Shown here: positions 1-64,000 of the stretch, in pieces
How the letters are laid out: each line of letters begins with the position of its first letter
How positions within the stretch are numbered: position 1 is the stretch's first letter
DNA from: Microbacterium sp. VKM Ac-2923
GTDB lineage: Bacteria > Actinomycetota > Actinomycetes > Actinomycetales > Microbacteriaceae
Reading direction: 5' to 3'
Assembly: GCF_022815605.1 (NCBI RefSeq)
Contig: NZ_JALGRP010000001.1
Span: 529,743 to 593,742, forward strand
Length of the DNA stretch: 64,000 nt
Program-made: the position numbers and the translations under genes
The notes under the pieces: generated by a model
What the model saw: the letters and a program-made list of their open reading frames with translations, nothing else
Told to the model about the DNA's origin: nothing
The model's database searches: none

Positions 1-54
1 CAGCTGCGTGCTCAGCGAGGGTTCCCGCCGGCATACGGCGCACGGCATCCGGGG

Positions 55-1296
55 TCAGACGAACGCACTCATCCCGGTGATGTCGCGGCCCAGGAGGAGC
101 GCCTGGACGCTTTCGGTGCCCTCGTAGGTGTGGATGGCCTCGATGTCGGCCATGTGCTGCATGACGCCGTTCTCGAGCAGGATGCCGTTGCCGCCGAGCA
201 GATCGCGGGCGATCGCCGCCACGCGTCGCGCGGCACGGGTGTTGTGGTACTTCGCGAGTGATGCCTGCGTGGGCCGGAGCCCGCCGCTGGTCTCGAGGTC
301 CGCCAAGCGCCGGCAGTACAGCTGCATGGCGGTGAGCTCGTCGAGCATCTGAGCCAGTCGCTCCTGCACCATCTGGAACGCAGCGAGCGGCTTCCCGAAC
401 TGCATGCGCTCGGTGGCATACGTCCGCGCGATCTCATAGCAGGCGGTCGCGTGCCCGAGCGCCGACCACGCGACACCCGACCGCGTGGCGTACAGCACCC
501 GCGAGGCATCCTTGAAGGTGTGCGATCCGGGCAGCACGGCATCCGCGGGAAGACGCAGGTCGTCCAAGGCGATGTGCGCTTGATGGATGCCGCGCAGCGA
601 CACCTTTCCAGTGATGACGGTGCCGACGTAGCCCGGGGTGTCCTGTTCGACGAGGAAGCAGCGGACCTTGCCGTGGTCGTCGCCGCCCTCGTTCTCGACG
701 CGGGCCCAGACGAAGGTGATGCCGCCGGACGCGCCGTTGCCGATCCACTTCTTCGTGCCGCTGAGTGACCAGCCCGCGTCGGTGCGGGTCGCGGTCGTCT
801 CGAGCGACACGGAGTCGGAGCCGTGGTCAGGCTCGGTGAGGGCGAAGGCGCCGAGCACCGTGCCGTCGGCCAGGGACCGCAGCCAGCGCTGCTGCTGCTC
901 GGGGGAGCCGAACAGAGCGAGGGTGCGCAGGGCGAGGCCGCCCTGCACGGCGAGGGCAGTCGCGAGCGAGCCGTCGTGCCGCGACACCTCCATGTTGACG
1001 AGACCGGCCGCCAGCGGCGACGTGTGCGGGAGGTCGGGATGCTCGATGCCGTCGGTGAAGAGCTCGAGCTCGCCCATGCGTTCGACCAGCTCGACGGGGT
1101 AGGTCGCGGCATCCCATTCGCCCTGCATCCGCGTGCCGACCTCATCGACGAATGCCTTGGCGCGGTCCCAGACGGTGCGATCGGCGTCGGGGATGTCGGC
1201 GAACACCGCGTAGTAGTCGGTGTCGCGGCGGCCCAGCAGGTCGTAGTGGGCGACGCGCTCTCCGGGGAGCGTGCGGGCATCGGCGTCGATGGTCAT
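55..1296 (-). CDS. Acyl-CoA dehydrogenase, glutaryl-CoA dehydrogenase-like
   Basis: Flavoenzyme of 413 aa expected to oxidise an acyl-CoA thioester and pass electrons to ETF. Seen: a helical N-terminal part, the FAD/substrate loop FALTEPDHGSD (residues 151-161) followed by KKWIGNG, and a C-terminal segment IHTYEGTESVQALLLGR. The Glu of TYEGT sits where glutaryl-CoA dehydrogenases carry the catalytic base, so that subfamily (lysine, tryptophan or aromatic catabolism) is the best guess; the exact substrate cannot be read. Length is normal for the family. ATG start at 1296. No partner genes such as ETF or CoA-transferase lie within the window, so the pathway is open. It is divergent from the YbaK-type gene. 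Confidence 0.9.
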   Translation of the reverse strand: MTIDADARTLPGERVAHYDLLGRRDTDYYAVFADIPDADRTVWDRAKAFVDEVGTRMQGEWDAATYPVELVERMGELELFTDGIEHPDLPHTSPLAAGLVNMEVSRHDGSLATALAVQGGLALRTLALFGSPEQQQRWLRSLADGTVLGAFALTEPDHGSDSVSLETTATRTDAGWSLSGTKKWIGNGASGGITFVWARVENEGGDDHGKVRCFLVEQDTPGYVGTVITGKVSLRGIHQAHIALDDLRLPADAVLPGSHTFKDASRVLYATRSGVAWSALGHATACYEIARTYATERMQFGKPLAAFQMVQERLAQMLDELTAMQLYCRRLADLETSGGLRPTQASLAKYHNTRAARRVAAIARDLLGGNGILLENGVMQHMADIEAIHTYEGTESVQALLLGRDITGMSAFV

Positions 1297-1372
1297 GGTC
1301 CCCAGTATCGCGCATATTGGGACTGAGTGTCACTGGTGCGGCGAGTTCGGTGGGAGCCGTCGTCGTCGGGTC

Positions 1373-1503
1373 GGGTGTCCAGGACGCCCGGACGTCGTTG
1401 TGGGGTGGCGCGCGGCGTTGGGTGTCCGGGACGCCCGGAGGTTTTCGCGAGGTGGCGCGCGGCGTTGGGTGTCCAGGACACCCGGACGTCTTCGTGGGGC
1501 GTC
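1373..1503. repeat. 47-bp tandem repeat, two full copies plus a partial third
   Basis: Units begin at 1373, 1420 and 1467, each starting GGGTGTCC(A/G)GGAC(G/A)CCCGGA and ending GGTGGCGCGCGGCGTT; the third is cut after about 37 bp. The head of each unit is itself palindromic (GGGTGTCC/GGACACCC). It fills most of the gap between the divergent acyl-CoA dehydrogenase and the YbaK-like gene. The same GTGTC/GACAC theme recurs at 2141-2195 and 51102-51150. Confidence 0.8.
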
Positions 1504-1589
1504 CGGATGTTGTGGACGCTGGCGCAGGGAACGTGAACGGGGTCCGGGGCCGAGGACGACCCGGATGCCGGGCGGGTAGGGTCACGGGC

Positions 1590-2132
1590 GTGAGCGCGCT
1601 GACCTTCCTCCCCGCCGTCGACCATCCCGAGCTCCTCGCCGCGCCCGTCGCCGCCGCGATCGATCGCCTGCCTTCGGACATCGCCGCGCGCATAGAGGTC
1701 GCCGAGGTCGACCCAGCCCTGGCCGATACCGCGGCATTCTGCGCGGCCTACGGTCAGAGCCTCGACATCTCGGCCAACTGCCTCGTGGTGCAGGGCACGC
1801 GCGGCGCCGACGTCCGCACCGCCGCCTGCCTCGCCCTCGCCACGACCCGCCTCGACGTGAACGGAGCGGTGCGGAAGCTGCTCGACGCGCGGAAAGCCAC
1901 GTTCGCGCCGATGGACGACGCCGTGTCGCAGACAGGCATGGAGTACGGCGGCATCACACCCTTCGGCATCCCGGACGACTGGCGACTGCTGCTGGACGCC
2001 CGCGTTGCTGCTCTGCCGCGGGTCATCGTGGGCGCCGGAATCCGCGGCGCGAAGCTCTTCCTCCCGGGCGAGGTGCTGGCATCCCTTCCCGGGGCCGAGA
2101 TCGTGGAGGGTTTGGCCAAGCCCGCGGCGTGA
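1590..2132 (+). CDS. YbaK/EbsC-family aminoacyl-tRNA deacylase-like protein
   Basis: Protein of 180 aa with the YbaK/prolyl-tRNA editing fold. Members hydrolyse misacylated tRNAs such as Cys-tRNA(Pro) in trans. Seen: CLVVQGTRGADVRTAACLAL near residue 60, a KLLDARKATFAP stretch where the family has its conserved Lys, and the family-typical GMEYGGITPFGIPDDW segment. GTG at 1590 is chosen because translation upstream runs through the 47-bp tandem repeat and has no family similarity. Substrate specificity cannot be read from the sequence. Faces the TetR gene across a hairpin region. Confidence 0.85.
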   Translation: MSALTFLPAVDHPELLAAPVAAAIDRLPSDIAARIEVAEVDPALADTAAFCAAYGQSLDISANCLVVQGTRGADVRTAACLALATTRLDVNGAVRKLLDARKATFAPMDDAVSQTGMEYGGITPFGIPDDWRLLLDARVAALPRVIVGAGIRGAKLFLPGEVLASLPGAEIVEGLAKPAA

Positions 2133-2140
2133 GCAGCGCC

Positions 2141-2195
2141 GAGTGTCCACGACACCCGGACGATATTTCACAACGTCCGGGTGTTACGGACACTC
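2141..2195. terminator. Inverted repeat between convergent genes, probable bidirectional terminator
   Basis: Arms at 2141-2162 and 2174-2195 pair at 19 of 22 positions around an 11-nt AT-rich loop. It begins 9 bp after the YbaK-like stop. No T-run follows, which is usual in this GC range. Each arm contains the GTGTC-n3-GACAC theme also found at 51102-51150, so it may be a dispersed repeat rather than only a terminator. Confidence 0.6.
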
Positions 2196-2257
2196 AGCTG
2201 GCGAGGGTGACACCGACCGCGCCGGGGCTGCATCGGGCACGTGCCGGCCCGCGTCAG

Positions 2258-2412
2258 CCGTAGAGGTCCCGCGCGGCCGCGCCGCCGCGGCACGCGTCTG
2301 CCGCGCGCCAGTGCCGCCGCCGCACGCGTCAGCCGCGCGCCAGTGCCGCCGCATGCGTCCGCCGCGCGCCGATGCCGCCGCACGCGTCCGCCGCAGAGGT
2401 CCCGCGCTGCAG
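2258..2412. repeat. GC-rich imperfect tandem repeat of about 29-32 bp
   Basis: Four imperfect copies of (A)CGCGTC-nGCCGCGCGCCAGTGCCGCCGC, with heads near 2292, 2324, 2353 and 2382. They are bracketed by two AGAGGTCCCGCG copies near 2260 and 2395. It lies downstream of the TetR stop and shows no coding signal. Confidence 0.6.
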
Positions 2413-2424
2413 CGGCAGCCCGCG

Positions 2425-3105
2425 TCAGTCGGGCAGGCTCGCGCGCAGGCGCCGGGTGACTTCGGCCGCGGGCATGCGGCGCGGGAAGGCCGCGACGATC
2501 AGGTCGTCGCCCGCGGCGTCGTCGCCGTCGGGGTGCACGCCGTAGCGGCGGAGGGCGTCGTCGAGGGCGCGACGCAGGACGGATGCCGGCACCCGCGCTC
2601 CGCGCATCAGCCGGCGCAGCACGTGGTTGTGCACCGCGGTGACGAGGGCGGCGAAGCCGACGGCATCCAGTGGGTCGAGACCGGGGAGTGCGTCGCGCAG
2701 GTACTGGTCGAAGAGGCGTTCGTAACGGAAGACCGTGACGATCTCGCGGTCGCGCAGGCCGGGGATCTCGCGCACGATCTTGTATCGGCGTCGTGCGAGC
2801 TCAGGGTCGGCGGCGAAGTGGCGGAACACGCGCACCGATGCCTCGCACACGGCCACCCAGGGATCGTCGTGCGGCTGCGAGAGGTAGGCGCGGGTCTCGG
2901 CGAGCAGCACCTCGTGGTCGGCGAAGACGACGTCTTCCTTACCGCCGAACTGACGGAAGAACGTCGAGCGCGACACCCCCGCGGCCTGGGCGATCTGCTC
3001 CACGGAGGTCTGGTCGTAGCCGTGCGCGACGAAGAGGTCGATCGCCGCGGCCACCACAGCCGTGCGACTCGAGGGGGCGGCGCTGTCGGTCACGATGCCG
3101 AGCAT
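2425..3105 (-). CDS. TetR/AcrR-family transcriptional regulator
   Basis: One-component repressor of 226 aa. Seen: an N-terminal HTH in the TetR pattern, IDLFVAHGYDQTSVEQIAQA then GVSRSTFFRQFGGKEDVV (about residues 22-60), and a C-terminal helical ligand-binding region with no recognisable specificity. ATG at 3105 is chosen because further upstream the frame is Arg/Pro-rich antisense-like sequence; GTG at 3093 is an alternative. The divergent neighbour is the FAD oxidoreductase at 3467, a plausible target. The intergenic region carries the four-half-site element at 3242-3304. Confidence 0.88.
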   Translation of the reverse strand: MLGIVTDSAAPSSRTAVVAAAIDLFVAHGYDQTSVEQIAQAAGVSRSTFFRQFGGKEDVVFADHEVLLAETRAYLSQPHDDPWVAVCEASVRVFRHFAADPELARRRYKIVREIPGLRDREIVTVFRYERLFDQYLRDALPGLDPLDAVGFAALVTAVHNHVLRRLMRGARVPASVLRRALDDALRRYGVHPDGDDAAGDDLIVAAFPRRMPAAEVTRRLRASLPD

Positions 3106-3241
3106 ATCCGCGGCCCGCGCACGGGGGCCGTGCGGGCGCGCGGTCCGGGTTCCGCGGTCGGGTGGGAGGGACCGGTGGGACGGAGGCGCGGTCGCCCGTC
3201 GACGTGGGCGTGGAGGCGGCGCGGCGGCTCGGCGGTGTCCC

Positions 3242-3304
3242 AGAAACGCTATTCGTGCGCATGAACGCGTTGCCGCGGCGTTTATCGCCACGAACGGCGT
3301 TTAT
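3242..3304. repeat. Four-half-site palindromic element, AAACGC type
   Basis: Two direct half-sites, AGAAACGC at 3242 and ATGAACGC at 3261 (19 bp apart), are followed by two inverted half-sites GCGTTTAT at 3278 and 3297 (19 bp apart). It lies in the 361-bp gap between the divergent TetR and FAD oxidoreductase genes. Sister elements with the same spacing lie at 47832, 48972, 62101, 62282 and 63049. Function unknown. Confidence 0.75.
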
Positions 3305-3466
3305 CGGCGAGCACATGGCGGCCGGGGCACGACGCGAGGCACGACGCGGGGCGACCGTCCGTGGGTGAACCGCGCGCATCGACCTGCGCGAGACCCCCCG
3401 CTAGACGATCCCCCCGGAGGAGGCAACCGGATGCCGCGTCGCCGTCGCCCGCGGTGGGATGGACGC

Positions 3467-4942
3467 ATGACCTCCCCCCTGTGGCACCGAGACCGGACCT
3501 CCGTCGCGACCCCGTTCGAGGCGGATGCGCGGCACGATGTCGTCATCGTCGGAGCGGGGATCACCGGCTTGTCGACCGCGGTGATGCTCGCCGAAGCGGG
3601 CGTCGATGTCGCCGTCGTCGACGCGGGCGACGTTGGCCAGGGGGCGACCGCGGCGTCGGTGGGAATGGCATCCCTTTTGCAGGGGACGACGCTGGCGGCA
3701 CTGCGGCGGCATCATCCGGCGGGACTCGTCCGCGCGTACGTCGACGCGAATCGCGCCGGCCAGGAGTGGCTCGCCGCGCGGGCGGGCGGGGCGGCCGACC
3801 GCCGCACGGCGTTCACCTTCGGGCGGGGGCTCGCCACTGACGTCGCGCTCGACGCGGTGCGCGACGCGGCCCGTGAGGCCGGTCTGCCCGTTCGCGAAGA
3901 CGCGCCCGGCGACCTCGGCGGGCACACCCCCGTGCGTGCCCTCGCCCTCGACGACCAGCTCGCACTCGATCCCGTGCTGCTCGCGACCACGCTCGCGCGC
4001 GCGGCGGTCGACGCCGGCGCAAAGATCCACACGGGCGTTCGCGTAAGGGATGTGCGGGCGCTGCCGAGCGGTCGCATCGACACCGACCACGGCACCCTCT
4101 TCGGCGACACCGTCGTGCTCGCCACCGGCACCCCCCTCACGCGACGCGGTCTCTACGACCTGAAGACGCGCGCCCTGCGCTCGTGGGCGATCGCCTTCGA
4201 GATGGAGGGGGATGCCGAGACCCCGGGCGGTATGTGGAGCGAGGTCGGCGCCGGCGGACGCAGCGTCGTGGCGGCGCCGTCGTCGTTCGGGCGTTCCGTG
4301 CTCATCGTCACGGGGGCGCGGCATCCGGTGGGCTCGGCTCGGTCGGAGGTCGCGCTCGCCGAGGAGTTGGCCGCGTGGGCGCGGCGGACGCTCCCCGTCG
4401 GCGCCGAGATCGCGCGGTGGTCTGGCCAGGACTATCAGTCGCACAACCTGGTGCCGTTCGTCGGAGGGATGCCGCGCGGCCTCGGCCGTCTGCGCTTCGC
4501 CACGGGATACGCGGGGTGGGGTCTGGCCAACGGCCCGGCGGCCGCGATGCGCCTCACGGACGAGATCCGCGGCGTTTCGCGCGGTGCTCGGCCGCGGTGG
4601 ATGCGCACGATCGGAACGCGCATGACCGTGCCCGCCGACCTCGGCCGGGGGATCGGGGAAGCGAGCCGACGGGTCGGAGTGGCGGCGGGGGCGCTGTCCG
4701 CGGCCGTTCCGGCGCCGGCGAAGCGTCCGGCGGAGGGCGCGGGCGTCGTGGCTCGGCAGGGGCTGCGCACCGCCGCCGTGTCGACCATCGACGGCCGGAC
4801 CCGCGTCGTCGTCGCCCCGGCTCCGCTCACCTGGAATGACGCCGAACGCTCCTGGGACAGCCCGGTCGACGGCTCGCGCTACGCACCCGACGGCTTGCGG
4901 CTCGAGGGCGCGGCCTCGGCGGATCTCCCGTCGGCGGGCTGA
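3467..4942 (+). CDS. FAD-dependent oxidoreductase (DAO family) with degenerate Rieske-like C-terminus
   Basis: Protein of 491 aa. Residues about 24-52 form a dinucleotide-binding fold (VVIVGAGITGLSTAVMLAEA) and the body matches glycine oxidase/DadA-like FAD oxidoreductases, ending with FATGYAGWGLANGPAAAMRL. In relatives the C-terminus is a Rieske [2Fe-2S] domain. Here the framework LTWNDAERSWDSPVDGSRYA and the following DGLRLEGAA are kept, but the expected CPCHGSR reads SPVDGSR and the earlier Cys-x-His ligands read as Ala/Pro, so no cluster can bind. ATG at 3467 chosen; ATG at 3431 would add a basic 12-residue lead. Substrate unknown. Confidence 0.85.
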   Translation: MTSPLWHRDRTSVATPFEADARHDVVIVGAGITGLSTAVMLAEAGVDVAVVDAGDVGQGATAASVGMASLLQGTTLAALRRHHPAGLVRAYVDANRAGQEWLAARAGGAADRRTAFTFGRGLATDVALDAVRDAAREAGLPVREDAPGDLGGHTPVRALALDDQLALDPVLLATTLARAAVDAGAKIHTGVRVRDVRALPSGRIDTDHGTLFGDTVVLATGTPLTRRGLYDLKTRALRSWAIAFEMEGDAETPGGMWSEVGAGGRSVVAAPSSFGRSVLIVTGARHPVGSARSEVALAEELAAWARRTLPVGAEIARWSGQDYQSHNLVPFVGGMPRGLGRLRFATGYAGWGLANGPAAAMRLTDEIRGVSRGARPRWMRTIGTRMTVPADLGRGIGEASRRVGVAAGALSAAVPAPAKRPAEGAGVVARQGLRTAAVSTIDGRTRVVVAPAPLTWNDAERSWDSPVDGSRYAPDGLRLEGAASADLPSAG

Positions 4943-5195
4943 GGGACGGGATGCCGCGGCGTGCTGTGCAGCCGACGGAAGCATCGGGCTGAGGCACGGG
5001 ATATCGCGGCGCGGTGCGGTGGCGTCGGCGGTGGCGGGTCGAGGGACGGTATGCCGCGGCGTGCTGCGGCGGCGTCGGTGGTGGCGGGTGGAGGGACGGG
5101 ATCCGCGGCGTGTTGTCGGTCGTCGGAAGCGGCGGGCTGGATCGGTATGCCGCGGCGTGCTGCGTCGGATGGCTGAGGGTCGGGATGCCGCGGCG
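4941..5195. repeat. 50-bp period imperfect tandem repeat array, about six units
   Basis: Copies of GAGGGACGGGATGCCGCGGC-GTGCTG begin near 4941, 4991, 5041, 5091, 5137 and 5174; the first four are exactly 50 bp apart. Sequence between the cores is also related (CGTCGGnGGTGGCGGGT), so this is a degenerating minisatellite and not a CRISPR. It fills most of the gap between the FAD oxidoreductase and the LysE gene; the remaining ~130 bp shows nothing. Confidence 0.75.
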
Positions 5196-5328
5196 CGCTT
5201 GTGGCATCGTCGAGGGTGGCGGGCGCAGGCCGCGAGACGGCGTCTGACGAGACTGCTGCAGCCGGCAGCTGAAATGTCACCGAGACGCAGTCTCGGCCGG
5301 GTCCGCCGTCGGAGCGCCGCCGCCCGCC

Positions 5329-5961
5329 TCAGCTCTTCGCGCCGGTGAACGCGAGCGCGCCGCCGAGACCGATCATCATGACGCCGCCCGTCGCGGAGAG
5401 CGTCGAGATGCGCTTCGGCGAGCGGGCGAACCACGTGCGGGCCGTGCCCGCGGCGAGTGCCCACACGCTGTCGCAGGTCAGCGCGAGCACCTGGAAGATG
5501 AGGCCCAGCACGAGCAGCTGCATCCACACCGCCCCCGCGCGCGGGTCGACGAACTGCGGCAGCACGGCGACGAAGAAGGCGATGGTCTTGGGGTTCGTGA
5601 CGCCCACGATGAAGCCCTGGCGAAGGAGCGTCCACGACGACGCGGGGGCGGTCGCGGCCCCGGCGACGTGCGCGTGGCGATGGCGGATCGCCTGGATGCC
5701 GAGCCACACGAGGTAGATCGCGCCGACGATCTTCAGCACGGTGAAGGCGACGACGGAGGATGCCACGATCGCGCCGACCCCGAACGCGACGGCGAGGACC
5801 GCGGGCACGGTGCCGAGGGCGTTGCCGACGACGCTGAGCACACCCGCGCGGCGGCCGAGGGCGATCGACCGACCGATGACGAACAGCACGCTGGGACCCG
5901 GGATGACGATGATGACGACCGACGCGGCGACGAAGGCTGCGAGGTGCTCGATCGGAGGCAT
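5329..5961 (-). CDS. LysE/RhtB-family amino acid exporter
   Basis: Integral membrane protein of 210 aa with about six hydrophobic segments. Seen: the family N-terminal signature VIIVIPGPSVLFVIGRSIALG (first 20 residues of it at about 17-36), a central FIVGVTNPKTIAFFVAVLPQ typical of LysE/RhtB, and a terminal GLGGALAF helix. Members export amino acids or derivatives by proton antiport. ATG at 5961. No linked regulator; substrate undetermined. Confidence 0.9.
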   Translation of the reverse strand: MPPIEHLAAFVAASVVIIVIPGPSVLFVIGRSIALGRRAGVLSVVGNALGTVPAVLAVAFGVGAIVASSVVAFTVLKIVGAIYLVWLGIQAIRHRHAHVAGAATAPASSWTLLRQGFIVGVTNPKTIAFFVAVLPQFVDPRAGAVWMQLLVLGLIFQVLALTCDSVWALAAGTARTWFARSPKRISTLSATGGVMMIGLGGALAFTGAKS

Positions 5962-6041
5962 GCGTGCAGCGTACTGCCCTCGCGTTTCACGAAGTTCCCG
6001 CGCCTCGAGCCCGCCCGCGCGGTGCGCTCCGGCGCGTACTC

Positions 6042-6126
6042 CGCGTGAGGGGTCAAAAATTGTCGCCTAGCGGCCTCGCTGAGCGACAAGAATTGACCTC
6101 TCACGCGCCTGCTCGACCCCCACGCG
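6042..6126. repeat. Long inverted repeat with an additional third arm
   Basis: Arms of about 24 bp at 6043-6066 (GCGTGAGGGGTCAAAAATTG then TCGC) and 6083-6106 pair almost completely around a 16-nt loop that can itself fold. A further copy of the right-arm end (GACCCCCACGCG) ends at 6126, with its CACGCG exactly 19 bp after the first. It lies downstream of the nitrate reductase electron-transfer gene and upstream of lysE, so it may also act as a terminator. Confidence 0.65.
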
Positions 6127-6156
6127 CATGGCTGACCTCGCGCGCCTGCCCGACCC

Positions 6157-7737
6157 TCAGGCCGGCACGGCCTCCCGCGCGAGCAGCTCGCTGATTCGCC
6201 CGACGCAGCCGCCGCAGCCGGTGCCGGCGCGGGTCGACGCCTTCACGCACGCCACGGTGGGTTCCCCGGCGGCGACAGCCTCGCGGATCGCGCCCGCGCT
6301 CACGCCGTTGCACCAGCACACCGTGGCATCCGCGGCGAACGGGTCGGCCACGACGGCCATCCCGGTGTCGGGGGCGTCGAGCCGCAGCAACGACGAGCGG
6401 TCGGCGGGCAGCTCGGAGCCCCGCTCGAACAGAAGGGTCAGCTCCGCGCCGGTGCGCGGCATCCCGACCGCGACGAAGCCGGTCAGCACCCCGTCGACCG
6501 TGACGAGCTTGACGTATGCCCCGCGGGCAGGGTCGGCCCAGAGCGTGACCTGGGGGCCGTGGCATCCGGGGGCGTGGGAGAAGGGGTCGGCGTCGACCGC
6601 GCCTCCGGCGACGACGTCGATGCCCTCGGCCTTCAGCATCACGACCCCGGGGCGTTCGACGGGCGCCGGCACGGCTGCCCCGGCAGAGGACACCCCCGAC
6701 GACAGCAGCGCCGCCAGCCGGTCGGCCTGCCGCCAGCCCGGGCCGATGAGCCCGCTCGGGCCTCCCGGCACACGGCCGTCGGCGCCGGCGTCGGCCGGAT
6801 CGGCGACGTGGGCGCAGTCGCCGATGGCGAAGACGTGCGGGTCGGTCCACGAGCGCGATGCCCCGTCGACCAGCACACCGCTCGAGATGGCGAGACCGGC
6901 GAGGGATGCCACCTCGGTGCGTGCCGCGACCCCGCACGACAGTACGAGCAGGTCGCCCGCGAGCACCTTGCCGTCGGCGCAGACGAGGCCGTCGAACCAC
7001 GCCTGACCGTGGTCGTCGTAGCGCTGCACGATGCTCTCCGCGCGGGCGTGGTGCATCATCTCGACGCCGACGGTCGTGGCGGCGGCGGCGAGCACGCGTC
7101 CGCCGTTCTCGTCGAGCGTGCGGTTCATCGGGGCGGCGGAGTGGTACGCCACCATCACCTCGGCGCCGGCTTCGGCGGCGGCCAGCGCCAGCTCCATGCC
7201 GAGCACCCCCGCGCCGAGCACGACGATGCGCTGACCGGCCGACACCGCTGCGCGCACGTGCTCCGCGTCGGCGAGATCTCGGAGCGCCACGACCCCGCGG
7301 GGGAGCGGCGCCGAACCGTGGTCGAGCTGGTCGGGAACCCCCGGCCGCGCCGCGCGGTGCCGCTGCGCCCGCTCGAGACCGGCGAGGGTGGGAACGTTCG
7401 CGCGCGCCCCGGTCGCGAGTACGAGCCGGTCATAGGGGATCCGGATGCCGTCGTGCAGCCGCACGACCCGACGGTCGCGGTCGACGCCGACCACCGTCAT
7501 CCCGAGCACGAACCGCACGCCGGCTTCTTCGGCGACGAGACGGTCGCCCATGTCGAGGCCGTCGCGGTCGGCCCGGCCGACGGCGTACTCGGCGAGCAGC
7601 ACGCGGTTGTAGACGTCGTGCGTCTCGGCGCCGATGACCGTCAGGTCGATGCGCCCATCGCGCACCGCGGGCAGGAGTCCCTCGATCAGCCGTGCCCCGA
7701 CGGGGCCGTAACCCACCAGCACCACACGCTCAGACAT
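6157..7737 (-). CDS. FAD-dependent NAD(P)H electron-transfer subunit of assimilatory nitrate reductase (NasB-like)
   Basis: Protein of 526 aa. Seen: an N-terminal FAD fold (VVLVGYGPVGARLIEGLLPA), a second Rossmann fold near residue 150 (RIVVLGAGVLGMELALAAAE), the FAD-closing motif VFAIGDCAHVADP, and a C-terminal BFD-like [2Fe-2S] module with CWCNGV...CVKASTRAGTGCGGC. This matches the N-terminal half of nitrite reductase large subunits plus a BFD domain but lacks the siroheme reductase half. It most likely feeds NAD(P)H electrons to the overlapping nitrate reductase. ATG at 7737 overlaps the upstream stop by 8 bp. Confidence 0.85.
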   Translation of the reverse strand: MSERVVLVGYGPVGARLIEGLLPAVRDGRIDLTVIGAETHDVYNRVLLAEYAVGRADRDGLDMGDRLVAEEAGVRFVLGMTVVGVDRDRRVVRLHDGIRIPYDRLVLATGARANVPTLAGLERAQRHRAARPGVPDQLDHGSAPLPRGVVALRDLADAEHVRAAVSAGQRIVVLGAGVLGMELALAAAEAGAEVMVAYHSAAPMNRTLDENGGRVLAAAATTVGVEMMHHARAESIVQRYDDHGQAWFDGLVCADGKVLAGDLLVLSCGVAARTEVASLAGLAISSGVLVDGASRSWTDPHVFAIGDCAHVADPADAGADGRVPGGPSGLIGPGWRQADRLAALLSSGVSSAGAAVPAPVERPGVVMLKAEGIDVVAGGAVDADPFSHAPGCHGPQVTLWADPARGAYVKLVTVDGVLTGFVAVGMPRTGAELTLLFERGSELPADRSSLLRLDAPDTGMAVVADPFAADATVCWCNGVSAGAIREAVAAGEPTVACVKASTRAGTGCGGCVGRISELLAREAVPA

Positions 7738-9970
7738 GGATCTCCTCTTCGGCGGTGCTCGGCTGGTCGAACGTTTCACTCGCTCGGACGGAACCTGCGG
7801 ACGTGGATGCCGCGGGCGAGGCCCCCGGGAGCCCCGACGCGACGACGGGCCCGACCCCCGGATGCTCCGACACCACCACGGGCCCGTGTTCCGTGGCTGC
7901 GACGGCGGGCACAGCGGCATCCGGAGCCACCCGCACCCGCGTGCGCTTGAACTCCGGCATGGCCGACGTCGGGTCGACGATCGCCTCGGTGAGGCGGTTG
8001 GCGCACTCGTCGCCGGCGTAGTGGAACGGCAGGAACACGGTGTCGTGGCGGATGTCGGTCGTCACGCTCGCCCGCGCCCGCACGGTGCCGCGCTCGTTCG
8101 ACACGGCGACGAGCGCACCTTCGCGGATGCCGAGGCGAGAGGCCGTCGCCGGGTGGATCTCGAGCCGCGCCTCGGGGCGGGCGCTGTTCAGCTCAGCGAC
8201 GCGGCGGGTCTGGGTGCCCGACTGGTACTGCTGCAGATAGCGGCCGGTGACGAGGGTGAGGTCGCCGCCGCGGTCGGTGGGCGCCGGGGGAGTGGCATCG
8301 ACCGGTACGAGCTTGGCGCGCCCATCGGCGTGGGCGAAACGTCGGGTGAACGGACGCGGGGTGCTTTCTGAGCGGTACGGCCAGTACGCCTCGATGCCGG
8401 TGTCGAGCAGGGCGTGCGACAGGCCAGAGTAATCGGCGATGCCGCCCTCCGACGCGCGGGCGAGCTCGTCGAACACTTCTGAAGGATCGATCGACCAGGT
8501 GGATGCCGCGCCCAGGCGCCGCGCGATCTCGGCCATGATCCACAGCTCGCTGCGGGTGCCGTCGGGCCCGGGCAGAGCCTGGCGGCGGCGGATGACCCGG
8601 CCCTCGAGCGAGGTCATGGTGCCCTCCTCCTCGGCCCACTGCAGCACGGGCAGCACGATGTCGGCCAGAGCGGCGGTCTCGGAGAGGAAGAAGTCGCAGA
8701 CGATGAGGGTGTCGAGCGCCGCGAGGTTCGCGCGCACGGCTTCGACGTCCGGCGCCGAAACGACGACGTTGGAGCCGGCGACCAGCAGGGTCTTCACCGG
8801 GCCGCCGAGTTCTGCGAGGAGCGCGGTGGCCGGGATGCCGGCATCCGGAAGCTCGTCCGGGTTGACGCCCCAGACGCCCGCGACGTGCCGACGCGCCTCG
8901 GGGTCGCGGATCGAGCGGTAACCGGGCAGCTGGTCGGCCTTCTGGCCGTGCTCGCGTCCGCCCTGGCCGTTGCCCTGTCCGGTGAGGGTGCCGTAGCCCG
9001 AGCCCTCGCGGCCGACGAGGCCGAGCACGAGGGCGAGGTTGATCGCGGCGGTCGCGGTCGCGGTGCCGTCGACGTGTTGTTCGACGCCGCGTCCGGTGAG
9101 GATGTACGCGCGGCCCGCGGCGAGGCGGCGGGCGGTGGCCTTGAGGTCGGCAACCGGGACGCCGGTCGTCGCGGAGGTCCGCTCCGGCCACCACTGCGCG
9201 ACGCTGCGCCGTAGGGCATCGAAGCCGTTCGTCCGGTCCTCTATATAGGCGCGGTCCGCGAGGCCTTCGGAGAGGGCGATGTGCGTGAGGCCGAGCAGCA
9301 GCGGAAGATCGGTGCCGGGGGCCGCCTGCAGGTGGGTGCCGGCGCTGTCTTCGGTGAGGCGCGCGGTGGCCGAGCGACGCGGGTCGACGACGATCAGGCC
9401 GCCGGCGGCGCGGGCTCCGGCGAGGTGCGCGAGGAACGGCGGCATGGTCGCGGCGACGTTCGAGCCGAGCAGCAGGATGGTCTCGGCGTCATCGAGGTCG
9501 GTGACGGGGAAGGGCAGGCCTCGGTCCATGCCGAACGCCCGATTGGATGCCGCGGCCGCCGACGACATGCAGAACCGGCCGTTGTAGTCGATGCGCGAGG
9601 TGCCGAGGGCGACGCGGGCGAACTTGCCGAGCTGGTAGGCCTTCTCGTTGGTGAGTCCGCCGCCGCCGAAGATGGCGTTGGCGTCGGGTCCGTGCGCGGC
9701 CTTCGTGTTGCGGAACGCCGCGGCGACGGCATCCAGAGCGTCGTTCCAGGTGGTCTCGGCGAGGGTGCCGTCGGAGCGCCGCATCAGCGGCATCCGGAGT
9801 CGGTGGGGGGATGCCAGGAGCTCCGCCGACGTCCAGCCCTTGGCACAGAGCCCTCCCCGGTTGGTGGGGAAGTCGCGGCCGGCGACCGTGGTCTCACCCT
9901 CGTGGGTGACGGTCATGGCGCACTGCAGCGCGCAGTAGGGGCAGTGGGTGTCGGCGGAGCTCATGGTCAT
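7730..9970 (-). CDS. Assimilatory nitrate reductase catalytic subunit (molybdopterin)
   Basis: Cytoplasmic enzyme of 746 aa reducing nitrate to nitrite. Seen: an N-terminal [4Fe-4S] site with Cys10, Cys13, Cys17 and Cys42 (HCPYCALQC...GGLCAKGW), NGRFCMSS where Cys134 is the expected molybdenum ligand, molybdopterin-binding GSNV and QGNGQGGREHGQ segments, and a C-terminal dinucleotide-binding domain. About 65 extra Ala/Val/Pro-rich residues follow the last domain. The start overlaps the transporter stop by one base (TGATG); a second in-frame ATG lies 6 bp in. No signal peptide, which fits assimilation and not respiration. Confidence 0.92.
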   Translation of the reverse strand: MTMSSADTHCPYCALQCAMTVTHEGETTVAGRDFPTNRGGLCAKGWTSAELLASPHRLRMPLMRRSDGTLAETTWNDALDAVAAAFRNTKAAHGPDANAIFGGGGLTNEKAYQLGKFARVALGTSRIDYNGRFCMSSAAAASNRAFGMDRGLPFPVTDLDDAETILLLGSNVAATMPPFLAHLAGARAAGGLIVVDPRRSATARLTEDSAGTHLQAAPGTDLPLLLGLTHIALSEGLADRAYIEDRTNGFDALRRSVAQWWPERTSATTGVPVADLKATARRLAAGRAYILTGRGVEQHVDGTATATAAINLALVLGLVGREGSGYGTLTGQGNGQGGREHGQKADQLPGYRSIRDPEARRHVAGVWGVNPDELPDAGIPATALLAELGGPVKTLLVAGSNVVVSAPDVEAVRANLAALDTLIVCDFFLSETAALADIVLPVLQWAEEEGTMTSLEGRVIRRRQALPGPDGTRSELWIMAEIARRLGAASTWSIDPSEVFDELARASEGGIADYSGLSHALLDTGIEAYWPYRSESTPRPFTRRFAHADGRAKLVPVDATPPAPTDRGGDLTLVTGRYLQQYQSGTQTRRVAELNSARPEARLEIHPATASRLGIREGALVAVSNERGTVRARASVTTDIRHDTVFLPFHYAGDECANRLTEAIVDPTSAMPEFKRTRVRVAPDAAVPAVAATEHGPVVVSEHPGVGPVVASGLPGASPAASTSAGSVRASETFDQPSTAEEEIHV

Positions 9971-11370
9971 CAGATCCGGGTGCCGGTCTTCTTCGCCATC
10001 CGCAGGTAGACGCCGGCGGTGAGGGCGAGGAAGGCGACGTAGGCCAGGGCGAACCAGCCGAGGGCCGGGGTGTACGAGCCGAACGTCGTCTTCGAGAAGC
10101 CGAGCAGCTGCGGGATGAAGAACCCGCCGTACGCTCCGATCGCCGAGACGAGGCCGAGGGCGGCGGCGGCCTTGCGCTGCGCGCCGATGCCGTTGTTGGA
10201 GCGGAGGGCGAAGATCGTCGGAATCATGCGGTACGTCGCACCGTTGCCCATGCCGGCGGCGGCGAACAGCACCAGGAAGCAGAGCAGGAAGACCGCGAAG
10301 TTCTGCATCGGCAGGGTCAGGATGACGCCCAGGATGCCGAGACCCATCACCGTGAACGCGCCCATCGTGATGACGGTACCGCCGAAGCGGTCGGCGAGCT
10401 TGCCGCCGTAGGGGCGGGCGAGCGACCCGACGAGGGCACCCAGGAAGGCGAGGGTGACGGTGGCGGTGCCGATCGCGATCCCCTTGAAGTCGGGGAACGT
10501 GTCGGCGAGCAGCTTCGGGAAGACGCCGGCGAAGCCGATGAACGAGCCGAAGGTGCCGATGTAGAGGACGGCCATGATCCACAGGTGCGGCTCTTTCAGA
10601 GCGGCGAGGGATGCCGTGATGTCGGCCTTCGCGCTGGAGAGGTTGTCCATGCGGAAGTACGCGCCGACCATGGCGACGATGATGAGCGGCACCCAGATGA
10701 GACCCGCGAGCGGCAGGTTGAGGGTGGCGGCGGCGCCGACGGTGATGACGATCGGCACGACGAACTGCGCGACCGAGGCGCCGAGGTTGCCGCCGGCGGC
10801 GTTGAGTCCGAGCGCGTACCCCTTCTGGGCCGCGGGGTAGAAGAACGTGATGTTCGCCATCGAGCTGGCGAAGTTGCCGCCACCGAAGCCGGCGAACGCG
10901 GCGATCAGGAGCAGGATGCCGAACGGAGTTGCGGGGTTCGATACCGCGATGGCGAGGCCGATGCTCGGGATGAGCAGGAGTCCTGCGGAGACGATCGTCC
11001 AGTTGCGGCCGCCGAAGCGCGGAACCATGAACGTATAGGGAATGCGCAGCGTCGCGCCGACGAGGCTCGGCATCGAGATCAGCCAGAAGATCTCACCGGT
11101 CGAGAGCTGGAAGCCCGCCGCGGGCAGCGACACGACGACGACCGACCACAGCTGCCAGACGACGAACCCGAGGAACTCGGCGAAGATCGACCACCGCAGG
11201 TTGCGGGAGGCGATGGCCTTGCCCTCTTTCGCCCACTGAGTGGCGTTCTCGGGGTTCCAGTTGTCGATCCAACGGCCGGGGCGGTGGACGAGCTCGGCGC
11301 TCTGTGTGCCTGCAGTCGTTGCGGCGGGCGGCGCCGCTGCGGCTTCGGGGCGCGGGTCGGTGACGGTCAC
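9970..11370 (-). CDS. MFS nitrate/nitrite transporter (NarK/NasA-like)
   Basis: Membrane protein of 466 aa with about 12 hydrophobic segments. Seen: the NNP-type signature regions AFAGFGGGNFASSMANITFF and AAAALGLVSAIGAYGGFFIP (Gly-rich motifs of nitrate/nitrite porters), and a soluble Ala/Thr-rich N-terminal ~60 residues. It imports nitrate or exchanges nitrate and nitrite for the reductase in the same operon. GTG start at 11370 with GGAGG six bases upstream. First gene of the minus-strand narK-nasC-nasB operon. Confidence 0.92.
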   Translation of the reverse strand: MTVTDPRPEAAAAPPAATTAGTQSAELVHRPGRWIDNWNPENATQWAKEGKAIASRNLRWSIFAEFLGFVVWQLWSVVVVSLPAAGFQLSTGEIFWLISMPSLVGATLRIPYTFMVPRFGGRNWTIVSAGLLLIPSIGLAIAVSNPATPFGILLLIAAFAGFGGGNFASSMANITFFYPAAQKGYALGLNAAGGNLGASVAQFVVPIVITVGAAATLNLPLAGLIWVPLIIVAMVGAYFRMDNLSSAKADITASLAALKEPHLWIMAVLYIGTFGSFIGFAGVFPKLLADTFPDFKGIAIGTATVTLAFLGALVGSLARPYGGKLADRFGGTVITMGAFTVMGLGILGVILTLPMQNFAVFLLCFLVLFAAAGMGNGATYRMIPTIFALRSNNGIGAQRKAAAALGLVSAIGAYGGFFIPQLLGFSKTTFGSYTPALGWFALAYVAFLALTAGVYLRMAKKTGTRI

Positions 11371-11448
11371 GGGTTCCTCCGGAAGGCGATGTGGGGAGGT
11401 GCAGCGCCCCGCATGGGTGGGGCGTGGTCGCCAGCGTAGGGAGGAGGG

Positions 11449-11495
11449 GTTTCCCGGGACCGCGTGCCCGGGGGCGGGGAGGTAACGGTTGTTTC
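11449..11495 (-). promoter_or_regulatory. Candidate nitrogen-control boxes upstream of the nitrate operon
   Basis: Reading the minus strand: GAAAC (11495-11491), GTTAC (11486-11482) and, 33 bp on, GAAAC (11453-11449) inside GGGAAACCCCTCC followed by CTACGC. The nirB upstream region at 51247-51290 has the same elements. GAAAC and GTnAC half-sites are the vocabulary of actinobacterial GlnR, but the spacing is not canonical, so the regulator is only suggested. Confidence 0.4.
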
Positions 11496-11537
11496 ACCCG
11501 CGGCGGGGGAGGGGGAGAGGGGGAGTTTACGTGGGCG

Positions 11538-12590
11538 TTACATGTCGTGGTTCGGGGCTACGTCCTCCGCATCATTCTCATCTGGGGAAGCTACCGACTG
11601 ATTCAGCAGGCCAAAGGGGACGTGAACGCTTGGTACATCGTTCTGGGCAGCGTCCAGATGAGTGCGCTGATCCTCGAAGAAAATGTGCGGGCGTAGCACA
11701 CGGAGAACTTTGGCCTTCTCGATGCCTCCAAGGAAGAACGCATCATTCACGCGTAGCCCGTGCGCTCGCAGCGACCGGATCACTCGCTCGTGAGAAGGCG
11801 CGTTTCGGGCTGTGACGATCGCGACGTGCACGCGCCTGTTGTAGGTGCGATCGGCGATTACAAGTGACTCCTCAATATCTTGAATTCGGTTGATGTCCCG
11901 AAGAAGCTTTGCGAGGCGGCCCTCTCCGATCGGGACCTCGACGTTATCCACCTCGTGGGAATGGAAGGCGGCCAACCCTAACGCCTGCATCACCTGCTCT
12001 GATGAATCGTCCGCGATGACGCCGTCGAAGTCGAAGGCGATGCGAAGGTCGCCAGACCCCGTCGCACCGGCTGTCGCACTCGCCGCAGGGGTCCCGATCA
12101 CCTGGCCAGCGGCGAACCCCAATTCGAGCGCCTCGCGCACGTCTTGCTCATTCGCCGACAGGAACAAGGACATGTCGAGTGCTTCCATGAACCTGTGCGG
12201 AGAGCGGCCCTGCATGAATATAGCTCGCGTGATCGGGAGCCGATGCGCTTCTATCGACTTCATCACCCTAAGGCCAGTCTCCGGGTCGTTCCTTGACAGA
12301 ACGATGACTTCAACAAGCGGCTTCTCTGCATCCAGATCATTTAACGATAAAAGTCGCTGGATGAACGGAAACGCTACACCCGGCCGAAGTGTGTCGTTCA
12401 GATGTTCTTCTTGGTACTCTCTGTACCCATCCTCGCCGAGGTCCACGAACACGGCGTGCGACTCTTCGAGGTTGAATAGCGCACTGGAAGCGACGCCGAT
12501 GACCAGCATCTTCTTGAGGTCGTATGGCACGGCGGATCCTCTCAGATCAATCATATTTGCGAAGCTTGCCGGAGCAGCCTCGATCTGCAT
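11538..12590 (-). CDS. 5'-nucleotidase, cytosolic cN-I family
   Basis: Protein of 350 aa of the 5_nucleotid family, which dephosphorylates nucleoside monophosphates. Seen: LVIGVASSALFNLEESHAVF near the N-terminus, FDFDGVIADDSSEQ with the HAD-type DxD, IVTARNAPSHERV, and FFLGGIEKAKVLRVLRPHIF followed by FEDQ. These cover the family landmarks. ATG at 12590 kept; ATGs at residue 13 or 28 are alternatives. It lies 85 bp downstream of the 666-aa HEPN-like gene on the same strand, in lower-GC DNA with none of the GGATGCC heptamers common elsewhere, so it is probably part of that acquired operon rather than housekeeping salvage. Confidence 0.82.
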   Translation of the reverse strand: MQIEAAPASFANMIDLRGSAVPYDLKKMLVIGVASSALFNLEESHAVFVDLGEDGYREYQEEHLNDTLRPGVAFPFIQRLLSLNDLDAEKPLVEVIVLSRNDPETGLRVMKSIEAHRLPITRAIFMQGRSPHRFMEALDMSLFLSANEQDVREALELGFAAGQVIGTPAASATAGATGSGDLRIAFDFDGVIADDSSEQVMQALGLAAFHSHEVDNVEVPIGEGRLAKLLRDINRIQDIEESLVIADRTYNRRVHVAIVTARNAPSHERVIRSLRAHGLRVNDAFFLGGIEKAKVLRVLRPHIFFEDQRTHLDAAQNDVPSVHVPFGLLNQSVASPDENDAEDVAPNHDM

Positions 12591-12675
12591 ACTAGATCAC
12601 AACGAGAATCGGGTCACCCAAGCGGTGAGGACGGATCCCCTGCTGCCAGCAAGACGGGCCTGCTGAATGGCTTTG

Positions 12676-14676
12676 CTAATCGTTCTGCAGCAAGCCAGAT
12701 GCGGTCTGTGGCTCGAAGGAGGGAGAATCTCCGGCAGTAGTGCCCGAGTTGCGTCGACGACGATTGGGATAACCCGCCCACATCTTGGCAAATTCGCCGG
12801 CAAAGCGACGGGTAAACCTCAACACCTCATTCGGGTCACCGAAGCTGGCGGAGGTCATAAGGTGCTGCGGATGCTTCAGTCCGGGCAGTCCCATCCAGTC
12901 CAAAGTTGTCGGGCGGGTGAACGTGTGTTCGTAGCTCCTGGGTCCGACGAAGTCATGGCGAGACTGACCCCACTCGTCCCTACGAACCGCGGAGGGGATG
13001 TACAGCAGCCTGGCGAACCCAAGATTCTCGATTCGAGTCACGCTGGAACGAGTAGCTTCGAGTGCCTTCTCAACCCGCGAGATGTCGCGAGCTGTGCGTC
13101 GATAGTGCGCGTAATCGTTTCGCACCGCATGAACTTCGGCATTAGACATCGCGGACGAGATTGCGCGCAATCCGTCGATAATCCGGTCTTGGCTAGGACG
13201 CGATAGGTCTAGGAATGGGAGAGTCGACCTCAGAGCGAATCTCTTGAGTTCGGTCTTCCCGTCGTACAGGGGCATCTCAGATTGTTTGCGGGAATAGGGC
13301 GTTGGATCCTGCCTACATTCGTCGAGTCGACGTGCGAGGGCATTGAATCCGTCAATAAGGTTTCGGAGCTCAACCTTCTCGCTTGGGAAATCGGGAGCGA
13401 ATGACGATGCCGCCGGCCCTTTCGCGTAGGCGCTCTGCAAGAGGGTTAGCCCGTCTCTGCGATCGTCCTCGTCGTCGTAGGGGAAAGGAAACGAACTTTG
13501 TACATGGTCTGACAAAAGCGCCCACGATGTGAAGGCTAAAGAGTTGATGAGTATCCCCTCCAGCTCTGCGAAGTATGGTGCGGCAGCCTCAATGAATCGC
13601 TCCGAGCTGCCGAATGCAGAGGATTGTGTCAGAGCCCACAGTCTCTCGTGTCTTCTCCAGAAATCTGCGTGCGGATCGTCATCCGGGTGAGGCGGGAAGC
13701 CAAGCTTCCACAAGAGGGCATCAACTAGCTGGGCGTCCGTGAGGTCATCCCCGCTCTCTACCCCGACTTCATGACAGGCCGTGATCATGTTGGTCTTGCG
13801 AGCTAGGACGAGACGCTCCAACGATTCTTTTGGTGACCTCGTATGAAAGAAGTGCTCGAGACGCTCGTCCAGATCGTCGATGTCAATGCCCCGAAGTTGC
13901 CACTCCAGCTCCTGAACGTCGGCGCCGGCTTCTCGAACATAAAGCTGATTAAGCAGGCGCCGTTGACGCAGCAACGCCAACCCGAGGTCGTCGGCAACGA
14001 AACGCACCCCGTAGTGCCCGAGTTCCGCTCGCAGTGAAAAGGCTCCCGACCTGCTGTTGGCTACAACTGTCTTCCTGACGTCCCCCAGGGGCACCTTGAT
14101 AACCCCGTGATGCACCAATCGGTCGATGGCGGCCGCCACGGCGTCCTCTTCTGCCAGAAGGGTCACCTGAAGTAGCTGCGCTCGGGAAAGTCCCGCGACC
14201 ATGTCCCGTGCGGGACCAACGGCGACCAGTCCCGCAACGGCCGTGCGCAGCGTGCCCCTGGTGGTGTCCAACAGCTCGCAGACAAGATCGGCCAGCTCCG
14301 GGTCGGTAAGCACATCCCCAAGTAGGGGGAGTAGAACGCCTGCTCGTTTGTCTCCGTAGAAGGAAGCTGTGAGACCACTCAAGTCGTCCGCAAGCTCCCA
14401 CCAATCGCTGACCTCCGAGCCAGAAGATTGCAAGACGGAGTGCAGCTTTCCGCGATCGCGGTTGATCGGTGCGTCCTGCGAGGTTTGGAGAACGACAGGA
14501 TGGAGAGTCGGACAGCTGGCAACGGCGCAGTGGTACGCGGCCACTCTCTTCGAGGCAGTGATCTTGCGCGAGGTGTGGCTTTCTCGAAGGCCAAACGGGC
14601 CTACAGTATATCGCCCGTATTGAAACACCCCTGATGGGAGAGCGCTGAGGAGCTTTTGAGTTTCGTCGACGGTCAA
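12676..14676 (-). CDS. Large uncharacterised protein with HEPN-like RNase motif
   Basis: Protein of 666 aa; no family recognised. Seen: cytosolic and mainly helical, no signal or membrane segment; a Cys/His cluster near residues 49-59 (YHCAVASCPTLH); acidic stretches near 330-336 and 401-408; and AVRNDYAHYRR where R519-x4-H524 fits the R-x4-6-H catalytic motif of HEPN ribonucleases, set within a predicted long helical segment. It overlaps the upstream 137-aa gene by 4 bp (ATGA). Base composition is clearly lower in GC than in flanking genes, which suggests transfer. An RNA-cleaving defence or stress effector is the main hypothesis; the motif could be coincidental. Confidence 0.7.
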   Translation of the reverse strand: MTVDETQKLLSALPSGVFQYGRYTVGPFGLRESHTSRKITASKRVAAYHCAVASCPTLHPVVLQTSQDAPINRDRGKLHSVLQSSGSEVSDWWELADDLSGLTASFYGDKRAGVLLPLLGDVLTDPELADLVCELLDTTRGTLRTAVAGLVAVGPARDMVAGLSRAQLLQVTLLAEEDAVAAAIDRLVHHGVIKVPLGDVRKTVVANSRSGAFSLRAELGHYGVRFVADDLGLALLRQRRLLNQLYVREAGADVQELEWQLRGIDIDDLDERLEHFFHTRSPKESLERLVLARKTNMITACHEVGVESGDDLTDAQLVDALLWKLGFPPHPDDDPHADFWRRHERLWALTQSSAFGSSERFIEAAAPYFAELEGILINSLAFTSWALLSDHVQSSFPFPYDDEDDRRDGLTLLQSAYAKGPAASSFAPDFPSEKVELRNLIDGFNALARRLDECRQDPTPYSRKQSEMPLYDGKTELKRFALRSTLPFLDLSRPSQDRIIDGLRAISSAMSNAEVHAVRNDYAHYRRTARDISRVEKALEATRSSVTRIENLGFARLLYIPSAVRRDEWGQSRHDFVGPRSYEHTFTRPTTLDWMGLPGLKHPQHLMTSASFGDPNEVLRFTRRFAGEFAKMWAGYPNRRRRNSGTTAGDSPSFEPQTASGLLQND

Positions 14677-15086
14677 GAAATCTTTTCACTGTCGTGCTGT
14701 GCAGCGAAAGCGTCGTAAAGCGAGCGACCCAAGATGAATGGAAATTTCAGCGCACCGTCGACTAGTTCGCCATTTATAGCTGCAGCTATTTCATTGAGAT
14801 CCGTTGCATTGAGGTCGACGAGGAGGTCCGAGTGGCCGAGGGTCAGGGCGCACATGAGGCGTCCGTCCTTTGCGTTCACCTTCTCCTTGCGAGTCAACTT
14901 GTCCAGAACAACTTGACCCGCTTCGGAGAGTTTTATTGCGTCGTTCAGACGATCAGGAACGACGTAGCTGTCATCGATAATGCAGTCGCCGAGCAAATCC
15001 ATAAGGTCGGCAAAGTCGACGAAAGTTCGCCTCCATTCAGTATCAACGTATTCGGTCTTTAGTTGTTCAACAGTGCGCGCGTTCAT
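14673..15086 (-). CDS. Small uncharacterised protein, first gene of the HEPN-like operon
   Basis: Protein of 137 aa, acidic and soluble, no family recognised; predicted helical with LMDLLGDCIIDDSYVVPDRL and KFPFILGRSLYDAFAAQHDS segments. ATG at 15086 is chosen because a strong GGGGGG ribosome site precedes it by 4-5 bases; the frame stays open further upstream only through the degenerate copper-protein copy. It overlaps the 666-aa gene by 4 bp, so translation is likely coupled. A partner or antitoxin-like regulator of the HEPN-like protein is a guess from position only. Confidence 0.65.
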   Translation of the reverse strand: MNARTVEQLKTEYVDTEWRRTFVDFADLMDLLGDCIIDDSYVVPDRLNDAIKLSEAGQVVLDKLTRKEKVNAKDGRLMCALTLGHSDLLVDLNATDLNEIAAAINGELVDGALKFPFILGRSLYDAFAAQHDSEKIS

Positions 15087-15229
15087 GGTTCCCCCCAGGG
15101 TGTTCGACCGCATGCTCATGGTAGTCATTCCCACCGCGAGCAGCACGCACATTATCCGCGGCAACTCCTGCTCGACCTTGCCCCCGTCGGGTGAGCGTGT
15201 CGGCGGCCGCGAGTGAAGCGTACTCGGGA

Positions 15230-15525
15230 AGACATCGAGGCCATCATTGGCTCGCACTTCATGACCATGTCGTCGTAGGCCATCGCGCAGTAGCGGCACA
15301 TCTCGTCCGTGTCGATGTGCGCGCTGCGTTTGGCGGCGCGGGCCTTGCCTATGGTCACGCAGGCGGTCGCCACACCGCGCTTCGCGTCCTTGTTTATCCC
15401 GGCTGAACGCATTGTCAGTGCATTGTCGCCTGATCCTTCGACACCTTCATCGACATCAGAGCGTCGCCTGCCGCCATCTAGCTCCGTGCATCACGTCGTC
15501 GCTGGCGCACATCGCCGCTAGGGAA
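15230..15525 (-). pseudogene. Degenerate copy of the DUF326/Csp-like copper-binding gene
   Basis: Aligns along nearly its whole length with the intact gene at 18690-19091, same strand. Best block: DEMCRYCAMAYDDMVMKCEP against DEMCRYCAMACDDMVMKCEA. It has an in-frame TGA at 15415-15417, a frameshift just after it, loss of the original stop, and replacement of metal-binding Cys by Tyr or Arg (CAAEC reads RAAKR). With its intact paralogue it brackets the 15.5-18.7 kb segment as direct repeats about 3.5 kb apart. It fills most of the 450-bp gap here. Confidence 0.85.
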
Positions 15526-15537
15526 CCGAACGATTGC

Positions 15538-16884
15538 TCATTGAGTCCGCGTAGATAGTGCCTGAACGTGTGTGGGAGCGAGGAACCACTCGGGGGAAAG
15601 CTCCGGTGCTCGTGCAGCTTGCACCGTGACCTGCGCTGCAGTGGGCGACCCCTTGATCTTCAACCACGCTGCGGCGATGTGCCCCTCCCGCTCCAGGTGC
15701 TGGATGGTCGGGAGGTAGTGGGGGCTCGTCGTGGCCGTGAGCGAACCTACGGAGCGGCCGTCGACGCGCACTTCCACCGTTTGCTTGACGACTCCCCGGG
15801 TGCTCGTCGTTTCGACACGATGAAGGGTCCCGATCGCAATGCTTTCGGAGCCGGGGTTGACGTGCGGGGCGATCGCCTCGAGGTGATTCTCTTCGCCCGT
15901 CACCTGCACGGCGTTCCCCCACGGGAGCAGAGAGTAGGAGATGGTCGGCGGCTCGTTGACCGGGTATAACAGGTGAGGCTCGTTCAGAGCCAAAGACACT
16001 CGGGCGTGCACTTTGGTGGGTCCGTCCCAACCGCGACGCTCGACCGCCCAGAGCCGAGCTCGGGTCGTGGGGATGTACCCGGCTGCCTCTACTTTGCTGA
16101 TCGCGGAGTGATATCGGTCAGCGTCGTCTCGCGCGAGATAGCCGACGTGCGAACCGTCGATGACGACCATGATGGCCCGACGGTGGTAGCGGTTCTGTGG
16201 TTCCGTTCGCAGGCTGGCGGAGACATCGGGGATCTCGACCTCCTGATCCACGCGAAGGGCCCGACCGGTTATCGACTTCACCACGGCAGCGATCTCCGAC
16301 GTCCGTGCGAATTCCCCTTCGACCTCAGTCGACTTGTACTTGTCGCTGCCGAGCAGCACGTACGGCGAGAGGCTTGTCCGATGTGGAGCCGCGGGCGGAG
16401 GGGGAGCCTGAGATGCGGGCGCGGGGGTGTGGACCGCTGTCCGGCTGGTGGCATCCGCCTCGGATGCTGCGGCCGCCCGAGCCTCGGCGCGGGTCGCATA
16501 CTCGCCCCGCCCGGGGCTGCTGGCCTCCGGGCGAGACGCAGGTTGGCGGTCGGGGCGCGTGGACTCGACGGGAGCCGGAGAGATGACCGGGGCGACAGCT
16601 GTCCGAGGATCAATCTTGCCGCCCGGGTGGGGTGACGAGGTGCGCGAACGGCGACGAAGGATCACCGACCACACAATGGCGCCAATAGTGATGATCGGAG
16701 CGAGGAGTATGCCAGCCAGCAACCACCCTGCAGCGGGAGTGAAGCGAGCCGGTGTCTCCGTCGTCTGGCTAGCGTCCACGCCCACCAGAATCAGGAGCAC
16801 GACGATCGCTACGGCATGAATCGCCGCCATGATGAGGAGCGGTGTTCGTGGTCGCATCGATGTTCTCGCCATTGGGATGGTCAC
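15538..16884 (-). CDS. Membrane-anchored protein with HIRAN-like domain
   Basis: Protein of 448 aa. Two N-terminal hydrophobic segments (about residues 15-37 and 51-75) are followed by an Ala/Pro/Ser-rich linker to about 165 and then a folded C-terminal half. There LRTEPQNRYHRRAIMVVIDG followed by SHVGYLARDDADRY fits the HIRAN pattern (hydrophobic-EP-N-x-hD-x-x-AV...VGYL), a domain linked to damaged or stalled DNA/RNA and found in defence contexts. A second similar segment near residues 370-420 (VEVRVDGRSVGSLTATTSPH) may be a second copy. ATG at 16884. Tethering a HIRAN-like domain to the membrane is unusual; partner unknown. Confidence 0.65.
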   Translation of the reverse strand: MTIPMARTSMRPRTPLLIMAAIHAVAIVVLLILVGVDASQTTETPARFTPAAGWLLAGILLAPIITIGAIVWSVILRRRSRTSSPHPGGKIDPRTAVAPVISPAPVESTRPDRQPASRPEASSPGRGEYATRAEARAAAASEADATSRTAVHTPAPASQAPPPPAAPHRTSLSPYVLLGSDKYKSTEVEGEFARTSEIAAVVKSITGRALRVDQEVEIPDVSASLRTEPQNRYHRRAIMVVIDGSHVGYLARDDADRYHSAISKVEAAGYIPTTRARLWAVERRGWDGPTKVHARVSLALNEPHLLYPVNEPPTISYSLLPWGNAVQVTGEENHLEAIAPHVNPGSESIAIGTLHRVETTSTRGVVKQTVEVRVDGRSVGSLTATTSPHYLPTIQHLEREGHIAAAWLKIKGSPTAAQVTVQAARAPELSPEWFLAPTHVQALSTRTQ

Positions 16885-17073
16885 CCTTCAACTTCTGGAT
16901 ACTTGAGGCCTCAATCGTCGGCGCCGTACCGCAGGCGCTCGGGTGATAGTACAAGCGAGATGGTGTCGCCTCCATCGCCGTCGAGGCGGAAGCCCTGTGA
17001 AACAGGTATCAACTCACGCATGAGCGAATTGAACGATTTGGGCGGTTTGTGCGTTTTGGGTGATAATGGCGTC

Positions 17074-17577
17074 ATGACCCCCCACGCACGATCGTCCCGT
17101 CAGACGCAGGTCGTCGAACCACCGCACGATCTCGACGAGATGATGCAGCTGGCGAATTTTTTGGAGCACCATTCCGCTCCGGCCGTGCTGCTGGGCCCGG
17201 ATGGTGAGCAGGTTCCTCTGCCCCTGCCGGCATACGAGGCGCTCAAGCAAGTTGTTGCGGCAATGGAGCGGGGCGCGTCTATCAGTCTCGAACCGATCGA
17301 TCGCCAGCTCACTACCCAACAGGCGGCAGCACTTCTGGGAATCAGCCGAAACACTCTCGTGAGACTCCTGGACGAACACGAACTTCCGTTCGAGCGTCTC
17401 GGCGAGTCTCGGCATCGCCGGCTCAGGCTCCACGACGTTCTCGCATACCGCGATCGCAAGCGAGAAGAGCGGCGGAGCCGTCTTGACGAGATGACCCGTC
17501 AGGCGAACGACGACGGCCTGTACGACGCCGACGCATCGACCTACGCAGAGGCGTTGCGTCGCGCGCGGAGTCAGTGA
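17074..17577 (+). CDS. Helix-turn-helix (excisionase-type) antitoxin of a PIN toxin
   Basis: Protein of 167 aa. Residues about 82-135 carry an excisionase/MerR-like winged HTH (LTTQQAAALLGISRNTLVRL, then DEHELPFERLGESRHRRL) as in DNA-binding antitoxins of PIN-domain toxins. The C-terminal ~35 residues (DDGLYDADASTYAEAL) would be the toxin-binding tail. ATG at 17074; an ATG at 17020 in the same frame would add 18 residues. It ends three bases before the PIN gene, so the pair is co-transcribed and probably autoregulated. Confidence 0.82.
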   Translation: MTPHARSSRQTQVVEPPHDLDEMMQLANFLEHHSAPAVLLGPDGEQVPLPLPAYEALKQVVAAMERGASISLEPIDRQLTTQQAAALLGISRNTLVRLLDEHELPFERLGESRHRRLRLHDVLAYRDRKREERRSRLDEMTRQANDDGLYDADASTYAEALRRARSQ

Positions 17578-17580
17578 CTC

Positions 17581-18186
17581 GTGAGCAGCTTCACGGCGTT
17601 CCTCGATGCGTGCGTGCTCGTACCCATCGCGCCCTGTGACACCCTTCTGCGCATGGCCGATTGCGGTGCATTCCGGCCGCTCTGGTCGGAGAGGGTGGAA
17701 GAGGAGGCTCTGCGAGCGCTGTGCGAGATTCATCCGGACATTGATCCCAGTCGGTTCCACAGCCGATTCCGAAGCATGAACGAGGCGTTCGAAGACGCGC
17801 GTGTCACGGGGTGGGAAACGCTCGTCGAAGGACTCGAGCTGCCCGACCCGAACGACCGTCATGTTCTTGCTGCCGCGATCCGCGGGAGGGCGGATGTCAT
17901 TGTGACCGAGAACGTGCGCGACTTTCCCGCGTCCGCGCTCTCGCCACTCGGACTTGAAGCCGTGCGCCTCGACGAGTTCCTCCTGACGCAGTTCGATCTG
18001 GGCGTTCCGGCTACGGTTCAGATCGTCCACGACCAGGCACGGGCAATGGGGCGACCACCGGTGACGGCAGAACAGTTGCTGGGGCGGCTTGCGCGCAGTG
18101 GGGCACCTCGGTTCGCTCACGCGGTCGAGGCCGCGCTGTCTTCTCCACAAGTCTCGGATCAAGACCTGGAGGACTCCGGGCGCTAG
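17581..18186 (+). CDS. PIN-domain toxin (VapC-like ribonuclease)
   Basis: Protein of 201 aa. PIN fold: AFLDACVLVP places the first catalytic Asp at residue 9; PDPNDRHVLAAAIRGRADVI with Asp92 and TENVRDFP with Glu110/Asp114 complete the acidic Mg2+ site. Such toxins cleave tRNA or rRNA and are held inactive by the antitoxin encoded upstream. A C-terminal ~65-residue extension (FDLGVPATVQIVHDQARAMG) is typical of the longer PIN subfamily paired with HTH antitoxins. GTG start at 17581, 3 bp after the antitoxin stop. Confidence 0.85.
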   Translation: MSSFTAFLDACVLVPIAPCDTLLRMADCGAFRPLWSERVEEEALRALCEIHPDIDPSRFHSRFRSMNEAFEDARVTGWETLVEGLELPDPNDRHVLAAAIRGRADVIVTENVRDFPASALSPLGLEAVRLDEFLLTQFDLGVPATVQIVHDQARAMGRPPVTAEQLLGRLARSGAPRFAHAVEAALSSPQVSDQDLEDSGR

Positions 18187-18289
18187 GGATCGAAACGTCT
18201 GGTGTTACGCCCCACTACGCCCGAGATCGCCCGCCCCCGCGGCATCCCGTAGCTTCATCTCACCAACCCCTCCGAAGGCAGGTGAAGCC

Positions 18290-18547
18290 ATGTCCCGCAC
18301 GATCTCGTCGACAGTCCACCCGATCCAGCGCTGCATGGCAGCCTCGAACCCTTCCGCGTGGTGGGACGGCCTCGTGATCGCCGCCGACGGCGCGTCGGTG
18401 ACCGTCGCTCTGCTGAACGGCGCGACAACGGAACTGCGGATCGTCGGCCCGGCCGTCGACATCGCGTTGGGGGAGCCGGTGGCTTTTCACCCGGTCGCAG
18501 AACTGCTCAGCGCGTCAGCGATTCTGACCACCGCACGCGCGGCCTGA
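18290..18547 (+). CDS. Small protein of unknown function
   Basis: Protein of 85 aa, no family recognised. Mostly beta-strand-like pattern: WWDGLVIAADGASVTVALLN then TTELRIVGPAVDIALGEPVA, which suggests a small barrel. ATG at 18290 is preceded by AGGCAGGTGAAGCC, a good ribosome site. GC and codon use match the core genome, so it probably lies just outside the accessory island. The 40-aa membrane protein follows 18 bp downstream and may be co-expressed. Confidence 0.6.
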   Translation: MSRTISSTVHPIQRCMAASNPSAWWDGLVIAADGASVTVALLNGATTELRIVGPAVDIALGEPVAFHPVAELLSASAILTTARAA

Positions 18548-18565
18548 TTTCGGGGCAGAGGCGGA

Positions 18566-18688
18566 ATGACTCAGGACGAGCGAGAGCGTTCTCCCGCCGT
18601 CCTGGTCGTCATCCTCGTTGTGGTGGTTCTCGCAGTGATCGTCGTGGTGACGTCCGGAGTGCTTGCGACGGTCTTTGATCCGGCGTGA
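18566..18688 (+). CDS. 40-aa single-pass membrane peptide
   Basis: ATG at 18566 opens a 40-codon frame ending at TGA 18686-18688. Residues about 11-36 are an unbroken hydrophobic helix (VLVVILVVVVLAVIVVVTSG) after a charged N-terminus (DERERS). It lies 18 bp after the 85-aa gene and ends one base before the convergent copper-protein stop. No family; coding status rests on the clean amphipathic layout and spacing. Confidence 0.5.
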   Translation: MTQDERERSPAVLVVILVVVVLAVIVVVTSGVLATVFDPA

Positions 18689-18689
18689 G

Positions 18690-19091
18690 TCAGGCGCTCA
18701 TCGAGGCCATCATGGCCTCGCACTTCATGACCATGTCGTCGCAGGCCATCGCGCAGTAGCGGCACATCTCATCCATGTCGGCGTGCGCGCGACATTCGGC
18801 GGCGCAGGCCTTGCCCATGGTCATGCAGGCGGTCATCATGGCGCTCATCACGTCCATGTTCATCCCCGCCGGACGCATCATCATGTGCATCGTCGCCTGA
18901 GCCATCTCGACCATGTTCGAGCACATCGCGCAGCAGGTCGCCATCTCGGGACCGTGCATCATGTCGCTGCCGGCGCACATCGCCGCGGCCATCGCGCAGG
19001 CGTTGAGCGACTGCATGCATTCCTGCATGGCATCCATGTCCATGGTCGTCTCGCCCATGTCCATCGACTTCATCATTGCCATCGTGTCCAT
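18690..19091 (-). CDS. Met/Cys-rich copper-storage-like four-helix protein (DUF326/Csp-like)
   Basis: Protein of 133 aa with 37 Met and 13 Cys by direct count. Helical repeats of the type CxxxC (TCCAMC, KACAAEC, MCRYCAMAC) match the Csp/DUF326 cuprous-ion storage fold, where Cys thiolates line a four-helix bundle. The N-terminal ~25 residues are Met-rich (MDTMAMMKSMDMGETTMDMD), which could serve as an additional Cu(I) loading site. No signal peptide, so cytosolic. Its own degenerate copy lies at 15230-15525. No copper regulator or exporter gene is adjacent. Confidence 0.82.
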   Translation of the reverse strand: MDTMAMMKSMDMGETTMDMDAMQECMQSLNACAMAAAMCAGSDMMHGPEMATCCAMCSNMVEMAQATMHMMMRPAGMNMDVMSAMMTACMTMGKACAAECRAHADMDEMCRYCAMACDDMVMKCEAMMASMSA

Positions 19092-19244
19092 TGCTTCTCC
19101 CGTGTTCTCGTCGTGACGGAGGGACCGGATGCCGCGGAGGGACTCCGGCGTACCGGCGATGCTACGCCCGCGGGTGCCGCCGGTGACAGAGCTCGCAGGA
19201 GGTTGATCAGGTGATCGGGGACGTGCGATTGTGCCCGGGCCCCG

Positions 19245-19955
19245 TCAGCGGATGGCGTCGGCGATGACGTCGCGGGCGACGTCGGCGAGCTTTCGCTGAG
19301 TGCTGCGAGCCTGTTCGCGAAGAAGGCGGAAGGCCTCCTCCATGTCGACGCCGTGCGAGTGAGACAGGACGCCTTTCGCCTGCTCGATCACGACACGGCT
19401 GTCGAGAGCGTGCTGCAACTGCGTGCGAGCGATGTCTGATTCTCGGAACGCTCGTTCGTGAAGGATGCCGATCGTGGCGATATCTGCGAGACCTCGCGCC
19501 GCGAGGGCGTCTTGCGCGGAGAGTGGGTCGGGGGTGTCGCCGAAGAGGTTCAGCGAACCGATGACCTCTTCGCGGAGGCGAAGGGGGATCGCGTGCATCC
19601 ACTGATACCCCAACTCACCGACGGCGTCCGCGAACCGCGGCCATCGATCGTGAATCGCGGCGAAGTCGTCGACGGTGACCGGTTGGCCGGAGTGGTACGC
19701 ATCCAGGCACGGGCCCTGGTCCGCGTTGAGCTGAAGCAGGGAGATGAGCTGGCTGCGTTCGCTCGTCGACGCGACCACCTCCAGGGATCCCTGGGCGTCG
19801 GGAAGAAGGATGCCGGCGTCGGCCGCACCGAAGGTCTTCGCGCACCGGCTGACCAACCGGTAGAGAAGGTCGACGACGTCGTAACCGCTGACCAGGGTGT
19901 CGGCGAGATCGACGAAAGTGTCGACCAGCTCTTTCTCCCGCGATGTGCTCGTCAT
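19245..19955 (-). CDS. GAF-ANTAR transcription antitermination regulator
   Basis: Protein of 236 aa. Residues about 20-160 form a GAF sensor domain (AADAGILLPDAQGSLEVVAS; DQGPCLDAY with the typical GPC; HAIPLRLREEVIGSLNLFG). Residues about 170-230 form an ANTAR RNA-binding domain (LDSRVVIEQAKGVLSHSHGV then DMEEAFRLLREQARS). Such proteins bind twin-hairpin RNA and control antitermination. ATG at 19955. Paired with a second GAF-ANTAR gene 29 bp upstream on the same strand, so probably one transcript; the signal is unknown. Confidence 0.9.
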   Translation of the reverse strand: MTSTSREKELVDTFVDLADTLVSGYDVVDLLYRLVSRCAKTFGAADAGILLPDAQGSLEVVASTSERSQLISLLQLNADQGPCLDAYHSGQPVTVDDFAAIHDRWPRFADAVGELGYQWMHAIPLRLREEVIGSLNLFGDTPDPLSAQDALAARGLADIATIGILHERAFRESDIARTQLQHALDSRVVIEQAKGVLSHSHGVDMEEAFRLLREQARSTQRKLADVARDVIADAIR

Positions 19956-19984
19956 GGGTGCAACCTACTTCCGTTCGTTCGCGA

Positions 19985-20626
19985 TCACGTCGAAAAATCG
20001 ATGTCGCGCGAGATAATCGCCTCCGCCACCTCACGGACCGGCCGGCCCGACGCGAAGGCGTGTGCGCGGATGATGAGCAATGCGTCGTCGGGGGCCACGC
20101 GCAACTGGGCGACCACCATCCCGGTCGCTTGATGGACGAATCGTCGGGGGGAAGCGTTCGCGGAAATGTCCTCGTCGAGGGAGTCGAGAGCGGACCTCAG
20201 TATCCTCCGACCCGCGGAGTTCGCCAAGACGGCAGCCTCATCGACCTGCTCGACCGACAATGCGTGGGCGCGGGTGGCGTAGAGATTCACGACGCCCACC
20301 TCCACCAGGCCCACCACCATCGGAAACGCGTACACCGACGAGATGCTGTGTCGTGTGGCTGTCGCGAGGAACATGGGCCACGCGGCGTCCGCGTCACGTC
20401 GCAGGTCGGGAAGCAGCACGGGTGCGGCGGTTGCTCGAGCTCGCCAACACGGCCCCACACCGGAATCGAGCTGCGTCTCGTCGAGCTCAGCGGCGACAGC
20501 GTCGCTCGCGCAGATCGTCTCGACTTCGAACGGTGCACCCAGCGATGAAACGGCGACATGTTGCACCGGGAGCGACTTTATGAACCCCGGGCATAAAGAC
20601 GAGGAAACCGCGCGATCGGGTGGCAT
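19985..20626 (-). CDS. Second GAF-ANTAR regulator
   Basis: Protein of 213 aa. GAF part: LDETQLDSGVGPCWRA and SSVYAFPMVVGLVEVGVVNL. C-terminal ANTAR-like helices: RFVHQATGMVVAQLRVAPDD then ALLIIRAHAFASGRPVREVA. The order and spacing match GAF-ANTAR proteins although the sequence is divergent from the neighbour at 19245. ATG at 20626; the frame begins close to the GTG-rich divergent region shared with the DUF7882-like gene. Confidence 0.82.
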   Translation of the reverse strand: MPPDRAVSSSLCPGFIKSLPVQHVAVSSLGAPFEVETICASDAVAAELDETQLDSGVGPCWRARATAAPVLLPDLRRDADAAWPMFLATATRHSISSVYAFPMVVGLVEVGVVNLYATRAHALSVEQVDEAAVLANSAGRRILRSALDSLDEDISANASPRRFVHQATGMVVAQLRVAPDDALLIIRAHAFASGRPVREVAEAIISRDIDFST

Positions 20627-20822
20627 GAAACTCCTGACCTAGTCGAACACAGCGGCCTAGGTCCAGGGGACGCCTGCCCCCACTCTACGTCCACAGTGCC
20701 GCGGGATGCAGTCGCTTGGTCGGGCGTCCGAACGTTGCTTTCCGTGGGGGCCGCCCTTATCGTATTCATAGTTGCCCCGGACCCCGGTGACCTGTTTTAT
20801 CTGCGTGACAAACGGGGTAAAG

Positions 20823-21170
20823 ATGGGCAGCTTGTTCTACGGCTCCACGGCGGAGCCGATTCGTCTTCCCGACGTCGTTCTCGCGCATCTGCAAGCGGTG
20901 ACGACCGCGAGATTGCGCCGCGGTGAGAGCTTCATCGTGTCGTGCCGGCTGCCTGACGCAGCTGCGGGCCACCGAACCACGCTCTGGATGCACGCCGCCA
21001 TTCCGTTGCGATTCGTCTTCGATGTCGACGCCGAAATCACCCTGAATGGGGAAACCCTGCGTCACTTCGCGCAGGCCGCGCAATCGACGGCCGGCATCTT
21101 CATCGACGTCACCGAGCCCGACAGGCGAGACAGCCCGGCGCTGCCTGCAGCGGCTCGATCAGTCACATGA
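20823..21170 (+). CDS. DUF7882-like protein
   Basis: Protein of 115 aa resembling a family frequent in Microbacteriaceae. Seen: MGSLFYGSTAEPIRLPDVVL, then AHLQAVTTARLRRGESFIVS, then GHRTTLWMHAAIPLRFVF. Function not known; basic residues and the small two-sheet pattern would suit a nucleic-acid or cell-envelope role, but that is unproven. ATG at 20823 chosen because the family starts at MG(S/K)L.YG; upstream codons would add a Cys-rich lead. Overlaps the next gene by 4 bp (ATGA). Confidence 0.7.
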   Translation: MGSLFYGSTAEPIRLPDVVLAHLQAVTTARLRRGESFIVSCRLPDAAAGHRTTLWMHAAIPLRFVFDVDAEITLNGETLRHFAQAAQSTAGIFIDVTEPDRRDSPALPAAARSVT

Positions 21171-21499
21171 CCACTCGAGGATTGCACGCCACGCCCAGTC
21201 GAGTTCACGCCGTGTGGACTCTGCAGGAGGAGGGGCACCTCACCGCGAAGGTCGGGGACTCGACACTCGGACACGTCGTGATGGTCGCCGATGGATCCTT
21301 CATCGCCTTCGACGGACAGTCGACGCCCCTGGGGCGCCACCAGACCCTCCGCGCCGCCCAGCTCTCGACGCTCCGCGCTGCCGACGGAAGCGGCGCGCCG
21401 ACTCACAATCGATTGAGTCCCGTCCTGGCACTCGTCGCCGGTGCGGTCGCGGCAGGGCTTCTGACCGTGGGGGTCGTCGTCCTGTCCGTCGCACCGTGA
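21167..21499 (+). CDS. Small protein with C-terminal membrane helix
   Basis: Protein of 110 aa, family not recognised. N-terminal ~80 residues are soluble (VHAVWTLQEEGHLTAKVGDS; VVMVADGSFIAFDGQSTPLG), reminiscent of a small beta domain. Residues about 83-108 form one hydrophobic helix (PVLALVAGAVAAGLLTVGVV). Start overlaps the DUF7882-like stop by 4 bp, so the two are translationally coupled and likely act together at the membrane. Confidence 0.65.
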   Translation: MTTRGLHATPSRVHAVWTLQEEGHLTAKVGDSTLGHVVMVADGSFIAFDGQSTPLGRHQTLRAAQLSTLRAADGSGAPTHNRLSPVLALVAGAVAAGLLTVGVVVLSVAP

Positions 21500-21754
21500 C
21501 GGCCGGACCCGTTCGCACATAACACTCGCACCGTGGGAGGCGCGCTGTTCATGGAGAATCTTCCTTCGTTCTCCTGAGACTGACAAACGCCCGTGTAAAA
21601 GCGTCCAGCGAATCAGGGAAATCGCGGATTCACGCTCTTCGGGGCGTCTGAATATGCAAATGCGCGAATACGCGGAGCGTAACTTGAAGAAAACAGTCCC
21701 TGGCATCCGCCTTCGGCTTCGGGCCCATCTGGTCACCCAACCGAGGAGCATGCA

Positions 21755-22867
21755 ATGGCTGCACCCGTCATCGAGTCCCGGCTGGGACCGATCCGTCAGA
21801 CCTACAAGGGGACGACCGACTTCCCGCCGATGGCGAAGGCCTATACCGAGCTGTCGCAGGTCGTGCGCGAGACGGGACTGCTCGCGCGAGCCCGCCGCTT
21901 CTACGCCGTCGTCGGCATCGTTCTCGCTCTCGGCTTCGGCGGAGCGATCACCGGTTTCGTGCTGCTGGGCGACAGCTGGTTCCAGCTGCTGATCGCCGCC
22001 GCACTCGGCATCCTGTTCACGCAGGTCGCGTTCCTCGCGCACGAAGCGGCGCACAAGCAGATCTTCGCGTCGGGCAAGGCCAACGAGCGTCTCGCCCTGT
22101 GGCTCGCCGCAGGCGTCGTGGGCATGAGCGTGTCGTGGTGGAGTGCGAAACACACCCGCCACCACGCCAACCCGAACCGCGTGGGCAAAGACCCCGACAT
22201 CGAGATCGACACGATCTCGTTCCTGGACGAGGATGCCGTCAAGGCGCGTGGCATCCAGCGCTGGATCACCCAGCGCCAGGGGTGGGCGTTCTTCCCGCTG
22301 CTCACCCTCGAGGGTGCCAACCTGCACGTCATCGGCCTGCGCCACCTGCTCTCGCGCGAGCCCGTCAAGGGCCGCTGGACCGAGCTGTCGCTGATCGCGC
22401 TGCGCTTCGCGATCTTCGTCGCCCCGGTGTTCGTCTTCCTGCCGCTCGGTATGGCCTTCGCCTTCCTCGGCGTGCAGCTCGCCGTCTTCGGCGTCTACAT
22501 GGGCGCGTCGTTCGCGCCGAACCACAAGGGCATGGCGGTCATCGCCCCGGACGCGAAACTCGACTTCTTCAGCAAGCAGGTGCGCACCTCGCGCAACATC
22601 ACCGGCGGCTGGTGGGCCACCTGGCTGATGGGCGGCCTGAACTACCAGATCGAGCATCACCTGTTCCCGAACATGCCCCGCCCGCACCTCAGCAAGGCTC
22701 GCGCCATCGTCAAGGAGCAGAGCGCCTCACTGAACGTCCCCTACGTCGAGACGACGCTGTTGCAGTCGTACGGCATCGTGATCGCCTACCTGAACCGCGT
22801 GGGCCTGGCCGCCCGCGACCCGTTCGAGTGCCCGATGACGTCCACCGCGGCACGAAGCGTTCGGTAA
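21755..22867 (+). CDS. Membrane fatty acid desaturase
   Basis: Di-iron acyl desaturase of 370 aa. Histidine boxes: HEAAHKQ (near residue 97), HTRHH (near 134) and QIEHHLFPNMPRPHL (near 300), the pattern of acyl-lipid/front-end desaturases. Four or more hydrophobic segments flank them. It would introduce a double bond into membrane acyl chains with electrons from ferredoxin or a flavoprotein. ATG at 21755 follows GAGGAG. The 255-bp upstream region holds AT-richer sequence and a short inverted repeat near 21607-21640; a cold-induced promoter is plausible but not demonstrable here. Confidence 0.92.
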   Translation: MAAPVIESRLGPIRQTYKGTTDFPPMAKAYTELSQVVRETGLLARARRFYAVVGIVLALGFGGAITGFVLLGDSWFQLLIAAALGILFTQVAFLAHEAAHKQIFASGKANERLALWLAAGVVGMSVSWWSAKHTRHHANPNRVGKDPDIEIDTISFLDEDAVKARGIQRWITQRQGWAFFPLLTLEGANLHVIGLRHLLSREPVKGRWTELSLIALRFAIFVAPVFVFLPLGMAFAFLGVQLAVFGVYMGASFAPNHKGMAVIAPDAKLDFFSKQVRTSRNITGGWWATWLMGGLNYQIEHHLFPNMPRPHLSKARAIVKEQSASLNVPYVETTLLQSYGIVIAYLNRVGLAARDPFECPMTSTAARSVR

Positions 22868-22888
22868 CAAGAGCGGGGTGGCGGACGC

Positions 22889-22912
22889 CGTCTCGTCGTC
22901 GACGACGGGACG
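22889..22912. terminator. Palindrome after the desaturase gene, probable terminator
   Basis: CGTCTCGTCGTC/GACGACGGGACG, 24 bp with a single mismatched pair, begins 21 bp after the desaturase stop. No loop and no T-run, as in several other palindromes of this window. The rest of the 198-bp gap shows nothing recognisable. Confidence 0.5.
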
Positions 22913-23065
22913 CGTTTCACGGGCCGCCCCCTAGCCCGTCGCACCCTCCACCTCGGCAACCACCGAGAGCAGCCCAGGCGCTGTCAGAGCATCGGCTGGA
23001 TCGCGCTCGTCACTGATCCGCGCGCGCGGTCGGCGGCGCGATCGTCGTTTTCCCGCAGCTTCACA

Positions 23066-23362
23066 ATGGAGGTATCAGAGTTGGATCCCGACGAAACACT
23101 CGAAGTGCGACTGGCGAGCATCTTGACTCCGCACCTCCTTTCACAAGACCCCGCACCGGTGATCCTGCAGCTTCAGGAAGCCGCCGGCACGAACACGCGC
23201 ATGCTCGCTCGATTCTGCGGGGTGACGGCCGGCTTCTTCATGAACGCTCAGACCTCGACCATGTGCACGGCACTGCTCACCGAGATCGAGGGCGCAGAGG
23301 AATGGGCGGACCTCGGACGCGAACGACGCAAGAGGGCCACCGCTCATTCCGACGGAGAGTAG
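23066..23362 (+). CDS. Small protein of unknown function
   Basis: Protein of 98 aa, no family recognised. Helical, acidic N-terminus (VSELDPDETLEVRLASIL), a middle with FCGVTAGFFMNAQTSTMC and a basic tail (RERRKRATAHSDGE). ATG at 23066. Isolated between the desaturase region and the convergent DUF1653 gene; codon usage matches the neighbours. Coding status is moderately certain. Confidence 0.5.
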   Translation: MEVSELDPDETLEVRLASILTPHLLSQDPAPVILQLQEAAGTNTRMLARFCGVTAGFFMNAQTSTMCTALLTEIEGAEEWADLGRERRKRATAHSDGE

Positions 23363-23466
23363 CGGCGAAGTCGTCGGATGCTCGTTGCGGCGGCGGCCGG
23401 GGACTCAGGCTTCCGACGGTGGAGGCAGGTCGTTGCGGCGTCCACCCGCGGCCCCCGACGTGCGGT

Positions 23467-23676
23467 CTAGGCGATACGCCGGAACCGCGGCCCCGTGTAT
23501 CCGTCGCGGTCGACGGTCTCGGTGAACATCCCCACCGGGCGCACCCAGAACGAGTAGTCGTCGTAGAGCTTGCGGTAGGAGACGAAGAGCTCCTCGGTCT
23601 CGGAGTGCCTCGCGGTTCCGAAGACTTCGTAGCGCTGGCCTTTGAAATGTTCGTAGATGCCGGGTTCGATGCTCAC
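23467..23676 (-). CDS. DUF1653-family protein
   Basis: Protein of 69 aa. Seen: GIYEHFKGQRYEVFGTARHS, then LFVSYRKLYDDYSFWVRP and MFTETV, the landmarks of DUF1653 (small SH3-like beta proteins of unknown function). GTG at 23676 is chosen because the family begins just before GxYxHxKG and GAAGGGA sits 9-10 bases upstream; no ATG is available without a long non-homologous lead. Divergent from the P-loop kinase-like gene. Confidence 0.8.
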   Translation of the reverse strand: MSIEPGIYEHFKGQRYEVFGTARHSETEELFVSYRKLYDDYSFWVRPVGMFTETVDRDGYTGPRFRRIA

Positions 23677-23826
23677 TCGGACCGTCCCTTCGTGCAGGAG
23701 TCGAATCGTCGCGCACCGCCTCGGTGCAATCAGGTGCCGAGTATGCCACGGGGTCTGGAGTCCGGACGGGTCGGGCGGCGTCGAGAAGACCCTGTCGGTC
23801 GTCCTCGCCGCGAGTACCGTGGCGGC

Positions 23827-24279
23827 ATGGCGAGGGTTCTGATCACGGGTATGTCCGGCACGGGGAAGTCCACGGTGCTCGAGAAGCTCGCCGAGCGGGG
23901 GTATCGAACCGTCGACACGGACTACGGCGGGTGGACCGACGGCAGAGGTGGCCCGTGGGATGCCGCGAGGATGGCAGAACTGCTTGCGACGGCGTCGGCC
24001 GTGGTGGTGTCGGGGACGACCGAGGACCAAGGTCGCTTCTACGACCGCTTCGAGCACGTGGTGCTGTTGAGCGCCCCCGTCGACGTTCTGATCGATCGGG
24101 TGCGTCAACGGTCGAACAATCCGTACGGGCATTCCGCGGAGGAGCAACAACAGATCCGTCAGCACCTCGCCGATGTCGAGCCGCTCCTCAGACGGGGTGC
24201 GACCGTGGAGATGGATGCCCGGATGCCGGTGCACCGGCTCGCCGATGCGATTTCACGCCTCGCGGGCGAGCCCTCCTGA
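23827..24279 (+). CDS. P-loop kinase-like ATPase
   Basis: Protein of 150 aa. Walker A GMSGTGKST at residues 8-16, an acidic DTDYGGW near 36, LLSAPVDVLIDRVRQRSNNP as a LID-like region, and an all-helical C-terminus. This is the AAA_18/shikimate-kinase-like small nucleotide kinase group, which phosphorylates small molecules. The substrate cannot be inferred. ATG at 23827. Neighbouring genes are functionally unrelated. Confidence 0.8.
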   Translation: MARVLITGMSGTGKSTVLEKLAERGYRTVDTDYGGWTDGRGGPWDAARMAELLATASAVVVSGTTEDQGRFYDRFEHVVLLSAPVDVLIDRVRQRSNNPYGHSAEEQQQIRQHLADVEPLLRRGATVEMDARMPVHRLADAISRLAGEPS

Positions 24280-24325
24280 CGGGGCGTCACCAGGCGCGAC
24301 CTCGAAGATCGATCATTCCCCCGGG

Positions 24326-24480
24326 CTACGGCTCGACATCGTGGCCAACGGGAAGGATGAGCAGGGGCGGCCCGGGTGAATGTGTCGCGAGGGTGCCGTC
24401 ACGTCCCACGGAACGCTCGGACGCGGTGATGCGCTTCCAACCGCACGACAGATAGAACGGAACGATCTCCTCGCGGCATC
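24326..24480 (-). pseudogene. C-terminal remnant of a GNAT acetyltransferase
   Basis: Minus-strand translation ending at TAG 24326-24328 reads CREEIVPFYLSCGW, then KRITASERSVGRDGTLA, then PPLLILPVG, the shape of a GNAT C-terminal beta strand and bulge. No N-terminal acetyl-CoA site is present: the frame runs into the CGNR gene end with no start. Resemblance is by eye only. It fills most of the 248-bp gap between the P-loop gene and the CGNR gene. Confidence 0.45.
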
Positions 24481-24527
24481 GGTGCTCGTTGGCGGGTCTG
24501 CTCGCCCAGTCCGAGCTGCGGTGGCAG

Positions 24528-25082
24528 TCAGGTGCGGCGGGCCCTCAGACGCGCCTTCTTCTCGTGATTGCCGCAGGTGTTCATGTCGCACCAGCGGCGC
24601 GTGCGACCGCGGCTCGTGTCGAAGAAAGCCGCTCGGCAGGTGGGGGAGGCGCAGAGGGCCAACGTGCCGGGGCGCACTCCCGCGAGGATCTCGATCGCGT
24701 CGGCGGCCACGACGCTGAGGGCTGCCGTCACGGCGGACGGTCCGCCGAGGAGCCATCGGCGATCGCCGTCGCGCGTGAGCGCCGCCGACGCCGTCGCACG
24801 CGCGCTGGCCGCGTTGATGACGTCGACAGCTCCGTGGGGGAGCGGTCGGTCGAGAGCTCGGGCGGTGGCAGCGGCATGGATCGCCTCGCGCAGATCGACT
24901 GCCGCGACAAGGTCGGCGGGGGAGCACGCGTCGATCGGGAGGCCCACCTCGCGCAGCCAGTCCGTCAGCCGTGCGGGCGTGGGAATGCGTTCGACGGGCA
25001 TTCCGCATCGTTCCGTCCGCGTTCCCGTGAAGGTGGTCGCGAGCACGGAGCCGAGACGGAACTCCGGATCACGGTCAGGCAT
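24528..25082 (-). CDS. CGNR zinc-finger / ABATE-domain transcriptional regulator
   Basis: Protein of 184 aa. The N-terminal ABATE-like part carries RLTDWLREVGLPIDACSPAD and VAAVDLREAIHAAATARALD. The C-terminal CGNR finger carries CASPTCRAAFFDTS followed by WCDMNTCGNHEKKARLR, with four Cys as zinc ligands and the eponymous CGNR-type box. A DNA-binding regulator; the divergent epoxide hydrolase at 25166 is the obvious candidate target. ATG at 25082. Confidence 0.88.
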   Translation of the reverse strand: MPDRDPEFRLGSVLATTFTGTRTERCGMPVERIPTPARLTDWLREVGLPIDACSPADLVAAVDLREAIHAAATARALDRPLPHGAVDVINAASARATASAALTRDGDRRWLLGGPSAVTAALSVVAADAIEILAGVRPGTLALCASPTCRAAFFDTSRGRTRRWCDMNTCGNHEKKARLRARRT

Positions 25083-25165
25083 AGAACCACCGTAGCCGGT
25101 TCCCCACGGCGGGATCCTCTGGTAGAACCGTCATGGCCGGTTCACAGTGCGAGGGGGGGGCTTTC

Positions 25166-26332
25166 ATGCTCGACAACCAGATCCGTCGCTTCGCGGCACG
25201 CGCCACCGACGAAGAGTTATCAGCCCTGCGCGCACGTCTGGCGGCGACGCGCTTCCCCGAGCGCGAGACCACGCGAGCGGACGCGCGCGGCGGCGAGCGA
25301 TGGAGCCAAGGTGTCCCGCTCGCCGACATCAGCGAGCTGGTCGCGTACTGGCGAACCCGCTACGACTGGCGGGTGTTCGAGCGGCGTCTCGACGAGATCG
25401 GGCAGTTCCGAACGGTCATCGACGGTCTCGGCATCCATTTCCTCCACCGGCGGTCCCCGCGATCGGATGCCACTCCGCTCGTCATGACGCACGGATGGCC
25501 GGGGAGCGTCGCCGAATTCGTCGACATCATCGACGAACTCGCGGATCCTCCTGACTCGCTCGCGCCGGCCTTCCATGTCGTCGCGCCCTCGCTCCCGGGC
25601 TACGGCTACTCGGACAAGCCGGCGGAGGAGGGATGGGGCACCGAGCGGATCGCAGCCGCGTGGGCGCGCCTCATGAGCGGGCTGGGATACGACCGTTTCC
25701 TGGCCCACGGCGGTGACTGGGGCGGGCCGATCACGATCGCCCTCGGGGGTCGGTTCCCCGATCAGGTCATCGGCATCCATACGACGACGCCGGTGGCGCC
25801 GCCCGGACTCAGCCTCGACCGGCTCGATGCCACCGAACGGCAATGGGCCGACCAGACGCGCGCGTTCGAGGATGACCGCCTCGCGTACGCGAAGGTCATG
25901 GCGACCGCGCCGCAGACGATCGGGTACTCCCTCGTCGACTCACCGGTCGGGTTGCTCGCGTGGATCCTCGAGAAGTTCGCCGAGTGGAGTGACACGAACG
26001 ACACCCCGTTCGAGACCATCTCGCGCGACCGGCTTCTCGACAACGTGACCTTGTACTGGCTGACGGCGACCGGGGCGTCGGCGGCGCGCATCTACTTCGA
26101 GAGCCATCAATCTCTCGACCCCGGTCTGGTGGTGTCGGTGCCGGCGGCGCTCACCACCTACCCGCGCGACATCGAGAAGCACCCGCGGCCCTGGGCAGAG
26201 GAGCGGTTCCGCGAGATCGTGCGGTGGCGGGCGCCAGACGTGGGTGGGCACTTCCCAGCGCTGGAGGTGCCGGACGCCTTCGTGCGCGACCTCCGGGAGG
26301 GGTTGGCGGCGGTCCTGGCTGCGTCGGTCTGA
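25166..26332 (+). CDS. Epoxide hydrolase (EHN/alpha-beta hydrolase)
   Basis: Protein of 388 aa, cytosolic. N-terminal EHN-type lid (RRFAARATDEELSALRARLA), oxyanion HGWPGS at 109-114, nucleophile motif GGDWGG with Asp184, and the C-terminal catalytic His in GGHFPALEVPD (near 362). It hydrolyses epoxides to diols; juvenile-hormone-type hydrolase is the closest architecture. ATG at 25166 chosen over 25133 because GAGGGGGGGG sits just upstream. Divergent from the CGNR regulator, which may control it. Confidence 0.9.
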   Translation: MLDNQIRRFAARATDEELSALRARLAATRFPERETTRADARGGERWSQGVPLADISELVAYWRTRYDWRVFERRLDEIGQFRTVIDGLGIHFLHRRSPRSDATPLVMTHGWPGSVAEFVDIIDELADPPDSLAPAFHVVAPSLPGYGYSDKPAEEGWGTERIAAAWARLMSGLGYDRFLAHGGDWGGPITIALGGRFPDQVIGIHTTTPVAPPGLSLDRLDATERQWADQTRAFEDDRLAYAKVMATAPQTIGYSLVDSPVGLLAWILEKFAEWSDTNDTPFETISRDRLLDNVTLYWLTATGASAARIYFESHQSLDPGLVVSVPAALTTYPRDIEKHPRPWAEERFREIVRWRAPDVGGHFPALEVPDAFVRDLREGLAAVLAASV

Positions 26333-26387
26333 GGCGGTTCGCGAGTGAGGCGTCGCGTGCCGCGCCGAGTGGAGCATCATCGACGTC

Positions 26388-26861
26388 ATGACCGACGCAC
26401 TCGACGAGGCCGACTCCACCTATCTCCGTCGCGCCATCGCGCTGTCGCAGCTCGCGCGATGGCACGGCAATCACCCCTTCGGCGCGCTCCTCGTCACGGG
26501 CGGTGGGCGCGTGGTCGAGGCCGAGAACACGGTCATCACCGACCACGACGTCACCGCGCACGCGGAGACGAACTTCGTGCGCCTGGCCTGGAGAGAAGTG
26601 GATGCCGCCGAGCTGCCTGCATCCACTCTGTTCACCTCGTGCGAACCGTGCGCCATGTGCTGCGGCGCCATCTTCTGGGCGGGGGTCGGCCGCGTGGTCT
26701 ATGCGCTGTCCGGCAAGGGCCTCATCGCGCTCGCGGGGCCGGAGGACGGTCTCGACCTGCCGTCCCGCGAGGTCTTCGCGCGCGGGGGTCGGTCGACGAT
26801 CGTGTCGGGGCCACACCGGGAGGATGAGGCCGCGCGGGCGCACCTCGACTTCTGGAGTTGA
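26388..26861 (+). CDS. Nucleoside/base deaminase, CMP/dCMP-deaminase fold
   Basis: Protein of 157 aa. Zinc site HAETN (His58, proton-shuttle Glu60) and CEPCAMCCGAIFW (Cys88 and Cys91 as ligands), with PFGALLV upstream. Overall spacing resembles guanine deaminase and TadA-like proteins; the exact substrate base is uncertain. ATG at 26388, 55 bp after the epoxide hydrolase stop, same strand, so it may share its transcript. Confidence 0.88.
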   Translation: MTDALDEADSTYLRRAIALSQLARWHGNHPFGALLVTGGGRVVEAENTVITDHDVTAHAETNFVRLAWREVDAAELPASTLFTSCEPCAMCCGAIFWAGVGRVVYALSGKGLIALAGPEDGLDLPSREVFARGGRSTIVSGPHREDEAARAHLDFWS

Positions 26862-26874
26862 GGCCGTTATCGGT

Positions 26875-27477
26875 CTACGGCACCCGAATCCCGACCGACC
26901 GCAGCTCCAACCTGGCGAGGCGCTTCATCACCGCGGGGTCACCGCGGCGCCAGGCGCCGAGGGCGTCGGGGTCGATCTTCGCGATCGCGGCGACTTTCTG
27001 ATTGGTGAGGGCCCGGAGCGCGAGCAGGTCGGTGTCGAGCCCGGCGCGCAGTTGCGCACGGGCGTGCGTCGCGCGTGAGATGAAGCGGAGGCGAGGCAGG
27101 AGCCAGACCAGCAGAACGAGAAGGATCGGCAGGGCGGCGACACCGATGCCGAGCGCGATGGCCGCCTGCAGCACGAGGTCCTGCTGGGTCTGTCCGGCGG
27201 ACGCGAGAGTGTCGCCCGCGGAGCTCGCCGTGTCGAACGGGGCGCTGATGCCCGAGCCGATGAGAGGCACGCCGCCCAGCCGGTCGCCGACGTCGGTCAT
27301 CGACGTCCGGAAGTCGGCGCCCGCGGCCTGCATCTGGCGCCCGAACTGAGCGAGTTGATTGACGGTCGAGAAGACGATGACCCCCGTCGCCACGCTCACC
27401 GCGATGATCACGAGAGCGACGATGTCGGCCGTCATCTGGCGGGCACGTTGCGCGGCGAAGTCCGAATACAGTTTCAC
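26875..27477 (-). CDS. Membrane protein of unknown function, two helices
   Basis: Protein of 200 aa, family not recognised. Two hydrophobic segments (about 18-40, IVALVIIAVSVATGVIVFST, and about 103-128, AAIALGIGVAALPILLVLLV) enclose an extracytoplasmic Gly/Ser-rich loop. A basic C-terminal tail (RATHARAQLRAGLDTDLLAL) would be cytoplasmic. ATG at 27477. Convergent with the deaminase (13-bp gap) and divergent from the ECF sigma gene. Confidence 0.7.
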   Translation of the reverse strand: MKLYSDFAAQRARQMTADIVALVIIAVSVATGVIVFSTVNQLAQFGRQMQAAGADFRTSMTDVGDRLGGVPLIGSGISAPFDTASSAGDTLASAGQTQQDLVLQAAIALGIGVAALPILLVLLVWLLPRLRFISRATHARAQLRAGLDTDLLALRALTNQKVAAIAKIDPDALGAWRRGDPAVMKRLARLELRSVGIRVP

Positions 27478-27601
27478 GTCGTCACTCTGCCACGCGGCGC
27501 GGGCGCGACCATCGGCGCCACACTCGCGGTACGGCTCGCCCGCGGATCCCCCGATTTCGGGCGGCGTGTAAGAGTCGCGTCGACGCCGGACATGGGTCAG
27601 C

Positions 27602-28153
27602 GTGGAAGATGTGTCATCCCTATCCGCCCGCGCACGCTTCGAGGAGACGGTGCGCCTCGTGGCCGACCCCGTGCGCCGCTACCTCTGGCGGCGCGCCGAC
27701 CCTGCGACAGCGGAGGACGTGCTGGCGGAGACCCTGATCGTGCTCTGGCGACGTCACGACCACATGCCCGACGGTGCCGAGTCCGTCGCCTGGGCCATCG
27801 GCGTGGCTCGGCTGCAACTCGCCAACGCGAACCGCGCCCAGCGGCGTCGCGACAGGTTGGTCGCCAGGATCACCGTCCTCGACCCGCCCGGCGCATCTGT
27901 CGCCGAGCGCGGCGGACCCGTCGATGAGGAGGTCCGCGCCACCCTCGCGGACCTGCGGACGGCGGATGCGGAGGTGCTGCGGCTGTGGGCGTGGGACGAG
28001 CTCGCTCCCCGGGAGATCGCGATCGTCCTCGGCACCACGGTCAACGCCGCGACGGTGCGGCTGCACCGCGCGCGCCGACGATTTGAGAACGCCTGGCGTA
28101 AGAGCCACCCGGGCTCCGGACATATCGAGACAAGAGAAGGGAACGAACCGTGA
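27602..28153 (+). CDS. RNA polymerase ECF-type sigma factor
   Basis: Protein of 183 aa. Region 2: RRYLWRRADPATAEDVLAET then LIVLWRR. Region 4: LRLWAWDELAPREIAIVLGT then TVNAATVRLHRARRRFENAW. These are the two helical domains of an ECF sigma factor. GTG start at 27602. It overlaps the following membrane protein by 4 bp (GTGA), the usual arrangement for a sigma factor and its controller. Target promoters cannot be read from this window. Confidence 0.88.
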   Translation: MEDVSSLSARARFEETVRLVADPVRRYLWRRADPATAEDVLAETLIVLWRRHDHMPDGAESVAWAIGVARLQLANANRAQRRRDRLVARITVLDPPGASVAERGGPVDEEVRATLADLRTADAEVLRLWAWDELAPREIAIVLGTTVNAATVRLHRARRRFENAWRKSHPGSGHIETREGNEP

Positions 28154-28740
28154 ACGACGCACCTCTGGACGAAACGCGCCGACTGCTCCGAGCGGGCGAT
28201 CCCGCCTCTTCGTTGCCGCATCTGCGCAGCGACCAGATCATTCGTCTTTCGGAGGACACCATGAACGCCCAGAACACCTCGACCCGGAGCCGCATCAGCC
28301 GGAGAGGAGTGCTCTTCGGTGCCCTCGGCGCGGGTGCCGCTGCGGTAGCAGCCGTGGCATTCGCCGTCCCCGCGATCATCGGCACTTCGGTCGCTGCGAC
28401 CGCGCTGACGCAGCCGGCTGCGGGTGGGCCGGCGGCGATGTGCGCCCAGGTGACTCCCGAGGCGGTCGAGGCCGCAGGAACCTCGTTCCGCGCGGACGTC
28501 CGCAGCATCGCGGACGGCACCGTGACGCTCTCCGTCACCGAGCGCTTCGACGGCGAGGTCAGTGATGCGGTGACGGTCACGCAGGGCGTCGGTGCGGGTA
28601 TCGACGGCGAACCGATCGTCTTCGTCGAGGGCGAGAGCTACCTGCTCAGCGCCAGCGCCGATGGCGTGATCATCACGTGCGGCGTGAGCGGGATCGCCGA
28701 TGCGGGGCTGACGGCCGTGTACGACGCGGCGTTCGGCTGA
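28150..28740 (+). CDS. Sigma-linked exported/membrane protein, candidate anti-sigma partner
   Basis: Protein of 196 aa. Cytoplasmic N-terminal ~45 residues (LDETRRLLRAGDPASSLPHL) are followed by SRISRRGVLFGALGAGAAAV, a twin-Arg-like basic stretch and one hydrophobic helix, then an extracytoplasmic beta-rich domain with a pair of Cys (MCAQV...ITCGV). No zinc-binding anti-sigma motif is seen. Position and topology suggest a membrane regulator or effector of the sigma factor; it might alternatively be a Tat substrate. GTG at 28150 overlaps the sigma stop. Confidence 0.65.
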   Translation: MNDAPLDETRRLLRAGDPASSLPHLRSDQIIRLSEDTMNAQNTSTRSRISRRGVLFGALGAGAAAVAAVAFAVPAIIGTSVAATALTQPAAGGPAAMCAQVTPEAVEAAGTSFRADVRSIADGTVTLSVTERFDGEVSDAVTVTQGVGAGIDGEPIVFVEGESYLLSASADGVIITCGVSGIADAGLTAVYDAAFG

Positions 28741-28783
28741 GCGGGAGCGCTCAGATTCGCCGCACGTGCGGTTAGTCGTCGGG

Positions 28784-29365
28784 CTACGAGAAGTCGGGGA
28801 TCGAGGGGCGAGCTGGCAGATCGGGCGGTCCTGCATCCAGGATTTGCCGCACTCGTTCGAATGTTCGGGGGCTCAGATCCTCGGCGGGGAAGAATTCATT
28901 CAATAGGTCCTCGGCTTCATCCGCCGTCTGTATTTCCAGCACTGCCAGCAGCACGGCCACGTCGTCGGCGTCACGCAGCCCCCGCCTCTCGAACGCGCGC
29001 AGCTTCATCGCGAGAAGCATCGCAGGGGACGCCGCTTGGATCAGAATCCTGTCCTGGTCGTGGAGCGTCACCCATTCAGCGCCACGCCCCATCCCGTCAG
29101 GCAGAAAGATCTTCGCCTTGTCGTTGACCCAATCGGGGGGCCAGCCCTTCTTTCGAGCGATCTCGGCGGCGGCAACCGCAACGGCTTCGGGCGGCGTGAT
29201 CGGCCCGTCAATATCCACGGTCGCGGGGCGATCGCCATCGATCGTGAGGGCTATGGCAGCCCCGCCGACAATCTGGATGGTGGCAGCGCTGCCAGCTTCT
29301 CTGAGGCGAAGGATGAGGTCGCGGATGCCGTCGATGATGTCATTGCGAGTCAGCGTGCCGGACAT
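28784..29365 (-). CDS. DUF6036/AbiEii-type nucleotidyltransferase-like protein
   Basis: Protein of 193 aa. IQIVGGAAIALTIDGDRPAT then VDIDG recalls the GG...DxD core of MNT/AbiEii nucleotidyltransferases, followed by LLAMKLRAFERRGLRDADDV, the conserved K...R.DDV segment. Such proteins serve as toxins in AbiE-like or related pairs, or as antisense partners. It is 30 bp downstream of an HTH gene on the same strand, so a toxin-antitoxin-type operon is likely. The catalytic competence of the active site is not proven. Confidence 0.7.
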   Translation of the reverse strand: MSGTLTRNDIIDGIRDLILRLREAGSAATIQIVGGAAIALTIDGDRPATVDIDGPITPPEAVAVAAAEIARKKGWPPDWVNDKAKIFLPDGMGRGAEWVTLHDQDRILIQAASPAMLLAMKLRAFERRGLRDADDVAVLLAVLEIQTADEAEDLLNEFFPAEDLSPRTFERVRQILDAGPPDLPARPSIPDFS

Positions 29366-29395
29366 GGGAATCTCCAGATATGGCGCGGTTCGCCC

Positions 29396-29977
29396 CTACG
29401 CGCTGATCAACTCGCCGGACTCTATTGCGACGCCTCGCCGGAGGAATTCGGCGGGCACCTGCGTTCGATCCGCGCTCAGTGGCAGGGCGCGCGAGCTGCG
29501 CTGAGGCTCCCAGATGGCATCCGAATGTCCCGAATGTTCGGTGACCCATACGGGGATCGGCGCGGAGGCTTCTCGCAAGCGCACTTCGACGAGCGCGGCA
29601 ACAGCGTCGACCCAGCGCGAGGGGGAGTCATCTGGTTCCTCTGCGGAGAGAAGCACCCTCGTCACGGGGTCGGAGGCGGCGAGATCGTCGGAGAGCTGGA
29701 GGAAGCGGCGGTAGGCCTGCGCGTGACGACCCTGCGCCTCGGCATGCGTAATCTCCTCTGCGGCAACCGCCGCGGGTGTGCGACCTCGCGCCGGGAAGGG
29801 AATCCATTCGACCCCGATTGTGGAGGCGAGTCGATCGAGAGTGGATGAGGTCGGGTCGCGGTGGCCGTTCTCGATGGCGCTGAGGTTGCCGGCGCCCACG
29901 CCTGACCGTGAGGCCACCTTCCGAAGGCTCTCACCGGAGCGTATGCGTGCCCGGCGGAGAGATTTCACGATGCTCAT
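29396..29977 (-). CDS. XRE-family HTH regulator, probable antitoxin
   Basis: Protein of 193 aa. Residues about 5-60 form an XRE helix-turn-helix (RRARIRSGESLRKVASRSGV; GNLSAIENGHRDPTSSTLDR). The remaining ~130 residues are helical with no known domain. Its start at ATG 29977 lies 12 bp from the palindrome at 29989-30006, which it probably binds to repress its own operon with the nucleotidyltransferase-like gene. Confidence 0.82.
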   Translation of the reverse strand: MSIVKSLRRARIRSGESLRKVASRSGVGAGNLSAIENGHRDPTSSTLDRLASTIGVEWIPFPARGRTPAAVAAEEITHAEAQGRHAQAYRRFLQLSDDLAASDPVTRVLLSAEEPDDSPSRWVDAVAALVEVRLREASAPIPVWVTEHSGHSDAIWEPQRSSRALPLSADRTQVPAEFLRRGVAIESGELISA

Positions 29978-29988
29978 GTCGACCCCCT

Positions 29989-30006
29989 GTTATCTATAAC
30001 GATAAC
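29989..30006. promoter_or_regulatory. Palindromic operator upstream of the HTH/nucleotidyltransferase pair
   Basis: GTTATC-TATAAC-GATAAC: 6-bp inverted arms with a 6-bp AT-rich centre that also offers a -10-like hexamer on the minus strand. It is conspicuously AT-rich in this 70% GC context and sits 12 bp from the start codon. The expected ligand is the XRE protein encoded next to it. Confidence 0.6.
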
Positions 30007-30083
30007 ACTGGAGCTTGCTTATCGGAGGAAGGGACCGGAGGGCCGGGCAAACCGCCTCGGCCCTCCGGTCTCACCCGCGAACG

Positions 30084-31673
30084 TCAGGGCCGACCGCCGC
30101 CCATGCCTCCTCCCATGCCCATCCCGCCGGCCACTGCGACACCGGCCGTGACCGACGTCGCGGCCCCGTCCACGGTCACCGTGTACGTCTGTCCGTCGGT
30201 GATCGCCGACGACGTGAACACCACCGACCCGAAGGTCTTTGTGGCGGTGTACTCCGCGATGACCGTGCCCGCGGCATCCATGATCTGAACGGTCGACCCG
30301 GCGGAACCCGACGCCGTCGCGGCGAGCCAGCCCTGCGCCGACGACTCATCGGGCGACTCGGCCATACCGGTGCTGCCGATGGCGACGAGCGTGCCGCCCG
30401 AGACGTCGATGCCGCCGTTCGAGTCCAGCGCGCCGTTGCCTTGCTGGGTGGGGCCGTAAACGGTGACGTCACCGCCGGTCATGGTGATGCTGCCGTTGGA
30501 GTCGAGGCCGTCGCCGGCGGCGTCGACCACGAGAGTGCCGCCCGAGATGGTGAGGCTCTCGCCGGTGTCCTGCATGCCACCGCCCATGCCGCCGCTCGAC
30601 CCCGAGTCCGTGCTCGTGCCGCCCGAGGCGTTGATGCCGTCGTCCGACGAGGTGACGTGCGTGGTGCCTCCGGCGATGCGGATGTCGCCCGACTCGATGC
30701 CCTCGTTCGACCGGCTGATCGTCACGTCTCCGCCCGAGATGGCCAGCGCGATCTCGGAATGGATGCCGTCGTCCTCGGTCGCGAGCGACACGGTGCCGCC
30801 GGTGAGGAGGGCGTCGGTCCACGCATCGATGCCGTCGTCGACCGCCGTCGCCGTGATGGTGCCGCCGGCGATCCAGACGTAGCCCTGGGTCGCGTCATCG
30901 GTCTGGTCGCTCTTGAGGGCGTCGCCCCCGGCGGTGAGGGTGAGGGTGCCGTCCTCGACGACCAGCGAATCCTTGCCGCGGAGGGCGTCGTCGGCGGCAT
31001 CCACCGTGATCGTGCCGCCGATGATCGCGAGGTCGTCGGTGGCCGAGATGCCGTCGTTGCCGGTGTCGGTGACGGTGAGCGCGCCCGAGCCCGAGACGGT
31101 GAGGTCACTGTCGGCGTAGATGGCAGCGCTTGCGTCGGCGTCGGCCGAACTCGCCGCGGTGACGGTGTTGGTGGAGCCGGCGGCGAGGTTGATCGCCACG
31201 TCGTCGGCCGTCACGACCTGGATCGCCGAGCCCGAGGTGCTCGCGATGGTCGCGTCGTCGAGCAGGAGGATCACCTGTGCGTCGTCGGGCGCGGCGACGA
31301 CGACGTTTCCGTCGAGTGCGCCGCTCAGTTGGTAGACGCCGGCGGCGGTGATGGTGACGGTCGAGCCGTCGATGGTGACCCCCGCCGAGTCGCTCGACGC
31401 GGTGGAGCCGGAGAGCGTGATGGTCTCGGCATCCGCGATGCTCCATTCGTCGTCGTTCACGACGGTGCCGTCGGCGTTCGCCGCGAGCAGTTCGGCCGCG
31501 GCCGCGGGGATGGTGGAGTCGATGTCGGAGGTGGTCTGCACACTGGACTCGACGACAGATGTCGGCGCGGTGGAGGAGGTGGTCGACGAGACGGGCTGCG
31601 CGGTGACGGCGCATCCGGCGAGCACGAGGCCCGCGAGGGCGAGGGGAAGGGCGAGGGGGATCACGCGGCGCAT
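30084..31673 (-). CDS. Secreted lipoprotein with DUF4353-type carbohydrate-binding/beta-helix repeats
   Basis: Protein of 529 aa. Signal peptide with lipobox LVLAGC (Cys about residue 21). After a Ser/Thr linker come many GGTITV/GDVTISG-like beta-solenoid repeats with Asp/Gly turns (GNDGIS, DDALRGKD, DDGIDA, DDGIHSE, NEGIES, DDGINAS, GDGLDSNG), the pattern of DUF4353 carbohydrate-binding proteins. The C-terminus ends in a Gly/Met-rich GMGMGGGMGGGRP. ATG at 31673, overlapping the VTC gene by 13 bp. Last gene of the surface operon; likely displayed outside and bound to the envelope. Confidence 0.85.
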   Translation of the reverse strand: MRRVIPLALPLALAGLVLAGCAVTAQPVSSTTSSTAPTSVVESSVQTTSDIDSTIPAAAAELLAANADGTVVNDDEWSIADAETITLSGSTASSDSAGVTIDGSTVTITAAGVYQLSGALDGNVVVAAPDDAQVILLLDDATIASTSGSAIQVVTADDVAINLAAGSTNTVTAASSADADASAAIYADSDLTVSGSGALTVTDTGNDGISATDDLAIIGGTITVDAADDALRGKDSLVVEDGTLTLTAGGDALKSDQTDDATQGYVWIAGGTITATAVDDGIDAWTDALLTGGTVSLATEDDGIHSEIALAISGGDVTISRSNEGIESGDIRIAGGTTHVTSSDDGINASGGTSTDSGSSGGMGGGMQDTGESLTISGGTLVVDAAGDGLDSNGSITMTGGDVTVYGPTQQGNGALDSNGGIDVSGGTLVAIGSTGMAESPDESSAQGWLAATASGSAGSTVQIMDAAGTVIAEYTATKTFGSVVFTSSAITDGQTYTVTVDGAATSVTAGVAVAGGMGMGGGMGGGRP

Positions 31674-32482
31674 GAGGTGTCCTTTCGGGTGGGGTGGGAG
31701 GAGGCGAAGGGCCCCGCGAGCACGCGGGTCCAGCGGTTTCGGGGGAGGTCGGAACGCAGCGCGGCCATGCCGGTGGCGTACTTGCTGATGCGCTGTGGGC
31801 GGTGCCCCGCGCGCCACAGCGCACGGTCGAAGGCGCCGGCCTGCCCGGGCGACTTGGTCTCGACGATCGCGAAACGGGGGAGGGCGAAGCCTCCGCCCTC
31901 GGCGTCGATCCAGCGGAGGTCGAGGTCGATCGTGGCGCGGGAGGGGATAGCCCCCGGCAGCAGCAGGGTCGTGCGGCGGTAGAGCGTCTGCAGACGCGCG
32001 TCGAGGTCGTCGGCGCGGGCGGGTTCCAGCCCGATCGCGTCGAGCGCTTCGGCCACCTCGTCGCGAGCCTCGGCGGTGAGCCGGTCGGCGGTGTCGAGAT
32101 CGTAGGCATCCCGGTCTTTGCGGGTGAGACCGCGCGCTCCGCGGGTCTTCATCTCGAGGTACGCGGCCCCGGTGTCGACGTAGGTGCGGGTGCGCAGCTT
32201 GAACCGACGACGGCGCCCATGGGCGGCGAGGCGGAAGCTCAACAGGTCGGGGGTGTCGAAGTACACCGAGCGGTAGGCCAGCTCGCGCTCGCCGGCGATC
32301 TCGAGGGCGGCCGGAGCCTCGGCGGAGCGCTGGAGGTCGTCGAGGAGGGATGCCGCGGCATCCATCGGGACGACGTACTTGCGGTCGACGCGGGTGAGCA
32401 GGGCGGCGTCGGTGGTGAGGGCGTCGAGGCCGACGGAGGGGAGGGCCGCGATGGCGCTGGCGGCGCGGTCGCGGGCGCTCAA
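31661..32482 (-). CDS. VTC-domain polyphosphate polymerase-like protein
   Basis: Protein of 273 aa. VTC fold landmarks: TRVDRKYVVPMD, YRSVYFDTPDLLSFRLAAHG, RRRFKLRTRTYVDTGAAYLE with MKTRGARGLTRKDR, and FAIVETKSPGQAGAFDRAL, giving the basic tunnel that binds NTP and polyphosphate. Start is TTG at 32482, overlapping the DUF4956 stop by 4 bp, which supports translational coupling despite the rare start codon. In this operon it may act on a surface polymer rather than on storage polyphosphate; that is inference. Confidence 0.88.
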   Translation of the reverse strand: MSARDRAASAIAALPSVGLDALTTDAALLTRVDRKYVVPMDAAASLLDDLQRSAEAPAALEIAGERELAYRSVYFDTPDLLSFRLAAHGRRRRFKLRTRTYVDTGAAYLEMKTRGARGLTRKDRDAYDLDTADRLTAEARDEVAEALDAIGLEPARADDLDARLQTLYRRTTLLLPGAIPSRATIDLDLRWIDAEGGGFALPRFAIVETKSPGQAGAFDRALWRAGHRPQRISKYATGMAALRSDLPRNRWTRVLAGPFASSHPTRKDTSCAA

Positions 32483-33138
32483 CGGGTGCCGCCGATCAGG
32501 TCGGCGAAGGAGGCGTCGGCGTTCCGACGTGGGCCGGGGGCGGCGTCGGCGATGCCGAGAACGCCGCCGGGGGCCGCGGCGACCGGCCGCGCGCCGCGCA
32601 CGCGGTACCGCACGTCGACCAGCGTCGTGTCATCGACCAGGTCGAGCTGCTGCACGGTGACGCCCGTCACCTCGCCGCCGAGCAGGCGCTCGAGCTCGGC
32701 GCGCAGTTCGGTCTCGTCGGCGATCGCACGGTCGAGGTGCACCGTCTGGTGACGGGCTCGCGACAGCACGCGCGGGTGGTCGGCGACCGCCAGGACGGCC
32801 ACGATCAGTCCGACGAGCAGCAGGGGGACGGAGAGGTCGACGGGCGGCAGGCCACAGATCAGGCCGATCGCCAGGGCGGCGAAGTAGTAAGCCACCTCGC
32901 GCTGGGTGATCTCGCTCGAGCGCAGCCGGATGATCGACAGCACCCCGAACAGGCCGAGTCCGAGACCGAGGGCCACCTCGGCGGTGCCCAGGACGGTCGC
33001 GACGGCGAGCACCCCCACGTTCACGCCGAGGAAGGCGACCACGAGGTCGCGCCGGCGATGACGCTGGAAGTAGATGGCGCTGAGCAGGACGGCGGCGATC
33101 AGGTCGGTCGCGGCGAGGATCAGGGCGGTGGTGGTCAT
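32479..33138 (-). CDS. DUF4956 membrane protein
   Basis: Protein of 219 aa. Four or so hydrophobic segments in the first ~125 residues (AVLLSAIYF; LVVAFLGVNVGVLAVATVLG; GLGLGLFGVLSIIRLRSSEI with TQREVAYYFAAL; VPLLLVGLIVAVLAVADH), then a cytoplasmic domain of ~95 residues. The SIIRLRS...REVAYYF motif identifies DUF4956, usually next to VTC genes as here. Function unknown. ATG at 33138 overlaps the glycosyltransferase stop by 4 bp. Confidence 0.88.
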   Translation of the reverse strand: MTTTALILAATDLIAAVLLSAIYFQRHRRRDLVVAFLGVNVGVLAVATVLGTAEVALGLGLGLFGVLSIIRLRSSEITQREVAYYFAALAIGLICGLPPVDLSVPLLLVGLIVAVLAVADHPRVLSRARHQTVHLDRAIADETELRAELERLLGGEVTGVTVQQLDLVDDTTLVDVRYRVRGARPVAAAPGGVLGIADAAPGPRRNADASFADLIGGTR

Positions 33139-34403
33139 GAGGTGCTCCTTGCGGGGGTGAGGGGGGAGGTATCGGATGCCGGAGGGGCGGCGTCGGGCGG
33201 GCTGTGGGGGAGGAGGCTGAGCCTGTCGAAGCCTCCGGGTGCGGCGCGGGTGCCGGTCCCTTCGACGGGCTTAGGGGCCTGGGTGGTGGGCTGCGGGACC
33301 GGGGTGGCGGGGTGGAGGACGGCGGTGCCGGATGGGTCCGGCCGTGAGATCGGTACGCGCGCCGGGGCTCCGGCATCCGTTCGCGGGAAGACCAACGCGC
33401 GCTGGACGCCGTAGCTGAGGACGAACAGCACGCCCTCTGTCACGACCTTCGCGGGCAGCAGTGCGAGGCCGTTGTCGGTGAGGAACGACATCCACGCGAT
33501 GTTCGAGGCGAGCAGCGCGAGGGCGAGCACGCCGTAGCGCAGGGCCTGCGGGAGGATCGAACCCCCGCGCGCGCGGAAGACCACACGGCGGTTGACGGCG
33601 AAGTTCGCGGTGGCCGACAGCACGCGAGCGGCGATGATCGAGGGCACCAGCCAGCCGGTCAGCGCCTGCAGGACGAGCAGGGCGACGGTGTCCACGACGA
33701 ACGCCGCCAGCGACGACGACGCGAACAACAGCACCGGCGTCAGCACCCGCAACGAGTCGCGCACCGGGCGGAAGTGACTCGACGCGTTGCGATCGAGATA
33801 GACCGTGTCGATCGGCACCTCGTGCGCGGCGAGCTGGTCGGGACCGAGGCGCAGCAGCATCCGCTGCTCGTACTCGAAGCCTTCGCCCGGGATGCCGAGC
33901 GCCCAGGCGAGACGGTCGGAGGGGATGCCGCGGAGCCCCGTCTGCGTGTCGGAGACCCGCCGTCCGGTGGCGAGGCGGAAGAGCCCCCGCGATGCGGCGT
34001 TGCCGAGTCGGCTGCGCAGCGGCACCGCGCCGTCGAACCCGCGCACACCCAGGACGAGGGCGCTGCGGCCCCCGGCCGCGTCGGTGCGCAGGGCATCGGC
34101 GATGCGGCACACGTCGTCCGGTGTGTGCTGACCGTCGGCGTCGGCGGTGACCACGTCGGCATCCGGATCATGGGCGGCGATGTGGGCGAAGCCCGTCTTC
34201 AGCGCCGCTCCCTTGCCGCGGTTGGTCGCGTGCGTGACGACGTGCGCGCCCGCCTCACGGGCAACGGCGAACACCGCCGCGAACGCGGGACCGCTGCCGT
34301 CATCGACGATGAGCACGTCGAGGTCGGGATCGGCGTGGAGCAGGTCGGTGACGAGGGTCGGCATCCGCGGACCGGGCTCGAAGGCGGGGATGAGCACGAA
34401 CAC
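33135..34403 (-). CDS. Family 2 glycosyltransferase fused to GtrA-like membrane domain
   Basis: Protein of 422 aa. Residues about 1-210: GT-A fold with VLIVDDGSG, NRGKGAALKTGF and TADADGQHTPDD, as in polyprenyl-phosphate glycosyltransferases. Residues about 225-345: GtrA-like four-helix module (LASNIAWMSFLTDNG; VNRRVVFRARGG). The last ~70 residues are Pro/Ala-rich and partly encoded by a palindromic repeat (33211-33280), so probably dispensable. It likely transfers a sugar to a lipid carrier and flips it for the surface polymer. GTG at 34403, 3 bp after the upstream stop. Confidence 0.88.
   Translation of the reverse strand: MFVLIPAFEPGPRMPTLVTDLLHADPDLDVLIVDDGSGPAFAAVFAVAREAGAHVVTHATNRGKGAALKTGFAHIAAHDPDADVVTADADGQHTPDDVCRIADALRTDAAGGRSALVLGVRGFDGAVPLRSRLGNAASRGLFRLATGRRVSDTQTGLRGIPSDRLAWALGIPGEGFEYEQRMLLRLGPDQLAAHEVPIDTVYLDRNASSHFRPVRDSLRVLTPVLLFASSSLAAFVVDTVALLVLQALTGWLVPSIIAARVLSATANFAVNRRVVFRARGGSILPQALRYGVLALALLASNIAWMSFLTDNGLALLPAKVVTEGVLFVLSYGVQRALVFPRTDAGAPARVPISRPDPSGTAVLHPATPVPQPTTQAPKPVEGTGTRAAPGGFDRLSLLPHSPPDAAPPASDTSPLTPARSTS
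33211..33280. repeat. REP-like palindromic repeat inside a coding tail
   Basis: Contains GGCTGAGCCTGTCGAAGCC (palindromic ends) and GGTCCCTTCGACGGGCTTAG, the same two modules, in the same order, as at 57566-57756. It is translated in frame as the end of the GT2-GtrA protein. These CCTTCGACnAGCTCAGG modules behave as mobile intergenic repeats in many high-GC genomes; here they became coding. Confidence 0.7.
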
Positions 34404-34406
34404 CGC

Positions 34407-35453
34407 TCAGCCCGCCACATAGAGGATGTCGCTGGTGCCGCGCTCGCCGCCGTTGGAGGGCGAGTTGATCACCTGCCCGTTGAAGTACATGGTCGACGAG
34501 CCGCCGCCGTCGAGGTTGTAGGCGGTCGTCGCGCCCAGCGAGAGCAGGATGTCGGCGAGCCCGGGCAGCGTCACGCCCTCGCTGTAGCCCTCCTGCCGGC
34601 CGTCGACGACGACGAAGACGAGGTGGTTGTCGTCGATCACGCCGACGGCGGTGCGCGGCTGGTCGCCCTGGATCGAGTGGTTGCCGACGTTCGTGTCGAC
34701 CTCGACGCTGTCGATGCCGTCGACGACCTGGCCGCCCTCAACGATCGCGGGGCCGAAGCTGAGCGTGTTCCAGACCCCGGATGCCAGCAGCTCGGCGGCC
34801 GTGGTCGTCGTCTCGTCGTAGACCTCGACGTGACCGTCGGTGTAGAACGCGAGTCCCTGACGAGCGCCCTCGTCGCGGTACACGACGCCGTTGCGGATCT
34901 CGATGCCCGTCGAGCGGAAGCCGTAGTAGTCGCCGTTGATCGCGAACACCGCGTCGTTGGCCGCGGCGATCTCGCTGGTGGTCTGCGTGATGTTCTCGCC
35001 GAACTGGTTGTTGGCGAAGGCGGAGCGCAGGTCGGTGGCGTCTCCCAGAACGACGTCGGCCACGTAGTACGTGAGCGTGTCGGTGGTGACCGTCGACACG
35101 GTGACCGAGGTGGACCCGTCGCTGAAGCTCGTGTCGGTGAGGGTGGTCGCGGCCGTAGTCGCCGTGGCGGTGGCCTCCGCCGTGGGGGTGCTGGACGCCG
35201 CCGTGGAGTGCTCCGCCTCGTAGGCCGCGACGTCGGTGACCTCGACGTGGGGGATGAGGAAGCGGTTCGCCGCCCATGCGGCTGAGCCGCCCGCGGTGAG
35301 CAGGACGACGAGACCACCGGCGAGGAGGGCCCGGCGGGCGACGCGAGACGTCTTTCGCCGAGGAGCGGCGGACGGCGTCGCCCGACCGCGGCGGAAGGCC
35401 GGGGTCGGGGCACCGTCGGGGGCGGTGTCGGGGGTGAGATCTGCGGGGTCCAT
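34407..35453 (-). CDS. Membrane-anchored NAGPA-type phosphodiester glycosidase
   Basis: Protein of 348 aa. A cytoplasmic basic N-terminus and one hydrophobic segment (about 42-62, RALLAGGLVVLLTAGGSAAW), a Thr/Ala-rich stalk, then a NAGPA domain: NDAVFAINGDYYGFRSTGIE, GPAIVEGGQV, RTAVGVIDDNHLVFVVVDGR, and NLDGGGSSTMYFNGQ. Proteins of this family remove or modify exposed N-acetylglucosamine-1-phosphodiester-like caps. ATG at 35453. First gene of the five-gene operon running down to 30084; extracytoplasmic. Confidence 0.88.
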   Translation of the reverse strand: MDPADLTPDTAPDGAPTPAFRRGRATPSAAPRRKTSRVARRALLAGGLVVLLTAGGSAAWAANRFLIPHVEVTDVAAYEAEHSTAASSTPTAEATATATTAATTLTDTSFSDGSTSVTVSTVTTDTLTYYVADVVLGDATDLRSAFANNQFGENITQTTSEIAAANDAVFAINGDYYGFRSTGIEIRNGVVYRDEGARQGLAFYTDGHVEVYDETTTTAAELLASGVWNTLSFGPAIVEGGQVVDGIDSVEVDTNVGNHSIQGDQPRTAVGVIDDNHLVFVVVDGRQEGYSEGVTLPGLADILLSLGATTAYNLDGGGSSTMYFNGQVINSPSNGGERGTSDILYVAG

Positions 35454-35620
35454 GGCACCAGGAAAGGTGCCGAGCCCTCCCCGCGGCCTAAGCCCGCCCT
35501 ACCCGGAGCCAAGAGGAGCTATGAAAGCGCTATGCGTGGGAGCCCTCGAAGTCCGGCCCGGGTCCGGGGCTGCGACATGCTTCCCACAGCCAGCTGCAAC
35601 GGTCCCGATACCCTCGAGGC

Positions 35621-35848
35621 ATGGGAAAGAGGCTCGGACTCGCTGTCGGCGGCATCGTTCTCGTCGGTGTCTTCCTCGCCTGGATGCTGCTGAAGGGGAC
35701 CAGCGCGGTTCAGGCATGGATCGATCCGAACCCGTTGCTCGGCTTCGTCGGCTGGGGGATCGCGTGGCTGTGTGCACTCGGCGGAGCCGCGCTGCTTGCG
35801 CGAGTCGTCTTCCGCCGGGACTCGGATTCGACAGCAGAGCCCGACTGA
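35621..35848 (+). CDS. Small two-helix membrane protein
   Basis: Protein of 75 aa with two hydrophobic segments (LGLAVGGIVLVGVFLAWMLL; LLGFVGWGIAWLCALGGAAL), a short hairpin loop and an acidic tail (RRDSDSTAEPD). Family not recognised. ATG at 35621. Divergent from the surface operon, convergent with the export-protein gene at 35897. Confidence 0.6.
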   Translation: MGKRLGLAVGGIVLVGVFLAWMLLKGTSAVQAWIDPNPLLGFVGWGIAWLCALGGAALLARVVFRRDSDSTAEPD

Positions 35849-35896
35849 ACAGTCGGCGGACCTGACCTCTGCGGGACCGTCTCGGGCGCCCGGCGG

Positions 35897-36397
35897 TCAG
35901 ACCGCGAACCGGATGACGCCGACGATGATGAGCGTGATGACGGTCGTCCACAGTACGATCGCGGCGGCCTGCCACGCGATCACGCGCACCGGCGGCACGC
36001 CGGTCGAGGTGAGGGCGGCGGCGGTGAACTGGGTGGGCAGCAGCAGCGGGCCGAGCAGGCTCACACCGGGGGTGCCGTAACGGTGGTAGGCCTTCTCGAA
36101 CTTCTGACGGCGCGAGGTCGTGGGCTTCTCCACGCTGCCGCGGCGCGTGGTCACGGCGGTGCGGACGCGGAAGGTCACGAGCACGACGATCGCGACGCAG
36201 ATGAGGTTGCCGATCGCGCCGGCGATGGCGGCGACGACAGGGTTGATGCCGCCGATGATGCCGATGGCGGCGGCGCCCTCGCCTTCGATGAACGGCACGG
36301 CGCCGGCGAGGGCGACGATGACCGGCTGCACGAGGTCGGGCACGTCGGCCACGAGGCCCTGGAAGCCGAGGACGAGATCACTGAGGGGGTTCGACAT
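35897..36397 (-). CDS. Small multi-drug export protein family member (PF06695)
   Basis: Protein of 166 aa with about four hydrophobic segments. Landmarks of the family: VALAGAVPFIEGEGAAAIGI near residue 28 (P-hIEG motif), then IAGAIGNLICVAIVVL and RYGTPGVSLLGPLLLPTQFT. Despite the family name its transport function is largely untested. ATG at 36397 because the frame upstream has no homology. A TGACGAATGTCA box lies 120 bp upstream, shared with the sensor kinase operon. Confidence 0.8.
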   Translation of the reverse strand: MSNPLSDLVLGFQGLVADVPDLVQPVIVALAGAVPFIEGEGAAAIGIIGGINPVVAAIAGAIGNLICVAIVVLVTFRVRTAVTTRRGSVEKPTTSRRQKFEKAYHRYGTPGVSLLGPLLLPTQFTAAALTSTGVPPVRVIAWQAAAIVLWTTVITLIIVGVIRFAV

Positions 36398-36516
36398 GAC
36401 TGCTCCTGGGGGGTGATGTGCGGCGTGTTCCGCGGTGATCCCATTCCACCGATTCCGGTCGCGCGCCGGCAGTGTCGCGGTGTCACGACCGCGCGGGAGG
36501 ATACGACGGCGCACCC

Positions 36517-36530
36517 GTGACGAATGTCAC
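36517..36530. promoter_or_regulatory. GTGACGAATGTCAC palindrome, candidate response-regulator site
   Basis: Perfect 5-bp arms around GAAT. The core TGACGAATGTCA recurs only once more in what I scanned, at 37622-37633 directly before the histidine kinase gene. NarL-type regulators bind such palindromes, and one is encoded at 38813. The site lies in the 326-bp gap upstream of the export-protein gene; nothing else is recognisable in that gap. Confidence 0.5.
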
Positions 36531-36723
36531 GGCGGGGGCGGAGGGGAGGAGATCCGGCGACGGGAGGAACGCCGAGGGCGGATACGTCCTCCGCTCCCCG
36601 ACCCTCCTCCCGCCATCACCGGAGCCAGGGGGCGTAGCCCGATCTGGAACGGTGCTTCCGCCCGAGTGACACGCCGGGTAGCGTCGGTCACCCGCAACGG
36701 TTGCGGCGCAAGGAGGACACGTC

Positions 36724-37023
36724 ATGCCCCCTCTCTTCGCCGCGTTGCAGTACTTCTTCTTCGCCGTCCTCGCGATCGGCATCCTGGTCCGCCTGTCGAT
36801 CGCGCTGTTCCGCCGCCGTGCTGGTCGTCGCGGGGACGCCGTGCGCTCCGCCCTCGGCCCGGTCATGGGCGCCGGCGCGGCGCAGTCCGCGGCCTACGGG
36901 TGGACGCCGCCGCGGTCGATGGATGCCGCGCCACTCGACCGCTCGACCGAGACGAGCGAGTTCTGGGACCGCGCGCCGATCGACCTGCCCGACGATCCCC
37001 GCGGCGTCGATCGGAGGGACTGA
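36724..37023 (+). CDS. Small membrane protein of unknown function
   Basis: Protein of 99 aa. One N-terminal hydrophobic helix (LQYFFFAVLAIGILVRLSIA) followed by a basic stop-transfer run (RRRAGRRG) and an acidic, Pro/Asp-rich tail (WDRAPIDLPDDPRGVDRRD). Family not recognised. ATG at 36724 preceded by AAGGAGG. Runs into the GNAT gene 25 bp on; likely co-transcribed. Confidence 0.65.
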   Translation: MPPLFAALQYFFFAVLAIGILVRLSIALFRRRAGRRGDAVRSALGPVMGAGAAQSAAYGWTPPRSMDAAPLDRSTETSEFWDRAPIDLPDDPRGVDRRD

Positions 37024-37048
37024 CCCGCGGCGCGGGCAGGATGGACCC

Positions 37049-37624
37049 ATGCCGCCGACGCCCCTCCCGCCCTGGCCCGTCGCCCCGCCCGCGCACGGCG
37101 GCATCCTGCTGCGGGAGGTGGTCGACAGCGACCTCGACATGGTGCGCGAGCTGGCGACCGACCCGTACATCGCGCAGACGGGCACCCTTCCCGCCGACGC
37201 CACCGAGCAGCACGCGCGCGGGTGGATCGCTCAGCAGCGCGGCCGTCACGGCGAGGGAGCCGGCTTCTCGTTCACGATGGCGGATGCCGCGACCGGGGCC
37301 GCCGTCGGACACTGCGGTCTGTGGACCGCCGAACTCGGTGCGGGCCGTGCCACGGCGGGGTACGTCGTCGCTCCGTCCGCTCGGGGCCGGGGGTTCGCGG
37401 CCGACGCGCTCATCGCGCTGACCGTCTTCGGCGCGACGGTGCCCGGCCTGTTCCGCATCGGGCTCTACATCGAGCCGTGGAACGCGCCGTCCATCCGCAC
37501 CGCCGAACGCGCCGGATACGACCGCGAAGGGCTGCTGCGCAGCTATCACCGCATCGGCGACAGGCGCCGCGACATGCTCCTCTACGGCCGAGTTCTGCAC
37601 GGCGGCTCGGGTGCCCGCCCATGA
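37049..37624 (+). CDS. GNAT-family N-acetyltransferase (RimJ-like)
   Basis: Protein of 191 aa. Acetyl-CoA site YVVAPSARGRGFAADALIAL (residues about 114-133, R-x-x-G-x-G/A motif), then RIGLYIEPWNAPSIRTAERA followed by GYDREGLLRSYH, the RimJ/RimL pattern of ribosomal-protein or small-molecule N-acetyltransferases. ATG at 37049. The TGACGAATGTCA box begins right at its stop codon. Confidence 0.88.
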   Translation: MPPTPLPPWPVAPPAHGGILLREVVDSDLDMVRELATDPYIAQTGTLPADATEQHARGWIAQQRGRHGEGAGFSFTMADAATGAAVGHCGLWTAELGAGRATAGYVVAPSARGRGFAADALIALTVFGATVPGLFRIGLYIEPWNAPSIRTAERAGYDREGLLRSYHRIGDRRRDMLLYGRVLHGGSGARP

Positions 37625-37633
37625 CGAATGTCA
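37622..37633. promoter_or_regulatory. TGACGAATGTCA box upstream of the two-component operon
   Basis: Same 12-bp palindromic core as 36517-36530. It ends 19 bp before the GTG of the histidine kinase gene, overlapping the end of the GNAT gene. Autoregulation by the NarL-type regulator is the simplest reading. Confidence 0.5.
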
Positions 37634-37652
37634 CGGCCGTACAGTGGCGGGC

Positions 37653-38816
37653 GTGAGCACCTCCACCGCGACCTATGCCCGCGATGTGCGCGTGACCTGG
37701 TGGTACACGGCATCGTCGATCGTGTTCCTCCACGTCTTCGCCGTCTTCATCTGGTCGTTCGTGGTCGTGCTCGAGGGCACGACGATCGAGATCGTCCTCA
37801 ACCTCGTCGGCGCCGTCGGCTCGGTGGCATCCGCGGTCCTGCTGTTGGTGCACTACCGCCGGGAGCCCGTCGACGACGGAGAGGACACCGGCCGTCGGCC
37901 CGTTTGGCCGCTCGTCCTGCTGGGTGTGGTGTCGGCGGCGCTGATGGGCGTTTCGACGGCTTCGCTGCTGGTGGGCGTCGGGTTCGCCGCGCAGGCTCTG
38001 TGCCTCGTGCGGTGGCGGCACGGCATCCGGCTCCGGCTGGTCGCTCTGCTGTTCATCATGATCGTCGCGGTGTGGTCCGTGGATGCCGCTCGCCTCCAGC
38101 CCGACGGGTATGCCGTCAGCGGCTTCGCCCTGCCGCTGTTCGTCGCGATGCTCCCGCCCCTGTCGGCGACATCGTTGTGGTGGTGGGACATCGTGCGCGA
38201 GCTCGACCGCGCCCGCCGTGCCGAGGGGCGCCTCGCCGCCGCCCAGGAGCGCCTGCGTCTTGCGGGCGACCTGCACGACCTGCAGGGCCATCACCTGCAG
38301 GTCATCGCGCTGCAATTGGAGCTCGCCCAGAAGATGATGGCGCGCGACCCGGATGCCGCGGCCGAACAGGTGCGCGCGGCGCGGGCGAGCGTCGACGAAG
38401 CGCGCCGCGGCACCCGCGACCTCGCCGCGCGATTCCGCGGCGTGCCCCTGCCCGACGAACTCGCCAACGCCGCCGACCTGCTGCGCGCCGCCGGACTCAC
38501 GGTCGACCTCCTCGTCGACATCGAGGCCTCTCACGCACCCGCCGACGTGCTCGGTCCCGTCGTGCGCGAGTCCACGACCAACGTGCTCAAGCACGGCGGC
38601 GGGGTCTCGGCATCCCTCTCACTCGCCCGACACGAAGGGGCATGGGTGCTCGTCGTCGAGAACGACTCGCGCCCCGCAGCCTCTCCGGTCGGCGACGGGG
38701 CCGGACTGTCGGGGATCGCCGAACGCGTCGGCGCCGTCGGAGGAACAGTGGATGCCACCCGGCTCGGCGACCGGTTCCGGGTCACCGTGCGCGTGCCCGA
38801 GGGGGTGACGGCGTGA
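37653..38816 (+). CDS. Sensor histidine kinase, NarX/DesK-type
   Basis: Protein of 387 aa. About five to six N-terminal hydrophobic helices (to residue ~180), a short coiled region, the HisKA_3 box LRLAGDLHDLQGHHLQ with phospho-acceptor His208, and a C-terminal HATPase (RESTTNVLKHG; GLSGIAERVGAVGGTVDATR). This is the DesK/LiaS-like class sensing membrane state. GTG at 37653. Overlaps the response regulator by 4 bp (GTGA). Confidence 0.9.
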   Translation: MSTSTATYARDVRVTWWYTASSIVFLHVFAVFIWSFVVVLEGTTIEIVLNLVGAVGSVASAVLLLVHYRREPVDDGEDTGRRPVWPLVLLGVVSAALMGVSTASLLVGVGFAAQALCLVRWRHGIRLRLVALLFIMIVAVWSVDAARLQPDGYAVSGFALPLFVAMLPPLSATSLWWWDIVRELDRARRAEGRLAAAQERLRLAGDLHDLQGHHLQVIALQLELAQKMMARDPDAAAEQVRAARASVDEARRGTRDLAARFRGVPLPDELANAADLLRAAGLTVDLLVDIEASHAPADVLGPVVRESTTNVLKHGGGVSASLSLARHEGAWVLVVENDSRPAASPVGDGAGLSGIAERVGAVGGTVDATRLGDRFRVTVRVPEGVTA

Positions 38817-39415
38817 TTCGCGTGCTCATCGCCGACGACGAGGACATGATCCGCACGGCGCTCGCTGCTCTGCTGCGGCTGGAGGTCGACCTCGAGGTCG
38901 TCGCCGAGTGCCGCGACGGCGAGAGCGCCATCGCCGAGGCGGAGCGCCTGCGCCCCGACGTGTGCCTGCTCGATCTCGAGATGCCCGGCCTCGACGGCGT
39001 CGACACCGCCGCGCGGATCCTGCGGCGCGTCCCGTCGCGCTGCGTGATCGTCACGCGCCACGCGCGGCCCGGCGTCCTGCGGCGGGCGCTCGGCGCGGGT
39101 GTCGCCGGGTTCCTGCCCAAGTCGCGACCGGCGGATGACGTGGCCGCGGTGATCCGCGAAGTCGCGGCGGGCCGCCGCTACGTCGACCCCGAGGTCGCCG
39201 CTGACGCCCTGAGCGATGAACGGAGCCCCCTCACCGATCGGGAGCTGGACGTGCTGCGAGCGGGATCGCGCGGTGAGACGGTGGCCGAGATCGCGGCATC
39301 CCTCCACCTCTCCGCGGGCACGGTGCGCAACCACGTGTCGTCGGTGCTCGGCAAGCTGGGGCTCGCGAGTCGGCAGCAGGCGACGATCCACGCGCGGGAG
39401 CGGGGGTGGATCTGA
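38813..39415 (+). CDS. NarL/LuxR-type response regulator
   Basis: Protein of 200 aa. Receiver: VLIADDEDM (acidic pocket), phospho-acceptor Asp54 in CLLDLEMPG, LPKS with the conserved Lys. C-terminal LuxR-type HTH: LTDRELDVLRAGSRGETVAE then IAASLHLSAGTVRNHVSSVL. Partner of the kinase upstream. Note VTRHARPGVLRRALGAGVAG in place of the more usual TTFxRPGYLRRAL. Ends overlapping the ASCH gene by one base (TGATG). Confidence 0.92.
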   Translation: MIRVLIADDEDMIRTALAALLRLEVDLEVVAECRDGESAIAEAERLRPDVCLLDLEMPGLDGVDTAARILRRVPSRCVIVTRHARPGVLRRALGAGVAGFLPKSRPADDVAAVIREVAAGRRYVDPEVAADALSDERSPLTDRELDVLRAGSRGETVAEIAASLHLSAGTVRNHVSSVLGKLGLASRQQATIHARERGWI

Positions 39416-39822
39416 TGCGCGACGGTCTGCCGCTGGTCGAGTTCGCATTCCCGGGGCCGCTGCGCGATCGGCTCGTCGCCGCGATTCGATCAGGGGCGAA
39501 GACGACGACGAGCTCGCTCGTGCGCGAATACGAGGTCGCCGAGGATCCGCTTCCCTCGGTCGGTGACGCGGGCGCGGTCGTCGATTCGCAGGGTAAGCCG
39601 GTCGTTGTCATCGAGACCCTGGACGTCGACGTCGTCGCGCTGCGGGATGTGCCGCTCGCTCACGCCCTCGCCGAAGGGGAGGGGTACGAGTCCGTCGCGG
39701 ACTGGCGTCGAGGCCACGTGCGGTTCTGGACGTCTGACGAGATGCGCGACGAACTGGGGGAGGACTTCGAGGTCAATGACGACACCCTCGTCGTGCTCGA
39801 GCGGTTCGTCGTGGTGCCCTGA
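39415..39822 (+). CDS. ASCH-domain protein
   Basis: Protein of 135 aa. ASCH (PUA-like) fold: AIRSGAKTTTSSLVREYEVA near the N-terminus (G-x-K-T-x-T-S motif), VVIETLDVDVVALRDVPLAH, EGYESVADWRRGHVRFW, and NDDTLVVLERFVVV. The fold binds RNA or acts as an N4-acetylcytidine amidohydrolase in some bacteria. ATG at 39415 preferred to GTG at 39406 because it forms a TGATG coupling with the response regulator stop. Confidence 0.85.
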   Translation: MRDGLPLVEFAFPGPLRDRLVAAIRSGAKTTTSSLVREYEVAEDPLPSVGDAGAVVDSQGKPVVVIETLDVDVVALRDVPLAHALAEGEGYESVADWRRGHVRFWTSDEMRDELGEDFEVNDDTLVVLERFVVVP

Positions 39823-39844
39823 AGTTCGCGTCGCGCGATGAACG

Positions 39845-40642
39845 GTGTCACTTTGCTCGATCCATGCGAAACGGGGCGACCCCGGCCCGACGACCCTGCG
39901 TCCCACGTCGGGAACGATTCGCGTGCAGGGGCTCGACGTGGTGGACGAGTCGGATGCGGTACGTCAGGTGATCGGGGTCGTCTTCCAGCAATCCCTGCTC
40001 GACCCCCTGCTCTCGGTTCGGGAGAACCTCGCTGTTCGCGACGGGTTCTACGGGTTCCGTCGACGCGACGCCGCCCACCGGATCGCGGAACTTTCCGAGC
40101 TGGTCGGATTCGGAGACGTTCTGGACCGTCGCTACGGGCTCCTCTCCGGCGGTCAGAAGCGCCGCGCCGACATCGCGCGTGCGATCATCCATCGTCCACG
40201 TGCCGTGTTCCTCGACGAACCGACGGTGGGGTTGGATCCGCAGTCGCGTGAGCAGATCCGGTCCGCCATCGCACAGCTGCAAGAAGATCACGCGATGACC
40301 GTCTTCCTGACGACGCACTACATGGAAGAGACCGAGAGAGCCGACCAGGTATGCATCATCGATCGGGGCGAGATCGTGGCCGAGGGCACCCCGGCTCACC
40401 TTCGATCGATTCACAGCAGCAGCGTTCTCACCGTCCGGGTTCCCGACGTGGCGGCTTTCCTCGCGGAGCGCCGTACGCGGGGACTCCCGGCGGAGCAGAT
40501 CGGAGACGTCGTCCGGATTTCCGTCGAGAGCATCGAGCAAGCCAGGTCTGTCCTCGTCTCGCCTCAGATCACCGATTTCGAGTTCCGCCACGGAACCATG
40601 GACGACGTCTTCCTCAACGTGACAGGGGGTCGATCAGCGTGA
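39845..40642 (+). CDS. ABC exporter ATP-binding subunit, N-terminally truncated (no Walker A)
   Basis: Open frame of 265 aa. Seen: LRPTSGTIRVQGLDVVDESD, Q-loop GVVFQQSLLDPLLSVRENL, signature LLSGGQKRRADIARAII, Walker B RAVFLDEPTVGLDP, H-loop FLTTHYMEETERAD, and a C-terminal domain typical of ABC-2 drug exporters. The first ~45 residues, including the GxxGxGK(S/T) loop, are missing: KRGDPGPTTLRPTSG shows where sequence was lost. Without Walker A it should not hydrolyse ATP, so this is probably a pseudogene or a deletion mutant. It overlaps the permease by 4 bp. Confidence 0.75.
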   Translation: MSLCSIHAKRGDPGPTTLRPTSGTIRVQGLDVVDESDAVRQVIGVVFQQSLLDPLLSVRENLAVRDGFYGFRRRDAAHRIAELSELVGFGDVLDRRYGLLSGGQKRRADIARAIIHRPRAVFLDEPTVGLDPQSREQIRSAIAQLQEDHAMTVFLTTHYMEETERADQVCIIDRGEIVAEGTPAHLRSIHSSSVLTVRVPDVAAFLAERRTRGLPAEQIGDVVRISVESIEQARSVLVSPQITDFEFRHGTMDDVFLNVTGGRSA

Positions 40643-41517
40643 GGTCCGTCTCTCTCCTCGTCGGACGGAATCTGCGCCTGCTCTTCCGGGATCGTGCGGG
40701 TGTCTTCTTCTCCCTGCTGTCGGCTCTCATCCTCATCGCGCTCTACGCACTCTTCCTCGGTGATCTTCAGGTCGAGAACCTCACCGACGCTTTCCCGGAT
40801 GCCGTCTCGGGTGATATCCACGCGTTCGTGAACGCCTGGGTGTTCGCGGGCATCACGATGATGATGACGCTGACGACGGCGCTCGGGGCGATGACGGTGT
40901 TCGTGGACGATCGCGCGAGTGGACGCTCCGGTGACTTCATCGTGTCGCCCCTCCGCCGGCACGAGCTCATCCTTGGCTACCTGCTGTCGAGCTTCCTCAT
41001 CTCCCTCGCCGTGATGCTGATCATCGTCGCGGTGGGTCAGGTGTACCTGCTTACGCAAGGCAACGCGGTGATGACGCTGTCTCACGCAGGGGTGACGCTC
41101 GGATACGTCATCCTGTCCAGCTTGGCGTTCGCGGCGATATCGAGCTTCATCGTCACCTTCCTCCGCAGCTCCGGGGCATTCGCAGAACTCTCCACCGTGG
41201 TGGGGAGCGTCATCGGCTTCCTGGCCGGCGCCTACATCCCGGTCGGAACGCTTCCGGAGGGGATCGTGAACGTGATGAACGCGCTGCCCTTCGCGCAATC
41301 GGCGATGTTGATGCGCCAGCCGATGACCGCTCAGGCGCTGGACGCCCTCGCCGGTAGCCAGGGGCAAGCCGCCGATGCCGTTCGCACCTTCTACGGCATC
41401 TCTGCGAAGGTCGGTGACTTCGCGGTCACGTCCGCCTTCGCCGTCGGGATTCTGGCGGCGGTGTCCGTCGTATTCGCTGCCCTCGGCGCCGTCCAACTCG
41501 CTCGTCGGATCCGCTGA
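40639..41517 (+). CDS. ABC-2 type exporter permease
   Basis: Protein of 292 aa with about six hydrophobic segments. Landmarks: LLVGRNLRLLFRDRAGVFFS, LTTALGAMTVFVDDRASGRS with GDFIVSPLRR (typical of ABC-2 drug exporters), and GSVIGFLAGAYIPVGTLPEG. It would pump a hydrophobic compound with the upstream ATPase. GTG at 40639, 4-bp overlap. The full-length permease makes the truncation of its ATPase more striking. Confidence 0.88.
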   Translation: MRSVSLLVGRNLRLLFRDRAGVFFSLLSALILIALYALFLGDLQVENLTDAFPDAVSGDIHAFVNAWVFAGITMMMTLTTALGAMTVFVDDRASGRSGDFIVSPLRRHELILGYLLSSFLISLAVMLIIVAVGQVYLLTQGNAVMTLSHAGVTLGYVILSSLAFAAISSFIVTFLRSSGAFAELSTVVGSVIGFLAGAYIPVGTLPEGIVNVMNALPFAQSAMLMRQPMTAQALDALAGSQGQAADAVRTFYGISAKVGDFAVTSAFAVGILAAVSVVFAALGAVQLARRIR

Positions 41518-41540
41518 GGCTCAGTCCACCCACGCCCGCG

Positions 41541-41951
41541 TCAAGGCTCCACGACCGCGGCGACCGCCTCGACCTCGACGAGCTGGTCGTCGTAGCCGAG
41601 CACGGTGACGCCGAGCAAGGTGCTCGGAACGTCGTGAGTGCCGAAGGCGTCGCGCACGGTGCCCCAGGCCGCGACGAGGTCGGCCTGCTTCGACGAGGCG
41701 ACGAGCACGCGCGTGCTGAGCACATCGGTGATCTCGGCGCCCGCCTCGGCGAGCGCCGTGCGCATGTTCGCGATGCATTGCGCAGCCTGCGCGGCATAGT
41801 CACCAACCCCGACCGTGGACCCGTTGGCATCCAGCGGGCACGAACCGGCGAGGAAGATGAGGCGCGCGCCGGCCGGGGCGGTGGCGGCGTACGCGTACTC
41901 CGCGGCGTCGGCGAGGGCGGGGGAGCGGATGAGCCTGACGGCCGAGGGCAT
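41541..41951 (-). CDS. RidA/YjgF/UK114-family protein
   Basis: Protein of 136 aa. Seen: GARLIFLAGSCPLDANGSTV, then GDYAAQAAQCIANMRTALAE, then AGAEITDVLSTRVLV and the terminal LVEVEAVAAVVEP. RidA proteins deaminate reactive imines/enamines. The usual active-site Arg in the R(V)xV context appears within STRVLVASSKQ. ATG at 41951. Next to the duplicated segment but with no second copy in the window. Confidence 0.82.
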   Translation of the reverse strand: MPSAVRLIRSPALADAAEYAYAATAPAGARLIFLAGSCPLDANGSTVGVGDYAAQAAQCIANMRTALAEAGAEITDVLSTRVLVASSKQADLVAAWGTVRDAFGTHDVPSTLLGVTVLGYDDQLVEVEAVAAVVEP

Positions 41952-42059
41952 GCGCGCGCCTTTCGCGAGACAACGGTGCGATCGAGCGTACCGATGCGGG
42001 CCCCGGCCGTCCCCGTCAAGGTCTGGCACCTGACCGCACCCCCTCGCTACGGTCGCCGC

Positions 42060-42269
42060 ATGGGCGAAAAAGCAGCGGGTGAAAACGCAGCAGCAGACGC
42101 GGGACTGACGCGCTACATCATCATCGGAGTGGTCGTCGGCATGATCGCGGGTCCGGTGCTCGGAATGCTCGTGCCCTCGATCGGGGTCGGCTTCGGCATC
42201 TCGATCGGGCTGTTCGTCGGCATCCTCGGCGCTGTCATCGCGTGGTTGGCGATGCGACCGAAGAAGTAG
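42060..42269 (+). CDS. Small two-helix membrane protein, copy 1
   Basis: Protein of 69 aa. Residues 16-66 contain two hydrophobic stretches: LTRYIIIGVVVGMIAGPVLG and [20 protein letters not shown], then RPKK. Nearly identical to the protein at 44187-44405 over its last ~55 residues, so a recent duplicate. Function unknown. ATG at 42060; no strong ribosome site. Confidence 0.65.
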   Translation: MGEKAAGENAAADAGLTRYIIIGVVVGMIAGPVLGMLVPSIGVGFGISIGLFVGILGAVIAWLAMRPKK

Positions 42270-42277
42270 CGTCGGGC

Positions 42278-42321
42278 GCGCGCACGCGCACGCGCACGAG
42301 CACGAGCACGAGCACGAGCAC
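42278..42321. repeat. Hexanucleotide microsatellite (GCGCAC)n-(GAGCAC)n
   Basis: About three GCGCAC units run into about five GAGCAC units between the small membrane gene and the truncated oxidoreductase copy. The matching position of the second copy (44405-44425) has only two units, so the tract expanded after the duplication, at the deletion joint. Confidence 0.75.
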
Positions 42322-42330
42322 GGGGCGACC

Positions 42331-42715
42331 TTGGCTACGGATGCCACGCCCTCTTGCACGAGCGCTCCGCCGGCCGCGCCCTTGGCGCCCACGACGACGA
42401 GCGTTTCGCCGGGCTGCACTCCCGCGCGCAGATGGAGCGCGGTGATGGCGGTGGTCGCCAGGTGCAGCGAGGTGACGAAGGAGACGGGGTCTGCGGCGTC
42501 TGGAAGCCCGTACAGCCGGTCGCGGTCAACGACGACGAGCTCGGCGGTCGCGCCGGGGCGTCCGCCGTAGCCCGCCGAACGCGTCCAGACGTGGTCGCCT
42601 TCATACAGTCCGCTTACGCCCGGGCCGATGGCGTCGACGATGCCGACGAGATCGCACCCCACCGCCATGGGAAACGTCAGCGGAGTGCTCCAGCGGCCCG
42701 AGCGCACAGGGGGTC
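42331..42715 (-). pseudogene. Truncated copy of the zinc-less quinone oxidoreductase gene
   Basis: Minus-strand translation reads [40 protein letters not shown] and [20 protein letters not shown], matching residues about 50-180 of the intact protein at 44371-45411. Both ends are missing: the N-terminus stops near 42715 and the C-terminal ~160 residues are replaced by the microsatellite. No start or stop belongs to it. With the following ~230 bp upstream of the secreted-protein gene it accounts for the 675-bp gap here. Confidence 0.85.
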
Positions 42716-42944
42716 TCATACAGGCCGAACGCCTTCGACCTGCGTCTGTTCCCGCCGTCGGTGTCTTCGGAATCGTGGACGTTACCGGTTGCCGTGACAC
42801 CCGTCAAATAGCTGTCCCCCGAATGGCGGACAAAGATTAAACGATTGTGAGAACGGCCTGGGTATCGCCCGACAAGACTCGAACCTTCTCCTTCCGGCCG
42901 GCAAGAGTGAAAGGGCCATTCAGCAACGAACGAGAGGAAACTAC

Positions 42945-43931
42945 ATGCGAGATTCGAGGATGACAGAAGGTCGTCGCAGCTGGTCAATTGCAGCCGCAGT
43001 AGCCGCCGCCATCACGATCCCGCTGGCATCATTGACCGCGGCCTCGCCCGCGACAGCCGCCGAAACCGGAGCCGAAATGTCGGCCACGAGCGTCGCCGAC
43101 GCGCTCTCGGGCGCCGCTGCTTCCAAGGTCGCAGTTCCAACGGCCGCAGCGGCCACTGCCGAAGACGCAGCTGTCAGCAGCGGCTCCGTGACCGTCTCCG
43201 TACCCCGCAACGCCGTCGACGGCGTTGACATCGGGTTGAACGACACGACGATCTCCGTGCAGCTGCCGCGTGCCGCCGACGCCGGCGGCGCGGTCGTGCT
43301 CGATACGGGAGCGATCACCTACCCCTCGGCGACCTCTGTCGCCAACACCGTCGTGCCGACGGACTCCGGAGCTCAGCTGCTGACGACGCTGTCGTCGACT
43401 GAGGCCCCCACGTCGTACGCGTACGACATCGCCAGCACCGACGGCTCCACCGTCGCGGTGGCAGACGACGGTTCGGCGCTGGTGATCGCAACGTCTGGCG
43501 AGGTACTCCTTCGCGCGGAGGCACCGTGGGCTGTGGACGCTCGAGGCACGGCTGTTCCGACCCACTATGAGCTGGACGGCAACAAGCTCGTCCAGGTCGT
43601 CGACCATACCCGCGGCGACTACGCGTATCCGATCGTTGCGGACCCGCGCCTGGACAGCGGCATCGGTTGGAAATCGATCCTGTTCAACCGTCACGAGACG
43701 GAGACCATCGCCAGCTCTGGGATCGTGGCTCTCGGCGGCGCCACCGCGGCATGTGGTGTCGGCGGACCCGTCGGCGTCGCCGCGTGCTCGATCGCTGCGG
43801 CGGCAATCGGTGCCACTGCGGTTTACGCCAAGGACAACGGCCCGTGCGTCGGACTGTCGTTCTGGGGCGCTCCGGGCACGGCGGTGTTCGGCTGGAACCC
43901 CTTCCTGCACAACGGTGCAGACTGCAACTAA
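42945..43931 (+). CDS. Secreted protein of unknown function
   Basis: Protein of 328 aa. Signal peptide: basic MTEGRRS, hydrophobic IAAAVAAAITIPLASLTAAS, cleavage after ATA. The middle is an Ala/Thr/Val-rich beta domain; HTRGDYAYPIVADPRLDSGI is a junction seen in actinobacterial secreted proteins. The C-terminal ~90 residues begin FNRHETETIASSG, are Gly/Ala-rich and hydrophobic, and hold four Cys (TAACGV, VAACSI, GPCVGL, GADCN). A bacteriocin-like or surface role is possible but unproven. ATG at 42945 after GAGAGGAAAC. No GGATGCC heptamers; interrupts the segmental duplication. Confidence 0.75.
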   Translation: MRDSRMTEGRRSWSIAAAVAAAITIPLASLTAASPATAAETGAEMSATSVADALSGAAASKVAVPTAAAATAEDAAVSSGSVTVSVPRNAVDGVDIGLNDTTISVQLPRAADAGGAVVLDTGAITYPSATSVANTVVPTDSGAQLLTTLSSTEAPTSYAYDIASTDGSTVAVADDGSALVIATSGEVLLRAEAPWAVDARGTAVPTHYELDGNKLVQVVDHTRGDYAYPIVADPRLDSGIGWKSILFNRHETETIASSGIVALGGATAACGVGGPVGVAACSIAAAAIGATAVYAKDNGPCVGLSFWGAPGTAVFGWNPFLHNGADCN

Positions 43932-43946
43932 CGAGAGGAGAAGGTC

Positions 43947-44141
43947 ATGCGCCGTGGGGATCCCTTCCGCACACACGTCGTCACCGTGACTGTGGTCGCC
44001 ATTCTGAGCATCGGTCTCGGCCTGTTCATCGGAGGTCTGACCGGCCAGTATGTGACCGTGTTCTTCGTGCAGCTGCTCGTGGCCGCCCTGTTGGCTGCGT
44101 GGTACGTGAGCATCAAGAAGCGTGTCGCTGCCCAGAAGTAG
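43947..44141 (+). CDS. Small two-helix membrane protein, partner of the secreted protein
   Basis: Protein of 64 aa. Two hydrophobic segments: VVTVTVVAILSIGLGLFIGG and VTVFFVQLLVAALLAAWYVS, then basic IKKRVAAQK. ATG at 43947, 15 bp after the secreted-protein stop, with GAGAGGAGAAGG just before it, so the two form one unit. An immunity or anchoring role is possible from position and topology only. Confidence 0.7.
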   Translation: MRRGDPFRTHVVTVTVVAILSIGLGLFIGGLTGQYVTVFFVQLLVAALLAAWYVSIKKRVAAQK

Positions 44142-44186
44142 CGGCGTTTTCGATATCAGGGCTCCGGGCGAGGGCACGGGGCCCTG

Positions 44187-44405
44187 ATGCGTGCTCGCGG
44201 ACCGGTAGCAGTCGAGTATGGCGGTGCAGCGGACGCGGGACTGACGCGCTACATCATCATCGGAGTCGTCGTCGGAATGATCGCGGGCCCCGTGCTCGGC
44301 CTGCTCGTACCGGCGATCGGCGTGGGCTTCGGCATCTCCATCGGCTTGATGCTCGGCATCCTGGGCGCCGTCATCGCGTGGTTCGTGGTGCGACCGAAGA
44401 AGTAG
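44187..44405 (+). CDS. Small two-helix membrane protein, copy 2
   Basis: Protein of 72 aa, paralogue of 42060-42269: LTRYIIIGVVVGMIAGPVLG and [20 protein letters not shown], ending RPKK. Only the N-terminal ~15 residues differ. Its 3' end overlaps the convergent oxidoreductase gene by 35 bp, the same layout that copy 1 had before its partner decayed. Confidence 0.65.
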   Translation: MRARGPVAVEYGGAADAGLTRYIIIGVVVGMIAGPVLGLLVPAIGVGFGISIGLMLGILGAVIAWFVVRPKK

Positions 44406-45411
44406 CGTCCGGCACGAGCACGAGGCGTCCGACGAAGCCGTCGTCGGTGCGAGGCAGGTCGCCCGCCTCCATGCGCCGGTGCGCATCAACGGCACCCGCG
44501 AATCCGAACACCTCCCCGACGTGCGCGGTCAGACGACGGCCCGCCTCCCACCGGGCGTTCACCCGGCCGGCCACCTCACGCAGCTCGCGGGCATCGAGCG
44601 CGCTCAGGATGAACCCCTCGACGCGAAGTTCGCGTACCTGCAGCGCCCACAGGTCGATTTCGGCTGTCGTGCGCCCGGCCAGCACGATCACGCGTCCTCG
44701 CGGGGCCAGATGCGCGACCGCGGACGCCGTGTCCGCGCGCCCGGTGGTGTCGATGAAGACCTGGATGCCATCCGGCCGGCGCCCCGCCACAGCCTCGGCC
44801 GCGGAGCCGGCGTCGGCGATCACGACCTCCGCACCCCACCCGCCGAGCGTCGCCGCCGCGCGGGGGTCGCGGACGACCGCGACCACATCGGCGCCGGATG
44901 CCGCACCCTCCTGCACCAGCGCTGCGCCGACCGCGCCGTTCGCTCCCACGACGACGAGCGTCTCACCGGGCTGCACTCCCGCGCGCAGGTGCAGCGCCGC
45001 GACGGCGGTGGTCGCCGGGTGCAGCGAGGCGACGAAGGCGACGGGGTCGGCGGCATCCGGAACGCCGTACAGCCGGTCGCGGTCGACGACGGCGAGCTCG
45101 GCGGTCGCGCCGGCGCGTCCGGCATAGCCCGCCGAACTCGTCCAGACACGGTCGCCGGGGGAGAGGTCGTCCACCCCCGGGCCGACCTCGTCGACCACGC
45201 CGACGAGATCACGGCCCACAGCCACGGGAAACGCCAGCGGAGTGGTCCAGCGGCCGGAGCGCACCAGCGTGTCCACGGCATCCACCGCCACCGCCTGCGG
45301 ACGCACCCGCACCTGCCCGGGACCCGGTGCGGGATCGGGCAGCTCGCCCCATTCGATGACCGACGGGTCGCCCGTGCGCGAGAAAAAGGCAGCGTGCACG
45401 GTGGCTCCCAT
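44371..45411 (-). CDS. Quinone oxidoreductase / zinc-independent MDR-type alcohol dehydrogenase
   Basis: Protein of 346 aa. MDR fold: N-terminal catalytic domain ([48 protein letters not shown]), then a Rossmann domain with [20 protein letters not shown]. No structural or catalytic zinc Cys/His sets, as expected of NADPH:quinone oxidoreductases. ATG at 45411. A truncated paralogue lies at 42331-42715. Confidence 0.9.
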
Positions 45412-45546
45412 CGTCGGATGGGGAGAGGCTAGCTCCTACCCGGATGCGGCGCACGCGTGGGCGCGGAGACGTGGCATCCCTCCGTTCGCAGGGGGGAGGG
45501 TCCGGGGATTTCAGCCCGGTCGGGTAGGGTTGTCGATTGGTGAATA

Positions 45547-45564
45547 TCTCTTGATATCGAGAGA
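45547..45564. promoter_or_regulatory. Near-perfect palindrome upstream of sucC
   Basis: TCTCTTGAT/ATCGAGAGA pairs at 8 of 9 positions; 18 bp, AT-rich for this genome, ending 43 bp before the sucC start. A dimeric regulator of TCA-cycle genes is the natural reading, but I do not name one. Confidence 0.5.
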
Positions 45565-45607
45565 GTTCGCCTCCTCCCACCACCGATCGCCCAGCGAAGG
45601 ATTGTCC

Positions 45608-46771
45608 GTGGATCTCTACGAGTACCAGGCACGAGACCTGTTCGAAAAGTACGAGGTGCCGGTACTCGCCGGCATCATCGCCGACACCCCTGAGGAGGCG
45701 AAGGCGGCCGCCGAGAAGATCGGCGGCGTGGTCGTCGTCAAGGCTCAGGTCAAGACCGGAGGCCGCGGCAAGGCCGGCGGCGTGAAGGTCGCGAAGACGC
45801 CCGACGAGGCCTTCGAGGCGGCTCAGGCCATCCTCGGCCTCGACATCAAGGGCCACGTCGTCAAGCGCGTCATGGTCGCCGCCGGCGCCCGCATCGCCAA
45901 GGAGTTCTACTTCTCGGTGCTGCTCGACCGCGCCAACCGCTCCTACCTCTCGCTCTCGAGCGTCGAGGGCGGCATGGAGATCGAAGAGCTCGCCGTCGAG
46001 CGTCCCGAGGCGCTCGCGCGCATCGAGGTCGACCCGATCGAGGGCATCACGCCCGAGAAGGCGCTCGAGATCGCCAAGGCCGCGAAGTTCGACGATGAGA
46101 CGGCCCCCAAGGTCGCCGACGTGTTCGTCAAGCTCTTCAACGTCTACAAGGGGGAAGACGCCACGCTCGTCGAGGTGAACCCCCTCATCCAGAGCGAAGA
46201 CGGCGACATCATCGCCCTCGACGGCAAGGTCTCGATCGACGAGAACGCCGGCTTCCGTCACCCCGACCACGAGGCGCTGGAAGACAAGGACGCGGCCGAC
46301 CCGCTCGAGGCCAAGGCCAAGCAGCACGACCTCAACTACGTCAAGCTCGACGGCCAGGTCGGCATCATCGGCAACGGCGCGGGCCTGGTCATGTCGACCC
46401 TCGACGTCGTCGCCTACGCGGGCGAGAAGCACAACGGCGTCAAGCCCGCCAACTTCCTCGACATCGGCGGCGGCGCCTCGGCCACCGTCATGGCCGCCGG
46501 TCTCGACGTCATCCTCGGTGACGAGCAGGTCAAGAGCGTCTTCGTCAACGTCTTCGGCGGCATCACCTCGTGCGTCGCCGTGGCCGAGGGCATCGTGAAG
46601 GCCCTCGAGATCCTCGGGGACACCGCGACGAAGCCCCTCGTCGTGCGCCTCGACGGCAACCAGGTCGAAGAGGGTCGCGAGATCCTCGCCGCCGCCAACC
46701 ACCCGCTCGTCACCCTCGCCGCCGGTATGGACGAGGGCGCCGACAAGGCCGCCGAACTGGCCAACGCGTAA
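45608..46771 (+). CDS. sucC: Succinyl-CoA synthetase (ADP-forming) beta subunit
   Basis: TCA-cycle enzyme subunit of 387 aa; with SucD it converts succinyl-CoA to succinate and makes ATP. ATP-grasp domain: [46 protein letters not shown] with the Mg2+ site, then [17 protein letters not shown] and [19 protein letters not shown] of the CoA-ligase-type domain. GTG at 45608 matches the family N-terminus; frames upstream have no homology. First gene of sucCD, 19 bp before sucD. Confidence 0.97.
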
Positions 46772-46790
46772 GGGATAGGGAAACAGAACC

Positions 46791-47693
46791 ATGTCGATCT
46801 ACCTCAACAAGGACTCCAAGGTCATCGTCCAGGGCATCACCGGCGGCGAGGGCACCAAGCACACCGCCCTCATGCTCAAGGCCGGCACCCAGGTCGTCGG
46901 CGGCGTGAACGCGCGCAAGGCCGGCACCACCGTCTCGCACAAGGACGCGTCGGGCAACGACGTCGAGCTGCCCGTCTACGCCTCGGTCGAAGAGGCCATC
47001 CGCGAGACCGGCGCCGACGTGTCGATCGCGTTCGTGCCCCCGGCCTTCACGAAGGACGCGATGGTCGAGGCCATCGACGCCGAGATCCCCCTCCTCGTCG
47101 TAATCACCGAGGGCGTGCCCGTCGGTGACACCGCCGAAGCGTGGGCGTACTCCAAGTCGAAGGGCGAGAAGACCCGGATCATCGGCCCCAACTGCCCCGG
47201 CATCATCACGCCCGGTGAGGCGCTCGTGGGCATCACGCCCGCCAACATCACCGGCAAGGGTCCGATCGGCCTCGTGTCGAAGTCGGGCACCCTGACCTAC
47301 CAGATGATGTTCGAGCTGCGCGACCTCGGCTTCTCGACCGCCATCGGCATCGGCGGCGACCCGGTCATCGGCACCACGCACATCGACGCCCTCGCCTCGT
47401 TCGAGGCCGACCCCGAGACCAAGGCCATCGTCATGATCGGTGAGATCGGTGGAGACGCCGAAGAGCGCGCCGCCGACTTCATCAAGGCGAACGTCACCAA
47501 GCCGGTCGTCGGCTACGTCGCCGGCTTCACCGCTCCCGAGGGCAAGACCATGGGCCACGCCGGCGCCATCGTGTCCGGCTCGGCGGGCACGGCTCAGGCG
47601 AAGAAGGAGGCCCTCGAGGCCGCCGGCGTCAAGGTCGGCAAGACGCCGTCCGAGACCGCGTCGCTGATGCGCGAGATCATCGAAGCTCTCTGA
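46791..47693 (+). CDS. sucD: Succinyl-CoA synthetase alpha subunit
   Basis: Protein of 300 aa. CoA-binding N-terminus ([20 protein letters not shown]), [13 protein letters not shown], and the phospho-histidine loop [20 protein letters not shown] with His256. ATG at 46791. Followed within 12 bp by a perfect 38-bp palindrome that should end the transcript. Confidence 0.97.
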
Positions 47694-47703
47694 CGCTTCG
47701 TCA

Positions 47704-47741
47704 CGAACGGGCCCGGATGCCATGGCATCCGGGCCCGTTCG
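47704..47741 (+). terminator. Perfect palindromic terminator of sucCD
   Basis: 38-bp perfect palindrome centred in GGATGCCATGGCATCC; the two GGATGCC/GGCATCC heptamers form its core. It starts 11 bp after the sucD stop. No T-run follows. Confidence 0.75.
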
Positions 47742-47831
47742 CGTTCCCGCGGGCGGTGGACCCGGGCGGCGCTGGTCGAGCCGGCGGGTGGGGTCGGCCG
47801 CCGGACGGGACCCGGGACGCTGTCCGACTCC

Positions 47832-47911
47832 GCGAGGACGCAGTGGTTCGTCGAGGACGCACCTGATCGGCGCCGAACGGGTGCGTCCTCGACGAAACGG
47901 TGCGGCCTCGA
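47832..47911. repeat. Four-half-site palindromic element, GAGGACGCA type
   Basis: Direct half-sites GCGAGGACGCA (47832) and TCGAGGACGCA (47851), inverted TGCGTCCTCGA (47882) and TGCGGCCTCGA (47901): 19 bp apart in each pair. The inner pair extends to a 17-bp perfect inverted repeat with a 16-nt loop. It lies in the 400-bp gap between convergent sucD and the metalloprotease-like gene; the rest of that gap shows nothing else. Confidence 0.8.
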
Positions 47912-48094
47912 CGAGCGGACGCGGGTTCCGCAGCACCCGCGATGGCCCGTCTCCCGGGCATCGCGCCCTTTCGCGTGTCCGGTCGAGCGCGGTCGGCAGG
48001 TGTGCGGGCGGCTGCCGGAGGACACCTCCGGGCGAGACGCCGTCACGACGATGGGTGCCGGATGCCGTGGCATTCAGCCCCCATCGCTTCACCG

Positions 48095-48694
48095 TCACAT
48101 GCCGTCGGCGACCATCGCCTCGACGAGGTTGACGTGGCGGTCGGCGTTGAGCTCCGACCACTCGTTGTCGTAGTTCAGGCCGTAGGGCCAGAAGTGCCCG
48201 CCACCGCACGAGATGGTGGCGTTCGGGCCGTCCCAACTCTTGATCAGCGCGTTCGCCTGGGGCCCGGTCCAGGTGCCGGAGCCGCACAGGTTGAAGAACC
48301 CGCCGCTTTGACCGACGCCGATCGTGTGCGAGATCTCGTGCAGCGCGGTGCGCTCGTTCATGAATGAGCGGTTCGCGCCGAAGCGCACGTCGCCGTTGAT
48401 GTTCGCTTCCGCGGTGGGCACGCCGGGGGCGTAGTAGGCGTTGATGTTCTTGGTGAGGTCGGAGAGGTTGTTGTAGCGGCCGACAGCCGCGTTCATCGCT
48501 GCGGTGATGCGGCCGTACGCGTCTTGCTCATCGGCCGATGGCGTTGCGTTCTGATGCAGCGTGTAGGTGATCTCACCCTGAGCAGCGATGGCGGGTGGGG
48601 CGGCGAGTGCTCCCGTTCCGAGGATCCCCGCCACCGCGAGTGCGGCGGCCAGGACGGTGCGATGACGACGGGGGGACAGGTTCGTCTTCTGCAT
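48095..48694 (-). CDS. Secreted zinc-metalloprotease-like protein
   Basis: Protein of 199 aa. Signal peptide (RRHRTVLAAALAVAGILGTG, cleavage near AIAA). Zinc motif HEISHTIGVGQ (HExxH-x-x-G) near residue 118; other landmarks GDVRFGANRSFMNERTALHE, SCGGGHFWPYGLNYDNEWSE and NADRHVNLVEAMVADGM. Two Cys (NLCGSG, ISCGG) may pair. Likely exported to the medium or wall. ATG at 48694 after GAAGGAGAAG. Confidence 0.8.
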   Translation of the reverse strand: MQKTNLSPRRHRTVLAAALAVAGILGTGALAAPPAIAAQGEITYTLHQNATPSADEQDAYGRITAAMNAAVGRYNNLSDLTKNINAYYAPGVPTAEANINGDVRFGANRSFMNERTALHEISHTIGVGQSGGFFNLCGSGTWTGPQANALIKSWDGPNATISCGGGHFWPYGLNYDNEWSELNADRHVNLVEAMVADGM

Positions 48695-48971
48695 GGGTCT
48701 TCTCCTTCGAAGCGACGGATGCGGTCGTTGCATCGGTGTGACGACGGTAGGTCCGGATGGCCGCGTTAGCGCAAACATGAGAGACCTCTCACGGTGTTCT
48801 TATCCATCAGGCGCCGCGTCATCGGCGCTGCCCATCCCCGCGGGGCACTCGCCCGACTGCCGGCGCGGCGCCGCGCGGATGCCTCCCGGATGCCGCGGCA
48901 TCCTGCCGTCTTCTCATCCTCCGGGGTGCGGCGCGGGCGGCCGGTGTCCGGGGCGGGTGGCAGGTCGCGTC

Positions 48972-49047
48972 GAGATGACGGGACGTTCGCGAGATGACCC
49001 GCGGTTCGCGGCGAACGCGGGTCATCTCGGCGATCGGAGGTGATCTC
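48972..49047. repeat. Four-half-site palindromic element, GAGATGAC type
   Basis: Direct GAGATGAC at 48972 and 48991, inverted GTCATCTC at 49021 and GTGATCTC at 49040: 19 bp within each pair. The inner pair is a 19-20-bp inverted repeat (48990-49029). It sits in the 412-bp gap between two minus-strand genes; nothing else recognised there. Confidence 0.8.
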
Positions 49048-49106
49048 GACGGTGGCCGTGGGAGGGGCCGCGGCGCCGCGGCAGCGACCGGAAAGGGGCC
49101 CCGGGC

Positions 49107-50558
49107 TCAGCCGAGCAGCGCCTCGACGGGACCGCGGGCGAAGAAGACGACGAAGCCGGCGGCGACGATCCACAGCAGCGGGCTGATGCGGCGCGCCCGA
49201 CCAGACAGAGCCTGGATGAGCACCCAGCTGACGAACCCCGCACCGATGCCGTTGGCGATCGAGTAGGTGAGGGGCATGACGGTCACGGTGAGGAAGACCG
49301 GGATCAGCACCGACAGGTCGCTGAGGTCGACGTGGCGGATCTGCCCCATCATCAGCGCTCCGACGATGACCAGGGCGGCGGCTGCGATCTCGGTGGGCAC
49401 GATACTCGTCAGCGGCGTGAAGAACATCGCGAGCAAGAACAGGCCGCCGGTGACGACGTTCGCGAGGCCCGTGCGGGCTCCCTCGCCGATGCCGGAGCCC
49501 GACTCGATGAACACGGTGTTCGACGAGGACGAGGTGGCACCGCCGGCGACGGCGCCGATGCCCTCGATCACCAGCGCCGAGCGCAGGCGCGGGAACGTGC
49601 CGTCGGGGGCGGCGAGACCCGCCTCGCGAGAGAGGCCGGTCATCGTGCCCATCGCGTCGAAGAAGTTCGTGAACACCAGCGTGAAGACGAGCATGAGAGC
49701 GGCGAGGATGCCGATGCGGCCGAACGAGCCGACCAGGTCGACCTGGCCGACCAGCGACAGGTCGGGCAGGCTCACCAGCTGCGACGGCAGAGTGGGCACG
49801 CTCAGGCCCCAGCCGCCGGGGTTGCCGTCGGCGCGCGAACCGAGGTGCGCGACGGCCTCGACGATCACGGCGATCACGGTGCCCGACACGAGGCCGATCA
49901 GCAGTGCGGCCTTGACCTTGCGCACCATCAGCACGGCGGTGATGACGAGGGTCAGCACGAACAGGGCGGTCGGGATCGTCGTGATCGATCCGCCCACGCC
50001 GAGGCCGACCGGGGGAGAGTTGAGACCGGTCGCGGTCACCAGACCACTGTCGACGAAACCGATGAAGGCGATGAACAGGCCGATGCCGACGGTGATCGCC
50101 GTCTTCAGCGCGAGCGGTACCGCCTCGAAGATCATGCGGCGAAGTCCCGTGACCGCCAGCAGCACGATGATGAGGCCGTTGATGACGACGAGGCCCATCG
50201 CCTCGGGCCACGTGACCCCGCCGACGATGCCGACGGCCAGGAACGAGTTGATCCCCAGGCCCGCCGCGAAGGCGAACGGCAGGCGAGTGACGAGGCCGAA
50301 CAGCATCGTCATGACGCCCGCGGTGAGAGCGGTGACGGCGGCGACCTGCGGGAAGCCGAGGGCGTTGCCCGCGACGTCGGGGGTTCCCGACAGGATGATC
50401 GGGTTCAGGATGACGATGTACGCCATCGTGACGAACGTCACAACGCCGCCGCGGACTTCGGCGCCGACGGTGGAGCCGCGGGCGGTGATCTCGAAGAACC
50501 GATCGAGGCGGTTCTTCGGTGCGGGGGCGGCGGTGGTCTCGGGAGCGGAAGCGCTCAT
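49107..50558 (-). CDS. NCS2-family purine permease, AzgA-like
   Basis: Membrane protein of 483 aa, about 12-14 hydrophobic segments. AzgA-type landmarks: [20 protein letters not shown]-like start ([20 protein letters not shown]), [40 protein letters not shown], and [20 protein letters not shown]. It probably imports adenine, guanine or hypoxanthine by proton symport. ATG at 50558. Divergent from the deazaflavin oxidoreductase gene. Confidence 0.9.
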
Positions 50559-50624
50559 GAAGGCTCCAGAAAAAGGGGGAGGGGACTAGACCGGAGGGGA
50601 AGACGCCGACGTATCGTGGGAGAC

Positions 50625-51062
50625 ATGTCGCTCTCAGGAGAGTATCTGCCCAGCACCAGCGAGTGGGCCAGCCAGCAGGCCGAGACGTTCGAGGCCTCGG
50701 GAGGCCAGGAGTCCGCCGACATGCGGGGGGTTCCCATCATCGTCCTCACCACCGTCGGCGCCAAAACGGGGGGTCTGCGAAAGACCGCCCTCATGCGCGT
50801 CGAGCACGACGGGCGCTACGCGGTCGTGGCATCCAAGGGTGGGGCTCCCGAGCACCCGGCCTGGTTCTACAACCTCGTGAAGACCCCTCGCGTCGCCCTG
50901 CAGGACGGCGATGTGAGAAAGGAATACGACGCGCACCAGGCCGAGGGCGCCGAGCGCGAGGAGTGGTGGGGCTACGCGACCGAGGTCTGGCCCGACTACG
51001 ACGAGTACCAGAAGAAGACCGATCGTCGCATCGAGCTGTTCGTGCTGGAGCCGGTCGAGTAG
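50625..51062 (+). CDS. Deazaflavin (F420)-dependent nitroreductase-family protein
   Basis: Protein of 145 aa. DDN/DUF385 fold: [60 protein letters not shown]. Such proteins reduce diverse substrates with F420H2 or bind FAD. No F420 biosynthesis genes are in the window. ATG at 50625 with GTGGGAG upstream. Confidence 0.88.
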
Positions 51063-51101
51063 GGCACGCTCGGCTCGCCGGCGTCACCTCCGCGGGTCGA
51101 G

Positions 51102-51150
51102 TGTCAACGACACCCGAAGGTTTCGCGGCCTCGTCCGGGTGTCGTGGACA
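51102..51150. repeat. Inverted repeat of the GTGTC/GACAC family
   Basis: TGTCAACGACACCCGA (51102-51117) pairs with CGGGTGTCGTGGACA (51136-51150) with one mismatch, around a 18-nt loop. Same theme as 2141-2195. Lies 40 bp after the deazaflavin oxidoreductase stop and may end its transcript. Confidence 0.6.
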
Positions 51151-51246
51151 TCGAAGCCGACCAGGACCCCCGCCGGGCGGCGGCATCCGAAGTCGGGCAT
51201 GGATGCCGAGACCCAAACCTCACACGAACCCCGCCGCCGCGTGAGA

Positions 51247-51290
51247 GAAACGTTCGCCGGGGGTAACGCCGTGGCGACGGCGGGGGAAAC
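51247..51290 (+). promoter_or_regulatory. Candidate nitrogen-control boxes upstream of nirB
   Basis: GAAAC (51247), GTAAC (51263) and GAAAC (51286, within GGGGGAAACCTCC, followed by TTAGCG) precede the nirB ATG by 22-66 bp. The same elements in the same order precede the nitrate operon at 11449-11495. Spacing differs, so one shared regulator is suggested, not shown. Confidence 0.4.
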
Positions 51291-51312
51291 CTCCGTTGCT
51301 TAGCGTCGGGGC

Positions 51313-53970
51313 ATGGCCCGCACGAATCCCGCAACCGGTACGAAACACGCCGCTGACCGCCGCGCAAAGTCCGCCGCGTACGGTGACGACGTGCTCCACC
51401 CCGCGTCATCCGGCTCCGTCGTCGTCGTCGGCGCGGGCATGGTTGCGCATCGCTTCGTCGAGAGCCTCACCAGCCGCGACGCCGACGGACGCTGGGCGGT
51501 CACGGTGCTCGGGGACGAGAAGCGAACCCCCTACGACCGGGTCGGCCTGACCGGATACTTCACCGGCAAGACTCCTGACGACCTCGCCCTCGATCCCGCC
51601 GTGCTCGACCACGAGCGGGTGCGCGTCGAGACCGACGCCCGCGTCACCAAGATCGACCGCGCAGCCCGCACCGTCACCACCGCCGGCGGCTCCACGCACT
51701 TCTACGACCGCCTCGTGCTTGCCACGGGCTCGTACGCCGCCCGCCTCGCCCTCGACGGGTTCGACCACCAGGGCTGCTTCGTCTACCGCACGCTCGACGA
51801 CGTCGCCGGCATGCGCGACTGGGTCGCGAAGCGCACCGCGCAGCTGGGTCGTCCCCTGCGCGGCGCCGTCGTCGGTGGGGGCCTGCTCGGCCTCGAAGCC
51901 GCGGGGGCCCTGCAGGCCGAGGGCGTCTCGCCGTTCGTGCTGCAGTCGAACGAGCGGCTCATGTCGGCCCAGCTCGACCTGGGCGGCGCGAAGGCGTTGC
52001 AGCGCCTGATCGAATCCCGCGGCATCGAGGTGCGCACGTTGTCGGTGACGACCCGGGTGGATGCCGACATCTCCGGCGCCGTGTGCGGCATCGAACTGCG
52101 CGACGGCACGTGGGAGGCCGTCGACATCGTCGTGTTCACGGTCGGTGTGCGCCCGCGCGACGAACTGGCCCGCACCGCGGAGCTCGCCGTCGACGCCCGC
52201 GGCGGCGTCGTGATCGACGAGGGGTGCGACACCTCCGACCCCTCCATCCTCGCGATCGGCGAGGTCGCGAACTTCGACGGCCAGTGCATCGGTCTCGTCG
52301 CCCCGGGCTACGCGATGGCCGAGGTCGCCGCGACCCGCCTGCTGGGCGGCGAGGCGTCGTTCCCCGGCTTCGACACCTCGGCCAAGCTCAAGCTCTCGGG
52401 CGTCGAGGTCGCCAGCTTCGGCGACGCGTTCGCCGAGACGCCGAACGCGCTCGACGTCACCTACGCCGATCCGGTGTCGGGTGTCTATAAGAAGCTCGTG
52501 CTCAGCGACGACGCGCAGACCCTGCTGGGCGGCATCCTGGTCGGCGACGCGTCGGCGTACACCTCGCTCCGCCCCCTCGTCGGTCGCGCCCTCGGCGGCG
52601 ATCCGGCTGCGTACCTCATGCCCTCCGACCTCGCGCCGGCCCCGCAGGGCGACCTGCCGGCCGACGCCATCATCTGCTCGTGCAACGGTGTGACCGCGGG
52701 CACCGTTCGGGACGCCGTCACCGAGCACAACTGTGCGGATGCCACCGAGGTCAAGGCGTGCACGAAGGCGGGAGCGGCGTGCGGCTCGTGCTTCACGCTC
52801 GTGAAGAAGCTCGTGGCGACCGAGCTGGCGGCATCCGGAAAGGAAGTGTCGAACGGCCTGTGCGAGCACTTCGCGTTCACCCGCGCGCAGCTCTTCGACG
52901 CCGTGCGCGTGTCGGAACTGAAGACGTTCACCTCGATCGTCGAGCGCTTCGGCACCGGCCGCGGCTGCGACATCTGCAAGCCGGCGCTCGCGAGCATCCT
53001 GGCGAGCCTGTACTCGGGGCACGTGCTCGACGGCGAGCTCGCGACGATGCAGGACACCAACGACCACGTCATGGCCAACATCCAGCGCGACGGCAGCTAC
53101 AGCGTGGTGCCGCGCATCGCGGGCGGCGAGATCACTCCCGAGGGGCTCGTCGTGATCGGCGAGGTCGCGCGCGACTTCGGGCTCTACACGAAGATCACCG
53201 GCGGCCAGCGCATCGACCTATTCGGTGCCCGCCTCGACCAGCTGCCCGATATCTGGAAGCGCCTGGTCGACGCCGGCTTCGAGTCGGGACACGCGTACGG
53301 CAAGTCGCTGCGCACGGTGAAGTCGTGCGTCGGCTCGACCTGGTGCCGCTATGGCGTGCAGGACTCGGTGGGCATGGCCGTGCAGCTCGAACTGCGCTAC
53401 CGCGGCCTGCGCTCGCCGCACAAGATCAAGTTCGGCGTCTCGGGCTGCGCGCGCGAGTGCGCCGAGGCCCGCGGCAAGGACGTCGGGATCATCGCGACCG
53501 AGGCCGGCTGGAACATGTACGTCGGCGGCAACGGCGGCTTCACCCCGCGTCACGCGGTGCTGTTCGCCGAGGGGCTCGACGACGACGGGCTGTTGCGGGC
53601 GATCGACCGGTTCCTGATGTTCTACATCCGCACCGCCGACCGACTGCAGCGCACAGCTCCCTGGATGCAGGACTACGAGGGCGGCCTCGACGCGCTGAAG
53701 GGGGTCGTCTTCGACGACACGCTCGGCATCGCCGAGGACCTCGACCGCGCCATGGCCTCCCACATCGACGCGTACGAGGACGAGTGGGCGGCCACCCTCG
53801 CCGACCCCGACAAGCTCAAGCGTTTCGAGAGCTTCGTCAACGCCCCCGAGGTCGCCGACCCCTCGCTCGCGTACGTCGCCGAGCGCGGCCAGGCCCGCCC
53901 CGCCACCGCCGAGGAGCGCACCTCCGGTGCCGTGTTCATCGGCGGCACGACGCTGGCGGTGCGCTCATGA
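51313..53970 (+). CDS. nirB: NAD(P)H-dependent assimilatory nitrite reductase, large subunit
   Basis: Protein of 885 aa reducing nitrite to ammonium. Order: FAD domain (SVVVVGAGMVAHRFVESLTS), NAD(P)H domain (GAVVGGGLLGLEAAGALQAE), BFD-type [2Fe-2S] module (CSCNGV...CTKAGAACGSC), a second Cys-rich segment (GRGCDICKP), nitrite/sulfite reductase half-domain, and the siroheme/[4Fe-4S] site CVGSTWCRYGV...GVSGCARECAEA with four Cys. ATG at 51313; the first ~33 residues precede the FAD fold. Overlaps nirD by 4 bp. Confidence 0.96.
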   Translation: MARTNPATGTKHAADRRAKSAAYGDDVLHPASSGSVVVVGAGMVAHRFVESLTSRDADGRWAVTVLGDEKRTPYDRVGLTGYFTGKTPDDLALDPAVLDHERVRVETDARVTKIDRAARTVTTAGGSTHFYDRLVLATGSYAARLALDGFDHQGCFVYRTLDDVAGMRDWVAKRTAQLGRPLRGAVVGGGLLGLEAAGALQAEGVSPFVLQSNERLMSAQLDLGGAKALQRLIESRGIEVRTLSVTTRVDADISGAVCGIELRDGTWEAVDIVVFTVGVRPRDELARTAELAVDARGGVVIDEGCDTSDPSILAIGEVANFDGQCIGLVAPGYAMAEVAATRLLGGEASFPGFDTSAKLKLSGVEVASFGDAFAETPNALDVTYADPVSGVYKKLVLSDDAQTLLGGILVGDASAYTSLRPLVGRALGGDPAAYLMPSDLAPAPQGDLPADAIICSCNGVTAGTVRDAVTEHNCADATEVKACTKAGAACGSCFTLVKKLVATELAASGKEVSNGLCEHFAFTRAQLFDAVRVSELKTFTSIVERFGTGRGCDICKPALASILASLYSGHVLDGELATMQDTNDHVMANIQRDGSYSVVPRIAGGEITPEGLVVIGEVARDFGLYTKITGGQRIDLFGARLDQLPDIWKRLVDAGFESGHAYGKSLRTVKSCVGSTWCRYGVQDSVGMAVQLELRYRGLRSPHKIKFGVSGCARECAEARGKDVGIIATEAGWNMYVGGNGGFTPRHAVLFAEGLDDDGLLRAIDRFLMFYIRTADRLQRTAPWMQDYEGGLDALKGVVFDDTLGIAEDLDRAMASHIDAYEDEWAATLADPDKLKRFESFVNAPEVADPSLAYVAERGQARPATAEERTSGAVFIGGTTLAVRS

Positions 53971-54482
53971 CGATCGTGGATGCCACGAGGACGGATGCCA
54001 TGACACCTGACTCCACCACCCTGTCTTCGCCGTCGGCCGCGACGGTGCCCACGTCCGGCGCCGAGTCGGCCCCCGCGTCCGCCGCCGGACCGGCCCCCGA
54101 AGCGAGCCCGGCGGCTTCGCCCACCCCCGCCGCGGGCTGGGTCCGCGTCTGCCGCGTCGACGACCTTCTCGTCGAGCGCGGGGCTGCCGCCCTTCTCGGC
54201 GACCGGCAGATCGCCCTGTTCCGCACGTTCGACGGGCGCCTGTACGCCACCGACCAGATCGACCCGTTCAGCGGAGCGGCCATCATGTCGCGGGGAATCG
54301 TCGGCGATCGTCAGGGCGTGCCCACCGTGGCATCCCCCATGTACAAGCAGGTGTTCGACCTGCGCACCGGCGCATGCCTCGACACGCAGGGCAAGGAGCC
54401 GCAGTCGCTCGGCGTCTATCCGGTGGCTGTCGACGACGGCATCGTCGTGGTCAAGATCGCCGCAGAAGGAGACCCCCGATGA
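53967..54482 (+). CDS. nirD: Nitrite reductase small subunit (Rieske-like, ligand-free)
   Basis: Protein of 171 aa. Residues about 57-165 form the NirD fold: VRVCRVDDLLVERGAAALLG, IALFRTFDGRLYATDQIDPF, SRGIVGDRQGVPTVASPMYK. As in other NirD proteins the Rieske Cys/His are absent, which is normal for the family. The N-terminal ~55 residues are an Ala/Pro/Ser/Thr-rich disordered extension not usual in NirD. ATG at 53967 inside the nirB stop; ATGs at codons 1 and 12 are both possible. Confidence 0.92.
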   Translation: MTIVDATRTDAMTPDSTTLSSPSAATVPTSGAESAPASAAGPAPEASPAASPTPAAGWVRVCRVDDLLVERGAAALLGDRQIALFRTFDGRLYATDQIDPFSGAAIMSRGIVGDRQGVPTVASPMYKQVFDLRTGACLDTQGKEPQSLGVYPVAVDDGIVVVKIAAEGDPR

Positions 54483-55711
54483 TCGCCCTCGCAGGACTCG
54501 ACCTCACCGACCGCCTCGTCGTTTGCGTGGGCGCGGGCCGCGTCGCCGAACGCCGCATCGAGCGGCTCCGCGCCGCCGGCGCGCGCGTGCGCGTCATCGC
54601 GCCCGCGGCCACCGTCGCTCTCACGGCACTCGCCGCGGCCGGCGACATCGAATGGCTCGCCCGCCCGTTCGAGGCGTCCGATCTGGACGACGCCTGGTTC
54701 TGCCACACCGCGACGGGGTCGGCATCCATCGACGCCCTCGTGGTCGACGCCGCCGAGGCGCGGCGCGTGTGGTGCGTCAATGCCGGGCACGGCGGCAAGG
54801 GCACCGCCCGCCTGGCCGCTGAGACCACCAGCGGCGACGTCATGGTCGGCGTCGTCTCCACGGCCGGCGCCGACCCGCGCCGGAGCGTCGCCGTGCGCGA
54901 CGCCATCGCCGCGCGCCTCGCCGAAGGCGCCCTTCCGCTCCGCCGCCGACGGCGCACACCCGTGGGGGGTGTCGCGCTCGTCGGCGGCGGCCCAGGTCCG
55001 GTCGACCTGCTGACCGTGCGCGCCCGCGCCCTGCTCGCCGAGGCCGACGTCGTCGTTCACGACCGCCTCGGACCCACCGGCGTCCTCGCCGAACTCGGCG
55101 ACGACGTCGAATTGATCGACGTCGGCAAGCGGCCTCAGCACCACCCCGTGCCGCAGGACGAGATCAACGAGATCATCGTCGACCGCGCCGCGAAGGGCCT
55201 GCGGGTCGTGCGTCTGAAGGGCGGCGACCCCTTCGTGTACGGCCGCGGCGGCGAAGAGGTCCTCGCGTGCCGGGCCGCCGGCATCCCCGTCGAGGTCGTC
55301 CCCGGCATCTCGAGCGCCATCGCGGTGCCGTCGGCCGCGGGTGTCCCCGTCACGCACCGAGGCGTGGCCGGTACTCTGCACGTTGTGAACGGTCAGGAAA
55401 CGCCGAGCGAGGCCACCCTCGCCGCCCTTCGCGACGACACCGCCACGGTGGTCGCGCTGATGGGTGTGAGCGCGCTGCCCCGATTCGTCGCGGCCGCCCG
55501 CGCCGCGGGGGCGCCCGACACGCGCCCGGTCGCCTTCGTCGAGAACGGCCACACCCCCGCCCAGCGCACCATCCGCACGACTCTCGGAACGGCGATCCAG
55601 GATGCCGAGACCCACCGCCTGGCCAACCCCGCGGTGCTCGTGTTCGGCGAGGTCGCCCGCGCCGACCTCCTGCTGCCGGTACCCGCACTGCGGGGCGAGG
55701 GGATCGGGTGA
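54479..55711 (+). CDS. Siroheme synthase CysG-like: precorrin-2 dehydrogenase / uroporphyrinogen-III methyltransferase fusion
   Basis: Protein of 410 aa. N-terminal ~150 residues: dehydrogenase/ferrochelatase-like Rossmann domain (DRLVVCVGAGRVAERRIERL). C-terminal SUMT: VALVGGGPGPVDLLTVRARA, VVHDRLGPTGVL, RLKGGDPFVYGRGGEEVLAC, VPGISSAIAVPSAAGVPVTH. It methylates uroporphyrinogen III and oxidises precorrin-2, supplying sirohydrochlorin for NirB. Shorter than E. coli CysG, because chelation is probably done by the CbiX-like protein. ATGA overlap with nirD. Confidence 0.93.
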   Translation: MIALAGLDLTDRLVVCVGAGRVAERRIERLRAAGARVRVIAPAATVALTALAAAGDIEWLARPFEASDLDDAWFCHTATGSASIDALVVDAAEARRVWCVNAGHGGKGTARLAAETTSGDVMVGVVSTAGADPRRSVAVRDAIAARLAEGALPLRRRRRTPVGGVALVGGGPGPVDLLTVRARALLAEADVVVHDRLGPTGVLAELGDDVELIDVGKRPQHHPVPQDEINEIIVDRAAKGLRVVRLKGGDPFVYGRGGEEVLACRAAGIPVEVVPGISSAIAVPSAAGVPVTHRGVAGTLHVVNGQETPSEATLAALRDDTATVVALMGVSALPRFVAAARAAGAPDTRPVAFVENGHTPAQRTIRTTLGTAIQDAETHRLANPAVLVFGEVARADLLLPVPALRGEGIG

Positions 55712-56847
55712 CCGCTCCCGTCCGGACGATCAGCACGGTGCTCCAGGGGTGCACCGTGCTGCTTCCCGTCGACCGGCGGTCGGGGGAGCTGTCGGCGGCC
55801 CTCGAGCGTCACGGTGCGCGCGTGCGCGTCGCCCCGGCGCTGACGATCATCCCGCACGTCGACGACGACGAGCTCATCGCCCAGACCCGCCAACTCGTCG
55901 CCGACCCGCCCGACGTGGTCGTGGCCACCACCGGCGTCGGATTCCGCGGCTGGATGGAGACCGCCGACGAGGCGGGCCTGCATGACGAGCTCAGCTCCGT
56001 GCTGGAGCGGGCGCGCATCGTCGCGCGCGGTCCCAAGGCGCGCGGGGCGATCCAGCAGGCGGGGTTCGAGGCCGACTGGGTGGCCGAGAGCGAGACGGCG
56101 GCGGAGCTGCGCGATTTCCTCGTCGCCGAGGGGATCGAGGGGCTCCATGTCGCCGTACAGCACCACGGTTCGGGCGCCGACGGTCTCGACGAGGCGTTCG
56201 AGGCGGCCGGCGCGCGCGTGACGAGCCTCACCATCTACCGGTGGGGACCACCGCCCGACCCCGAGGTCGTCGCCGCGTCCACCCGCCAGGTCTCGCGCGG
56301 CGAGGTCGACGCCGTGCTGTTCACCTCGGCTCCCGCGGCCCGCGAATGGATCCTCGCCGCCGAGCGGGCCGACGCACTCGAGGGAGTGGCATCCCGTGCC
56401 CGAGACGGTCGGGTGCTCGTGGCTGCGGTCGGCCCCATCACCGCCGGCCCCCTGCTCGACGCTGGAATCGTGCCGCTCGTGCCCGACCGCGGGCGCCTCG
56501 GCGCGCTCGTCCGCGCGGTCGTCACGCACTACGGCGGGCCCGACGCGCCCGCGATCCCCACGACGGCCGGCCGTCTCGGCATCCGTTCCGCCGGGATCGT
56601 CCTCGACGGCGCCTTCACCGCCCTGCCGCGGACGGGCGTCGAGATCCTGCGAGCCCTGGCCCGTCAGCCCGGTGCGGTCGTCTCGCGCACCGACCTGGTG
56701 GCCGCCCTGTCGAGCGCCGAGGCCAGCGGGCACGCGGTCGAGGTGGCCGTCGCCCGCACCCGTGAGGCGCTCGGCGGCATCGACCTCATCCGCACGGTCT
56801 ACAAGCGCGGATACCGGCTCGACATCGTCGACGAGGAGGACTCATGA
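55708..56847 (+). CDS. Uroporphyrinogen-III synthase with C-terminal winged-helix domain
   Basis: Protein of 379 aa. Residues about 1-265: HemD fold (LERHGARVRVAPALTIIPHV; VDAVLFTSAPAAREWI; VGPITAGPLLDAGIVPLVPD). Residues about 285-375: OmpR-type wHTH (LPRTGVEILRALARQPGAVV; AVARTREALGGIDLIRTVYK then RGYRLDIV). This HemD-DNA-binding fusion occurs next to nitrite reductase genes in actinobacteria and may be a regulator of nitrate/nitrite genes as well as, or instead of, an enzyme. GTG at 55708, 4-bp overlap. Confidence 0.92.
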   Translation: MTAPVRTISTVLQGCTVLLPVDRRSGELSAALERHGARVRVAPALTIIPHVDDDELIAQTRQLVADPPDVVVATTGVGFRGWMETADEAGLHDELSSVLERARIVARGPKARGAIQQAGFEADWVAESETAAELRDFLVAEGIEGLHVAVQHHGSGADGLDEAFEAAGARVTSLTIYRWGPPPDPEVVAASTRQVSRGEVDAVLFTSAPAAREWILAAERADALEGVASRARDGRVLVAAVGPITAGPLLDAGIVPLVPDRGRLGALVRAVVTHYGGPDAPAIPTTAGRLGIRSAGIVLDGAFTALPRTGVEILRALARQPGAVVSRTDLVAALSSAEASGHAVEVAVARTREALGGIDLIRTVYKRGYRLDIVDEEDS

Positions 56848-57905
56848 CCGCGGTGCTCATCGCCTGCGCCCACGGCACGCGCTTCGAAGAGGGGCGCGTC
56901 GTCGTGCGCGCGCTGCTCAAGGTGCTGCGCGAGACCGCCCCCGAGGGCGTCGAGGTGCACGAGGCATACGTGGATGTGCACGGGCCCTACGTCACCGACG
57001 TGGTCGCCGCGGCGCGCGAGCGCACGGACGACATCGTCATCGTGCCGCTGCTGCTGTCGACCGGCTACCACACCGAGGTCGACCTCGTCGAGGCCGCCGG
57101 GGGGCTTCCGATCGCCCGCGCGCTGGGCCCCCACCCGGTGCTCGCCGAGATCCTCGCCGACCGCGTGCGCGCCACCGGCGCCGACGAGTCCGACACGGTC
57201 GTGCTCGCCGCGGCGGGATCGACGCGCCCGGGCGCCGTCGTCGATGTGGAACGCATGGCCGAGCTGATGACGGATGCCGGTGTGGCGGGGCCCATCGTGA
57301 CGGCGTACGCCGCGGCATCCGAGCCCCGTATTCCGGATGCCGTGAACGCCGCGCGTTCCGCGGGACGCCGCACGGTCGCCGCGAGCTACGTGCTCGCCCC
57401 CGGGCACTTCTCGCGCGTGATCGAGAAGGCGGATGCCGACCTGACCTCGGAGCCGATCGGCGCGGACCCGCGGCTGGCGGAGGTCGTGTGGGAGCGGTGG
57501 CGCGAGGCGCGAGGAGGTACCGCGGCTGCGTCCACGGCAGGGGTGGCTGATGCCGGCGGTCGAGCGGAGGGGGCTGAGCCTGTCGAAGCCTCCGGGCGTG
57601 CTGCGGCGGAGGGGGCTGAGCCTGTCGAAGCCTCCGGGCGCGAGTCGGCGCCGGTCCCTTCGACGAGCTCAGGGACCTCTGCGGCGGAGGGGGCTGAGCC
57701 TGTCGTGGCCTCCGGGCGCGAGTCGGCGCCGGTCCCTTCGACGAGCTCAGGGACCTCTCGGCGTGCGCACCTCGCGAAGCGGATCGCGCGGGTGACCGGC
57801 CGTGTCGTGCTCGGGACCTTCCTCGCAGCCCTGGCCACGATCGTCGTCCTCGCCGCCGCGGGCCTGTCCGAGGATCGGGGAGTGCGGCGACGCCGCCGCG
57901 CCTGA
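56844..57905 (+). CDS. CbiX-type sirohydrochlorin chelatase with repeat-derived linker and membrane helix
   Basis: Protein of 353 aa. Residues about 1-225: two-half CbiX/SirB chelatase fold with metal/substrate His in IACAHGTRFEEG and PLLLSTGYHTEVDLVEAAGG, and second-half VLAPGHFSRVIEKADADLTS. It inserts Fe2+ into sirohydrochlorin. Residues about 241-305 are encoded by REP-like repeats (EGAEPVEASGRESAPVPSTS repeated). Residues about 320-340 are one hydrophobic helix (VVLGTFLAALATIVVLAAAG). A membrane tether on this soluble enzyme is unusual. ATGA overlap; last gene of the nir operon. Confidence 0.9.
   Translation: MTAVLIACAHGTRFEEGRVVVRALLKVLRETAPEGVEVHEAYVDVHGPYVTDVVAAARERTDDIVIVPLLLSTGYHTEVDLVEAAGGLPIARALGPHPVLAEILADRVRATGADESDTVVLAAAGSTRPGAVVDVERMAELMTDAGVAGPIVTAYAAASEPRIPDAVNAARSAGRRTVAASYVLAPGHFSRVIEKADADLTSEPIGADPRLAEVVWERWREARGGTAAASTAGVADAGGRAEGAEPVEASGRAAAEGAEPVEASGRESAPVPSTSSGTSAAEGAEPVVASGRESAPVPSTSSGTSRRAHLAKRIARVTGRVVLGTFLAALATIVVLAAAGLSEDRGVRRRRRA
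57566..57756. repeat. In-frame 78-bp REP-like tandem repeat
   Basis: Modules GGGCTGAGCCTGTCGAAGCC (three copies, near 57570, 57612 and 57690) and GGTCCCTTCGACGAGCTCAG (two copies, 57653 and 57731). A 78-bp unit is duplicated with GCGGCGGAGG at 57603 and 57681. 78 is a multiple of three, so the reading frame survives as a 26-residue peptide repeat. Same modules at 33211-33280. Confidence 0.8.
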
Positions 57906-57946
57906 GAGGTCGGCTCCGGCTGCGCGGGTAGGGTTTCCATTCGCCC

Positions 57947-59650
57947 ATGCATCGCCTTCTCGTCGCCCTCCTCGCCGCCCTCGACGCCGTGCTGGCCGCC
58001 GCGGGCGGCATCGCGGTGATCTTCGCACCCCTCGCCCTGCTGTGGGTGTTCGGCGTGGGAGACCCCGAATGGGGTGCGCTGTGGCCGGCCTCGGCCGCCG
58101 TCTGGCACCTCGGTCACCTCGTGTCGGTCACCCTCACCCTGCCGGACGCCTATCTCGCCGCCACCGGCATCGACCCGACGTTCGCGACATTCACCCTGTC
58201 GTTGGCGCCGCTGGCGTTCGCGGCGTTCACCGCGCTGTTCGCCGCCCGCTCGGGAGCCCGCGCGGCCGAGGCGGGAGCGGCCCTCACCGGCTGGTTGTCA
58301 GGGTCGGTGGTCTTCGCCGGGATCGCCGCGCTCGTCGGCCTCACCGCGAACGCCGAGCTGGTGGCATCCGAGGTCTGGCTCGCCATCCTTCTGCCGTCGC
58401 TGCTGTTCCTCGTACCTTCGTTCATCGGAGCCTTCACCACCGCGTGGAGGGTCGGCGATGATGGACCGGTCGACGCCCTGCGCAGTCGCATCGAAAGGCT
58501 CCCGCACGCGTGGGCCGACGTTCCCGCCCTCATCGTGCGGGGAGTCGCGCTCACGACCCTCGGACTCGTCGCCGTCGGCGGAGTCGTCGTGGTCGCCGGA
58601 CTCATCGCCCGCGGCTCCCAGGTGATCGGCCTGTACCAGGCGAGCAACGCCGACACCATCGGCGCCATCGTCATCGCCCTCGGCCAGCTCATGTACCTGC
58701 CCACCCTGGTGCTGTGGGCCGTGGCCTTCACCGCCGGTCCCGGCTTCGCCCTGGGGACCGACACGGCCGTCACCCCGGCGGCGACACAGGTCGGCGCGCT
58801 CCCCGGCATCCCGGTGCTGGGCGCCGTCCCGGATTCGACCTCGTCGTGGCTGCTGCTGCTCGTGCTCCTCCCCGTCGGCGTCGGCGCGATGGCCGGCTGG
58901 ATGCTGCGGTCCCGGATGCCGCGGATCACCGGTCCCGACCCGTTCGGCCCGCGTCTGGTCGTGGCCGCCGCGGTCGCCGTGCTCACCGGGGGTGTCGGTG
59001 CGCTGGCCGCCCTCGCCTCGACCGGCTCGATCGGACCCGGACGCCTCGCCGACACGGGGCCCGAACCCGGCCCGCTCGCCCTCGCGCTGGGACTGGAGGT
59101 GCTGGTCGGCCTCGCCATCCTGTTGCTGAGCCCTCGAAGCGGCGGAGACGCGATCGACGACGACCTCGCGTGGCATTCCCCCGCGGAGGCGTCGCCCGCG
59201 CTGTCGGGCGCGCGCGCGGACGCCGGATCGTGGGCGTGGTCGTCGGCTTCGGGTGTTCCGGATGCCACGGCATCGGCTTCCCGGGGTCCCGACTCCACGA
59301 CATCGGCCCCCGGGGATCGGGATGCCGCGACGTCGGGCTCCTGGGCTCGGGATGCCGGCACGCCGACCGAGGCATCACCTGGAGCGCCCTCGTGGGGCGA
59401 CGCCTTGGAGCGGACCGACGGCCGGGGCTCGCCGGCGGGTGCGGCCTCGACGGGCCGCGGGGCGTCGGTCGGGGCGGCGGGATCCCCGATCCCCACACCG
59501 GACGACGCGTCCGACGACGAGCTCCCCTCGAAGGCCTCGAAGGCCTCCAACGCCGTTCCCTCCGACGAGGACGTGCGGGCCCGCATCCGCGCAGCCTGGG
59601 CGGCGGCCGAGACGGACACCACCGACGACCGCGGGGACGATGGGCGCTGA
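57947..59650 (+). CDS. DUF6350 membrane protein, PerM-like
   Basis: Protein of 567 aa with about ten hydrophobic helices in residues 1-400, then a ~160-residue Ala/Ser/Asp/Pro-rich disordered tail ending in SDEDVRARIRAAWAAAE. Position between sucCD and purN-purH and the membrane layout match actinobacterial PerM/DUF6350 proteins, which support cell division in mycobacteria. In this genome the nir operon has been placed between sucD and this gene. ATG at 57947. A GGATGCC-rich tail may reflect slippage. Confidence 0.82.
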   Translation: MHRLLVALLAALDAVLAAAGGIAVIFAPLALLWVFGVGDPEWGALWPASAAVWHLGHLVSVTLTLPDAYLAATGIDPTFATFTLSLAPLAFAAFTALFAARSGARAAEAGAALTGWLSGSVVFAGIAALVGLTANAELVASEVWLAILLPSLLFLVPSFIGAFTTAWRVGDDGPVDALRSRIERLPHAWADVPALIVRGVALTTLGLVAVGGVVVVAGLIARGSQVIGLYQASNADTIGAIVIALGQLMYLPTLVLWAVAFTAGPGFALGTDTAVTPAATQVGALPGIPVLGAVPDSTSSWLLLLVLLPVGVGAMAGWMLRSRMPRITGPDPFGPRLVVAAAVAVLTGGVGALAALASTGSIGPGRLADTGPEPGPLALALGLEVLVGLAILLLSPRSGGDAIDDDLAWHSPAEASPALSGARADAGSWAWSSASGVPDATASASRGPDSTTSAPGDRDAATSGSWARDAGTPTEASPGAPSWGDALERTDGRGSPAGAASTGRGASVGAAGSPIPTPDDASDDELPSKASKASNAVPSDEDVRARIRAAWAAAETDTTDDRGDDGR

Positions 59651-59756
59651 CACGATGCCCGGACGGCCTCGCCGCGGACGAGCGGTCGCGTGTACCCGCG
59701 CCTCCGCCCGATCCGGCCCTCCTGTGGGCGTCGACGCACCCGCGTAGACTGGGCGC

Positions 59757-60356
59757 GTGCTCACGGTCGCCGTTCTCATCTCCGGCGCCGGCTCCAATCT
59801 CCGCGCCCTGCTCGAGGCGGCATCCGCCTCCGACTTCCCGGCGCGCGTGATCGCGGTCGGTGCGGATCGCGAGGCCGACGGCTTCGCCCACGCCGAGCAT
59901 TTCGGCATCCCGACCTTCCTCGTTCCCTACGACGCCTTCGCCTCCCGCGAGGAGTGGGGCGCCGAGCTCGGCGCCCAGTTGGCCGTCTGGCAGCCCGACC
60001 TCGTCGTGCTGAGCGGTCTCATGCGTCTGCTCCCCGCCGACCTCGTCGCCGCGTGGGAGCCGCGCATCATCAACACCCACCCCGCGTATCTGCCTGAGTT
60101 CCCGGGCGCTCACGGGGTGCGCGACGCGCTCGCCGCGGGCGTGGCCCAGACCGGAGCGAGCGTCATCGTGGTGGACTCGGGCGTCGACACCGGCCCGATC
60201 CTCGCCCAGGAGCGCATCCCCGTGCTGCCCGGCGACGACGAGCACGCGCTGCACGATCGCATTAAGCCCGTCGAACGACGTCTGCTGATCGACGTCGTAC
60301 GGCGCATCGCCGAGGGTGAACTCGACTTCGCCGCCACGGCATCCCGAACCGCCTGA
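59757..60356 (+). CDS. purN: Phosphoribosylglycinamide formyltransferase
   Basis: Protein of 199 aa, third step of purine synthesis, formyl-THF dependent. Landmarks: [29 protein letters not shown], the catalytic [20 protein letters not shown] and [15 protein letters not shown] with the conserved Asp. GTG at 59757. purH follows 64 bp on. Confidence 0.95.
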
Positions 60357-60420
60357 CCCGCCGGCGGGCGCCGGCCCGTCGCGCACCCGAATCCGACTCG
60401 AGACACAGGAGCCGAAAGCC

Positions 60421-62031
60421 ATGGCCGGACCCCGCCACGACCCCGCCGACTACCGTCCCCGCGACGTCGTCCCCATCCGCCGCGCTCTGGTGTCGGTGAG
60501 CGACAAGACCGACCTGCTGCGACTCGGCGAGGCGCTCGCCGGTGCCGGCGTCGAGATCGTCTCGACCGGCGGCTCGGCCACGCTCCTGCGCGACGCCGGC
60601 CTCGAGGTCACCGACGTCTCCTCCGTGACCGGGTTCCCCGAGTCGCTCGACGGACGAGTGAAGACCCTGCACCCCAAGGTGCACGCGGGCCTGCTCGCCG
60701 ACCTGCGGCTCGCGTCGCACGAGGCGCAGCTGGAGGAGCTCGACATCCGCCCCTTCGAGCTCGTCGTCGTCAATCTCTATCCGTTCGTCGAGACCGTGGC
60801 ATCCGGTGCCGAGGGCGACGATGTGGTGGAGCAGATCGACATCGGTGGCCCCGCCATGGTGCGCGCGTCGGCGAAGAACCACGCCAACGTCGCCATCGTC
60901 GTCTCGCCCGAGTCCTACCCCGCCATCATCGACGCACTCCAGACCCAGGGCGGCACCTCGCTCGTGCAGCGCCGCGAGCTCGCCGCCCGCGCCTTCTCGC
61001 ACACCGCCGCGTACGACACCGCCGTGTCGACCTGGTTCGCCGAGGGGACGCTCGGCGACGACATCGACCTGCCCGCGCACCTGACGATCCAGGCCGAGCG
61101 CCTGTCGACGCTGCGGTACGGCGAGAACGCGCACCAGCGCGCCGCGATCTACTCCCGCGTCGGCGGACACGGCATCGCCCAGGCCACGCAGCTGCAGGGC
61201 AAGGAGATGTCGTACAACAACTTCGTCGACGCCGATGCGGCGCTCCGCGCGGCCTTCGACATGGTCAAGCCGGCCGTGGCGATCATCAAGCACGCGAACC
61301 CCTGCGGGATCGCCGTCGCCGCCCCGAACGCCCTCGACCCCATCGCCTCGGCGCACCTGCGCGCTCACGAGTGCGACCCGGTGTCGGCGTTCGGCGGCGT
61401 CATCGCGGCCAACCGCACCGTGACGCTGAAGATGGCCGAGAACCTGCGCGACATCTTCACCGAGGTCATCATCGCCCCCGACTTCGAGCCCGAGGCCCTC
61501 GAGGTGTTCGCGCTGAAGAAGAACCTCCGCGTGCTGCGCCTGCCCGCCGACTGGCAGCGCGAGCGCATGGACGTGCGCCTGGTGTCGGGCGGCCTCCTGC
61601 TGCAGGACGCCGACCGCTTCCCCGACGACATCGAATCGGTCGCGAAGGACTGGGAGCTCGTCTCGGGTGAGCGCCCCGCCGAGGCCGACATGGAGAGCCT
61701 CATCTTCGCGTGGAAGTCGTGCCGCGCGGTGAAGTCGAACGCGATCGTGCTCGCCCAGGGCTCGGCCACGGTCGGCATCGGCATGGGCCAGGTCAACCGC
61801 GTCGACTCGTGCCGTCTCGCCGTCGAGCGGGCGGGGGACCGGGCTGCCGGTTCGATCGCGGCCTCCGACGCGTTCTTCCCCTTCGCCGACGGCCCGCAGG
61901 TGCTGATCGACGCCGGGATCTCGGCGATCATCCAGCCCGGCGGTTCGGTACGGGATGCCGAGGTCGTCGACGCCGCGCGCGCGGCGGGCGTCACGATGTT
62001 CTTCACCGGGGAGCGTCACTTCTTCCACTGA
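60421..62031 (+). CDS. purH: Bifunctional AICAR transformylase / IMP cyclohydrolase
   Basis: Protein of 536 aa, last two steps of IMP synthesis. N-terminal MGS-like cyclohydrolase ([48 protein letters not shown]), C-terminal transformylase ([26 protein letters not shown] with the catalytic Lys-His; [35 protein letters not shown]). ATG at 60421 after CACAGGAGCC. Confidence 0.97.
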
Positions 62032-62100
62032 CGCGGTGGCGCGGGGCGGGCGTCGTCGCTCGCGCGTGCCGACGCCGGGTGTGCGTTCGTGAGGGCGCGT

Positions 62101-62164
62101 TTGGGGCGTGAATTGTGCGTTGGGGCGGGTTATGTGCGCCCCGAAGGCATGGTTCGCGCCCCAA
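62101..62164. repeat. Four-half-site palindromic element, TTGGGGCG type, copy 1
   Basis: Direct TTGGGGCG at 62101 and 62120 (19 bp apart), inverted CGCCCCGAA at 62137 and CGCCCCAA at 62157 (20 bp apart). Lies after purH in the 430-bp convergent gap before the DUF1697 gene. Copy 2 begins exactly 181 bp downstream. Confidence 0.8.
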
Positions 62165-62281
62165 TGCGGTGGCGTGGTCATGCGGCGGCGGGCGGGCCCA
62201 GCGCTCGTCGTGCGCTCGTGGGCGTGTGGATGCGGGGTCTGCGCGGGCGTTCGCGTGCGTTGGAGCGTGGGGCGGGCGCGT

Positions 62282-62346
62282 TTGGGGCGTGATTTGTGCG
62301 TTGGGGTGGGTGATGTGCGCCCCGAAGACACAATTCGCGCCCCAAA
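62282..62346. repeat. Four-half-site palindromic element, TTGGGGCG type, copy 2
   Basis: Direct TTGGGGCG at 62282 and TTGGGGTG at 62301 (19 bp), inverted CGCCCCGAA at 62318 and CGCCCCAAA at 62338 (20 bp). Over 80% identical to copy 1 by eye. The DNA between and after the copies to 62460 shows nothing else. Confidence 0.8.
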
Positions 62347-62460
62347 CCGGGCGGTGGGAGCAGCGGCGGCGTGGCGCGCTGTGTGTGCGCAGCAAAGGCA
62401 CGGTCGCGCCCGAGCCAGCGGGGGACCGTGTCCTAGTCGACGCGGACGACGTCCGGGGAC

Positions 62461-62982
62461 TCAGGCGCTCATCTGTATGAGCTTCGACACGGTGTTGGCG
62501 TTGCGCGCCGTGCCGGTGACGCCGAGGTTCTTCTCGAACCACCCGGCCTGCAGCTTCGAGCCGCCGATGCCCTCGGGATAGCGCACGAACACCTCGCGGC
62601 CGTCGAGCACCGCCTCCTCGGGGTAGTGCGCGGGCACCTCGAGGGTCGTCCCGCCGACCGGCGGCTCCGCGAGGAACACCGTCTGCACCCACCGGCCCTC
62701 GGCGGCGTCGGCGAAGGGATTGCGAGCGCGCGTATCCGAGAGCTCCGCGTGCGAGCGCACGATGACGGGCAGGTCGAACTCGAACGCCTCGCGCACGCTC
62801 TCGCGAATGAGGGTCGCGATCTCGCCGGGGGAGCGGCCCGCGTCGTCGAGCACGACGTTTCCGGCGACTTGCAGCGTGTCGACCTCGCCCAGACCCGCGG
62901 ATGCCAGCACCTCGCGCAGCGCAGGCATCTTCAACGCCGTGGGTCCTCCGACACCACGGATGAGGGCGACGGTGCGAGGCAT
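62461..62982 (-). CDS. DUF1697-family protein
   Basis: Protein of 173 aa. Landmarks: TVALIRGVGGPTALKMPALR, VDTLQVAGNVVLDDAGRSPG (family YIQSGNVVF-like position), FELPVIVRS-like FEFDLPVIVRSHAEL, and the terminal TGTARNANTVSKL. Function unknown for the family. ATG at 62982. Convergent with purH. Confidence 0.88.
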   Translation of the reverse strand: MPRTVALIRGVGGPTALKMPALREVLASAGLGEVDTLQVAGNVVLDDAGRSPGEIATLIRESVREAFEFDLPVIVRSHAELSDTRARNPFADAAEGRWVQTVFLAEPPVGGTTLEVPAHYPEEAVLDGREVFVRYPEGIGGSKLQAGWFEKNLGVTGTARNANTVSKLIQMSA

Positions 62983-63048
62983 GCTGCGACCATACGCCGA
63001 GCGACGATCAGAGGCGAGAAGGCGTCGCGCACAGCCCCTCCGTCTCGA

Positions 63049-63115
63049 CGAGAAACGCATCGGCGAGTGAGGAACGCTGACAGAAGCCGTGTCTCGCAGG
63101 ACGCGGCGTTTCTCG
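63049..63115. repeat. Four-half-site palindromic element, AAACGC type
   Basis: Direct CGAGAAACGC (63049) and TGAGGAACGC (63068), inverted GCCGTGTCTCG (63086) and GGCGTTTCTCG (63105): 19 bp in each pair. Shares the AAACGC half-site with the element at 3242. Lies between two minus-strand genes. Confidence 0.75.
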
Positions 63116-63176
63116 GCGCGTCTGAAACGCCACCGCCCGGCTCTGAGCGACGCCGCCCGACCCCGCGCTCTCGCGG

Positions 63177-64000
63177 TCAGGCGGAATCGCGTCCCAGGGT
63201 CTCGAGCAGACGCAACCACACCTCGCTGACCGTGGGGTACGACGGCACGGCATGCCACAGACGCTTCACGGGCACCTCGCCCACGACGGCGATGGTGGCG
63301 GAGTGGAGCAGTTCGGCGATGTCGGGGCCGACGAACGTCGCGCCGACGAGGACGCCGCGGTCGAGATCGACGATCGCGCGCGCCTTGCCGACGTAGGCGT
63401 CGGACTGCTCGCTGGAGCCGGCGATGCTCGCGAGGTCGTAGTCGAGCACCTTCACGTTCATGCCCTGCTCCTCCGCCTTCTGAGCGGTGAGGCCGACGGA
63501 TGCCACCTCGGGATCGGTGAACGTCACCTGCGGTACCGCGCCGTGGTCGGCGGTGGCCGCGTGCGCGCCCCAGGGGGCGTCGTCGACCTCGCCACCTCGG
63601 GCACGCGCGGCGATGACGCCGCCCGCGGCGCGGGCCTGGTACTTGCCCTGGTGGGTCAGGAGCGCGCGGTGGTTGACGTCGCCCACGGCGTACAGCCAGT
63701 CGAAGCCGCGCACGAGCAGGGTGTCGTCGACGTCGAGCCAATCGCCGGCCCCGAGTCCCAGGGCACCCAGCCCGAGGTCGTGCGTGCGGGGCGTGCGACC
63801 GACCGCGACGAGCACCTCGTCGGCGACCACGGTGGTGCCGTCGGAGAGCTCGAGCACGGCGCGCCCCTCGTCGTCACGGTGCGCCGCGGTGGTGTCGGCG
63901 CCCGTCTTGACGGTGACGCCGCGGTCGCGCAGAGACGCCGTGACGAGCTCGCCCGCGAACGGCTCGTTGCCGCCGAGCAGCCCGGATCGCGCGATGATGG
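63177..64000 (-). CDS. Pyridine nucleotide-disulfide oxidoreductase, partial (N-terminus beyond window)
   Basis: About 274 C-terminal residues are visible; the frame is open to the right edge, so the gene is cut there. Seen: VGRTPRTHDLGLGALGLGAG, FAD-closing WLYAVGDVNHRALLTHQGKY, and a dimerisation domain (VTFTDPEVASVGLTAQKAEE; ATFVGPDIAELLHSATIAVV). The final HAVPSYPTVSEVWLRLLE holds the His of the HPxxSE region, here with Pro-Ser-Tyr-Pro-Thr. Resembles mercuric reductase/dihydrolipoamide dehydrogenase-like proteins; the redox Cys pair lies outside the window, so function is open. Confidence 0.88.
   Translation of the reverse strand, partial: IIARSGLLGGNEPFAGELVTASLRDRGVTVKTGADTTAAHRDDEGRAVLELSDGTTVVADEVLVAVGRTPRTHDLGLGALGLGAGDWLDVDDTLLVRGFDWLYAVGDVNHRALLTHQGKYQARAAGGVIAARARGGEVDDAPWGAHAATADHGAVPQVTFTDPEVASVGLTAQKAEEQGMNVKVLDYDLASIAGSSEQSDAYVGKARAIVDLDRGVLVGATFVGPDIAELLHSATIAVVGEVPVKRLWHAVPSYPTVSEVWLRLLETLGRDSA

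Follow-up and report, generated by a model that had tools for sequence, protein, structure and literature searches.

Among described systems, YhfW of Bacillus subtilis is given in an excerpt of PMC7317962 as a predicted oxidoreductase, FAD-linked and of unknown function, with a C-terminal Rieske domain. A Rieske-like domain without metal-binding residues is described for TEF5 (TEF5/PSB33/LIL8), the mutant of which has a phenotype (excerpt of PMC12164590). A first-pass annotation of the DNA analysed here had likened its cluster-free domain to NirD. The analogy holds in so far as two cluster residues are substituted in NirD of Bacillus bataviensis, but elsewhere NirD/NasG is a Rieske-type 2Fe-2S protein (excerpt of PMC3475470). 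In the literature on degenerate Rieske domains, NirD and DAO-Rieske proteins we found few proteins in which the iron-sulfur cluster is lost and the domain retained, and we recognised no paper on a ligand-less DAO-Rieske fusion. Orf1, the N-formimidoyl fortimicin A synthase, has a DAO fold with about 100 extra C-terminal residues; it gave a nearly full-length fold match and was rejected as a precedent, its C-terminal domain being a twisted four-helix bundle and not a Rieske domain (excerpt of PMC10156733).

The window, which is the whole stretch of 64,000 nucleotides that was analysed, contains the following features, in which residue p of the flavoenzyme begins at position 3467+3(p-1), Met1 being counted:

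58-1296, - strand: acyl-CoA dehydrogenase neighbour (below curated NCBIfam cut-off)
2428..3111, - strand: TetR-family regulator, transcribed divergently from the flavoenzyme gene
3467..4942, + strand: 491-aa DAO-fold flavoprotein with a ligand-less Rieske-type tail (translation, Pfam, fold model)
3467..4606, + strand: DAO / FAD-dependent oxidoreductase domain, residues ~1-380, GxGxxG intact (Pfam PF01266, fold match)
3665..3667, + strand: Met67; Lys in ligand-bearing relatives; aligned with glycine oxidase M49
4268..4270, + strand: Val268; Arg in ligand-bearing relatives; aligned with glycine oxidase Y246
4514..4516, + strand: Gly350; Lys in actinobacterial ligand-bearing relatives; aligned with glycine oxidase R329
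4736..4924, + strand: Rieske-type tail, residues ~424-486; framework WNDAERSWD...GSRY...DG...EG kept
4817..4825, + strand: Rieske box 1 remnant Pro451-Ala452-Pro453; Ala in the place of Cys, His lost by deletion
4859..4870, + strand: Rieske box 2 remnant Ser465-Pro-Val-Asp468, replacing Cys-Pro-Leu-His
5329-5961, - strand: RhtB/LysE-type exporter neighbour (below curated NCBIfam cut-off)
6157-7740, - strand: 527-aa protein resembling the first part of NirB (below curated NCBIfam cut-off)
7730-9970, - strand: NasC-type nitrate reductase neighbour (below curated NCBIfam cut-off)

The PF01266 match covers residues 24-365 (E 1.2e-32, Pfam), and the predicted fold is nearest to those of glycine oxidase (ThiO) and sarcosine oxidase, of the GR2 fold (best Z 36.4, rmsd 2.8, 344 residues aligned to 4ysh_A); the glycine oxidase matches stop before the tail. 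The tail itself is predicted to form strands, with pLDDT block means of 80-92 over residues 421-490. The strand pattern is predicted alike in ligand-less and ligand-bearing tails, but because the input alignment contained ligand-bearing sequences, the predicted fold does not count as separate support for a Rieske fold of the tail. At positions 4929-5200, which span the stop codon of the flavoenzyme gene and the sequence beyond it, lie GC-rich direct repeats, several of them spaced 50 nt; their core, GGGATGCCGCGGCGTGCTG, has four matches there with at most two mismatches and six in the window with at most three, for 0.17 expected. Positions 1-12000 of the window gave no match to Rfam.

Loss of the four cluster ligands and its distribution

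All four residues that hold the cluster in relatives are gone from the window protein. In box 1, which reads V-C-P-H-L-G-G-V-L-x-W in the alignment of relatives and V-A-P-A-P-L-T-W here, Cys is replaced by Ala and His is lost with a deletion of three residues; in box 2, C-P-L-H-x-S has become S-P-V-D-G-S, with Ser in place of Cys and Asp in place of His. Ligand-bearing relatives align with the window protein right through the tail. The translation of 3467-4942 (+ strand) and this alignment bear out the annotation's central claim, that the Rieske framework is kept while every cluster ligand has been lost; its placing of the domain at 4790-4942 does fall on the tail but starts too late, since the homologous region begins near 4736. 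Two ligand-bearing relatives, about 51% identical, were searched with Pfam, and both show the Rieske family PF00355 (E 3.1e-7 and 6.4e-8). The family is absent from the window protein taken whole at E <= 1 and from three ligand-less tails, the window's included, at E <= 10 in a search whose HMMER filters discard most weak matches. A Rieske domain without the four ligands is not expected to hold a [2Fe-2S] cluster, and by this established chemistry the cluster would be absent from the ligand-less protein. Since the window protein fails the test for a cluster, it should not be named "Rieske iron-sulfur protein".

The loss is common to a whole clade. A close form of the protein (E <= 1e-180) occurs in 22 of 366 Microbacterium genomes, one copy being truncated by a contig end, and each of the 21 proteins that include the tail has none of the four ligands. 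The position of the first Cys is taken by Ala in 17 of them and by Thr in four, and Ser465 and Asp468 are invariant. Named records with this form belong to M. testaceum, M. enclense and M. hydrothermale, together with further Microbacterium strains. All four ligands are kept in the 128 other Microbacterium proteins with a tail that was read: 140 other genomes of the genus match at E <= 1e-60 (295 searched), 130 of these were taken into the comparison, and two tails could not be read, in L247, where an in-frame stop closes the open frame, and in L252, at a contig end. A further 85 distinct proteins beyond these Microbacterium sets also keep all four (85/85), the family-level search having given 64 matches of which 34 were left out of the comparison. 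Intermediates that keep part of the four ligands are absent from the 21 clade proteins, the 128 other Microbacterium proteins and the 85 further ones. One in-frame stop lies within the flavoenzyme match of each of two ligand-bearing genomes, L265 and L247, which may be pseudogenes or sequence errors.

Cys and His retained in orthologues of the same genus had been named beforehand as the sign of a strain-specific loss or a sequence error. Such orthologues exist in number, as the 128 proteins above attest, but the loss is neither strain-specific nor a sequence error, because it is common to the whole clade (21/21 with tail). The check proposed in the annotation, whether the ligand-less form is conserved in related species, has a positive outcome. 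It is also more than a product of chance, given its presence in every clade tail, the invariance of Ser465 and Asp468 and the use of two synonymous codons for Ser465. A motif search of a phylum sample yielded no independent ligand loss elsewhere, with a pattern that needs the exact framework and misses TTN codons and diverged tails: WNDAEx[ST]WD precedes a codon with a first base other than T in one of 346 genomes, the window's own, and precedes T[ACG]N in 12 of the 346, all 12 listed matches reading TGC or TGT.

Changes in the flavin domain

As judged from the alignments, the flavin domain is changed alongside the ligand loss, a feature that the earlier sequence-only annotation did not mention and that is new here. 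Across the flavin domain and linker (residues 5-423), 113 columns are conserved in at least 85% of ligand-bearing proteins, and the clade has other residues at 17 of them. Position 67 is Met in 23 of 23 clade rows versus Lys in 212 of 215 ligand-bearing rows, two being gapped there, and position 268 is Val, Met or Leu versus Arg in 214 of 215. A profile alignment pairs Lys67, Arg268, Gly285 and Lys350 with M49, Y246, M261 and R329 of glycine oxidase, M261 being presumably a site residue; all four are replaced in the clade, while Asp322 (glycine oxidase R302) and Ser266 (H244) are kept. The clade's Met67 matches glycine oxidase M49 and stands in an SVGM or AAGM motif. In glycine oxidase, R302, Y246, H244 and R329 contact the substrate carboxylate (excerpt of PMC9463521), and the glycine site of Orf1 comprises A54, G55, A56 and M57 (excerpt of PMC10156733). 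Replaced columns are enriched at the glycine oxidase site (5/7, p 7.6e-4) with a list compiled in part after the changes had been seen; the figures are 4/6 (p 0.0045) with columns defined from the papers alone and 2/4 (p 0.11) with the four residues of PMC9463521 only.

Which of these residues accompany the cluster is suggested by eight distant ligand-bearing DAO-Rieske relatives, picked for diversity from 80 matching plasmid records (Rhodococcus, Natrinema, Dolichospermum, Sinorhizobium, Paenibacillus, Gemmatirosa, Stenotrophomonas and Halobaculum). The CHCH ligands are present in all eight, Lys67 in seven and Arg268 in eight, versus Lys350 in three and Arg290 in one. This pattern makes Lys67 and Arg268 credible cluster partners, which Lys350 and Arg290 are not, and the replacements at these last two positions need not be linked to cluster loss. 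The haloarchaeal and Gemmatimonadota relatives (L292, L298 and L296) keep the ligands and have Gly at the position of Lys350, which indicates that Lys350 is not tied to the cluster in general. The gene tree gives no order for the changes in the flavin domain relative to the loss of the ligands.

With both redox-relevant sites altered, and conserved cationic residues lost from the presumed flavin site, the main rival to our reading is that the protein has become a pseudoenzyme, devoid of redox catalysis and serving as a sensor or scaffold that binds flavin or a ligand. We consider this unlikely. The GxGxxG and ATG-type sequences, which we take to be FAD motifs, are kept together with Asp322, and the flavin domain evolves under a constraint close to that of its relatives, the median dN/dS being 0.163 within the ligand-less clade and 0.145 between ligand-bearing proteins paired at 80-95% identity.

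Descent, neighbourhood and selection

The ligand-less proteins are monophyletic (support 1.0) in a flavin-domain tree of 233 sequences, and this gene tree thus gives the ligand loss one origin. The clade is nested within ligand-bearing Microbacterium proteins, through nodes of 0.93 and 0.91, a weak node of 0.35, and then nodes of 1.0 and 0.98; three proteins cut before the tail (L022, L075 and L109) and three partial ones (L247, L252 and L255) were excluded from the tree, codon counts and dN/dS. A search at E <= 1e-8 gives one homologue in each of the 22 clade genomes, none of which has a ligand-bearing copy beside the ligand-less one. In all 22 ligand-less genomes the flavoenzyme gene has a TetR gene no more than 2.1 kb away, and in 36 of 49 ligand-bearing genomes it has one nearby (at most 300 bases away in 35 and 1.8 kb in one); in the other 13 the TetR gene is distant or on another contig. 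These distances rest on the best TetR matches listed, and the 49 ligand-bearing genomes with both places are no census. When ligand-bearing loci are read with flanks of 1.5 kb, 4 of 11 include TetR, and with flanks of 8 kb all 6 of 6 do; TetR is no universal marker of the flavoenzyme locus. Common descent with the DAO-Rieske proteins is supported by the nested tree position and by the TetR neighbour shared with the 36 ligand-bearing genomes, and the window gene probably descends in place from the two-domain DAO-Rieske flavoenzyme of many actinobacteria.

The other neighbours differ between the groups. Among 15 ligand-less loci holding most of the flavoenzyme gene, some with short flanks, a LysE/RhtB-type exporter is present at 12 and a NirB-like gene (at least 80% identity) at 11, and genes that by our own reading of the sequence are putative sucC and sucD occur in five each of six ligand-bearing Microbacterium loci. 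A link from neighbourhood to function was rejected: of the 12 largest gene families listed, from crude gene calling in 11 ligand-less and six ligand-bearing Microbacterium loci, TetR alone besides the flavoenzyme is common to both groups. This difference, together with the very long stem of the clade (0.57 in the flavin-domain tree), the identity of only about 51% to the nearest relatives and the 13 ligand-bearing genomes in which TetR does not adjoin, could be read as displacement of the original gene by a diverged paralogue or by a gene from another lineage. We regard such a replacement as quite improbable, given that the clade groups inside Microbacterium and not with another genus, that the TetR gene is shared as described and that no second copy exists in the 22 genomes. 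In a set of 29 loci with both TetR and the flavoenzyme gene (19 ligand-less and 10 ligand-bearing), TetR identity is 75.5% between the groups versus 74.1% within the ligand-bearing set, and flavin-domain identity is 51.0% versus 62.2%; the corresponding mean tree distances are 0.53 versus 0.51 for TetR and 1.28 versus 0.66 for the flavin domain. The almost complete lack of excess distance in TetR, set against the excess in the flavin domain, indicates that the burst of change took place in the flavoenzyme gene and not in its neighbour.

The gene is dispensable, since 13 of the 36 genomes that carry a TetR at least 86% identical to that of the clade are without it; the flavoenzyme gene is present in 22 and a piece of it at a contig end in one, and one of the 13 genomes without it (G055) is only 87% complete. 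A 51-nt scar (86% identity) is left in one of the 13. In two related genomes without the flavoenzyme, about 1.9 kb separate the exporter from TetR (L272:1824-3617 and L273:1708-3655), and the slot in L272 is filled by a frame that, by our own reading of the sequence, presumably encodes a subtilase-like protease. The absences, the scar and the occupied slot would suit early decay, with a drifting domain in a gene on its way out, and the start of decay had been offered by the first-pass annotation as one reading of the tail. The tail is, however, under purifying selection. Its median dN/dS is 0.117 within the clade versus 0.099 in the ligand-bearing pairs, and it is as conserved within the clade as the flavin domain (median identity 87% and 85%); between the groups, tail identity falls to 54% from 79% within the ligand-bearing set, and flavin-domain identity to 51% from 60%. 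None of the 21 complete ligand-less genes contains a stop, and Pro453, Ser465, Val467 and Asp468 are invariant (n=21) with synonymous variation at the codons of the first three. These results disfavour decay, which we hold to be very improbable. That the tail binds another metal or ligand through its new Ser-Pro-Val-Asp loop, as the invariant Ser465 and Asp468 might suggest, is barely credible, given that the loop brings a single new carboxylate (Asp458, Glu460 and Asp464 being present in ligand-bearing relatives too) and that box 1 supplies Pro-Ala/Thr-Pro only.

Proposed change of function and comparison with known systems

On balance, we propose that a cluster-coupled flavoenzyme has become cluster-free, that its flavin site has been altered and that its tail is kept as a structural domain. 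The ancestor would have been a two-domain DAO-Rieske flavoenzyme that changed rapidly along the branch leading to the Microbacterium testaceum group. On that branch the four residues holding the [2Fe-2S] cluster would have gone from the tail, and several conserved residues aligned with the substrate site of glycine oxidase from the flavin domain, after which the ligand-less protein would have settled under purifying selection. The loss of the ligands, taken with Rieske chemistry, implies that electrons likely no longer flow from the flavin to an internal cluster. FAD would most likely still be bound, and the reduced flavin would probably pass its electrons straight to oxygen or to a soluble acceptor. 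The blank tail has probably been retained for folding, for assembly or to cover the flavin site, and a structural role for it is plausible. We found no biochemistry on the ligand-less protein in the literature, and the acceptor, substrate and activity suggested here are putative. A more specific scenario can be hypothesised, in which a cluster-coupled two-domain dehydrogenase became a cluster-free oxidase by a coordinated change of both domains, with Lys67 and Arg268 lost from the flavin pocket, an SVGM motif like that of glycine oxidase regained and the emptied Rieske domain turned into a fixed structural lid; we advance it tentatively, as a possibility that we would sooner expect to fail in some part than to hold in full.

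If the proposed change is real, the intact sister enzymes of the same genus would make it a natural experiment in which the requirements that an internal iron-sulfur relay places on the flavin site can be studied. Natural orthologues could separate the roles of the cluster, of Lys67 and Arg268 and of the tail, because sister species still carry the intact form, the whole clade shares a loss that the gene tree traces to one origin, and the flavin domain has changed too. Work on DAO-Rieske enzymes would gain a handle on which residues accompany the cluster, and the clade would offer a natural case of an enzyme that drops a cofactor without decay of its gene.

The protein shares with DAO-Rieske fusions of the YhfW type the same order of two domains and the WNDAE.SWD framework, and it is nested in the tree of such proteins; the window clade differs from them in the loss of all four ligands and the replacement of Lys67 and Arg268. 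The YhfW-type label for this lineage rests on the description of YhfW, which itself lies outside the alignment. With respect to glycine oxidase, the carboxylate residues R302, Y246 and R329 correspond to Asp322, Val268 and Gly350 in the window protein, which argues that a glycine-type carboxylate site has not been restored. TEF5 and NirD are separate proteins, TEF5 being membrane-anchored, whereas here the blank domain and its flavin domain form one fused protein; and, unlike in those two cases, an intact form of the same protein survives in sister species.
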